A stretch of DNA of 44,854 nucleotides from an uncultured Clostridia bacterium (GTDB taxonomy: Bacteria; Bacillota; Clostridia; Oscillospirales; CAG-272). The number at the start of each line of letters is the position of its first letter. Position 1 is the stretch's first letter. Of the stretch, positions 1 through 44,854 are shown piece after piece. The stretch is taken from NCBI GenBank assembly GCA_946404035.1, contig CAMJCC010000004.1, positions 1-44,854 on the forward strand, written 5' to 3'. Below the pieces are notes generated by a model. It ran no database searches. It was not told the origin of the DNA and saw only the letters and a list, made by a program, of their open reading frames with translations. The position numbers and the translations under genes are program-made.

Positions 1-10
1 GCAGTTTATT

Positions 11-39
11 ATTGTATCATAGCCGACGCGGTTTGTCAA
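11..39 (-). promoter_or_regulatory. SigmaA-type promoter firing leftward out of the window
   Basis: Minus strand TTGACA-17 bp-TACAAT (plus strand ATTGTA 11-16, TGTCAA 34-39). Confidence 0.75.
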
Positions 40-194
40 CCCTCTTTTTTCAAAATAGGGAAAAAGTTTTCGTCCCCTACCCCCCCGTCCGGCGGGCGTA
101 TATAATAAGGAAAGGAAAACGCCCCGCCGGCGGCGCGGCAGGGACGGTTTTTTTGCTTTTTTGGCGTTTGGCTATGGCGTTTCGGGAAAGGATA

Positions 195-203
195 TGATAT
201 AAT
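195..203 (+). promoter_or_regulatory. Extended -10 promoter upstream of uvrA
   Basis: TGaTATAAT at 195-203; no good -35. Confidence 0.5.
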
Positions 204-272
204 AGAAAGGTAAGCGCTTTTTTCGCCCGGATACGCGCGGGCGGAAGTTTTTGCACAAGGGAAGGTCGGACT

Positions 273-3104
<2,832 letters not shown>

Positions 3105-3110
3105 AACAAT

Positions 3111-3190
3111 GCCGCCCGGCAGAAAGCAGGGCGGCAATTCACGCAAACGAAGTTTGCAATTCACGCGCTCAACGAGCGCATTTCATCGCG
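3111..3190. repeat. Array of three small hairpins with ATTCACG/ATTTCATCG linkers
   Basis: GCCGCCC..GGGCGGC-AATTCACG-CAAAC.GTTTG-CAATTCACG-GCGCTC.GAGCGC-ATTTCATCG. Confidence 0.7.
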
Positions 3191-3225
3191 TCCGCGCCGA
3201 TCATGGCGCGGACGCCGTTCTTTTT
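3188..3225 (+). terminator. Rho-independent terminator downstream of uvrA
   Basis: GCGTCCGCGCC-GATCAT-GGCGCGGACGC followed by CGTTCTTTTT. Confidence 0.8.
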
Positions 3226-3289
3226 GTCCCGTCGGCGGCATAGAGTGTTACCAAAACGCCCGCGGAAGCGGGATAACGGGAGGACGACT

Positions 3290-3715
3290 ATGAAAACCAA
3301 ACGGTTCCGGCAAGAAAGCGAGCGGTCCTTTGCGGGCAGTCTGTTGCGGGGGACGGCGCTGGCGCTCCTGGCGTCGACGCTGCTGCTTCTGCTTCTGACC
3401 CTGGTCTGCTTCAAAAACGAGGATCCGTCGCACCTCGTCAAGCCCTGCGCCGCCGTCGGGTTCGTTTGCGCGGCGTTCCTTTCGGGCTTTCTGCCCGCCG
3501 GGTTTTACCGTCGGCGGGGGCTGCTGATCGGGCTTGCGGGCGGGGCGGTGTTGGCGTTCCTATTCCTGATTTTGTCGCTTCTCCTTTCGGATGGGGGGAG
3601 CGTTCCCGCCGCCGCGCGGTGGATCGGGTATCCCGCGATCCTGTTGCTCTCGACGTTCGGGGGGCTTCTCGGCGGGGCGAAGCGGCACGTCAGACGTCCC
3701 CGTCCGCGATTTTGA
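3290..3715 (+). CDS. TIGR04086-like small membrane protein
   Basis: Start MKTKRFRQESERSF; several hydrophobic helices; upstream GGGAGGACGACT. Family call by resemblance. Confidence 0.7.
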   Translation: MKTKRFRQESERSFAGSLLRGTALALLASTLLLLLLTLVCFKNEDPSHLVKPCAAVGFVCAAFLSGFLPAGFYRRRGLLIGLAGGAVLAFLFLILSLLLSDGGSVPAAARWIGYPAILLLSTFGGLLGGAKRHVRRPRPRF

Positions 3716-4952
3716 CAGAAGCGCCGAGCGACGAAAGCGTCCCGGCGTAGTCGGCGTAACCGCGTTCGATCAAATCAAAGCGGTCGATCACGCTCTCGCC
3801 CTCCGCCGTGAGCGCGGCGAGGGTCAGCGCCGCCCCGGCGCGCAGATCGGGCGCGGTCATCCTCCGCCCCGTCAGGGGCGCGCCGCCGGAAACCGTGGCG
3901 CGACCGTTCTCTGCGACGATCGTCGCGCCCATCCGACGGAGGTCGGCAACGTAGCCGAAGCGGGTCGGGAAGATCGGATCGGAGATCACGCTCTCCCCGT
4001 CCGCCGCCGTCGCGAGCGCGGTCAGTTGGGGTTGGAGATCGGTCGGGAAACCGGGATAGGGAGAGGTCGAGACCGATACCGGGGAGAGGCGACCCGTGCG
4101 GGTCAGGGCGACGGTATCTACCCCGGTCCCGATCCGCGCGCCCATCCCCGAGAGGAGCGGGAACAGCGGGGCGAGTTGCTCCGGGGGGCAGGAGCGGAGC
4201 GCGATCTCGCCGCCCGTCGCCATAGCGAAGAGTAAGTAGGTCCCCGCCTCGATCATATCGGGGCAGACGCGGTGCGACGTGCCGTGGAGCCGCGGCACCC
4301 CGTCGATCACGACGGTGCCCGGCGCGGGGAGACTGATGCGCGCGCCCGCCGAGCGCAGGAACGCGATCAGATCAAGGACGTGCGGTTCTTGCGCCGCGTT
4401 TGTCAAAACCGTTCTTCCCTCCCCCGTCGCGGCGGCGAGGACGGCGTTGACCGTCGCGCCGACCGACGCGATCGGAAAGTGAAAAGTCGCGCCTTTTGGT
4501 CTTCCTTTGACAAAAACCCCCTCCCCGGTCTCCGAAACCGCAAGACCCATCGCCCGCAGGACCGCCAGGTGCAGGTCGATCGGACGGGCGCCGAAATTGC
4601 ACCCGCCGGGGCGCGGGACCATCCGTTCGGGAAAGCGCCCGCAGGACGCGCCGAGCAGATAAAGCGAGCCGCGGAGAGAACCCGACAAGGCGGGATCGCA
4701 CCCAGCGGGCGGCACGGCGGCGCGGGGGTCGAGGATCACGCTTTCCGATCCCGCGCGCGTCACGCGGACCCCGAGCAAGGAAAGCAGGGACAAGGCGGCG
4801 GACACGTCGGTGATGGCGGGCAGGTTGGTCAACTCGATCGGCTCGGAAAAGAGCAGGCAGGAAAAGAGGATGGGGAGCGCGGCGTTCTTCGAGCCGTGGA
4901 CCCGGACCTCCCCGGAGAGCGGCTTGCCGCCGGACAGGACGAGTTGTTTCAT
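3690..4952 (-). CDS. murA: UDP-N-acetylglucosamine 1-carboxyvinyltransferase
   Basis: MKQLVLSGGKPLSGEVRVHGSKNAALPIL; PGGCNFGARPIDLHL active-site Cys region. Confidence 0.95.
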   Translation of the reverse strand: MKQLVLSGGKPLSGEVRVHGSKNAALPILFSCLLFSEPIELTNLPAITDVSAALSLLSLLGVRVTRAGSESVILDPRAAVPPAGCDPALSGSLRGSLYLLGASCGRFPERMVPRPGGCNFGARPIDLHLAVLRAMGLAVSETGEGVFVKGRPKGATFHFPIASVGATVNAVLAAATGEGRTVLTNAAQEPHVLDLIAFLRSAGARISLPAPGTVVIDGVPRLHGTSHRVCPDMIEAGTYLLFAMATGGEIALRSCPPEQLAPLFPLLSGMGARIGTGVDTVALTRTGRLSPVSVSTSPYPGFPTDLQPQLTALATAADGESVISDPIFPTRFGYVADLRRMGATIVAENGRATVSGGAPLTGRRMTAPDLRAGAALTLAALTAEGESVIDRFDLIERGYADYAGTLSSLGASVKIADGDV

Positions 4953-5013
4953 CTGCCGCCGCCTCCCTTTCCCGTCGAGTGGGCGCGCGGCGAACGCCGG
5001 ATCGCACCCCTTG

Positions 5014-6048
5014 TCAGTATATGGCGGGCGGGGTCGCGGCGTCCCGCGTAAGGGACAGATAGCGGCGGCAGGCGAGGACCGGGAACAGGTCGTAGGAGGC
5101 GGACGAGCCGCCCTCGCGAAGACGTACGGCGGCGGCGTTGCCCCCGTCGACGGCGCCGGATCCGGCGGGCGGCAAAAGCCCGTCGAAAAGCGATAAGTCC
5201 TCCCGCGCGCAAGGCGCGAGGGCGGCGACGGTCACGTTCTGCGCCGCACGCGGCAGGTGCGGGAGGACGGCGTCGAGCGCCCCCATCGTCCCGGCGTAGC
5301 GGAGCGCGGGGTCGGGGGAGTTTATCAGCGCGAGGTAGGCGGCGTAGGACGCCTCCCCCTCCGAGAGCAGACCCGCCTGATGCGCCGCCTCGTGCGCCGC
5401 GGTGAACGGGAGGGTGTAGGCGGGCGCGGACGGGTCGATCACCGCCTCCCCGGTCAGCGCCGCGTGGTAGCCGAGCAGTCCCAGGCGGCGGAGCAGCCCA
5501 GAGAACAGCGTGCGCTTCACGCGAAGCGGCACGGTCGGGCAAAGACGTGACGCGGCGAGCGTTTCACAGACGGCGGCGGAGAGTTCCGAAACGCTTTCCC
5601 GGGCGGGCGGCGTCCCCTCTCCGTCGGTTTTTTGAAGCGCGGCTTGATCGTCGTTTGCCCGCTCGGCAAGCCAGAGGGCGAACGAGGCGAAGTCCTCGGC
5701 GGAGGGGGGCGACGGATCGGCAGGCGGGAAACGGCGCGCCGGAACGACCGACAGCAAGAGATAGAGCGAGAAGACCACCCCGGAAAACGCGACAGCACGG
5801 CTTGAAAGCGCGGACAGCCCCCGGCGGCGGACGAGCAGTACGGCAAGAAGCAGGAGCAGCGGGAGCGACAGGACCGCCGCCTCGAAGAGGGGGAACGGGA
5901 TGATCCCGGTGACAAACGCCAACAGGCGCCGGAGGGGGTCGGAGAGGACGCGGCAGAGGGCGTCCGCCGCCCGGGGCGACGGCGAGACCCCCGCCGTCAG
6001 AACGGCGACGGCGGCGCAAAAGAAAAAGAGCGGCGCGCGGTTTTTCAA
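5014..6048 (-). CDS. DUF3810-like membrane protein with HExxH motif
   Basis: N-terminal hydrophobic segments, then AAHEAAHQAGLLSEGEASYAAYLALI. Confidence 0.75.
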   Translation of the reverse strand: MKNRAPLFFFCAAVAVLTAGVSPSPRAADALCRVLSDPLRRLLAFVTGIIPFPLFEAAVLSLPLLLLLAVLLVRRRGLSALSSRAVAFSGVVFSLYLLLSVVPARRFPPADPSPPSAEDFASFALWLAERANDDQAALQKTDGEGTPPARESVSELSAAVCETLAASRLCPTVPLRVKRTLFSGLLRRLGLLGYHAALTGEAVIDPSAPAYTLPFTAAHEAAHQAGLLSEGEASYAAYLALINSPDPALRYAGTMGALDAVLPHLPRAAQNVTVAALAPCAREDLSLFDGLLPPAGSGAVDGGNAAAVRLREGGSSASYDLFPVLACRRYLSLTRDAATPPAIY

Positions 6049-6069
6049 TCGTTTCCCTCCCCCGCCGAC

Positions 6070-6108
6070 AAAAAAAGCCCGGCACGGATAGTGTGCCGGG
6101 CGCTTTTC
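6070..6108 (-). terminator. Terminator of the leftward CPBP gene
   Basis: Minus strand GCCCGGCAC..GTGCCGGGC then TTTTTTT. Confidence 0.85.
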
Positions 6109-6156
6109 TCTTTATCAGGGGAAATCCGGGGACGGGTGCCGCATATTTCCGGGGGA

Positions 6157-7155
6157 TCAGTCGGCGGGATCGGTCTTCTTTCGGAACGAGGGGAAGAACA
6201 GAACGGCGATCAGGGCGAGCATCAGGATCATCGTGGCGGCAAGCCCGCCCTCGGGTCCGAACGCCCCGCCGTTGGTCATACTGCGCGTCGCGTCCGCCGT
6301 CACGGAAAAGACGCCCGCCGACGAGGTGATACCGCTGACCGAACAGCCGAAAAGATAGCCCTCGGTGAAGTTCCACGCCGTGTGGAGCGCCGCCGCGCCG
6401 AACACGCTGCCCGTCCGGAGGACGAACAGACCGAGGAACACGCCGAAAAGAAACACGTTGAAAAGCGAGAGCAGCGTCACGCCGCTGTTGCCGAGGTGCA
6501 AAAGCGAGAAGATCAGGGCGCTGACAAGCACCGACGGCAGCCAGCGCATTTTGCGGGCGAGCGACGTCATGAACAGACCGTGGATCAAGATCTCCTCCGC
6601 CGCGCCCTGGATCACGTAGCCGACGAAGAGGAAAGCGAGGAACAGATACCGGACGCTGCCGGAATAGCCGTTAAAAGTCGACGCGCGGGTGAGGCAGGAG
6701 ATGAGGATCGTGCCGGAACAGAGGGCGACGCCGAAAAGCAGCCCGATCCCGTACCGTTTGGCGGCGTCCTTTCGCTCGATGCCCATGGTAGAGAGCGAGC
6801 GGCGCTGGACCGCAAGGCAGACGAACAAGGCGACGGCGACGATCCACGCCTCGCCGAACAGTTCCGCGATACGGTAGCCGTCGCTTTGCGCGATCTGTTC
6901 GATCAGTTGTGCGACCGCCGTACTGTCCACCGTACCGGCTCCGCCCGACATCCCGGACGAAAGCGCGGCGTCAAAGAGCGAAAGGAAGCCGTTGACCCCG
7001 AGGATGACCGTTGCCGCGACGCCCGGAACGAACCCGACGAGAAAAGAGGAAAAGATCGCGATCGCCCACACGACGATAAAGTCGAACAGCAGCCGGAAAA
7101 CGCGCTCCCCGGGCGTATGCCGTGCAAGCAGGGGCGACGTTGCAAAGTTGAACAT
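6157..7155 (-). CDS. CPBP family intramembrane metalloprotease-like protein
   Basis: Polytopic; EEILIHG, FSLLH and ALHTAWN motifs. Start chosen at MFNFATSPLL. Confidence 0.85.
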   Translation of the reverse strand: MFNFATSPLLARHTPGERVFRLLFDFIVVWAIAIFSSFLVGFVPGVAATVILGVNGFLSLFDAALSSGMSGGAGTVDSTAVAQLIEQIAQSDGYRIAELFGEAWIVAVALFVCLAVQRRSLSTMGIERKDAAKRYGIGLLFGVALCSGTILISCLTRASTFNGYSGSVRYLFLAFLFVGYVIQGAAEEILIHGLFMTSLARKMRWLPSVLVSALIFSLLHLGNSGVTLLSLFNVFLFGVFLGLFVLRTGSVFGAAALHTAWNFTEGYLFGCSVSGITSSAGVFSVTADATRSMTNGGAFGPEGGLAATMILMLALIAVLFFPSFRKKTDPAD

Positions 7156-7203
7156 GGCGGTCGATCCGTATCCTTTCCCGGTTTCCCGTTTTTTTCTACG
7201 GAT

Positions 7204-7232
7204 ATTGTACCACACGCGCGGGCATTGTGCAA
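7204..7232 (-). promoter_or_regulatory. SigmaA promoter for the CPBP gene
   Basis: Minus strand TTGCAC-17-TACAAT. Confidence 0.65.
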
Positions 7233-7262
7233 GTACGTCTTAAAAAGTTTACACTTCCGCGG

Positions 7263-7877
7263 TCAGTCGAACCAGCGCGAGAAGAGTTCCAGTGTTTTGA
7301 AACGCACGCTCTTTTTGCCCTCGGTAAGCAGGCGGTATTCGGCGTCGGAAAGCCCCAGCGGCACGCCGTCAACCGACGCGGCGGCGCAGAGCGGGGGAAA
7401 GAGGACGCACCACCAGTTCTGCCCCGCCCCCACGCCGATCACGACCCGGAGCGAGAGGTAGCGCCCGGCGGGGAGCGAAAACGAACCGTAGTCGCGGGTC
7501 GGGTAGTCCTCCTCCGAGAGCGTAACGGCGACGGGCGCGGGTCTTCCCCGTTCGGCAAGCGTTTGTTCCGCCGTCGCCGTGATCCCGGCGCGAAGATCGT
7601 CGGTCAAAGCCGCCTCGGCGCCCGCGCGGTCGGCAAACGAGCGGAACAGGTCGCCGTAGTCGGAGAGGATCGCGTCGCGCACGGCGAGTTTGTCCGCCTG
7701 GTCGTCCGGGTCGTCCGACGCGGCGAGGATATGCAGGCGGATCACGTCGCGGTAGATCCCCTCCTCGCCGGAAACGGGACACGCGGCGACAAGGACCCCC
7801 GCAAGCAGGACGAGGAGCGCCGCGAGCGCCCCGCCGAAAAACCCGCCGCGTTTGGCACGGTTCTTTTCTTGTTTCAT
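7263..7877 (-). CDS. spoIIR: Stage II sporulation protein R
   Basis: DVIRLHILAASDDPDDQADKLAVRDAIL and QNWWCVLFPPLC signatures. Confidence 0.93.
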   Translation of the reverse strand: MKQEKNRAKRGGFFGGALAALLVLLAGVLVAACPVSGEEGIYRDVIRLHILAASDDPDDQADKLAVRDAILSDYGDLFRSFADRAGAEAALTDDLRAGITATAEQTLAERGRPAPVAVTLSEEDYPTRDYGSFSLPAGRYLSLRVVIGVGAGQNWWCVLFPPLCAAASVDGVPLGLSDAEYRLLTEGKKSVRFKTLELFSRWFD

Positions 7878-8020
7878 CGTTTTTTCCTCCGTATCGTTCG
7901 GTACGGAGAGGTTTGCCCGCGGGCGGCGTTTTTATTCGCAGGAAAACCGATTTTTTCACGCATAACCCGCGGGATACGGGGCATCCTCCCCTGTAAGAAC
8001 GCAAACGGGAGGAACACGAA

Positions 8021-9496
8021 ATGAAACGAGCGGTCGTGATCGGGGCGGGGGTCGCCGGGCTGGCGGCGAGCATCCGCCTTGCGGAGAGGGGCTGGGACGT
8101 AACGGTTCTGGAACAGCAGGCGGGACCGGGCGGGAACCTGCGCGCCTGGGTACGGCAGGGACATACGATCGATAACTGTCTGCATTGGCTGAACGGAACG
8201 CGCGACGGGTCTCCGCTCAACCGCCTCTGGCGCTCGCTCGGGGTGCTGGGGGACGGGGTGGGGCTGGTGCGCCAGCCGTTTTTCTGGCGCTCCTACCTTT
8301 CGGGCGGGACGGTCACGATGTGGCGCGACCCCGACCGGACAGAAGCCGAACTCTGCGAGAAAAGCCCGGACGACGCGCGGGCGATCCGGCGCTTTTTTTG
8401 CGACGCGAGGGCGCTGGCGACGGGTTCCGCCATCAAGCGCGCGAAAGTGGTCCTGCGGTGGTTCCGGGTCTCACTCGGGGACTTTGCCGCTTCGCTTTTC
8501 GACCCGGATCTCTCGACTTTCTTTACCGACTATCTCGGGGGCGAGTACGCGGCTCTGGGGCTGTTGTTCGCGTACTCCGCTTTCCTTTCCGGGGACGCGG
8601 ATCTCCCGGTCGGGGGTTCGCCCGGCGTGGCGGCGCGGATGGCGGAAAAGTTCGCGTCCTGCGGGGGAAAACTCGTCACGGGGGTGCGCGCGACTGGGAT
8701 CGTACTGAAACACGGACGGGCGGAGGCGGTTTTGACCGACCGGGGCGAGGCGTTTGCCGCCGACCGGGTGATCGCCGCGTGCGACCCGCACCTGACCTTT
8801 TCACGCCTGCTCCCGGAGGGATACGCCCCGGCGGCGCTCGGGAGGATCGACGACGACCCGCGCACGCCGCATATCTCGTCGCTGCACGTCGCGCTCTCGA
8901 TGCCCGATCCCCTCCCGCCCGGGGCGGCGTGGACCACGGTGATCGGGGGCGACCCCGCCGCGTTCCCGAAACGGACGGGCGGGCGGCTGATCCTCCGCTC
9001 CTTCGTCCACGAACCCGGCTTCGCCCCCGCGGGACGGACGGCGATGCAGGCGACCTGCTTTCTTTCGGGGACAGACGCCGCGGAGTGGCTTACGCGCGGG
9101 GCGGAATACGAAAGGAAGAAAGCCGCGCTGTCTTCGGCGGTGCTCGACGCGGTGACGCGCGCGTTCCCCTACTCGTCGCCCGAGGTGATCGACGCGTGGA
9201 CCCCCGCGACCTACCTCCGCTATACCGGCGCGGACAAGGGCGACTATATCGGCTGGCTGGTCCCGGCGGGGATGATCCCGCCGCGCCTGCCCGAGCGGGT
9301 CAGGGGGATCCCGAACCTCTCGATCGCGTCGGGCTGGTGCCGGATGCCCGGCGGCCTTCCGACAGCGGCGAGGAGCGGCGTGCGCGCCGCCGCCGACGCG
9401 ATGGCGGCGGATCCCCTGCCCCGTCGGTTCCCGGGTTTTTCGATTTTGGGCGGGCGAAAAGCGAAAAAAAGACAAAAGTTTGATCTTCCGTCTTGA
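8021..9496 (+). CDS. FAD-dependent oxidoreductase, phytoene desaturase/CrtISO-like
   Basis: MKRAVVIGAGVAGLAASIRLAERGWDVTVLEQ (GxGxxG Rossmann); C-terminal IASGWCRMPGGLPTAARSG. Confidence 0.88.
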   Translation: MKRAVVIGAGVAGLAASIRLAERGWDVTVLEQQAGPGGNLRAWVRQGHTIDNCLHWLNGTRDGSPLNRLWRSLGVLGDGVGLVRQPFFWRSYLSGGTVTMWRDPDRTEAELCEKSPDDARAIRRFFCDARALATGSAIKRAKVVLRWFRVSLGDFAASLFDPDLSTFFTDYLGGEYAALGLLFAYSAFLSGDADLPVGGSPGVAARMAEKFASCGGKLVTGVRATGIVLKHGRAEAVLTDRGEAFAADRVIAACDPHLTFSRLLPEGYAPAALGRIDDDPRTPHISSLHVALSMPDPLPPGAAWTTVIGGDPAAFPKRTGGRLILRSFVHEPGFAPAGRTAMQATCFLSGTDAAEWLTRGAEYERKKAALSSAVLDAVTRAFPYSSPEVIDAWTPATYLRYTGADKGDYIGWLVPAGMIPPRLPERVRGIPNLSIASGWCRMPGGLPTAARSGVRAAADAMAADPLPRRFPGFSILGGRKAKKRQKFDLPS

Positions 9497-9521
9497 CAAA
9501 CCGGAAACGGTATGTTAGAAT
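9493..9521 (+). promoter_or_regulatory. SigmaA promoter of the lysine operon
   Basis: TTGACA (9493-9498)-17 bp-TAGAAT (9516-9521), directly ahead of the riboswitch. Confidence 0.85.
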
Positions 9522-9528
9522 ACCGTGT

Positions 9529-9704
9529 AACAAGATAGAGGCGCGCCGCACCAAGAGTAACCGCGGGTCGATCGACCGACGAGGGTTTTGCCGCGGGAAA
9601 GGGGTAGGCGCCGAAGTGTCCGGTGGCTCGTTTCCCCGGATGGCTGGTCGTACGGATAAGATCCGTCCGACTGTCGCGTTTTTCCGCGGAGTGCTATCGG
9701 TGTT
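9529..9704 (+). promoter_or_regulatory. Lysine riboswitch aptamer (L box)
   Basis: AGAGGCGCG..CCAAGAGTAA, GGGAAAGGGGTAGGCGCCGAAG, GGCTGGTCGTACGGATAAGATCCGTCCGACTGTC core; P1 GATAG/CTATC; upstream of dap genes. Confidence 0.95.
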
Positions 9705-9729
9705 TTGTGTCGCTTGAGAGTTCTATCTG

Positions 9730-9768
9730 ACGCCGATCCGTATCTTTTCGCGGATCGGCGTTTTCTGT
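9730..9768 (+). terminator. Expression-platform terminator of the lysine riboswitch
   Basis: CGCCGATCCG-10 nt-CGGATCGGCG-TTTTCTGTTTT. Confidence 0.92.
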
Positions 9769-9801
9769 TTTGATTTATATCTGTGAAAGAAGGATAGAAC
9801 A

Positions 9802-10692
9802 ATGAACAAGAAGACCGTTTTCCGCGGGATCGCCACCGCCCTCATCACGCCTTTTCGGGACGGGCAGGTCGACTACGACGCCTACGGAAAGTTCATCGAC
9901 TGGCAGATCGAGCAGGGCATCAACGCTCTGGTCGCCTGCGGCACGACCGGGGAGTCCTCGACTCTCTCGGACGAGGAGCATCGCAAGACCCTCGCCTACG
10001 CCGTCAAGCGCGTGGCGGGCAGAGTGCCGGTGATCGCCGGCACGGGCTCGAACGAGCTGGACTACGCGGTCGATCTGTCGAAATACGCCGTTTCGGTCGG
10101 CGCCGACGCGATCCTGGTCGTGACGCCCTACTACAACAAGGCGACCCAAAAGGGTCTGATCGGGATGTATACGGCGATCGCCGACGCGGCGGGCGTTCCG
10201 ACCATCCTCTACAACGTGCCGTCGCGCACCGGGGTCAACATCGAGCCGAAGACCTACGCCGCGCTCGCCGAGCACCCCGATATCGTCGCGTTCAAGGAGG
10301 CGAACGGCAACATCTCGAAGATCGTCGAGACCATGTCCTACGTCCGCGGGAAACTGGACCTGTACTCGGGCAACGACGACCAGATCGTCCCCCTGATGTC
10401 GATGGGCGGCATCGGCGCCATCTCGGTGCTGTCGAACATCCTGCCGCGCGAGACGGTCGCCATCTGCGACCGGTTCTTCGCGGGCGACGTCGCGGGAGCG
10501 GCGGAACTCCAATGCCACTATCACGCCCTGATCGACGCGCTGTTCTCGGAGATCAACCCGATCCCGGTCAAAGCCGCCGTTGCCGCGATGGGCTTCTGTG
10601 AAAACTCGCTCCGTCTTCCCCTGACCGAACTGGAGGACGGACACAAAGAGACCCTCCTTGCTCTGATGAGAAAGGAAGGGCTCGACGTATGA
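9802..10692 (+). CDS. dapA: 4-hydroxy-tetrahydrodipicolinate synthase
   Basis: GIATALITPF, CGTTGESSTL, YNVPSRTGVN. Confidence 0.97.
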   Translation: MNKKTVFRGIATALITPFRDGQVDYDAYGKFIDWQIEQGINALVACGTTGESSTLSDEEHRKTLAYAVKRVAGRVPVIAGTGSNELDYAVDLSKYAVSVGADAILVVTPYYNKATQKGLIGMYTAIADAAGVPTILYNVPSRTGVNIEPKTYAALAEHPDIVAFKEANGNISKIVETMSYVRGKLDLYSGNDDQIVPLMSMGGIGAISVLSNILPRETVAICDRFFAGDVAGAAELQCHYHALIDALFSEINPIPVKAAVAAMGFCENSLRLPLTELEDGHKETLLALMRKEGLDV

Positions 10693-11426
10693 CCCGGCTG
10701 ATCCTCTTCGGCGCCGCCGGACGGATGGGCAAAGAGGTGGACGCCGCCGCCGCGAAAACGGGTGACGTAAAGATCGTCGCGCGGGTCGACGCGTCGGGCG
10801 CCGACGGGTGCCTCTCCTCGCTTGCCGAGGTGACGTGTTCCGCCGACGTCATCGTCGATTTCTCGCATCACGCGGCGACCAAGACCCTGACCGACTACGC
10901 CGTCAAGAACGGTATCCCGCTGCTCGTCGCGACGACGGGACAGACCGAAGACGAACTCGCTATGATCCGGGGGGCGGCTGCGAAAATCCCCGTGTTTTTC
11001 GCAGCAAACTACTCGCTCGGGATCGCGGCGCTGATCCGCGCGGCAAAGGCGATCGTCGCCCTTTATCCCGACGCGGATATCGAGATCAGCGAAAAGCACC
11101 ACAACCGCAAACTCGACGCGCCGAGCGGCACCGCTCTCTCGATCGCGCGGGCGATCTCGTCGGTACGCGAGGGCGAAACGGCGTTCACGTTCGGGCGCGG
11201 GGGGCAGGTCAAACGGCAGAAGAACGAGATCGGCATCCACGCCGTGCGGATGGGCAACGTCGTCGGGGAGCACGAAGTGCTGATCGGGACCGATAACGAG
11301 ACCATCACCTTAAAGCACGAGGCGCACAGCCGCGCGCTGTTCGCGGACGGCGCGCTCGTCGCCGCGAAGTTCCTGGTTGCCCAAAAACCCGGACTTTACT
11401 CGATGACCGACCTGGTAGGTGGATGA
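10689..11426 (+). CDS. dapB: 4-hydroxy-tetrahydrodipicolinate reductase
   Basis: MTRLILFGAAGRMGKEV, EKHHNRKLDAPSGTAL; ATGA overlap with dapA. Confidence 0.97.
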   Translation: MTRLILFGAAGRMGKEVDAAAAKTGDVKIVARVDASGADGCLSSLAEVTCSADVIVDFSHHAATKTLTDYAVKNGIPLLVATTGQTEDELAMIRGAAAKIPVFFAANYSLGIAALIRAAKAIVALYPDADIEISEKHHNRKLDAPSGTALSIARAISSVREGETAFTFGRGGQVKRQKNEIGIHAVRMGNVVGEHEVLIGTDNETITLKHEAHSRALFADGALVAAKFLVAQKPGLYSMTDLVGG

Positions 11427-11427
11427 G

Positions 11428-12276
11428 ATGAAACAAACGCTTCATTTTACCAAAATGCACGGGGCGGGCAACGACTACATTTACTTTGATTGCCGCGAAA
11501 AGGAGTTGGACGACCCCGCGGGGGTCGCCGTCGCCCTCTCGCCGCGGCACCACGCGGTCGGCGCGGACGGGATCGTTTTGATCTGTAAGTCAGACGTCGC
11601 CGACGCGAAGATGCGGATGTTCAACGCCGACGGGAGCGAGGGCAAGATGTGCGGCAACGCCATCCGCTGCGTGGCGCGCTACCTCTCCGAGCGGATCGGC
11701 GGTTTCCCTGACGAGTTGACGATCGAGACCCTCTCCGGGATCAAGCAACTGACGGTCAACCGCACGCCGGACGGCGCGTTTGCGTCGGTCTCGGTCGAGA
11801 TGGGTCGCGCAATCCTCGAGGGGCGGCACATCCCGGTGGACGCCGACGGGCTGATCCGGGACTATCCCCTTACGGTCGGGCGAAAAGCGTGGGATATTAC
11901 CGCCGTTTCGATGGGAAACCCCCACGCCGTGACCTTCGTTTCGGATACCTCGCGGCTGGATCTTGAAAAAATCGGACCGCAGTTTGAGAACCATCCCTTC
12001 TTCCCCGACCGGGTCAACACCGAGTTCGTGAAAGCGATCTCGGAGGACGAACTGGAGATGCGGGTCTGGGAGAGAGGAAGCGGCGAGACCTTTGCCTGCG
12101 GGACCGGGGCGTGCGCCTCGGTGGTCGCCGCCTGCATCACCGGCCGCTGCCGTTTTGATACCCCGGTGACGGTACATCTTCGCGGCGGGGATCTTGTGAT
12201 CGAGTGCCGCTCCGACCTCACGGTCAAGATGACCGGGGGCGCGGAATTCGTTTTTGACGGGACCTGTACTTTTTGA
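11428..12276 (+). CDS. dapF: Diaminopimelate epimerase
   Basis: FTKMHGAGNDYIYFD, MCGNAIRCVARY, ETFACGTGACAS. Confidence 0.97.
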   Translation: MKQTLHFTKMHGAGNDYIYFDCREKELDDPAGVAVALSPRHHAVGADGIVLICKSDVADAKMRMFNADGSEGKMCGNAIRCVARYLSERIGGFPDELTIETLSGIKQLTVNRTPDGAFASVSVEMGRAILEGRHIPVDADGLIRDYPLTVGRKAWDITAVSMGNPHAVTFVSDTSRLDLEKIGPQFENHPFFPDRVNTEFVKAISEDELEMRVWERGSGETFACGTGACASVVAACITGRCRFDTPVTVHLRGGDLVIECRSDLTVKMTGGAEFVFDGTCTF

Positions 12277-12325
12277 CGTTTCCCATCTCATAGAAAGGCG
12301 ATCCAGACGGGATCGGACCGAAACA

Positions 12326-13495
12326 ATGAAACTGCAACTGAACGACAATTTTGCGCGCATCAAGCCGTCCTACCTGTTTTCGGACGTGGCGAAACGCGTG
12401 CGCGCCTACTCGGAGGCGCACCCCGACAAGAAGATCCTTCGGCTCGGGATCGGGGACGTGACGCTCCCCCTGACGCCGACGGTGATCCGGGCGATGCACA
12501 AGGCGACCGACGAGATGGCAAACGCCGCGACCTTCCGCGGCTACGCGCCGGAATACGGCTACGACTTTCTGCGCGAGGCGATCGCGCGGCACTACGAGCA
12601 GCTCGGCATTTCGGTCGACGCGGGCGACGTGTTCGTGTCCGACGGCGCGAAGAGCGACCTCGGCAACTTCGTCGACCTGTTCGCTGACGTCCCGGTCCTG
12701 GTCCCCGACCCGGTCTACCCGGTCTACGTGGACTCCAATTTGATGGCGGGGCGGGAGATCGAGTACATCGAGGGCAACGAAGCAAACGGTTTTCTTCCGT
12801 CGCCCGCGGGGCTGTCTGACGTGCCCCGGCTGATCTATATCTGTTCCCCGAACAACCCGACCGGCGCGGTCTACTCGAAAAGGGGGCTGACCGAATGGGT
12901 GGAGTTCGCACTTCGCACCGGGTCCCTGATCCTGTACGACGCGGCGTACGAGGCGTTCATCGCGGACGGCTCGCCCTGCAGCATCTACGCCATCAAGGGC
13001 GCGGTCAAGTGCGCCGTCGAGTTCTGCTCGCTCTCGAAGACCGCGGGCTTTACCGGGACGCGCTGCGGCTGGACGGTGGTCCCCGCCGCGCTCGGCGCCG
13101 TCAAACCCATGTGGGAAAGACGGCAGGCGACCAAGTTCAACGGCGTGCCCTACGTCGTACAGCGTGCCGCCGAAGCCGCCCTCTCCTGGGAGGGGACGAA
13201 AGAATGTATGGAAAATATCGCGTACTATAAGGAGAACGCCGCACGGATCGCGGATCTGCTCACCCGGAAAGGTATTCCCTTTACCGGCGGGACCGCGTCG
13301 CCCTACCTGTGGCTGAAGTGCCCCGGCGGGATGGGCTCGTGGGAGTTCTTCGACAAACTGCTAAACGAAGCGCAGGTGGTGGGCACCCCCGGCGCCGGGT
13401 TCGGACGCGCGGGCGAGGGATATTTCCGCCTGACGGCGTTCGGATCACGCGCAGCGACGAGAGAGGCGGTGGAACGGCTTGACAAACTGCTCTGA
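12326..13495 (+). CDS. dapL: LL-diaminopimelate aminotransferase
   Basis: PLP fold-type I: LRLGIGDVTLPL, YICSPNNPTGAVYSK, SLSKTAGFTGTRCGW; operon context. Confidence 0.95.
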   Translation: MKLQLNDNFARIKPSYLFSDVAKRVRAYSEAHPDKKILRLGIGDVTLPLTPTVIRAMHKATDEMANAATFRGYAPEYGYDFLREAIARHYEQLGISVDAGDVFVSDGAKSDLGNFVDLFADVPVLVPDPVYPVYVDSNLMAGREIEYIEGNEANGFLPSPAGLSDVPRLIYICSPNNPTGAVYSKRGLTEWVEFALRTGSLILYDAAYEAFIADGSPCSIYAIKGAVKCAVEFCSLSKTAGFTGTRCGWTVVPAALGAVKPMWERRQATKFNGVPYVVQRAAEAALSWEGTKECMENIAYYKENAARIADLLTRKGIPFTGGTASPYLWLKCPGGMGSWEFFDKLLNEAQVVGTPGAGFGRAGEGYFRLTAFGSRAATREAVERLDKLL

Positions 13496-14798
13496 AAAAA
13501 CCATTCTCCACGACAACGTGACGGTGGGGGAAAACGGGACGCTCCGGTTCGCCGGGGTCGATACCGCCGCGCTCGCCGACAAGTACGGCACGCCCCTGTA
13601 CTTAATGGACGCGGACCTGATCCGCACGCGCTGCCGCCTGTATCAAAGCGAGATGAAAGCCGCGTTCGGCGGCGCGTCCCGTCCGCTGTTCGCGGGCAAG
13701 GCGTTCTGCACGAAGGCGATCTATCGGATCATGGCGGAGTGCGGGATGTCGGTCGATCTGGTGTCGCCGGGTGAGCTTTATACGGCGAAAGCGGCGGGGT
13801 TTCCGATGGAACGCGCCTTTTTCCACGGGAACAACAAGACCGACGCCGATATTTCGCTCGCGCTGGACAGCGGGGTCGGTTGCTTCGTCTGCGACAGCCG
13901 CGAGGAACTTCTCGCGCTGGATAAGATCGCGGGGGAGCGCGCCGTGCGCCAGCCCGTTTTGCTCCGCGTGACGCCGGGGATCGACCCGCACACCTTCGCC
14001 GCCGTGACGACCGGAAAGGTGGACTCGAAGTTCGGGTCCCCGATCGCGACCGGGGCGGCGCTGGAACTCGCGGAACTGGCGCTTTCGCTCTCCCACGTCG
14101 AACTCACCGGTTTCCATTGCCACATCGGGTCGCAGATCTTTGACGTGCAGCCCTACGTCGACGCCGCCGACGTCATGTTCGGCTTTATCAAGAGCGTCAA
14201 GGACGCGACCGGGTTCGTCGCCGGGACGCTCAACCTCGGGGGCGGGTTCGGGGTGCGCTACACCGAGAGCGATCCCGCGTTCGATTACGCCGCCGCGATC
14301 AGGTCTCTTGCCGACGCGGTGAAAGCCGCCGCAAAAAAGCACGGTCTGCCGATGCCGACCGTGTTGCTTGAACCGGGACGGAGCATCGTCGCCGACGCGG
14401 GGATGACCCTCTACACCGTGGGAACGGTCAAGGAGATCCCGGGCTTCCGCACCTACGTGTCGGTCGACGGCGGGATGCCGGACAACCCGCGCTACGCGCT
14501 CTACCGCTCGGTCTATACCGTCGTGAACGCCACCCACGCAGACAGGGCGCCCGACCGCGCCGTGACCGTCGCGGGGCGGTGCTGCGAGAGCGGGGACCTG
14601 ATCGCGGAGGGCGCGCGCGTCGCCACTCCCGTGCGCGGGGATCTTCTGGCAGTTCTCGTCACCGGGGCGTATAACTACTCGATGGCGTCGAACTATAATC
14701 GTATCCCCCGCCCCCCGGTCGTCTTTCTCTCGAACGGAAAAGACGAACTCGCGGTGCGGCGTGAGAGCTACGAAGATCTGGTCAGAAACGATCTGTAA
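13479..14798 (+). CDS. lysA: Diaminopimelate decarboxylase
   Basis: KYGTPLYLMDADLIR, HCHIGSQI, EPGRSIVADAG, CCESGD; TTG start overlapping dapL. Confidence 0.96.
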   Translation: MTNCSEKTILHDNVTVGENGTLRFAGVDTAALADKYGTPLYLMDADLIRTRCRLYQSEMKAAFGGASRPLFAGKAFCTKAIYRIMAECGMSVDLVSPGELYTAKAAGFPMERAFFHGNNKTDADISLALDSGVGCFVCDSREELLALDKIAGERAVRQPVLLRVTPGIDPHTFAAVTTGKVDSKFGSPIATGAALELAELALSLSHVELTGFHCHIGSQIFDVQPYVDAADVMFGFIKSVKDATGFVAGTLNLGGGFGVRYTESDPAFDYAAAIRSLADAVKAAAKKHGLPMPTVLLEPGRSIVADAGMTLYTVGTVKEIPGFRTYVSVDGGMPDNPRYALYRSVYTVVNATHADRAPDRAVTVAGRCCESGDLIAEGARVATPVRGDLLAVLVTGAYNYSMASNYNRIPRPPVVFLSNGKDELAVRRESYEDLVRNDL

Positions 14799-15058
14799 GG
14801 GGTACGTCCACTTTCTTGAAAGAAAGTGGAGCAAAGAACTTCAACAAGAGAATAATAAAGCGAAACGGCGAGCGCGGCTCGCCGTTTCGCGGTTTCAAAA
14901 ACGGGACGGACAGGACGCCGACCCCTGCAACGAAACATAAACACAGCCCGTGCCGTTTCCGGCACGGGCTGTTCATCACTTTTGCCGCCCGAACGGGCGG
15001 CAAAATCATAACTGCTCCAAAAGAGCATCATCACGTTGCGCCGTGGCGCAACTCATAA
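14799..15058. repeat. Intergenic mosaic hairpin element, copy A
   Basis: Begins GGGGTACGTCCACTTTCTTGAAAGAAAGTGGAGCAAAGAACTTCAA, ends CACGTTGCGCCGTGGCGCAACTCATAA; both ends shared with copy B. Confidence 0.85.
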
Positions 15059-15880
15059 CTGCGAAAGCAATTTGCGTGCTGTGCTGATGCTGGTTTTCAT
15101 TTTTTCGGGTTTCCAAGAGCCGTCGAGGGACGAGAAGCAGGAACATTCGAGGGTGACCGCGCCGGAGTAGTGGATCTCACGGAGAAGCGAAAGGAAGGGC
15201 GCGAAGTCGATCTTCCCCTCCCCGATGTGCAGGACGCGGAGGTCGGAGAAGTCGCGGATCCCGCCGCCGTAGTCGTTCAAGTGGACGTGCGCGATCCTGT
15301 TCGCGATCTCGCGGCTGGCGGGCGAGCAGATCTTTCCCATCTGGTCGTGGAACGCCGCCATCTTGGTGTCAAAGGTAAAGCGGGCGGTGGGATAGCGCCG
15401 TGCGATCTCGTCGAAGTGGGTCAGGGGGTCCCGGTCCGCGCAGATCACGTTCTCGACGGTCAGGGTCAGGTCGTATTCCGCGGCGATCCTGTAGAGGTCG
15501 GAGAGCGCGTCGATATGCCGCGCGATATTTCTGTCCGAGGGGAGACCGTTCCAAAGGTGGAAGACCAAAAGACGCGAGCCGAGGGTCGCGGCGGCGCGGC
15601 AGTTTTCGCGGAAGAGGGCGAGGGCGTTTTTATACTCCTCCGGGTCGCCGGAGGAAAAGCCCTCTCCGATCATCTTATCGCAATGAAAAGTCGGAAACGC
15701 GACCCCCGTCGCCCGGAAGCGGGCAAGCATAGCGTCGAGTTCGGGGTACCACGCGCGGTACGCCATAAACTCGAAGCCGTCGCAGGCGTACTCCCGGCAG
15801 ACCGAGAGAAAACCGTCGGGCGAAAAGCCGTTTCTCCGACCGATGAACGCGCCGGAGGAAACGTAGAGCGGGCAGGACAT
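15053..15880 (-). CDS. Sugar phosphate isomerase/epimerase (xylose isomerase-like TIM barrel)
   Basis: LTVENVICAD, FTFDTKMAAF, HVHLNDYGGG, HIGEGKIDFAPFL; start MSCPLYVSSGAF. Confidence 0.88.
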   Translation of the reverse strand: MSCPLYVSSGAFIGRRNGFSPDGFLSVCREYACDGFEFMAYRAWYPELDAMLARFRATGVAFPTFHCDKMIGEGFSSGDPEEYKNALALFRENCRAAATLGSRLLVFHLWNGLPSDRNIARHIDALSDLYRIAAEYDLTLTVENVICADRDPLTHFDEIARRYPTARFTFDTKMAAFHDQMGKICSPASREIANRIAHVHLNDYGGGIRDFSDLRVLHIGEGKIDFAPFLSLLREIHYSGAVTLECSCFSSLDGSWKPEKMKTSISTARKLLSQL

Positions 15881-15894
15881 AGCCGCGCCTCCTT

Positions 15895-16389
15895 TCAGTC
15901 GGTGATCTCGCCGTGCGAGAAGAGCAGTCCGCCGGGCGTGACGGTCAGCAACCCGAAACTCGGCTCGCCCCGCTCGGGATAGGCAAGCGCGCCGGGATTG
16001 AAGAGCCAGAGCCCGTATTCGGGGAGAAATTCCTCGTAGCGCTCGTGCGTGTGCCCAAACAGCGCGATATCGGCGCCCTGCCGCTTTGCCGCGGCGATCA
16101 GATGCCCCAGCCCGCCTTTGACCCCGTAGCGGTGTCCGTGGCAGACGAGGATCCGGTGTCCCTCGATATCGAGGATCTCCTCGTCGCGGAGCCCACCGGA
16201 AAAGGGTCCGTCGCAGTTGCCGTGCACCGCGACGGCGGCGACGGTCGGAGGAAGCGCGGCAAAGACCTCGCAGGCGGCGCGGGAACCGTCCCCGAGATAG
16301 AGGATCAGTTCGGCGTCGGGATGGAGCGAGATCGCGCGCCGGATCTTTCGGGCTTCGCCGTGGGCGTCGGACAGGATCAGGATCTTCAT
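15895..16389 (-). CDS. YfcE/MJ0936-type metallophosphoesterase
   Basis: MKILILSDAHGEARKI, YLGDGS, VHGNCD, VCHGHRYG, FGHTHE. Confidence 0.92.
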   Translation of the reverse strand: MKILILSDAHGEARKIRRAISLHPDAELILYLGDGSRAACEVFAALPPTVAAVAVHGNCDGPFSGGLRDEEILDIEGHRILVCHGHRYGVKGGLGHLIAAAKRQGADIALFGHTHERYEEFLPEYGLWLFNPGALAYPERGEPSFGLLTVTPGGLLFSHGEITD

Positions 16390-16407
16390 ATTCTCTCCTT
16401 GATCGGA

Positions 16408-16435
16408 ACGTTTCGCCCCTCCGCGGCATAGAATG
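16408..16435 (+). promoter_or_regulatory. Possible mother-cell sporulation (sigmaK/E-like) promoter
   Basis: AC-17 bp-CATAGAATGA upstream of the small-ORF cluster. Confidence 0.35.
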
Positions 16436-16460
16436 AACAAAAAGAACGGAGGGCAACGAT

Positions 16461-16691
16461 ATGAAACTGGATCGGGAAACGATGGAAAAACTTGCGAGAT
16501 CAGACGACGCGACGCTGTGGGGGACCGTGCGGAAGATCGCGGGTGAAAAAGGCTTTCGTCTGCCGGAGGCGACCCCGCCGCACGAAACGATGGAGCGACT
16601 GCGCGGGACGCTCTCGGGCAACGGGACCCTCTCGCTTAGCGAGGCGGTGCGGGTGATCGCGGCGTACCGCAAGGAGCATCCGAATGGATGA
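16461..16691 (+). CDS. Small hypothetical protein (cluster gene 1, 76 aa)
   Basis: RBS GGAGGGCAACGAT; overlaps next ORF by 8 nt; opposite in strand to flanking genes. Confidence 0.65.
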   Translation: MKLDRETMEKLARSDDATLWGTVRKIAGEKGFRLPEATPPHETMERLRGTLSGNGTLSLSEAVRVIAAYRKEHPNG

Positions 16692-17010
16692 GACGCCCGC
16701 GTTCGACCCGGCGGCGCTGATCGGGGGGCTGGCGCCGCTCCTTGACGCGGTGAAAAGCAATCCGGGACTGCTCTCCGGGGCGCTCTCGCTGCTTTCTCCC
16801 GGGTCGGGCGGGGTCGACCGTCCGGGTCCGCCGCCGCCCCCTCCGCCGCGCGGACGGAAAAGCGACCGACGACGGCTGCTCTCGGCGCTCTCGCCCTATC
16901 TCTCGCCAGAGCGGCAGCGGGTACTTGCGACCATCCTGCCTCTGCTTGAAGCGTGGGAGAGCGTTGCGCCCCTGCTCGACGGCTTGCGCCAAGCGCAAAG
17001 AAAGGAGTAG
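16684..17010 (+). CDS. Small hypothetical protein with poly-Pro linker (cluster gene 2, 108 aa)
   Basis: Overlaps gene 1; PPPPPPP linker between two helical segments. Confidence 0.65.
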   Translation: MDETPAFDPAALIGGLAPLLDAVKSNPGLLSGALSLLSPGSGGVDRPGPPPPPPPRGRKSDRRRLLSALSPYLSPERQRVLATILPLLEAWESVAPLLDGLRQAQRKE

Positions 17011-17013
17011 ACC

Positions 17014-17241
17014 TTGTATCAAAGACCCGAACCGCTGATCCCGGAGGGGTACTCCGGGACGGCGCTGAAACGCGAGCCCGAACGTGAAAACTGTCCCCCG
17101 CCGCCGAGCGGAGGACAGGGGGATCTGTTGCTTCTGGTCCTGATCCTCCTCGTCGCGGGGGAGGGAGAGCAGAGCGACCGGCTGTTGGCGTTGATCTTGG
17201 CGGGGTTGCTGTTGTGCGCGCCGCCGGGCGGCGCGCAGTAA
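17014..17241 (+). CDS. Small Pro-rich protein with hydrophobic tail (cluster gene 3, 75 aa)
   Basis: TTG start with AAAGGAG; GDLLLLVLILLVAGEGEQSDRLLALILAGLLLC tail. Confidence 0.65.
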   Translation: MYQRPEPLIPEGYSGTALKREPERENCPPPPSGGQGDLLLLVLILLVAGEGEQSDRLLALILAGLLLCAPPGGAQ

Positions 17242-17262
17242 CGGAACGAGGAACGGTCGGTA

Positions 17263-17285
17263 TGCGCTTCGCAAAGCGAAGCGCA
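17263..17285. repeat. Perfect inverted repeat between convergent genes
   Basis: TGCGCTTCGC-AAA-GCGAAGCGCA; no T tract. Confidence 0.7.
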
Positions 17286-17290
17286 AGAGG

Positions 17291-20200
17291 TCAGAAGAAA
17301 CTGATCTGGTTGGTTTCGGTCAAGCCGTTCAGGACGCCGGCGGAGCGGAGGCAATCGACGACGGCGCGGGTCAGTCCCGCGCGCTGGCGCAGATCGTCGA
17401 CCGAGAAGAACTCGCCCGCGCTACGCGCCTCGACGATCTTCTGCGCCGCGGTGTCGCCAAGACCCGACAGCGAGTTGAACGGCATCCGGATCATCCCGTT
17501 TTCGGGGAGGAACAGGGAGGCGTCGGACTTTTTGAGATCGGGCGGCAGGAAACGGATCCCGCGCGCTAAACACTCGCCGACGAGCTGCAGGGTGGTGATC
17601 ATTTCCGCCTCTTTCTGGGTCGCGTCGTTGCCTTTCTTCTGCAGTTCGGCGATGGTCGACGTGACGGCGCTCTTCCCTTTCATTACGATCCCGGCGTCAA
17701 AGCCGCCCGGCGCGACCGAGAGGAACGCGGCGTAGAACTCCATCGGATAATGGATCTTGTACCACCCGAGCCGGATGGCGGACATCACGTAAGCGGCGGC
17801 GTGCGCTTTCGGGAACATATACTTGATCTTCTTGCACGAGGCGATATACCACTCCGGCACGCCGTGCTCGCGCATCAGCGCCTCGCGCTCGGGGGTCAGT
17901 CCTTTCCCTTTCCGCACCGCCTCCATGATCTGGAACGCGTCGGCGTTGGGAAGCCCGTAACGGATCAGGTCGAGCATAATGCCGTCGCGCGTCCCGATGA
18001 CCTTGGAAATGTCGCAGGTGCCGTTTTTGATCAGGTCCTGCGCGTTGTTCAGCCACACGTCGGTACCGTGGGTCAAGCCCGAGATCTGGAGCAGGTCGGC
18101 AAAGTTCTTGGGTTTCGCGTCCATAAGCACGCCCTGGATAAAGTGGGTCCCCATTTCGGGCAGACCGTAGGTGCCGAGTTGGCACCCCCCGTTCTCCTCG
18201 GGGGAGATCCCCAGGGGTTTCGTGCTTTCAAAGAGCTGATAGACCGCGGGATCGTTCATTTTGACGTCGAGCACGCTGGTATTCGTGTAGCGCTCGAGCA
18301 TCTTGTATTTGGTCGGGATATCGTGTCCGAGCTCGTCCAGTTTCAGGATCGTATCGTGCAGATACGAGAACTGGAAGTGGGTGGTCTTGATATCCGAGTT
18401 CGGGTCGTCCGCCGGGTGCTGGATCGGGGTGAAGTCCGAAACGTCGTACTCCTTCGGCACGACGATGATGCCGCCGGGGTGCTGACCCGTCGTGCGCTTG
18501 ATCCCGCAGCAGCCCAGAACCAGCCGCTCGATCTCGGCGCGCGGGAGCGTGATCTGCTTCTCTTCGAGGTACTTCATCACGTAGCCGTACGCCGTCTTGG
18601 AAGCGAGGGTGCCGATGGTGCCGGCGCGGTAAACGTTGCCCTCTCCGAAGAGCTGTTCGGTGAACTTATGCACCTTGCCCTGCACGTCGCCCGAGAAGTT
18701 CAGGTCGATATCGGGCGATTTGTCGCCGTGGAAACCGAGGAAGGTCTCAAAGGGGATATCGTGTCCGTCCGAGATCAGGAGCGTGCCGCACACGGGGCAG
18801 TTCTTGTCGGGCAGATCGAAACCGGAACCGACCGAGCCGTCGGTGAAGAACTCGGTGTGGCGGCACTTGGGGCAGCGGTAGTGCGGCGGGAGCGGATTGA
18901 CCTCCGAGATGCCCGCCATACTGGCGACGAGCGACGAGCCGACCGAGCCGCGCGAGCCGACCAGGTACCCGAGACTTTCGCTGTAGGAAACCAGTTTCTT
19001 CGCGATCATATAGAGGACGGCGAAACCGTGCTCGATGATCGAGGAGAGTTCCTTGTTCAGACGCGTGTCGACCAGTTCGGGGACGGGGTCGCCGTACCAG
19101 TCCTTCGCCCTCTCCCAGCAGAGGCGTTTCAGTTCCTCGTCCGAGCCGGGAATGGACGGCGGATAGGTCCCCTCGGGGATCGGCAGATACTCCTCCACCT
19201 GATCCGCGATCGCGTTGGGGTTGGTGATCACGACCTCGCGCGCGAGGTCCTCCCCGAGATAGGCAAACTCGGAGAGCATCTCGTCGGTGGTGCGGTAGTA
19301 TAGTTTGGTGTCGCGGTCGCCGTCCTGGAACTTCATCCCTTTGAGCAGGATCTTGCGGTAGATCTCGTCCTCGGGGTTTAAGAAGTGCGCGTCGCAGGTG
19401 GCGACGCATGGCTTACCGGTCTTTTTTGAGAGAGCGACGATCCGGCGGTTCAGTTCCTCCAGCGCCGCGTCGTCCTTGACCTTGCCCTGCGCGATGAGGA
19501 ACCGGTTGTTGGAAAGCGGCTGGATCTCGAAATAGTCGTAGAACGAGGCGATCTCGTCGAGCGGTTCTCCCTCGATCCCGTCGAGCACGGCGCGATAGAC
19601 CTCGCCGGACTCGCAGGCGGAGCCGATGATCAGCCCCTCGCGGTGCCGCTCGATCAAACTCTTCGGCATCCGGGGGAAGCGTTTGTAGTAGTCGAGATAA
19701 CTGGCGGTGATGAGTTGGTACAGGTTCTTTAGCCCCGTCTTATTTTTCGCCAGAATGACCATATGATAGGTCGGGAGGCGGAGGGGGTCGGCGCGCTCGC
19801 TCATCGCGGCGTTCATCTCCTCGAAATTACGGATCCCCTCCTCGCGGAGACGGTCGCACATCACGAAGAAGACCCGCGCCAGCATTTCCGCGTCGTCGTC
19901 GGCGCGGTGGTGGTTGAAGTCGCCGAGTTTATAGTGCTCGGCGATCACGTCGAGTTTGTGCTTTTTCAGTTCGGGGTTGACGTAGCGCGAGAGCGCGAGC
20001 GTATCGAGATAGGTATTCGGGAACGGGATGCCCTCTTTCTGGGAAACGACCCGGAGAAAGCCCGCGTCGAAATTGGCGTTGTGGGCGATCAGCACCCGAT
20101 CTCCCGCGAAATCGAGAAAAGCCCTGAGCGCCTCGCCGGGTGTGGGCGCGCCCTTGACCATCTCGTCGGTGATCCCGGTCAGTTTCGAGATCTCGGGCGG

Positions 20201-21703
20201 GATGGGCATTCCGGGGTCAACGAAGGTATCGAAGCGGTCGAGGATCTCGCCGCCGCGGATCAGGACGGCGCCGATCTCGGTGATCCCGCAGGAACGGTTG
20301 TCAAGACCCGTCGTTTCGATATCGAAGACCACCATCTCGTCGGAGAGCGACGGCAGGGCGGTCCCGTAGACGGCGCGCTCGGTGTCGTTGACGTAGTAGC
20401 ACTCGATGCCGTAGAGGATCTTGACTTTCGCCTTTTGCTTTTTCTTGGCGAGCATCAGTTCGGGGAAACTCTGCACGTTGCCGTGATCGGTGACGGCGAC
20501 GGCGCGGTGTCCCCAACGCTCCGCCGTGGCGATCAGCTCGTCCGGGCGGATCAGCCCGTCCATCGTCGACATATTGGTATGCAGGTGCAGTTCCACCCGC
20601 TTTTCCTCGGCGTCGTCGGAGCGCAAAACCGCCTTGATCTTCGCGACCGATTTGGGCGAGAAGGTCAGTTCCCCGTCGTTATAGCGGTCGGCGAGCATCC
20701 GCCCGGCGGCGACGATGACCGTCCCCGGGGTCAGGGCGGCGAGCCAGTCCTCCTCCCCGGCGGCGACGGTACGCTTCATCTGGACAGACGAGGTGCCGTC
20801 CGAAAAGAAGACCGAATAGGTGATCCGATCGCCCGCGCGGTTGGCGCGCTTGTCGGTGGAAAAGACCGTCCCGTAGAGCAAAAGGTCGGAACGGGCGTCG
20901 GTCAGCGACGCCATCGGGGTCGGCGCGTCGAGCCGGACGGGAAGACCAAAGATCCACTCCGCCCCCTCGGTTTCAAAGACCGTGGTGCCGACGCGGAAGC
21001 GGGTGCCCATCTCGCGGGTGACCGCCGCCTTTTCCCCGCCGGTGAGCGAGGTCTTTTTGGCAAGGTTCTTTTTCTTTTCCTCTTCCTCGCGGGCTTTGCG
21101 CTCCTCTTCTTCCTGCGCCAATCGCGCGGCGTAGAGTTCGCGTTCCATTTCGCGGTTCTCCGCCTCGTAGCGGCGCTGACGTTCCGCCGTTTTCTCCTCC
21201 GCGTCGGAGCAGGAGCGGATCACGATCTTTCGCGTCACGCCGTACCGGCTGGCAAGGATGCGCTCGAGCAGGTCGGCGGTCTTGGTATCGTTGACCAGGT
21301 CGATGCCGGGGGCGAGGAACGGGATCTCGCAGACGATGGTCTCGCCGTCGTCGATATACGCCGCGTCGTAGAAAAAGCCGGGCGTCACCGCCCCGATCCA
21401 TGTCGCCTCGTCCGCCACCTCGTGCATACAGACGTCGGAACGGAAACACTCGGGGGGCATGTGCGGGAAGATGCGGAAGGACGCCGCGGAGTAGAGTTCG
21501 ACCAGCTCGCGCTCGATCGAGTGCAGAAGCCCCACGTCGACGCGCTGATCGAAATGCAGGTCGACCTCGACCCGCAGGGGATCGCGCCGGACCCGCATCC
21601 CGATCCACTCGCTCGACGCGAGAAGATCCCGTCGCGCGGGCGACGGGCTGTATTTTTGAAACCTTTTCAGAAAGGTCATTTTCTCGTTTTGGTTCTGATC
21701 CAT
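17291..21703 (-). CDS. polC: DNA polymerase III alpha subunit, PolC type
   Basis: 1470 aa; PHP LHLHTNMSTMDG, exonuclease VVFDIETTGLDN, polymerase PDIDLNFSGD. Confidence 0.98.
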   Translation of the reverse strand: MDQNQNEKMTFLKRFQKYSPSPARRDLLASSEWIGMRVRRDPLRVEVDLHFDQRVDVGLLHSIERELVELYSAASFRIFPHMPPECFRSDVCMHEVADEATWIGAVTPGFFYDAAYIDDGETIVCEIPFLAPGIDLVNDTKTADLLERILASRYGVTRKIVIRSCSDAEEKTAERQRRYEAENREMERELYAARLAQEEEERKAREEEEKKKNLAKKTSLTGGEKAAVTREMGTRFRVGTTVFETEGAEWIFGLPVRLDAPTPMASLTDARSDLLLYGTVFSTDKRANRAGDRITYSVFFSDGTSSVQMKRTVAAGEEDWLAALTPGTVIVAAGRMLADRYNDGELTFSPKSVAKIKAVLRSDDAEEKRVELHLHTNMSTMDGLIRPDELIATAERWGHRAVAVTDHGNVQSFPELMLAKKKQKAKVKILYGIECYYVNDTERAVYGTALPSLSDEMVVFDIETTGLDNRSCGITEIGAVLIRGGEILDRFDTFVDPGMPIPPEISKLTGITDEMVKGAPTPGEALRAFLDFAGDRVLIAHNANFDAGFLRVVSQKEGIPFPNTYLDTLALSRYVNPELKKHKLDVIAEHYKLGDFNHHRADDDAEMLARVFFVMCDRLREEGIRNFEEMNAAMSERADPLRLPTYHMVILAKNKTGLKNLYQLITASYLDYYKRFPRMPKSLIERHREGLIIGSACESGEVYRAVLDGIEGEPLDEIASFYDYFEIQPLSNNRFLIAQGKVKDDAALEELNRRIVALSKKTGKPCVATCDAHFLNPEDEIYRKILLKGMKFQDGDRDTKLYYRTTDEMLSEFAYLGEDLAREVVITNPNAIADQVEEYLPIPEGTYPPSIPGSDEELKRLCWERAKDWYGDPVPELVDTRLNKELSSIIEHGFAVLYMIAKKLVSYSESLGYLVGSRGSVGSSLVASMAGISEVNPLPPHYRCPKCRHTEFFTDGSVGSGFDLPDKNCPVCGTLLISDGHDIPFETFLGFHGDKSPDIDLNFSGDVQGKVHKFTEQLFGEGNVYRAGTIGTLASKTAYGYVMKYLEEKQITLPRAEIERLVLGCCGIKRTTGQHPGGIIVVPKEYDVSDFTPIQHPADDPNSDIKTTHFQFSYLHDTILKLDELGHDIPTKYKMLERYTNTSVLDVKMNDPAVYQLFESTKPLGISPEENGGCQLGTYGLPEMGTHFIQGVLMDAKPKNFADLLQISGLTHGTDVWLNNAQDLIKNGTCDISKVIGTRDGIMLDLIRYGLPNADAFQIMEAVRKGKGLTPEREALMREHGVPEWYIASCKKIKYMFPKAHAAAYVMSAIRLGWYKIHYPMEFYAAFLSVAPGGFDAGIVMKGKSAVTSTIAELQKKGNDATQKEAEMITTLQLVGECLARGIRFLPPDLKKSDASLFLPENGMIRMPFNSLSGLGDTAAQKIVEARSAGEFFSVDDLRQRAGLTRAVVDCLRSAGVLNGLTETNQISFF

Positions 21704-21713
21704 TTCGTCCTCG

Positions 21714-22790
21714 TCAGGTGGGGTCGGTTTTTTCGATCTCGTCGAGCAGGACCTCGACGATCTTGTCCTGGGGATACTTGGCGACGGTCACGCCGCGGCG
21801 GAAAAGCAGCGCCTCGCCGTCGCCGCCGGCGATGCCGATATCGGCTTCGCGCGCCTCGCCCGGTCCGTTGACGGCACAGCCCATAAAGGCGACCTTCAGT
21901 TTCTTGTTTCGCAGTCCGCGCTCGTCCAGCCCCTTTTCAAAGGCGGCAAGCAGAGGGATCAGGTCGATCTTCGTCCGTCCGCAGGTGGGACAGGAGATCA
22001 CGTCGATCCCGGCTTTCGGGTCAAGCCCGAGAGCGGAGAGGATCTCGCGCGCCGCCCGGACCTCCTCGACGGGGTCGGCGGTCAGCGACACGCGCACCGT
22101 GTCCCCGATGCCCTCGGCAAGCAGGGCGCCGACGCCGATCGCCCCCTTGACGATCCCGCGTTTCAATCCGCCCGCCTCGGTCACGCCGAGATGGAGCGGA
22201 TAGTCGGTCTTTTGCGCCAAGATACGGTTGGCTTCGATCATGGTCGGCACGTCGGAGGACTTGACCGAGATGACGGTGTCGTAGAAATCCAGCGCCTCGA
22301 GGATGGCGGCGTGCCCCAGCGCGCTCTCGGCGATCGCCTCCGCCGTGGGGGCGCCGTATTTTTGCAACAGGGGCTTTTCAAGCGAGCCGCCGTTGACCCC
22401 GATGCGGATCGGGACCCCCGCGTTCCGGCACGCCCGGACCACCTCCGCGACCTTTTCGCGCGAGCCGATGTTGCCGGGGTTGATGCGGATCTTGTCCGCG
22501 CCCGCCGCGACCGCCTCCAAGGCGATCTTGTAGTCGAAGTGGATATCCGCGACGAGCGGGGTTTTGATCCCCTGCTCTTTGAGATACGAAAAGATCGCAG
22601 CCGAACCGACGTCGGGGACGGCGAGACGGATCACGTCGCACCCCGCCGAGACCAAAGCCCGCACCTGACCGAGCGTCGCCGCGCGGTCGTGGGGGTCGGT
22701 ATTGGTCATGGACTGCACTGGGACGGGAGCGTTCCCCCCGATGGTCAGCCGTCCTACCCGGACGGCGCGGGACTGGCGACGAGCGGTCAT
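21714..22790 (-). CDS. ispG: 4-hydroxy-3-methylbut-2-enyl diphosphate synthase
   Basis: PVPVQSMTNTDPHD, SCPTCGRTKIDL, GCAVNGPGEAREADIGIAGG. Confidence 0.97.
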   Translation of the reverse strand: MTARRQSRAVRVGRLTIGGNAPVPVQSMTNTDPHDRAATLGQVRALVSAGCDVIRLAVPDVGSAAIFSYLKEQGIKTPLVADIHFDYKIALEAVAAGADKIRINPGNIGSREKVAEVVRACRNAGVPIRIGVNGGSLEKPLLQKYGAPTAEAIAESALGHAAILEALDFYDTVISVKSSDVPTMIEANRILAQKTDYPLHLGVTEAGGLKRGIVKGAIGVGALLAEGIGDTVRVSLTADPVEEVRAAREILSALGLDPKAGIDVISCPTCGRTKIDLIPLLAAFEKGLDERGLRNKKLKVAFMGCAVNGPGEAREADIGIAGGDGEALLFRRGVTVAKYPQDKIVEVLLDEIEKTDPT

Positions 22791-22814
22791 ATCCGGTTCC
22801 TTTCGTTTATCCCG

Positions 22815-23972
22815 TCAGAAAAAGGCGAGGATATCCTTTACGGTGATGAAGAGCAGTAGTCCGAAGAAGAAGAACGCGCCGATCGCGTCGATCGTCCCGG
22901 TCACCTTGCCGGGCAGACGGCGGCGCGAGATCATCTCGATCACGGTGTAGGCGAGGTGTCCGCCGTCCAGCGGCGGGAGCGGCAGGAGGTTGAAGATGCC
23001 GAGGTTCATCGAGATGATGAGCGTCAGGTATAAGAGGGTCGCCGCGCCCGACCTTGCCGCCTCGGTGATGGCGCCCGCCGTTCCGACGGGTCCCGAGACC
23101 GCGTTGATCGAGTAGCGCCCGGTCACGATGTCGAAGAGGGACTCCCAGATCATTTCGACGACGTAGGTCGATTTCCAGAAGGTCTGCTTGACCACCGTGC
23201 CGAAGGTCTTTTTGACGGCGTAGACCTTGAAGTCCGCCGCGCCGAGGGTCGTGCCCTGCTCGGTGACGGTCGGGAAAGTCACGAAGAGGTGCTCTTTGGT
23301 CCCGTCCTCGTGTTTGACGTAGAGGTCGAGCGCCTCTCCCTTGTACCCCTCGCGCAGGATCTGGTAGTAGAGCTGGTCGGAGATATGCACCTTATGCCCG
23401 TTGACCGAGAGGATGGTGTCGTTGAGTGAGAGGACGGCGGACGAGGTGATCTCGTTGCCGTTTTCGTCGACGACGGGATCCGAGAACTCGGCGATCTGCG
23501 TGCCGCCGACCCGGATGATCAGCGTTAAGATCAGCGTCAGGATCAGGGCGAGCAGGATATTCATCGCGGCGCCCGCCGCGTGGACGATCAGCCGCTGCCA
23601 GCCCGGACGGGAGATCAGCGTGTTGCCGTAATTGACGACGTAGTCCTCGTCGCCGGGTTTCGGCGGCTCCTTGACCTCGGGCCCGTGCGGGACCGCCTCG
23701 TGAGCGAACGGATTGTCAAGCGAATTCGCGTCGGTTTTCTCCCCCTCGTCCAGTTCGCCGCGCATCGAAACGAAGCCCCCGAACGGGAGCAGGCGGATCG
23801 AATAGCGGATGCCGGTCTTTTTCGATCTTCTCGAGAGGACCTTAGGTCCCATACCGATCGAAAACTCGGTGATCTCGACCCGGAAGATGCGGGCGGCGAT
23901 ATAGTGCCCGCACTCGTGGATCATGATGAGAAGACCGAAGATGAGAACGGCGAGCAGGATATAAAGGACCAT
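22815..23972 (-). CDS. rseP: Site-2 membrane metalloprotease with PDZ domain
   Basis: IHECGHYIAARIF, FSIGMGPK, NLLPLPPLDGGH. Confidence 0.95.
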   Translation of the reverse strand: MVLYILLAVLIFGLLIMIHECGHYIAARIFRVEITEFSIGMGPKVLSRRSKKTGIRYSIRLLPFGGFVSMRGELDEGEKTDANSLDNPFAHEAVPHGPEVKEPPKPGDEDYVVNYGNTLISRPGWQRLIVHAAGAAMNILLALILTLILTLIIRVGGTQIAEFSDPVVDENGNEITSSAVLSLNDTILSVNGHKVHISDQLYYQILREGYKGEALDLYVKHEDGTKEHLFVTFPTVTEQGTTLGAADFKVYAVKKTFGTVVKQTFWKSTYVVEMIWESLFDIVTGRYSINAVSGPVGTAGAITEAARSGAATLLYLTLIISMNLGIFNLLPLPPLDGGHLAYTVIEMISRRRLPGKVTGTIDAIGAFFFFGLLLFITVKDILAFF

Positions 23973-23994
23973 ATCGTTTCCTTTCTGTTTCCGC

Positions 23995-25182
23995 TCAGAG
24001 AAGCGTCGCGGCGACGGCGCGTGCTTCGCTATCGCAGTCGAGCAGTTCCCCGACGGTTTTCGCGCTCCGGCGGGCAGTCAACTTCTCCACCGTGTCGCAA
24101 ACGACCCGGAAGATATCGGTAAAGCCGATCTTTTCGTTTAAGAACGCCGCGACCGCGACCTCGTTCGCCGCGTTCAAAACGGCGGGAACGCCGCCCCCGA
24201 GTTTGATCGCGCGGTAGGCGAGCGGGAGCAGCGGGAAAGCGGCGGAGGGCGGGACAAAGTTCAGCGCCCCGATAGAAAACAGGTCGAGCGGCGGGGTCAG
24301 ACCCGGCAGCCGCCGGGGATAGGTCAGGGCGTACTGGACGCAGAGACGCATATCCGGCACCGACAGTTGCGCGACGACGGCGTTGTCAATATATTCCACG
24401 GCAGAGTGGATTATACTCTCGGGGTGGACGACGACCCGCACCGCGTCGGGCGACACGTCGAAGAGATGCACCGCCTCGATCACCTCGAACCCCTTGTTCA
24501 TCAGGGTCGCGGAGTCCACCGTGATCTTCGCCCCCATCTTCCAGGTGGGGTGATCGAGGGCGTCTTGCAGGGTCACTTGTTCGAGCTGTTCCCGCGTCAG
24601 GTTGCGGAACGGCCCGCCCGACGCGGTGAGCAGGATCGACTTGACCTCGCTCTTTTGTCCCGCGTGCAGGCATTGGAAGATGGCGCTGTGCTCGCTGTCG
24701 ACCGGGATGATCTCACAGCCGGTCTTTTTCGCCTCGGCTTTGACCAGTTCGCCGGCGACGACGAGCGTTTCCTTATTGGACAGGGCGAGCCGCCGACCGA
24801 GCGACACGCAAGCGAGGGTCGGGAGCAGTCCCGCCTCCCCCAGGATCGCGTTGACGGTGACCGGGGAGTTGACCTCGCGAATGGTCTCGCAGAGGGCGGC
24901 TTCCCCGCCCCGGACGGTGATCCCGGTATCGCGGAGCCGGGTCGAGAGGTCGCGCGCCGCCAAATCGTCCGCCATCACGCAGAAGCGGGGTTTGCACTTG
25001 CGCGCGAGCGCCTCCATCCCGTTTACGTCGGTGTTGGCGGTGATGAGATCGAGGGGGATCTTATGTTCCTCCGCGACCTCGAGCGCCTGCCGCCCGACCG
25101 AGCCGGTCGCGCCGAGGACCGAAAGCGAGGCGGGGAGGGCCCCGTCGCTTTTATCGGTTGCGGCGTACGGTACGGTGTTCAT
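23995..25182 (-). CDS. dxr: 1-deoxy-D-xylulose 5-phosphate reductoisomerase
   Basis: LGATGSVGRQAL, LSNKETLVVAGELV, PVDSEHSAIFQCL, ILTASGGPFR. Confidence 0.97.
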   Translation of the reverse strand: MNTVPYAATDKSDGALPASLSVLGATGSVGRQALEVAEEHKIPLDLITANTDVNGMEALARKCKPRFCVMADDLAARDLSTRLRDTGITVRGGEAALCETIREVNSPVTVNAILGEAGLLPTLACVSLGRRLALSNKETLVVAGELVKAEAKKTGCEIIPVDSEHSAIFQCLHAGQKSEVKSILLTASGGPFRNLTREQLEQVTLQDALDHPTWKMGAKITVDSATLMNKGFEVIEAVHLFDVSPDAVRVVVHPESIIHSAVEYIDNAVVAQLSVPDMRLCVQYALTYPRRLPGLTPPLDLFSIGALNFVPPSAAFPLLPLAYRAIKLGGGVPAVLNAANEVAVAAFLNEKIGFTDIFRVVCDTVEKLTARRSAKTVGELLDCDSEARAVAATLL

Positions 25183-25208
25183 CTCAAACTATCCTTTCCG
25201 GGGGTCTT

Positions 25209-26036
25209 TCACGAAAGAAAGGCAAAACCCCCGCCGATCTGCATTAAAAGCCAGAGCGTGACCGAGGTGGTGAGGACCGAGTCGAAACGGTCCATCACCC
25301 CGCCGTGCCCCGGAAAGATCCTGCCGTAATCCTTGATCCCGTGCTCGCGTTTGATGAGCGAGGCGATCAGGTCCCCGATCTGCGAGATTACAGCGACGAG
25401 CAGCCCGGCGACGCCGAGCATCCAGTAGTTGACCGTAAAGCCGTAGGAGAACTGCATCACCAGCCCGAAGACGATATAGCCGACGATGCAGAAGACCGTG
25501 CCGCCGACCGAACCCTCGACGGTCTTTTTCGGGCTGACCTCGGGGATCAGTTTGTGCCGACCGAAGAAACGCCCGGTGAAGTAGGCGAAAGTGTCGGTCA
25601 CCCACGGACCGATAAAGGCGAGCAGACAGAGGTAGGCGCCGAACGGCACGTCGTAGCGGATCGCAGACAGGGCGGCGAAACCGACCGAAATATAGATCAC
25701 GGTACACGCGACCGACGCCGCGTCGGCAAACGGGAACGCCCCGCGGCGAAAGACCGTCACGGAGATGACGAACAAAAGGTAGACCAGCGCCGCCGCGAGA
25801 AGGATCTTCGCCCCGACCGACGTGAAATAGAAGCCGAACGGAAGCCCGACGGCTATGATATACGCCGGGACCGAGAGCAGAAAGTCGCGCCCGCGACCCA
25901 GCGCCCGGAACATTTCGAAGATCGCCACGCCGGCAAGGATCGCCCAGGCGATCGGATAGGCGAGCGTTCCCGAGAAGAACAGGATCAGGACCAGGAGGGG
26001 GATCAGGACGCAGGCGGTCAGAATTCGTGTCAGCAT
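25209..26036 (-). CDS. cdsA: Phosphatidate cytidylyltransferase
   Basis: SPKKTVEGSVGG, GDLIASLIKREHGIKDYGRIFPGHGGVMDRFDS. Confidence 0.96.
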   Translation of the reverse strand: MLTRILTACVLIPLLVLILFFSGTLAYPIAWAILAGVAIFEMFRALGRGRDFLLSVPAYIIAVGLPFGFYFTSVGAKILLAAALVYLLFVISVTVFRRGAFPFADAASVACTVIYISVGFAALSAIRYDVPFGAYLCLLAFIGPWVTDTFAYFTGRFFGRHKLIPEVSPKKTVEGSVGGTVFCIVGYIVFGLVMQFSYGFTVNYWMLGVAGLLVAVISQIGDLIASLIKREHGIKDYGRIFPGHGGVMDRFDSVLTTSVTLWLLMQIGGGFAFLS

Positions 26037-26063
26037 AGTGCGCTCCTTTTCAGCAGGGCGGGA

Positions 26064-26780
26064 TCAAAGACCGCCGAAACGGCGGTGACGGCGGGCAAAA
26101 TCGGATAAGATCCGGTCAAGTTCGCGTTCGTTGAAATCGGGCCAGAGCGTGCCCGTAAAAAAATACTCGGCGTATGCCGATTGCCAGAGCAGGAAGTTGG
26201 AGGTGCGGGTGTCGCCGCCGGTACGGACGACGATATCGGGATCGGGTCTTCCCGCCGTGTCGATCGCCGCCGAGAGCGTCTTTTCGTCGCAGGGGAGTTT
26301 CCCCTCCTCGGCAAGCCGGTTGACGGCGCGGACGATCTCGTCGCGCCCGCCGTAGTTCAAGGCGATATTGACGCGGCTGGTGCGTCCGCGGCTCTCGCGC
26401 TCGAGTTTTTCCATCTTCTCGACGAGCCCGGGAGCCAGCCCATCCCGCCGCCCGATGAAGACGATCTCGACGTCGCGGTCGGCGTAGCGCGCAAAGGTGT
26501 CGTCGATGTACTTTTCGAGCAGGTCCATGATCGCGTCCACCTCGTGCTTGGGACGGCGCCAGTTCTCGGTCGAAAAGGCGTAGACCGTCACGGTCGGGAT
26601 GCCGCGGGCAAGGCAATGCTCGACGATACGCGAAAAGGTCTTCGCGCCCGCGCGGTGTCCCGCCTCGCGGGGCAGACCCCGGCGTTTCGCCCATCTGCCG
26701 TTCCCGTCCATAATAAACGCAATATGGGAGACGGCGGGCGGCGCCGTCTCCACTTTGTTGCGGCGGAATAATCCGAACAT
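26064..26780 (-). CDS. uppS: Isoprenyl transferase (undecaprenyl diphosphate synthase)
   Basis: HIAFIMDGNGRWAKRRGLPREAGHRAG, ALNYGGRDEIVRA. Confidence 0.97.
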   Translation of the reverse strand: MFGLFRRNKVETAPPAVSHIAFIMDGNGRWAKRRGLPREAGHRAGAKTFSRIVEHCLARGIPTVTVYAFSTENWRRPKHEVDAIMDLLEKYIDDTFARYADRDVEIVFIGRRDGLAPGLVEKMEKLERESRGRTSRVNIALNYGGRDEIVRAVNRLAEEGKLPCDEKTLSAAIDTAGRPDPDIVVRTGGDTRTSNFLLWQSAYAEYFFTGTLWPDFNERELDRILSDFARRHRRFGGL

Positions 26781-26781
26781 A

Positions 26782-27336
26782 TCAGATCTCCATGATCTCC
26801 TTGTTTTTCAGATCGGTGACCTGGTCGACCAGTTTGATATACTTGTCGGTGAGATCCTGCACGAGTTTGTCGCTCTGCTTGACCTCGTCCTCGGTCATAT
26901 CGCCGTCCTTTTTCAGCTGTTTGGTCTTGTCGTTGGCGTCGCGGCGGATGTTCCGGATCGCGACCTTCGCGCTCTCGCCCATCTTGGCGATCTGCTTGGT
27001 CATCTCGCGGCGGCGCTCCTCGGTGAGCGGCGGGAACGAGAGGCGGATCACTTTGCCGTCGTTCTGTGGGTTGATGCCGAGATCCGAGGTCAAGATCGCC
27101 TTTTCGATCGCGCGGCCGATCGAGGGATCCCACGGGGTGATGGTCAGCGTGCGCGCGTCACTCACGTTGACGGCGGCGACGCCGGTGATGGGCGTGGGGG
27201 CGCCGTAGTAGTCGACGCGGATGCGGTTCAGGACGTCGGGGGTCGCGCGCCCGGCGCGCAGGACCGTCAGTTCGTTGCGGTAGGCGTCGACGGTCTTGGT
27301 CATCTTCTCTTCAAATTCTTTGGTGTCGAGTTTCAT
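26782..27336 (-). CDS. frr: Ribosome recycling factor
   Basis: ELTVLRAGRATPDVLNRIRVDYYGAPTPITGVAAVNVSDARTLTITPWD. Confidence 0.97.
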   Translation of the reverse strand: MKLDTKEFEEKMTKTVDAYRNELTVLRAGRATPDVLNRIRVDYYGAPTPITGVAAVNVSDARTLTITPWDPSIGRAIEKAILTSDLGINPQNDGKVIRLSFPPLTEERRREMTKQIAKMGESAKVAIRNIRRDANDKTKQLKKDGDMTEDEVKQSDKLVQDLTDKYIKLVDQVTDLKNKEIMEI

Positions 27337-27376
27337 GGTCTTTTCCTCTTTTCTTATCGGTTTTCTCTTGGTCGGT

Positions 27377-28105
27377 TCAGACGTTTCCGTTGGTCGGGGT
27401 GACGATGGTGCCGAGGTGATCCCCGACGATGGCGCGCAGGATGTTTTCGGGGTCGGACAGCCCGAACACCAGGATCGGGATGTCGTGTTCCATACAGAAA
27501 GCGGTGGCGGTGGCGTCGATCGCCTTTAACCCGTGGGAGAGGATGTCGCCGCAGGAGATCTCGTCGATCTTCTCGGCTTTGGGGTCGAGCTGCGGGTCGG
27601 CGGTGTAGATGCCGTCGATGTTCTTTGCCATCAGCATCACGTCGGCGCCGATCTCGGCGGCGCGGAGCGCGCCGGCGGTGTCGGTCGAGAAGAACGGGAG
27701 CCCGATGCCGCACCCGAAGATGACGACCCGCTTCTCTTCAAGGTGGTGGATCGCTCTGTCGCGGCTGTACGGCTCGGCGTAGGGGCGGAGTTCGGCGGCG
27801 GTCATGACGCGCGCGTCAAGTCCCGCGTGGCAGAAAGCGTCCTGGAGCGCGATGGCGTTGATCGCGGTCGCGAGCATCCCCATCGAGTCGGCGCGGACCG
27901 GGTCCATATCCTTGCCCTGTCTGCCGCGCCAGATGTTGCCGGCCCCGACGATCACCCCGATCTCTGCCCCGAGATCAAGACACCGACGCACCACGTCGGC
28001 GAGTTTGGAAAGAAAGGCGTCGTCGTAGAGTTTTCCGCTTCCGGCGGAGAGCGCCTCGCCCGACAGTTTGAGGAGTACCCGTTTGAATTTCAGCTGCGTT
28101 CCCAT
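27377..28105 (-). CDS. pyrH: UMP kinase
   Basis: KRVLLKLSGEALSAG, GNIWRGRQGKDMDPVRADSMGMLATAINA. Confidence 0.97.
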   Translation of the reverse strand: MGTQLKFKRVLLKLSGEALSAGSGKLYDDAFLSKLADVVRRCLDLGAEIGVIVGAGNIWRGRQGKDMDPVRADSMGMLATAINAIALQDAFCHAGLDARVMTAAELRPYAEPYSRDRAIHHLEEKRVVIFGCGIGLPFFSTDTAGALRAAEIGADVMLMAKNIDGIYTADPQLDPKAEKIDEISCGDILSHGLKAIDATATAFCMEHDIPILVFGLSDPENILRAIVGDHLGTIVTPTNGNV

Positions 28106-28167
28106 AAACATCCTTCCCGGGCGCGCGCGTCGCGCGACCCGTTCGCTTTCGTTTTGTCTTCCCTCTT

Positions 28168-28196
28168 ATTTTATATTATTTTTCCTTTTTTGTAAA
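28168..28196 (-). promoter_or_regulatory. SigmaA promoter upstream of pyrH
   Basis: Minus strand TTTACA-17-TAAAAT, downstream of the tsf terminator. Confidence 0.65.
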
Positions 28197-28282
28197 CACC
28201 TTTTTTCGTTTTTTTCGTGCGCCCGTACGCGCATGACGCGAAAAACGGAGGGGGGCGGTCGCAAATTTTCCCCGGGATACAA

Positions 28283-28315
28283 AAAGAAAAGGCCGCACGA
28301 CCGTGCGACCTTTTC
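28283..28315 (-). terminator. Terminator after tsf
   Basis: Minus strand AAGGTCGCACG-GTCGTGCGGCCTTTTCTTTTT. Confidence 0.8.
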
Positions 28316-28338
28316 ACTTGTTTCGCTTGGGGTGCGGC

Positions 28339-29265
28339 TTACTTGCCGCCAACCATCTTCGCGACCTCCGCCGCGAGATCGTCCTCTCTCTTTTCGATGC
28401 CCTCGCCCTTGTCGAAGCGGATGCAGCCGGTGACCTTGATCGAGCCGCCGAACGCTTTCGCAGTCTGGTCGACGTACTTGGCGACGGTCAGGGCGTCGTC
28501 CTTGACGTACGCCTGCTCCATCAGGCAGTTCGCCTCGTAGAACTTGCCGAGCCGCCCGGTGATGATGCCGTCCAGCACCTTCTGGGGCTTGCCCGCCATC
28601 TTGGGATCCTGCGCCATCTGGGCGAGCAGGATCTCACGCTCGGAAGCGATGACGCTCTCGGGCACGTCGCTGCGGTTGACGTAGGGGGTAACGTAAGCCG
28701 CCGCCTGCAGCGCGATGTTCTTCGCGAATTCGGCGAAGCCGGCGTTGTTCTTCGCGGCGTCGTCCGCCTCGAAGCTGATGATGACGCCCGTGGCGCCGAG
28801 CCCGTGGATATAGGTGCTGACCAGCCCGTCCACGATGACGAACCGACGGACCGAGAGTTTCTCGCCCATCGTGAAGGTCTTCTCCTGCACCTCTTCCTCA
28901 ACGGTCTTGCCCGAGGAGGTCTTGCAGGACAGCAGAGCGGTCACGTCGGCGGGACGGTTCGCGATGATCGCCGCGAGGACCTCGCGCACGAAGGTGCGGA
29001 AAGTCTCGTTCTTGGCGACGAAGTCGGTCTCGGAGTTGACCTCGACCATGGCGGTCACGTTGCCCTCGGTCAGAATATCGACCAGACCGTCGGCGGCGAT
29101 GCGGCTCGCCTTCTTTGCGGTCGCAGCCATTCCCTTTTCGCGAAGGACCTTGATCGCTTCCTCAAAATCGCCGTTGGCGGCGACCAGAGCGTTTTTGCAG
29201 TCCATCATACCGCAGCCGGTCTGCTTGCGCAGTTCGGCGACGTCTTTAGCGTTGATAGTAGCCAT
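28339..29265 (-). CDS. tsf: Elongation factor Ts
   Basis: VAELRKQTGCGMMDCKNALVAANGDFEEAIKVLREKG. Confidence 0.97.
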   Translation of the reverse strand: MATINAKDVAELRKQTGCGMMDCKNALVAANGDFEEAIKVLREKGMAATAKKASRIAADGLVDILTEGNVTAMVEVNSETDFVAKNETFRTFVREVLAAIIANRPADVTALLSCKTSSGKTVEEEVQEKTFTMGEKLSVRRFVIVDGLVSTYIHGLGATGVIISFEADDAAKNNAGFAEFAKNIALQAAAYVTPYVNRSDVPESVIASEREILLAQMAQDPKMAGKPQKVLDGIITGRLGKFYEANCLMEQAYVKDDALTVAKYVDQTAKAFGGSIKVTGCIRFDKGEGIEKREDDLAAEVAKMVGGK

Positions 29266-29284
29266 TTTACTCTCCTTTTCCCGA

Positions 29285-30028
29285 TCACTCGGCGTCGGCG
29301 GTCTCTTCGGCAGGAGCTTCCTCCGCCTCGGTATCCACCGTCGCTTCGCCGCCCTTGCCCTCGATCACGGCGTCGGCAAGCGCGCCGGAGATCAGTTTCA
29401 GGGCGCGGATCGCGTCGTCGTTGCCCGGGATGATATAGTCGGCGTCGTCGGGGTCGCAGTTGGTATCGACGATCGCGATGACCGGGATACCGAGCTTCTT
29501 CGCCTCTTTGACGGCGTTCGCCTCTTTACGGGTGTCGGCGATGAACACGGCGTCGGGAAGACGGTCCATGTTCTTGATACCGCCGTAGATCTTTTCGAGA
29601 TCCTCGATCTCCTTGACCTTCTTCGCCGCTTCTTTCTTGGGGAGCAGGTTGAAAGTGCCGTCCGCCTGCATCTTTTCGAGTTCGTTCAGACGACCGATCG
29701 AACGACGGATGGTCTTGAAGTTGGTGAGCATACCGCCCGGCCACCGGACGTTGACGTAGTACATGCCGCACTTGATCGCCTCTTCGCGGATCGAGTCGGC
29801 GGCCTGCTTCTTGGTCCCGACGAAGAGCAGCGTGCCGCCCGCCTCGGAGAGGTAACGGACGTAGGTGTACGCCTCCTCGAACTTCTTGACCGTCTTCTGC
29901 AGGTCGATGATGTGGATGCCGTTTCTCGTGGTGAAGATGTACTCCGCCATCTTCGGGTTCCACTTCTTGGTCGGGTGACCGAAGTGAACTCCTGCCTCCA
30001 GGAGCTGCTTGATGGAAATGCCGAACAT
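29285..30028 (-). CDS. rpsB: 30S ribosomal protein S2
   Basis: [41 protein letters not shown]. Confidence 0.98.
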
Positions 30029-30159
30029 TGTGTTTTCCTCCTAAAAAAATTGGTTTTCCGCCGCAAAAGGAACCGATCGCCAACCGCCCGGGAGAAACGG
30101 ACGGCACCGGGAGATCTTCACCCTCTGCGTGAGAATTCGTGCCGCGAGGCACGTCGTCT

Positions 30160-30188
30160 ATAATATCATATTATTCTTTTTTTCGCAA
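30160..30188 (-). promoter_or_regulatory. SigmaA promoter upstream of rpsB
   Basis: Minus strand TTGCGA-17-TATTAT; leader of roughly 125 nt before rpsB. Confidence 0.65.
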
Positions 30189-30224
30189 GGGCTTTTTCGG
30201 GTTTTTCTTTTCGTTCACGAAAAA

Positions 30225-30521
30225 TTAACAATTACGGTGCTTTTTCTTCTGTTCGCGGGGCGGCGGAAGCGGCAGACAGCCGTCCGCGTCGACCAGAACG
30301 ACGTCCTCGCCGATCTTTTTGATCCGGCACCAGGGGATCAGGGTCTGCTCCCGTTTGCCGAACCCGAGAAATCCGGCGTCCCCCGACACGACAAGACCCG
30401 TGATCCTGCCCTCGCAGGGGTCGAATTCGAGCGCGGTGACGCATCCGATGCGTTTGCCGTCCCCGACGTCGATCACGTCCTTTTCTTCCAGGCGTTCGGT
30501 ATTCATCAACTCCACGGTCAT
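30225..30521 (-). CDS. YlmC/YmxH family PRC-barrel sporulation protein
   Basis: EKDVIDVGDGKRIGCVTALEFDPCEGRITGLVV, TLIPWCRIKKIGEDVVLVD; ATGA overlap with the upstream gene supports this start. Confidence 0.85.
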   Translation of the reverse strand: MTVELMNTERLEEKDVIDVGDGKRIGCVTALEFDPCEGRITGLVVSGDAGFLGFGKREQTLIPWCRIKKIGEDVVLVDADGCLPLPPPREQKKKHRNC

Positions 30522-31471
30522 TCCTCCGTTTGATCGGCGTCGGTCCCCTCCGTCCGGGGTGCGCGCCGTTCGGCGTAGAGCGGGGCGCGGAAGAGCAGCG
30601 GGCGGATCTCGTGCCACGTCGGGATAAACGACGACGCGGGCAGCGGGTTGGTCCCCGCTCCGCATTCGACGGTGAACGAGGGGATCCCGAGGCGTCCGAC
30701 CGCCCAGTCGGTGAGCCCCCCGTACGCCGCCGCACCGGTCGGGACGGCGGCGCGGTAGCCGGTCATGGCGGCGAAGCGCGCGGCGACGGTCGTCTGACCC
30801 GGGAGCGAGCGACCGCCGGAGGTGAAGTAGATCTCGCGCCCCTGGGTGTGGAGCGAGAGGATCAGGGAGAGCGGGACCGAACGGATGAAACGGGTGAGCG
30901 CCGCGGTCTCGGGTTCGGACCCGGGGTATTCCCCGCTGTACCTGGAGGGGGAGCCGCCGAGGATGCCGAGGGAGGCTTCTACCCCTTTATAGGCGCGAAA
31001 CCCCATGTCGTAGTTGTGGTTGAGGTCGACCCCCCTGGCGTTTGCCTGCCAGGTGGAGCAGTCCTCCCGACCTCCGTTCATCCGGGCGATCCGGTCGGAC
31101 AGGAACCCCGCGGAGGCAAGACCGCGGAGCGACAGTTCGACCCCGTCGGGGTTGAGAGCGGGGACGATCCAGAGGGTGCGGACCGAGAGCAAAAACGTGA
31201 GGTCGACCCCCTCGACCGACTGCCCGGCGCGGTGGGCGGAGAGGAGTTCGGAAAGGAAGCGGAGCAGCAGCCCCGCGGTCATGCCCTCCGCGCCGTGGTG
31301 CGCGCCGACGTAGAGCAGATGCACGTCCCCCTCGCCGAGGCGGAGAAGCGGGATCTCGCGACCGAGCACCGAGCGGCCGAGCAGGGAGCGGGACAGGATC
31401 GGGTAGTCGCGCTCCAGTTCGGATATGACGGCGGCGCGCTCGGCAGCGTCGGGACAGGGCGGTATTTTCAT
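30518..31471 (-). CDS. M14 family zinc carboxypeptidase
   Basis: VGAHHGAEGMTAG (HxxE), LSLHTQG (third zinc ligand), TVECGAG catalytic Glu. Confidence 0.88.
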   Translation of the reverse strand: MKIPPCPDAAERAAVISELERDYPILSRSLLGRSVLGREIPLLRLGEGDVHLLYVGAHHGAEGMTAGLLLRFLSELLSAHRAGQSVEGVDLTFLLSVRTLWIVPALNPDGVELSLRGLASAGFLSDRIARMNGGREDCSTWQANARGVDLNHNYDMGFRAYKGVEASLGILGGSPSRYSGEYPGSEPETAALTRFIRSVPLSLILSLHTQGREIYFTSGGRSLPGQTTVAARFAAMTGYRAAVPTGAAAYGGLTDWAVGRLGIPSFTVECGAGTNPLPASSFIPTWHEIRPLLFRAPLYAERRAPRTEGTDADQTEE

Positions 31472-31535
31472 GGCGGCGTTCCCCCCTCGTTGTTCTTCGT
31501 CCGAGTATATGCGAAAAAGAAGCGGGAGAGAACGG

Positions 31536-31791
31536 GGGGTACGTCCACTTTCTTAAAAGAAAGTGGAGCAAAGAACTTCAATAAAAGATTATTGAAGAGC
31601 AAAACGGCGTTCCCCTACGGACTAACGCCGTTTTGCGGTTCTGTAGCCGGAACTGCAAAAGACCTCCTTGCCGTCGGAAAAACAAAACGTTGACCGCGCC
31701 GTTTGGCGCGGTCAACCCATAACGATTGCCGAGGGGCGCGCCCCTCGGCAATCTCAAAGTTCTACACGTTGCGCCGCAGCGCAACTCATAA
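31536..31791. repeat. Intergenic mosaic hairpin element, copy B
   Basis: Begins GGGGTACGTCCACTTTCTTAAAAGAAAGTGGAGCAAAGAACTTCAA, ends CACGTTGCGCCGCAGCGCAACTCATAA. Confidence 0.85.
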
Positions 31792-31796
31792 TTCCG

Positions 31797-32660
31797 TTAT
31801 GCTTTTCCGACCGAGCCGAACAGCTCCATCTTCTCCTTGACGGTCGCCTTGATCGCCTCGACGCCGGGAGCCAGGAGTTTGCGCGGATCGAAGCCCTTGC
31901 CCTCCAGGTCCTTGCCCGCCTCGATGTACTTGCGGACGGCGGCGGCAAAGGTGAGCTGGCACTCGGTGTTGACGTTGATCTTCGCAACGCCGAGCGAGAT
32001 GGCGCGGCGGATCATATCGGCGGGGATACCCGTCCCGCCGTGGAGGACCAACGGCATCTTCCCGGTCTTCTCCTGCACGGCGGCAAGGGTCTCGAACGAA
32101 AGTCCCTTCCAGTTGGCGGGGTATTTGCCGTGGATGTTGCCGATCCCGGCGGCGAGCATCGTCACGCCGAGATCCGCGATCTTCTTGCACTCATCGGGGT
32201 CGGCGCACTCGCCCATCCCGATCACGCCGTCCTCTTCGCCGCCGATGGCGCCGACCTCCGCCTCAAGGGACATTCCCTTTTCGCGGCAGATGCGGACCAG
32301 TTCGGAGGTCTTTTCGACGTTCTCGTCGATCGGATAGTGCGAACCGTCGAACATAATGGAGGAAAAGCCGGCGTCGATGCACTTGAAGCATCCCTCGTAG
32401 GTCCCGTGGTCAAGATGGAGCGCGACCGGAACGGTGATATTGAGTTCCCGGATCATCGACTTGACCATCGCGGCAACCGTCGGGAAACCGCACATGTACT
32501 TGCCCGCTCCCTCGGAAACGCCGAGGATGACGGGAGACTTGAGTTCCTCCGCCGTCAGAAGGATCGCCTTCGTCCATTCGAGATTGTTGATGTTGAACTG
32601 ACCGACGGCGTACTTGCCCGCCACCGCCTTTTCAAGCATTTCTTTTGCCGAAACCAGCAT
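31797..32660 (-). CDS. fba: Class II fructose-bisphosphate aldolase
   Basis: VGQFNINNLEWTKAIL, ALHLDHGTYEGCFKCIDAGFSSIMFDGSHYP, LVLHGGTGIP. Confidence 0.95.
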   Translation of the reverse strand: MLVSAKEMLEKAVAGKYAVGQFNINNLEWTKAILLTAEELKSPVILGVSEGAGKYMCGFPTVAAMVKSMIRELNITVPVALHLDHGTYEGCFKCIDAGFSSIMFDGSHYPIDENVEKTSELVRICREKGMSLEAEVGAIGGEEDGVIGMGECADPDECKKIADLGVTMLAAGIGNIHGKYPANWKGLSFETLAAVQEKTGKMPLVLHGGTGIPADMIRRAISLGVAKINVNTECQLTFAAAVRKYIEAGKDLEGKGFDPRKLLAPGVEAIKATVKEKMELFGSVGKA

Positions 32661-32701
32661 TTGTGTTTCCTCCCTGCGAAATGATGTTTTTATCACTTAT
32701 T

Positions 32702-32730
32702 ATTGTACAACACGGAAAACGAAAAAGCAA
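32702..32730 (-). promoter_or_regulatory. SigmaA promoter of fba
   Basis: Minus strand TTGCTT-17-TACAAT. Confidence 0.65.
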
Positions 32731-32809
32731 GGGTTTTTTCGCTTTTTCCGCTCGCTTTTCGACGGCTTTCGGGACCGGGTGGAAAAAGTGCAACTTTTCG
32801 CCGTTGCTC

Positions 32810-32838
32810 TTGACACGGACGAATGAAAAATATATAAT
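32810..32838 (+). promoter_or_regulatory. Perfect-consensus sigmaA promoter of the DUF4011 gene
   Basis: TTGACA (32810-32815)-17 bp-TATAAT (32833-32838). Confidence 0.85.
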
Positions 32839-32912
32839 ATAAACAACATAATGGGTGATTATGTTCTTTTTTCCTATTTCGAGGGTCGACCCCGCGTCAG
32901 GAGGACTTTGGT

Positions 32913-35900
32913 TTGGATACGATCGCGACCATATCGGCGCTGTTTTCCCCGGTGATGAATTTCGCTCTTCAGCAGAGCGGGATCCCCGTGATCCGGGAGA
33001 TCAGGATCAAGAATATGACCGGCAGGGCACTGACCGGTCTGACCGTGTCGGTCACGAGCGACCCCGCGATCTTCCGCTCCGCCACTTTCCCCGTGGAGGA
33101 GGTAAGCCCGCGCACCGATTACGAGATCCTTTCGCCCGAACTCCAGATGTACGCCTCCACCCTCATCACCCTGACCGCCTCGCAGGACACCGTGGTCCGC
33201 GTGTCGCTGCTCCTGGACGGGGAGACCGTCTCCGAGACCGAGCAGACCGTCCGGCTGCTTGCCTACGACGAATGGGCGGGCGCGAAACTCTTTCCCGAAA
33301 CGACCGGCGCGTACGTGCAGCCGGGGCACCCCTACCTTGCCGACCTGATGAAAGACGCCCAATCGAACCTGAAGCGCGTCGCGCGCGAGAGTTCGTTCCC
33401 GGGCTATAAGAAAAAGGAGACCTCCTCGGTCTTAAAACAGCTGGAAGCCGTTTTCCTTGCCCTGCAGGACGAGAAGTTCCGGGTCAAGGAAACGACCGGC
33501 GGCTACGAGGAGCCGGGGCAGAAGATCCGGCTGCCCGAGACGCTGAAAGTGAAACGCGAATGCGCCACGCTCGACCTGGCGCTGCTGTTCGCCGCGTGCC
33601 TGGAAGCGGCGGACTTAAACCCCATCGTGGTCTTTGAAAAGCGCACCTGCTACGTCGGCGTGTGGCTGATCGACACGTTCTTCTCGGAGAGCATCCAGGA
33701 CGACGCGACGCAGCTGACCAAACGGACGGCGGAGGGCATCGAGGAACTTGCTTTCGTGTCGCTCTCGGGCTTCTCGGAAAAGACCGAGTTCAAGACCGCG
33801 GTCGCGGCGGCGAACGCCCGGCTCGCGGACGAGGACCGCTTCTGGTTCGCTCTCGATATCCGGCGCGTGCGCGCGGGCGGGATCCTGCCCATGCCGCTCC
33901 GTCGGCTGGACGCCAAGGGCAACCCCCTCTTCGATTTCGTTCCCTCGACGGCGAAGCGGACGGGCGACGCCGCCGAAGATACCGCGGGCGCCAAGCGTCC
34001 GGCAAAGCGGGCGGGCGCGTCCGAGATGACCCGCGAACAGCTCTGGCAGAGAAAACTGCTGGATCTGTCGCTGCGAAACTCGCTGCTCAACTTCTCGTTC
34101 TACCGCACGTCGATCCAACTGCTCGTGGGGCAGAGCGAGGAACTCTTCGACCCCCTGACGCGCGACGACGCCGAATACGCCGTGCTCGGGCGCCCGAAAG
34201 AGCCCGAGATCCCCGTCGGGGACGGCAAGGGGCTGATCAACCTGCGCCACGCCGCCGATCCCATCAAGAATTTCCTGCGCTCGGAGTTCCGGCAGAAACG
34301 GGTCCATACGACAAACGACCCGGAGGAGCTGCCGACGACCCTGAACAACCTGTTCCGCACGGCGAAGACCGGGTTGGAGGAAAGCGGCGCCAACACGCTC
34401 TACCTCGCGTTCGGTTTTTTGCGCTGGTACGAGACCGACGCGTCGCAGAAACCGCACTACGCGCCCCTGGTCCTCTTGCCGGTCGAGCTGGTCCGCGCCT
34501 CGGTCCGCAAGGACTTTTTGCTCCGGGCGCGTGAAGACGAGCCGCGCTTCAACATCACCCTGCTCGAAATGCTCCGCAACAACTACGGCGTGACCATACC
34601 CGACGTCGATCCCCTGCCCCAGAACGAAAACGGCGACCGCAGTCTGCGCGACGTGTTCTCGGCGGTGCGGAACGCGGTGATGAAGATGTCGCGTTGGGAC
34701 GTTTCGGAGGCGGTGATCCTCTCCAACTTCTCGTTCTCCAATTTCATCATGTACAACGATCTGCGCCGTCGGAGCGCGGATCTGAAAACCAACAAGGTCG
34801 TTTCCTCCCTGCTCTCGGGGCGGGTGAACTGGCGGGATACCAACGACTTCCTGCTCCCCGAACAGCTGGACGAAACGGTCGATCCCGTCGACGTGGCGGC
34901 GCCCCTTCCCGCCGACGCCTCGCAGCTCTCCGCCGTCATCGCGGCGGGCGAGGGCAAGAGCTTCGTTCTGCACGGCCCCCCGGGCACCGGGAAATCCCAG
35001 ACCATCACGAATATGATCACCAACGCCCTGTATCACGGGAAGTCTGTCCTTTTCATCGCGGAAAAGATGGCGGCTCTCTCGGTGGTGCAGAAGCGTCTGG
35101 AAGCCATCGGCATCGCGCCGTTCTGTCTGGAACTGCACTCGAACAAGGCAAAGAAAGCCGACGTTTTGGGGCAGCTTGACCGCACCCTGCAATCGGCGAA
35201 GATCAAGACCCCGGAGGAGTTCACCGCCGAGGCGGAACGTCTGCGCCGGATGCGCGCGCAACTGAACGACACGGTCAGCGCCATCGGGCGGATCCGTACC
35301 TTCGGCTTTTCGCTCTACGACGCGATCGTCCGCTTCGAGCAGTATAAGGACGCGCCGGATCTGAAGATCTTTACGAGCGAGGCGGTGGCGGCGCTCACGA
35401 GCGAAGCACCGCGCAAGCACGAAGCGATCATCGGAAAACTGCGGGTCGCCTCCGACGCTGTGGGCGGCGTGCACAAGAACCCCTTTTCGATCTATCAGCG
35501 GCGCGACTACTCGCTCCAACTGAAACAGCGGTTCGCGGAGGCGCTGGATATCCTTGCCGAGAGCGGGACCGACCTGCAAAAGAACCTGGTCGCCCTCGCC
35601 CGGCTGATCCCGTTCCGCAACCTGCACACCTATCAGCAGATCAAGTCCATTTCGGAACTCTGCCGTATTCTGGCGGAGGTCAATCTGCTGCCCGCGGGGC
35701 TGACCACCAACAAGAACCTGCCGCTCAACCGCGAGCGCATCCTGGATATCTGCCGCGCGGGTCAGGCGCGCGACGATCTGCACGCCGCGCTGCTCTCGCG
35801 TTTCTCGGAGGGCATCCTGAACTTTGACGCGGCGACCAACCTCCAGCGCATCAAGCAGGCGCAGTCCAGAAGCCCGATCACCGGGTTCTTCCGCCGCCGC

Positions 35901-38735
35901 TCGATCTGCCGCCGGCTCGCCACGTTCGGAAAGACGGCGAAGCCCTGCCGCACCCGCGAAACGGTCAAGATCTTAAACGATATCTTAAAGTATCAGGAGT
36001 CCGCCCGCACGGTGCGCGAAAGCAACCTCTGCGAGGTGCTCTTCGGGGAGGTCTGGGATCGCGGACGGTGCGATTTCCGGATGCTGGAACGGGTGTTTTT
36101 GCAGGCGGTGGACATCATCCGGCTGTGCGGCGAGATCTGCACCAATCCCGAGAACCGCTCGCTTGTGCTGGTCAAGATCGGCGCCCTGACCGAAGAGGGG
36201 ATGTTCGCCGACCGTACCGCGCTGTTCCGCGCGGTGTCGCAGTCGTTCAACCGGTTCATCGACGCGGAGGACGCCCTGGCGGATCTCTGCCAGAACGACG
36301 CCGCCCGCTGGCGCGCGCAGCCCGGCTGGATGATCAACCAAAAGAAACTTGCCGAGACCTGCCTTGCCAAGATCGACACGCTCCGCGACTGGAACGGGTA
36401 TCTCGGCGTGCGCGAGGAGGCGGAGAAAGCCGGGCTCGGCGCGCTCTGCCAGGCGCTGGAGCGCGGGAATATCGAAAGCGATCAACTGATCCCGGCGTAC
36501 CGCCGCAACCTCGCCTACTCCTGCGCCGCCTACGTCATCGACAACGAAGAAGCGCTCTCGGAGTTCAACGGAGCGCTGGTCGAGGAGAAGATCCGGCAGT
36601 TCGCCCGGATCACCGCCAACTTTGAGAACCTGACCAAACAGGAACTTGCCGCGATGCTCTCCTCGAAGATCCCGAACGCGATGGACGACGCCTCGGCGTC
36701 CTCGGAGATCTCGATCCTGCAGCGCGCGATCCGTTCGGGCGGGCGCGGGACCGCGATCCGCAAATTGTTCGACAGCATCCCCAACCTGCTTCGCTGCCTG
36801 TGTCCGTGTATGCTGATGTCCCCGATCTCGGTGGCGCAGTATATCGACCCCGCGTTCCCGAAATTCGACCTCGTGATCTTCGACGAGGCGTCCCAGATGC
36901 CGACCTGCGAGGCGGTGGGCGCCATCGCGCGCGGCAACGACCTGATCGTCGTCGGCGACCCCAAACAGCTCCCGCCGACCAGTTTCTTTATGACCGTGCG
37001 CAACGACGAGGACAATATCGAACGGGAAGACCTGGAAAGCATCCTCGACGACTGTCTGGCGCTCGGGATGCCCGAGGAGCACCTCCGGTGGCACTACCGG
37101 TCGCGGCACGAGAGCTTGATCGCGTTCAGCAACCGGCAGTACTACGAAAACAAACTCTACACCTTCCCCTCTCCGAACGACCGGGTCAGCCGGGTCAGCC
37201 ACGTCAAGGTGGACGGCTTCTACGACAGGGGAAAGACCAAACAGAACCGCGCGGAGGCGCAGGCGGTGGTCGCGGAGATCGTCCGCCGGCTGAAAAAACC
37301 CGAACTCGCCAAGCAGAGCATCGGCGTCGTGACCTTCTCGTCGGTACAGCAGCTCCTGATCGAAGACCTGCTGGAAGCCGAGTTCCGAAAGAACTCCAAA
37401 CTGGAGGAAGCGGCGCTCGGGATGTACGAGCCCATCTTCATCAAGAACCTGGAAAACGTGCAGGGGGACGAACGCGACGTCATCATGTTCTCGATCTGCT
37501 ACGGTCCCGACAAGAACGGGCAGGTCGCGATGAACTTCGGTCCCCTGAACCGCGAGGGCGGCTGGCGGCGGCTGAACGTGGCGACCTCCCGCGCGCGGCG
37601 CGAGATGATCGTCTTCTCCACCCTGCTCCCCGAACAGATCGACCTGAACCGGACGACGGCGGAGGGCGTGATCGGTCTTCGCTCTTTCCTCTCGTTTGCG
37701 ATGTCGGGCAAGAGCACCCTGCCGACCCGTCCCGGCGACAGGGCGAACAGCGATGGCATCGCCGAAAACGTGGCGGCGGCGCTCCGGCAGCTCGGATACG
37801 AGGTCGATACGCACGTCGGATGCTCGGAATACAAGATCGATATCGCCATCCGCGACCCGCTCCGGGAGGGAGAATACCTGCTCGGTATCCTCTGCGACGG
37901 GGAGAACGCGGGGCAGGAAACGGCGCACGACCGTCTGATCCTGCAGGATCAGATCCTCGCCTCACTCGGGTGGAAGATCCACCGGCTGTGGCTGCTTGAC
38001 TGGTGGGACGCACCGGCAAAGGAACTGGAAAAGATCCGCAACCTCGCCGAAGAGGCGAAACTGCGCCCGATCCTCTACGATACCCCGACCCCCTCCGCGC
38101 CCGCGCCCGCCGTGTTCGAAACGGTGGCGAGAGCCGAAAAGAAGCGGGAGAGCGACGTGTTCCCGGTCTATCCCATCACGCAGTTCGAGGATATGGACGA
38201 AACGATGGCGGGCGCCGATCTCTTCTGCGACGTCATCAACAAGACCCGGATCGTCATGCAGATGGATAAGATCCTGCACGTCGAGGGTCCGATCAGCCGG
38301 ACGCTTTTGGTCAAGCGGCTGCTGACCGCGTGGGGCATCCCGCGCACCAGCCCGAAGATCGAACGCTCGATCGACGAGAAGCTCCGCTTCATCGACCACA
38401 AGACCACCCAGACGGCAAGCAATCATTTCTACTGGCTGTCCGACCCCGAGACCACGCCGCTCTCGCCGCGTATCCCCGACCCCGCGGATCCCGAGAACAC
38501 GCGCCGTGATTTCAACAACATCCCGACCGAGGAGATCGCCGCCGCCGTGCGGTCGGTCGTCACCAAGCAGTACAGTCTGACGACCGAGGACCTCTACAAA
38601 GAGGTGTCGCGTATCTTCGGGTACTCCCGGATGGCGCAGTCGAACGTCCCGTTTTTGGCGGAGGGCGTCACCTACGCCACCTCGCACGGCTGGGTCGCCG
38701 AACTGAACGGACGCATCTTCATCAAGTTGAAGTGA
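32913..38735 (+). CDS. DUF4011 domain-containing SF1 helicase with Vsr/PD-(D/E)XK-like and DUF3320-like C-terminal regions (1940 aa)
   Basis: GPPGTGKSQT Walker A (34974-34997), FDEASQM (around 36882), VVGDPKQLPP, NVATSRAR; C-terminal KIDIAIRDP..LGILCDGEN and helical DUF3320-like tail; TTG start after AGGAGG. Confidence 0.88.
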   Translation: MDTIATISALFSPVMNFALQQSGIPVIREIRIKNMTGRALTGLTVSVTSDPAIFRSATFPVEEVSPRTDYEILSPELQMYASTLITLTASQDTVVRVSLLLDGETVSETEQTVRLLAYDEWAGAKLFPETTGAYVQPGHPYLADLMKDAQSNLKRVARESSFPGYKKKETSSVLKQLEAVFLALQDEKFRVKETTGGYEEPGQKIRLPETLKVKRECATLDLALLFAACLEAADLNPIVVFEKRTCYVGVWLIDTFFSESIQDDATQLTKRTAEGIEELAFVSLSGFSEKTEFKTAVAAANARLADEDRFWFALDIRRVRAGGILPMPLRRLDAKGNPLFDFVPSTAKRTGDAAEDTAGAKRPAKRAGASEMTREQLWQRKLLDLSLRNSLLNFSFYRTSIQLLVGQSEELFDPLTRDDAEYAVLGRPKEPEIPVGDGKGLINLRHAADPIKNFLRSEFRQKRVHTTNDPEELPTTLNNLFRTAKTGLEESGANTLYLAFGFLRWYETDASQKPHYAPLVLLPVELVRASVRKDFLLRAREDEPRFNITLLEMLRNNYGVTIPDVDPLPQNENGDRSLRDVFSAVRNAVMKMSRWDVSEAVILSNFSFSNFIMYNDLRRRSADLKTNKVVSSLLSGRVNWRDTNDFLLPEQLDETVDPVDVAAPLPADASQLSAVIAAGEGKSFVLHGPPGTGKSQTITNMITNALYHGKSVLFIAEKMAALSVVQKRLEAIGIAPFCLELHSNKAKKADVLGQLDRTLQSAKIKTPEEFTAEAERLRRMRAQLNDTVSAIGRIRTFGFSLYDAIVRFEQYKDAPDLKIFTSEAVAALTSEAPRKHEAIIGKLRVASDAVGGVHKNPFSIYQRRDYSLQLKQRFAEALDILAESGTDLQKNLVALARLIPFRNLHTYQQIKSISELCRILAEVNLLPAGLTTNKNLPLNRERILDICRAGQARDDLHAALLSRFSEGILNFDAATNLQRIKQAQSRSPITGFFRRRSICRRLATFGKTAKPCRTRETVKILNDILKYQESARTVRESNLCEVLFGEVWDRGRCDFRMLERVFLQAVDIIRLCGEICTNPENRSLVLVKIGALTEEGMFADRTALFRAVSQSFNRFIDAEDALADLCQNDAARWRAQPGWMINQKKLAETCLAKIDTLRDWNGYLGVREEAEKAGLGALCQALERGNIESDQLIPAYRRNLAYSCAAYVIDNEEALSEFNGALVEEKIRQFARITANFENLTKQELAAMLSSKIPNAMDDASASSEISILQRAIRSGGRGTAIRKLFDSIPNLLRCLCPCMLMSPISVAQYIDPAFPKFDLVIFDEASQMPTCEAVGAIARGNDLIVVGDPKQLPPTSFFMTVRNDEDNIEREDLESILDDCLALGMPEEHLRWHYRSRHESLIAFSNRQYYENKLYTFPSPNDRVSRVSHVKVDGFYDRGKTKQNRAEAQAVVAEIVRRLKKPELAKQSIGVVTFSSVQQLLIEDLLEAEFRKNSKLEEAALGMYEPIFIKNLENVQGDERDVIMFSICYGPDKNGQVAMNFGPLNREGGWRRLNVATSRARREMIVFSTLLPEQIDLNRTTAEGVIGLRSFLSFAMSGKSTLPTRPGDRANSDGIAENVAAALRQLGYEVDTHVGCSEYKIDIAIRDPLREGEYLLGILCDGENAGQETAHDRLILQDQILASLGWKIHRLWLLDWWDAPAKELEKIRNLAEEAKLRPILYDTPTPSAPAPAVFETVARAEKKRESDVFPVYPITQFEDMDETMAGADLFCDVINKTRIVMQMDKILHVEGPISRTLLVKRLLTAWGIPRTSPKIERSIDEKLRFIDHKTTQTASNHFYWLSDPETTPLSPRIPDPADPENTRRDFNNIPTEEIAAAVRSVVTKQYSLTTEDLYKEVSRIFGYSRMAQSNVPFLAEGVTYATSHGWVAELNGRIFIKLK

Positions 38736-38753
38736 TCCGAAGGAAAAAAACAA

Positions 38754-38790
38754 GTCCCGCGCGGCGTTTGCCGCGCGGGACGGTTTTATT
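38754..38790. terminator. Bidirectional terminator between convergent genes
   Basis: GTCCCGCGCGGC-GTTT-GCCGCGCGGGAC; GGTTTTATT on plus, CTTGTTTTTTT on minus. Confidence 0.85.
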
Positions 38791-38798
38791 ACGGAAGA

Positions 38799-39731
38799 TC
38801 AGAGGTCGACGACGGTGACGGGGGTCCCCTCCTCGATCCGGGTAAGGAACCAGTCGCAGAGCAGTTCGGCGTCGCGGGAGAAATCGGCGCGGCGGGAAAG
38901 CGTGGCGGCGGTCAAGAGGCGTTCGGCGCGGTCGGTGGGGGCGAACTCGTAGACCGAAAGATCCGAGAGCAGTTCGCTGAACGTCGAAAACTGCCCGGCG
39001 GGCAGATCCATCAGCGGGGCAAGGAGTTCGGCGACGGCGTTGCAGTCGTCGGTCGAAAGATGCCAGACCCCGCCGTTCTGATAGCGGTCGGAGAGCACGT
39101 GCGCGATCAGCACACGGAACGGATAGAACCCGTCGCGGGTGAAGTAGAGCGAGTTTTCCCGCTCAAACCTGCCGTCGAATTCCCCGCACTGCAGCTCGAT
39201 CAGGTCGGGACGGTCGCCCCGCTCCTCCGCCGTCATCGGGAAAAGCGGCCCCTCCGGGACCTCGTGCTCGTCGTCGTTGACCCGGAACGGCGAGGGCGCG
39301 CCGATGCCGTGATCCTCGATATCGTCGAGGAAGTCCTCGATCAAGAAGAAAAACGTTTCGTCCTCTGCGATCTCGTCGTAGGGGATCAGTTCCATCCGAT
39401 GGAAGAGCAGCGCCTCGACCCCCTTGACGAGAGGGACGCCGACGCTCATCTGCACCGCCCGCCCCTCCTCGGGCTTGTTGGTCATAATATAGCCGTCGGA
39501 GACGAAATCGACCCTGAGTTCCGCCTCGTAGGCGGTGGAGAACTTGGGCTCTCCCTCCTCGGGGGGACGGTCGGCGTGGGGACGGTAGACCGAGACCGAA
39601 AGCGAACAGCCGAGGTCCTCGGCGTCCTCCATACAGTCGAGGAACCGCTCGTCGGCAAACAAAAACGAAACGACGTTCTCCTCGTGCGCGCGGAGTTCCC
39701 CGTTCGACATTTTTCCGTAGGATCGGATCAT
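38799..39731 (-). CDS. Hypothetical acidic cytoplasmic protein (possibly DUF3878-like)
   Basis: Long ORF with Glu/Asp-rich sequence, own promoter; start MIRSYGKMSN. Confidence 0.6.
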   Translation of the reverse strand: MIRSYGKMSNGELRAHEENVVSFLFADERFLDCMEDAEDLGCSLSVSVYRPHADRPPEEGEPKFSTAYEAELRVDFVSDGYIMTNKPEEGRAVQMSVGVPLVKGVEALLFHRMELIPYDEIAEDETFFFLIEDFLDDIEDHGIGAPSPFRVNDDEHEVPEGPLFPMTAEERGDRPDLIELQCGEFDGRFERENSLYFTRDGFYPFRVLIAHVLSDRYQNGGVWHLSTDDCNAVAELLAPLMDLPAGQFSTFSELLSDLSVYEFAPTDRAERLLTAATLSRRADFSRDAELLCDWFLTRIEEGTPVTVVDL

Positions 39732-39765
39732 TTTCGGTCTCCTTTTCTTTTCTCGGTTCCCTTTC

Positions 39766-39794
39766 AGTATACCACGCAAAGTGAAAAAAAGCAA
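39766..39794 (-). promoter_or_regulatory. SigmaA promoter of the hypothetical gene
   Basis: Minus strand TTGCTT-17-TATACT; -35 lies in the upstream terminator tail. Confidence 0.6.
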
Positions 39795-39826
39795 CCGGAC
39801 GGAGATAACTCCGTCCGGTTTTTTTC
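39784..39826 (-). terminator. Terminator after the ABC exporter operon
   Basis: Minus strand ACCGGACGGAG-TTAT-CTCCGTCCGGT-TGCTTTTTTT. Confidence 0.85.
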
Positions 39827-41627
39827 AGGTTTCGCTGGTCTGTTTCTCGCCGCCCTCGAATTGCAGGCAGTAGAGTTTCCAGTAGTAGCCGTGCTGGGAG
39901 AGCAGCGCCTGGTGAGTGCCGCGCTCGATGATCTCGCCCTTTTGCAGAACGATGATCTGGTCGGCGTGCTGGATGGTCGAGAGCCGATGCGCCACGACCA
40001 GCATCGTGCCGATGGACCGCATCTTTTCAAGCGACCTCTGGATCAGGACCTCGGTCTCGGTGTCGATGTTCGCCGTCGCCTCGTCGAGGATCAGGATCTG
40101 CGGCCGGTGCAGGACCGTGCGCGCGAACGAGAGCAGCTGCCGCTGTCCCTGCGAGAAGTTCTCGCCGCGCTCGATGACCTGCGCCTCGTACTTGTCGGGC
40201 AGTTTCTCGATGAAGGTATCGGCGCCGACGTAGCGGCACGCCTCGACGATCTTCTCGTCGGGGATGGTTTCGTCGTGAAGCGAGATATTGGTTTTGACCG
40301 TTCCGCTGAACAGGAACACGTCCTGAAGCATCTGTCCGACGGCGCGGCGCAGCGACTTGATCTTGATCTTGGAGATATCCTGTCCGTCGATCTCGATCAC
40401 CCCGCGCTGGATCTCGTAGTTGCGGACGATCAGCTGCAGGATGGTGGTCTTGCCCGCCCCGGTCGCGCCGACGAACGCACAGGTCTCGCCGGGTTCGATG
40501 ACGAACGAAACGTCGCGGAGGATCCAGTCCTCGCCGACGTAGGCGAACCAGACGTGCTTGAACTCGATCTTGCCCTTGACGTCGGAAAGGTCCTTTGCGT
40601 CGGGCAGGTCGCGCACGTCGGGCTGCACGTCGAGCAGGTTGAAGAGCCGCTCGGACGCCGAGGTCGCCTTATGGATATTGTTGAGCTGGTCGGCGAGCTG
40701 CTGGACCGGGTTGAAGAACTTGCCGAGGTAGAGGTAGAACGCGACCACGCCGCCGGGAGAGAGCCCGTACCTGACCCCGAAATAGAAGATCAGGGCGATG
40801 GTCGCCACGTAGACGAAGGTGACGAAAGGACGGTAGATACCGAACCCGATGATGATGCGGAAGGTCGAGCGGCGGAGTTTGCCGTTCTTTTCGTCGAACT
40901 CCTCGGCTTTCTTTTCCTCGCGGTTGAAGATCTGCGTGATCCGCATCCCCGAGAGGTTCTCGTTCAAAAACGCGTTGAGATCCGAGAGGCGTTTGCGCTC
41001 GTCGCGGAACGCGCGGCTCTCGTAGGTGGAGAGCAGGAGCGAGGAGAGGAAGACCGCCGCGATCGGGATCAGCATCACCAGCGCGAGCTGCCAGCTGACG
41101 GCGAACATAATGGCGTAGACGCCGACGATGGTGATGAGGTTGCGGATCACCGACACGATGACGTTGGTGAACAGGTCGCACATCGACTGGGTGTACGACG
41201 CGACGCGCGTCACGAGCGAGCCGACCGGCATCTCGGAGAACTGGTTCTGGCTCATCCCCTCGATGTGGGCGAACACGTCGTTGCGGACGGTGTAGATGAT
41301 GCGCTGCCCCGCCTTTTGCAGGACCATGCTCTCGACGTAGATGAACAGGTTGTTCAGTACGCCGATGACGAAGGTCCCGACCGCGAGCATAACGACCAGT
41401 CGCAGGTCGATCACGTCGCTTGTCAGGTTGTCGGTGATGCGCGAGAAGAGAAGCGGGATCACGACGTCGAGCGCGACGTTCAACAGGATCAGGAAGCCCG
41501 CGAAGATAAACGATCCGATCTCGGGCCGCACGTAGGCGAGCATCCGGCGGATCAGGATCCGGGCGGGTATCTTTTTATCGCCTTTCAGTCGCTCTTTCTC
41601 GTCTTCTTCATCCATGATCTCAGGCAT
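39825..41627 (-). CDS. ABC exporter half-transporter, catalytic Walker B Glu retained
   Basis: N-terminal TM domain; GATGAGKTT, FSQGQRQ, LILDEATANID, VVAHRLST. Confidence 0.93.
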   Translation of the reverse strand: MPEIMDEEDEKERLKGDKKIPARILIRRMLAYVRPEIGSFIFAGFLILLNVALDVVIPLLFSRITDNLTSDVIDLRLVVMLAVGTFVIGVLNNLFIYVESMVLQKAGQRIIYTVRNDVFAHIEGMSQNQFSEMPVGSLVTRVASYTQSMCDLFTNVIVSVIRNLITIVGVYAIMFAVSWQLALVMLIPIAAVFLSSLLLSTYESRAFRDERKRLSDLNAFLNENLSGMRITQIFNREEKKAEEFDEKNGKLRRSTFRIIIGFGIYRPFVTFVYVATIALIFYFGVRYGLSPGGVVAFYLYLGKFFNPVQQLADQLNNIHKATSASERLFNLLDVQPDVRDLPDAKDLSDVKGKIEFKHVWFAYVGEDWILRDVSFVIEPGETCAFVGATGAGKTTILQLIVRNYEIQRGVIEIDGQDISKIKIKSLRRAVGQMLQDVFLFSGTVKTNISLHDETIPDEKIVEACRYVGADTFIEKLPDKYEAQVIERGENFSQGQRQLLSFARTVLHRPQILILDEATANIDTETEVLIQRSLEKMRSIGTMLVVAHRLSTIQHADQIIVLQKGEIIERGTHQALLSQHGYYWKLYCLQFEGGEKQTSET

Positions 41628-43416
41628 TCCGATCCCCCCCTTCCACTTCTTTTTCCAGTTCCTGCAGATAGACCATCTTCTGATAGGTCGGGGAGGTCTT
41701 CAGGAGGTTTTCGGGCGTGTCGAACGCCTCGAGTTTCCCGTCTGCCAAAACGATGATACGCGAAAGATGCGCGACCGTGGAGACGCGCGAGGCGACGACG
41801 ATGGTCGTCTGTCCCGCCCGCTTTTCACGGATATTCGCAAGTATTTTTTCCTCGGTCTTCAGGTCGACGGCGGAGACCGAGTCGTCAAGGATCATGATCG
41901 GCGCGTTCTTGAGGTAGGCGCGGGCAAGCGACACGCGCTGTTTCTGTCCGCCCGAAAGCGTCACGCCGCGCTCTCCGGTGACGGTCTCGTAGCCGTCCTT
42001 GAACTCCTCGACGTTCGACGCGACGTCGGCGAACTCCGCCGCCTCTTTCACCGTTTCGATATCGGGATCGTCGCGCGAGAAACCGATGTTGTTCTTCACG
42101 CTGTCCGAGAACAGAAAGCTGTCCTGCGGGACCAGGGCGACGGCGCGCCGGACCGACGCGACGTTGCACTCCATAATGTCGTGCCCGTCGATGAAGACGG
42201 TGCCCGCCGGCACGTTGTAGAGCCGGGTCAGCAGCGTGACCAGCGTGGTCTTGCCCCGCCCGATGCGCCCGACCACCCCGACGCTCTCGCCGGGTTCGAT
42301 TTTGAGCGAGATATCTTCAAGCGCGTTGACGTCGGTGCCGGGATAGGCGAAAGTGAGGTGGCGGAATTCGATGCTGCCCGCGACGTTGTCGAGAACGTGG
42401 GCGTTCTCGGGATCCTTCACGTCCTCGTCGGCGTCCAGGTACGCCGAGACCCGCTTCATCGACGCTTTCGCGCGGCTGAACATCGTGACCAGCGACCCCA
42501 GCGCGATCATCGGCCAGATCAGGGTGTCGAAATAGCCGAAGAACGTGACGAGTTTACCGGGGGTGAGCACGATCGCGTGCCCGAAGATCGAGACCGGGGT
42601 CCCCGCGACCGACGAGTAGACGAACCAGCCGCCAAAGCCGAGGATCATCGCCGCGATCAGGGCGATGATGAGTTCGATCACCACGTCGAAGAAGACCGAC
42701 ACGCGCACGAAACTGACGTTGCTGTCGGCGTTCTTTTTCGCCACTTTGGCAAAGGCGTGGATCTCGCTGGTCTCCTTGACGAACGCCTTGATGACCCGGA
42801 TGCCGGTAAAGTTCTCCTGCGCGAAATCGTAGAGTTTGTCGTAGTTGCCCTGCCGTTCCTCCCATTTCAGCGCCATATACTTCTCGACAAGGCCGCCCCA
42901 GAGGATGATCAGGACCATCGGGATCATCGCGAGGATGGCGAGCGCCCAGTCGAGTTTGAACATCCGGAGGATGACCAGTACCCCGAGGAAGAACGCGTCG
43001 ACCATCTGCACGGTGCCAAATCCGGTGAACTCCTCGATGGTCTCGAGGTCGGTCGTGAACCAGGACATGATCGAGCCGACCTTGGTCGAATGGTAGTAGG
43101 TCGGGGAGAGCCGCTCGCTCTTCAGGAACATCTCGCGGCGAAGCCCCGCCTGGATGCGGAGGGACGCGTTGAAGAGCGTGAAGCGCCAGAGCATCCGCCC
43201 GGCGAACATAATCCCCGCGACGATCAGCAGTTTGAGCGAGATCGAAACGACCGACGAAACGGTCGCGGAGCCGTCCGAGAGCGTGTCGACCAGTTCCCCG
43301 AGGAACTCGGGCTCAAACAGTTGGACGTAGTCGACGGCGACAAGCGAAAAGATCCCGATAAGGAAGAAAAACCAGTATCGGGCGTAGTATTTGTTTAGGT
43401 ACTTTGAGAATAACAT
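41620..43416 (-). CDS. ABC exporter half-transporter, degenerate NBD
   Basis: N-terminal TM domain; GRIGRGKTTL, LSGGQKQR, MILDDSVSAVD, VVASRVST. Confidence 0.93.
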   Translation of the reverse strand: MLFSKYLNKYYARYWFFFLIGIFSLVAVDYVQLFEPEFLGELVDTLSDGSATVSSVVSISLKLLIVAGIMFAGRMLWRFTLFNASLRIQAGLRREMFLKSERLSPTYYHSTKVGSIMSWFTTDLETIEEFTGFGTVQMVDAFFLGVLVILRMFKLDWALAILAMIPMVLIILWGGLVEKYMALKWEERQGNYDKLYDFAQENFTGIRVIKAFVKETSEIHAFAKVAKKNADSNVSFVRVSVFFDVVIELIIALIAAMILGFGGWFVYSSVAGTPVSIFGHAIVLTPGKLVTFFGYFDTLIWPMIALGSLVTMFSRAKASMKRVSAYLDADEDVKDPENAHVLDNVAGSIEFRHLTFAYPGTDVNALEDISLKIEPGESVGVVGRIGRGKTTLVTLLTRLYNVPAGTVFIDGHDIMECNVASVRRAVALVPQDSFLFSDSVKNNIGFSRDDPDIETVKEAAEFADVASNVEEFKDGYETVTGERGVTLSGGQKQRVSLARAYLKNAPIMILDDSVSAVDLKTEEKILANIREKRAGQTTIVVASRVSTVAHLSRIIVLADGKLEAFDTPENLLKTSPTYQKMVYLQELEKEVEGGDRNA

Positions 43417-43489
43417 AGCGGGTTTTACCTGTCAAGGGGTCGGGCGCGCGCCGCGTCGGTCGCGCGCGAATGCGGATATAAGTCCTCCT

Positions 43490-43518
43490 ATTATAACAGA
43501 AGATGGCGAGTTCGTCAA
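43490..43518 (-). promoter_or_regulatory. SigmaA promoter of the ABC exporter operon
   Basis: Minus strand TTGACG-17-TATAAT. Confidence 0.75.
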
Positions 43519-43621
43519 CTCTTTTTTCCAAAATTCGCTTTTTCGGCGATTTTGGCGTCGGCTTTACATAAAAACGCGGCGCCCCGCCGAAACTACCCGC
43601 GAAGAGAAAGGAGGGAGAACG

Positions 43622-43834
43622 ATGGAGCAGAACGAACGCCCGGAAAAGAGAAAAAAACCGATCGAGGAGTTCCCCGGCGCGACGCCGGAAACGGCGATCC
43701 CGCACGTGCCCGAGATCCCCGATCCCCCGGTCCCGAACCGCGCCTGGACCGAAATGAAACGGGGGCGGGATATCGACGAATTGACGCAGGCGGAAAGAAA
43801 CGATCTGTATATCGGGCACGACCCTTTGATATGA
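43622..43834 (+). CDS. Small Pro/Glu-rich hypothetical protein (70 aa)
   Basis: RBS AAAGGAGGGAGAACG then ATGGAGCAGAACGAACG; followed by a terminator. Confidence 0.6.
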   Translation: MEQNERPEKRKKPIEEFPGATPETAIPHVPEIPDPPVPNRAWTEMKRGRDIDELTQAERNDLYIGHDPLI

Positions 43835-43844
43835 AAAGCAAAAA

Positions 43845-43881
43845 AGCGCGCCGAACTTATTCGGTGCGCTTGCTTTTTTTG
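43845..43881 (+). terminator. Terminator after the 70-aa ORF
   Basis: AAGCGCGCCGAA-CTTA-TTCGGTGCGCTTGCTTTTTTT. Confidence 0.85.
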
Positions 43882-43898
43882 CCGCCGGGTGCTATAAT
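43870..43898 (+). promoter_or_regulatory. SigmaA promoter of the EEP gene
   Basis: TTGCTT-17-TATAAT with extended TGC; -35 inside the preceding terminator tail. Confidence 0.65.
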
Positions 43899-43933
43899 GG
43901 GGAAAAAGACACAAAACGAGGTACGTAAGCGCT

Positions 43934-44776
43934 ATGCTGATCATGTCCAACAATATCTGGAAGTGCGACGACAACCTGAAGTCCTGGAAAGAGAGGGGCG
44001 GCGACTGCTCCGCCGAGGTGCGCTCGGTCGGGTTGATCCGCGTGTACCGCGACCTGCTCCCCGACGTTCTCGGATTGCAGGAGAGTTCGGTCAAGATGGC
44101 GACCCTTCTGATGGCGGGTCTTGCCGGTTGCCCCGACGGAAACGGCGGGGTCGCCAAGTACGAGCTGATCACCGGCGGGGACACCCCGATCATCTACCGC
44201 CAGGACAAACTGAAACTGATCGAGAGCGGGTTCTTCCGCTACGACGAGGAGATCCCGGGTCTTCCCTGCAAGTACAACAACGGCGAAACCAAGTCGTATT
44301 GCTGGGGGGTTTTTGAGGATCGGGGGACAAAATCCCGGGTCGCTATCCTCTCGACCCACCTCTGGTGGCAGTCCAGCGACGCCGTGCCGGGGTCGCGCGA
44401 GGCGCGCGAATACCAGTTCCGGCAGGCGGACGCCGCCCTCACGGCGGTGATGGAAAAATACGGATGCCCCGGGGTACTGATGGGCGATTTCAACGCCGCG
44501 TCCGACACGCTCTGCATCGCGGCGTCGAAGCAGCTCGGATGGAGCGACGTCCACGATATCGCGGTGGGCGACCGTGACGAAACGCGGGGGCATCACTGGT
44601 GCGACCGCACCTGGTTCGGGCGGCGCGACGACGGCGGCACGTTCGACCGGGCGATCGACCACATCCTGGTCAAAGGGGAGAAACCCGGGGCGGTCAAGTA
44701 TTTCCGCCGGATGACCGAAGAGTGGTACGACCCGATCTCGGATCACTATCCGCTCTACTGCGAACTGGAACTGTAA
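43934..44776 (+). CDS. Endonuclease/exonuclease/phosphatase (EEP) family protein
   Basis: LGLQES, ILSTHLWW, LMGDFNAAS, DHILVKG, ISDHYPLYCEL. Confidence 0.9.
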   Translation: MLIMSNNIWKCDDNLKSWKERGGDCSAEVRSVGLIRVYRDLLPDVLGLQESSVKMATLLMAGLAGCPDGNGGVAKYELITGGDTPIIYRQDKLKLIESGFFRYDEEIPGLPCKYNNGETKSYCWGVFEDRGTKSRVAILSTHLWWQSSDAVPGSREAREYQFRQADAALTAVMEKYGCPGVLMGDFNAASDTLCIAASKQLGWSDVHDIAVGDRDETRGHHWCDRTWFGRRDDGGTFDRAIDHILVKGEKPGAVKYFRRMTEEWYDPISDHYPLYCELEL

Positions 44777-44854
44777 ATAATCCACCTCATCCGGCGGTAC
44801 ACGCCACCTTATCCTGTCGCCGTCGAAGCCCGTTTGCGCGTCGCTCGCCGGCTC

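Follow-up and report, generated by a model that had tools for sequence, protein, structure and literature searches.

The BOX elements of Streptococcus pneumoniae are composed of a boxA module, a repeated boxB module and a boxC module (PMC3049150). Croucher et al. found BOX, RUP, SPRITE and IS elements to be enriched between convergent genes, a distribution that was read as tolerance (PMC3049150). Another set of Firmicute intergenic repeats, bcr1 to bcr18 of the Bacillus cereus group, includes some MITE-like members and some members with a conserved secondary structure, and about half of the bcr copies were observed inside mRNAs, UTRs included (PMC3446304, PMC3733652). REP sequences, in turn, are palindromes of 20-40 bp with a GTAG or CGTC tag at their foot (PMC3733652). 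Here, two palindrome-rich intergenic elements, copy A and copy B, are compared with these systems. Both are located in the window, that is, the whole stretch of 44,854 nucleotides of an uncultured Clostridia bacterium (assembly GCA_946404035.1, contig CAMJCC010000004.1) that was analyzed.

Copies A and B in the Window

The first-pass annotation of this DNA had proposed two elements with conserved left and right caps, enclosing hairpins whose stems differ between the copies. Both caps match letter for letter in copy A (14799-15058) and copy B (31536-31791), and all the hairpin arms listed for the two copies are perfect inverted repeats. Copy A represents the entire intergenic region between a PLP-dependent decarboxylase gene and a convergent xylose-isomerase-like gene, since its left end abuts the TAA stop codon of the former and its right end overlaps the stop codon of the latter. 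Copy B is found beside the gene of a class II fructose-bisphosphate aldolase (FBA). The parts of both copies are listed below; G021, G024 and G074 designate other genomes carrying the elements, G024 being a sister species.

14799..15058 (+): copy A, filling the entire space that separates two convergent genes
14799..14806 (+): copy A purine-rich outer edge GGGGTACG, its first base directly after the stop TAA (14796-14798)
14807..14906 (+): copy A core (hairpin 1, GCAAAGAACTTC, hairpin 2/hairpin 3 region and GGTTY motif); covariance model match of 88.7 bits
14807..14830 (+): copy A hairpin 1, TCCACTTTCTT-GA-AAGAAAGTGGA; the outer 4 bp covary among copies
14831..14842 (+): copy A near-invariant motif GCAAAGAACTTC
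14860..14890 (+): copy A hairpin 3, GCGAAACGGCGAGC / GCTCGCCGTTTCGC
14891..14903 (+): copy A GGTTTCAAAAACG motif (in other copies the alternative form GGTTCTATAGCCG); the GGTTY within it complements GAAC of the invariant motif
14943..14972 (+): copy A array hairpin ACAGCCCGTGCCG / CGGCACGGGCTGT; one fully compensated pair in the G021 ortholog
14980..15005 (+): copy A array hairpin TTTTGCCGCCCG / CGGGCGGCAAAA; the orthologous site of G021 has the same hairpin
15014..15026 (+): copy A small array hairpin GCTC / GAGC
15035..15052 (+): copy A last array hairpin GTTGCGCCGTGGCGCAAC (the proposed right cap), followed by the spacer CTCATAA, within which the convergent gene has its stop
31536..31791 (+): copy B, flanked by the FBA gene (31797-32696, -), on its 3′ side, and by an M14 peptidase gene (30518-31471, -), on its 5′ side
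31544..31652 (+): copy B core; covariance model match of 87.6 bits
31599..31636 (+): copy B hairpin 3, GCAAAACGGCGTT / AACGCCGTTTTGC
31689..31716 (-): copy B array hairpin GTTGACCGCGCC / GGCGCGGTCAAC, with GTTTTGTTTTT next on the - strand
31724..31753 (+): copy B array hairpin GATTGCCGAGGGGCG / CGCCCCTCGGCAATC; the G074 ortholog has its apical half replaced
31768..31785 (+): copy B last array hairpin GTTGCGCCGCAGCGCAAC

Being followed by GTTTTGTTTTT on the minus strand, the copy B hairpin at 31689..31716 could plausibly terminate transcription of the FBA gene. When the window was searched with a covariance model of the core, A and B were recovered with E values of 4.8e-18 and 8.2e-18, respectively, which is a consistency check only, as the A and B cores or their close kin are among the 40 training sequences. 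Elsewhere in the window, a lysine riboswitch (Rfam RF00168, 85.5 bits; 9528-9704, +) precedes the run of genes at 9802-14798, among whose products are an aminotransferase and the decarboxylase encoded next to copy A. The region 32913-38735 (+) encodes a protein of 1940 amino acids in which DUF4011, AAA_11/AAA_12 helicase parts, an MTES_1575 nuclease domain and DUF3320 were recognized; it may be a helicase-nuclease of the defence type.

Copy Number and Anatomy of the Family

Two elements had been counted at first; the genome carries about 20-25 copies. The 24-mer AAAGAAAGTGGAGCAAAGAACTTC, searched with up to three mismatches, has 12 matches in the window's genome versus none for the reversed control, a recurrence far beyond chance, and AAAGNNNNGCAAAGAACTT, with one mismatch, has 23 versus one for the control; in addition, a DNA search with copy A returns a long list of partial matches distributed over contigs of the same genome. 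The first ~100 nt are the sole part that most other copies have in common with A. In other words, the family-wide unit is this left portion, termed the core, and not a ~260-bp unit with two fixed caps, while the right cap, taken for a shared end, is simply the hairpin that closes a variable array and is absent from most copies.

The conserved core of ~100 nt consists of hairpin 1, GCAAAGAACTTC, two further hairpins and the GGTTY motif, and interchangeable hairpins are found behind it. The outer edge of the element is purine-rich, typically GAGGGGNACG, and the bases before hairpin 1 differ among copies (CGTCC, CGCGC, GAGGC, CTCGA). Hairpin 1 has the general form NNNNCTTTCTT-GN-AAGAAAGNNNN and is followed by GCAAAGAACTTC, inside which hairpin 2 starts. 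Hairpin 3 has an L form, GCAAAACGGCG..CGCCGTTTTGC with GGTTCTATAGCCG after it, and an R form, with the loop CTCGTNNCTCG and GGTTTCAAAAACG after it; mixtures of the two exist. A helix between GAAC and GGTTY would plausibly close hairpins 2 and 3, as suggested by their complementarity, a pairing without covariation support because both partners are nearly invariant. At two sites (C8 and C55), hairpin 1 has a nested form in G024 and a plain form in the window's genome. The nested hairpin in the hairpin 1 apex (about GGTGGCGYCGCCCGCAAYCCACGGGCGGGCGCGGTAAGG) was encountered at L318:14856-15389, L344:1-324, L047 and L054.

In the array, hairpins are divided by short constant spacers, namely CTCATAAC in A and B and ATATCGC in G024. 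A constant ATATCGC/GCGATAT spacer between differing perfect hairpins was observed at L358:6937-7058, L326:647-759, L362:1170-1267 and L340:1753-1848; the stems of such arrays (e.g., GAGAGCCGACCGT..ACGGTCGGCTCTC) reappear at different sites, some of them away from any core. Moreover, repeated units with GGGGTTCCCCGAAACGCACGAAGTAAGTTTTGGGGGTTCCCGG are arranged in tandem within several G024 elements (L358:7080-7330, L352:10900-11200).

The claim that terminal inverted repeats are absent holds for A and B themselves, but fails at the level of the family. Several copies have a second, inverted core ~250-350 bp off, and a core, or at least a cap, is present at both ends and faces inwards in C11 (3889/4173), C29 (4511/4831) and C1 (17087); two-ended copies span 130-370 bp. 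The family is modular, in that conserved end modules surround a variable number of internal modules, and it is intergenic and multi-copy.

Pairing and Position Are Kept While Stem Letters Change

The proposal that pairing is retained despite changing stem sequences was upheld by shuffles, by slid controls and by the orthologous sites of sister species. Stem covariation is strong. Using 40 cores and an explicit structure, 106 double-changed cells with pairing kept were counted, versus 31 in shuffles (0/500 reaching 106) and 5-27 when the structure was slid. In hairpin 1, Watson-Crick pairs account for 172/184 cells of the four outer positions, with two wobbles, the maximum over 1000 reshufflings of the right arm being 132. 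For hairpin 3, 567 pairs are Watson-Crick, three are wobble and five are other. Its wobble share is 0.5%, compared with 3.5% in G024 terminator hairpins under nearly the same rule (Fisher p 1e-5). Since the copies are related by descent, the covariation figures describe a pattern rather than independent trials, and the p-values for loops and covariation are likewise not independent.

Through the flanking genes, which are 77-88% identical, 15 syntenic sites were found in G024, of which 1.71 Mb of about 1.9 Mb were covered. The core is present at 12 of these sites, two of which have another end surviving, and absent at three, where the intergenic regions differ throughout and no junction is readable. 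Among these 15 sites, the window's clade yielded neither a clean empty site nor a target duplication. When each core was compared with the 27 cores of G024, its ortholog ranked 14, 10, 27, 23, 3, 5, 8, 12 and 19 in the nine pairs, no better than a random core. Similar turnover is visible at the sites of A and B. The G021 ortholog of A retains the two large hairpins at the end, where one pair is compensated, and in the G074 ortholog of B GTTGACC/GGTCAAC has become GCAGACC/GGTCTGC, while the apical half of another hairpin has been swapped. More distant members of the genus have mostly ordinary terminators at these two sites. These comparisons indicate that the place is inherited and that motif and pairing are retained, while stem letters turn over. 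A recent copying burst in the clade was not seen, as the best matches among copies are 0.6-0.9 and do not differ within and between genomes. Likewise, recent mobility is not supported in the window's clade, where positions are mostly inherited.

Location and Strand of the Cores

According to gene predictions trained on G024, 41/47 copies have the outer side of their core turned to a gene 3′ end, mostly 6-30 nt past the stop codon (about 16 nt). This location after a stop codon, and not in a 5′ UTR, does not fit a riboswitch or 5′ leader. G024 regions with a core are convergent in 12 cases, tandem in 11 and divergent in none, versus 133, 417 and 165, respectively, for regions without a core; hence, in the window's clade, cores avoid divergent promoters. 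Two copies, B and C64, are turned towards the promoter side of a gene. In tandem regions of G024, 10 of 12 cores lie on the gene strand. The loops also have a polarity. Specifically, hairpin 1 has a UGNA loop in 35 standard clade copies and the inverse in none, and hairpin 3 has UNCG tetraloops in 13 cases and inverted ones in none; the ratio of UNCG to its inverse in G024 terminators is six to two. Strand-specific loops, together with sense placement, speak for an action as RNA on the sense strand. That wobble pairs are so few and that second ends are inverted points to a DNA-level component too.

A GC-rich hairpin with a T run directly behind it is found downstream within the element for 15/49 cores. 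In the presence of canonical terminators, no clear difference emerged between core-bearing and core-less genes (4/14 for sense cores in convergent regions versus 109/220 without core), so that cores as replacements of terminators are not borne out by this comparison. No shared theme was found among the core-bearing genes, and the mixed housekeeping functions of the flanking genes rule out a regulon.

Distribution in Clostridia and Searches for Known Families

The spread of the family is patchy. Among 69 genomes of the genus, seven have 12-35 matches and all others have at most three, near the control level; across 399 genomes of the phylum, the exact motif is present in one. Structure-model matches occur in 17/295 genomes of the order, these counts being lower bounds. 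Besides the window's own genome, five genomes of the order (G539, G593, G603, G648 and G677), belonging to other genera and families, have 8-13 such matches each, with E values of about 1e-6 to 0.01. At least 117 stretches of named genomes contain the exact 22-bp pattern; nearly all are from Clostridia, including Oscillospiraceae, Gemmiger, Pseudoflavonifractor, Neglecta, Ruthenibacterium and rumen MAGs. The 80 contigs listed out of these represent 38 named assemblies. Outside the clade, the loci of named genomes often consist merely of two inverted ends 60-200 bp apart, positioned 0-1 nt past a stop or 14-25 nt ahead of a start. Orientation bias is lacking there (78 ends face 3′ ends and 52 face 5′ ends), so a role at 3′ ends is at best clade-specific.

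In RGIG1810, the hairpin 1 cap is part of a dispersed repeat of ~221-241 bp, with ends GTAAAYGATGATTAACTA. Its ends are inverted over 18 bp and its copies, about 30 in number, are nearly identical; 3.9 Mb contain 57 end matches. Loci of this type are the following.

L130:2453-2700: RGIG1810-type dispersed repeat
L148, L173, L180 and L189: RGIG1810-type dispersed repeat

Paired ends in RGIG1810 are ~210-230 bp apart, with no spacing suggesting a full-length partner, and end pairs in the other loci examined are mostly within about 370 bp. In one Oscillospiraceae MAG, L164:1400-1710 carries four tandem end modules of 76 bp, a local amplification of half an element.

At gathering score, the only Rfam match in the window is the lysine riboswitch, and the related loci have none. 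A permissive Rfam search of copy A came nowhere near the cut-off. In the Rfam searches as a whole, the only sub-threshold matches, to microRNAs and leaders, are chance-like, and a known RNA family was discarded. Regarding a possible mover, a search of end spacings in the loci and in RGIG1810, which was not exhaustive, gave no transposase that shares these ends and could be the partner of the family, and no IS200-type transposase match was found. PF01797 (Y1_Tnp) is absent from G000, G021, G024 and G047, four of the five carrier genomes tested, and present in G074 and in element-poor genomes. A REP/RAYT system is ruled out by the lack of the Y1 transposase in these four carriers and by hairpin feet that bear no invariable GTAG or CGTC tag. 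A plasmid or phage element was dismissed as well, with no match to either; 18 exact-motif matches occur in viral contigs, only four or five of them with a hairpin before the motif. Finally, the open literature searched on palindromic repeats in these taxa contains nothing matching, and the consensus strings are absent from the full texts searched.

Origin and Possible Function of the Elements

The first-pass suggestion of a non-autonomous mobile element or a structured RNA/DNA family pointed in the right direction, a multi-copy family being supported; the check for further copies and for conserved hairpin order and pairing left it standing. The reading that we prefer, with about even confidence, is that A and B belong to an undescribed palindrome-rich, non-coding repeat family, BOX/bcr-like and non-autonomous, now fixed and kept as a 3′-end hairpin module. 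The ancestral element would have carried an end module (hairpin 1 plus GCAAAGAACTT) inverted at both ends around a cargo of interchangeable hairpins, and this module would have been enlarged to the ~100-nt core in the window's clade. Its non-autonomous spread may have depended on an enzyme recognizing the inverted hairpin ends, whereas copies in the clade would now stay put and be kept as 3′-end modules. As the cores lie a few nucleotides past stop codons and on the strand of the gene, they should be transcribed in the 3′ UTR and fold there. Selection would hold motif, loops and pairing and leave the stem letters free for a quick turnover, probably aided by hairpin-templated copying during replication, which would change both arms together, as the replaced stems suggest. 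In the weakest step of this proposal, the folded 3′ end might stall 3′-to-5′ exonucleases or help to end transcription. More tentatively, the core could represent a new class of 3′-UTR RNA module, dispersed by a mobile element and then used genome-wide, with structure, loops and the 12-nt motif selected at fixed sites and stems swapped whole by hairpin-templated copying; we consider this possible, but would not favor it.

A purely parasitic, MITE-like repeat has a limited though real probability. Its 3′ position would reflect tolerance of insertions downstream of genes, as was concluded from the convergent-gene enrichment of BOX, RUP, SPRITE and IS elements (PMC3049150), and its retention at orthologous sites would reflect slow loss. 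The relative in RGIG1810 is indeed a real dispersed repeat with inverted ends, the core-bearing genes have no theme and other lineages show no orientation bias. Nevertheless, orthologous cores hold motif and pairing even though their variable parts differ like random copies, which neutral relics should not do, and both the prevalence of the gene strand in the tandem pairs of G024 and the strand-specific loops argue against pure parasitism. The latter features, with covariation and inherited sites, would instead fit a functional structured RNA proper, that is, a 3′-UTR regulatory element without mobile origin, bound by a protein or a small RNA. We regard this as unlikely, as many copies exist in only seven of the 69 genus genomes, two-ended inverted and promoter-facing copies occur, Rfam has no match at gathering score, and the rarity of hairpin 3 wobbles relative to the terminators of the same genome is not typical of an RNA that is read from a single strand.

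Such rarity of wobbles, and the replacement of whole stems or apical halves at orthologous sites, could also arise by mutation alone, with template switching in replication copying arm onto arm in the absence of selection on structure. Template switching is known to generate multibase compensatory changes without G-U intermediates, and it can also invert the loop (PMC8794818). The hairpin 1 loop, however, is inverted in 0/35 standard clade copies, and GCAAAGAACTTC and GGTTY are kept though they lie outside the palindromes, which makes mutation as the sole cause improbable. Highly improbable, in our judgment, are bidirectional intrinsic terminators standing in place of ordinary ones. Plain terminators do follow the same genes in element-free relatives, the L-type hairpin 3 has the layout A4-GC-U4 and T-rich tracts follow some array hairpins; the core, on the other hand, is without a standard T run, the R-type hairpin 3 has no U tract, and genes followed by a core show no clear shortage of canonical terminators.

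If the reading of A and B as members of a fixed, formerly spreading repeat family is right, some of the commonest gut and rumen bacteria harbor an undescribed structured repeat family. The orthologous hairpins form an unusually clean set, differing in both arms but constant in place, motif and loop. With them, stepwise mutation plus selection and template switching can be tested, from sequence alone, as sources of double compensatory changes, and the elements, should the new 3′-UTR module prove real, would represent a natural test bed for the origin of perfect compensatory changes.

Comparison with Known Repeat Systems

Similarly to REP/BIME sequences, the family includes arrays of short intergenic palindromes, but its unit is ~100 nt long and has a multi-hairpin core. 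With MITEs it shares the lack of coding capacity and, in some copies, inverted ends, A and B holding only one end module; unlike in MITEs, the ends contain hairpins with free stem letters. BOX and bcr repeats are the nearest kinds in build and behavior. The bcr repeats belong to another host group and are likened here by their general description; the present family is marked by cores placed in sense directly behind stop codons and by stems replaced as a whole. BOX elements, like this family, are modular, non-coding and intergenic, occur in tens of copies, have conserved end modules around a variable middle, are predicted to form stem-loop RNA and are enriched between convergent genes, with little current movement and a mover proven for neither. 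At the sequence level, the comparison with BOX consists of the Rfam searches, which gave no match. In their build, they differ in that the middle of the present elements consists of different hairpins, where BOX repeats a single boxB module. Furthermore, an end module may be found, inverted, at either end of the present elements, and their stems change at sites that are conserved.
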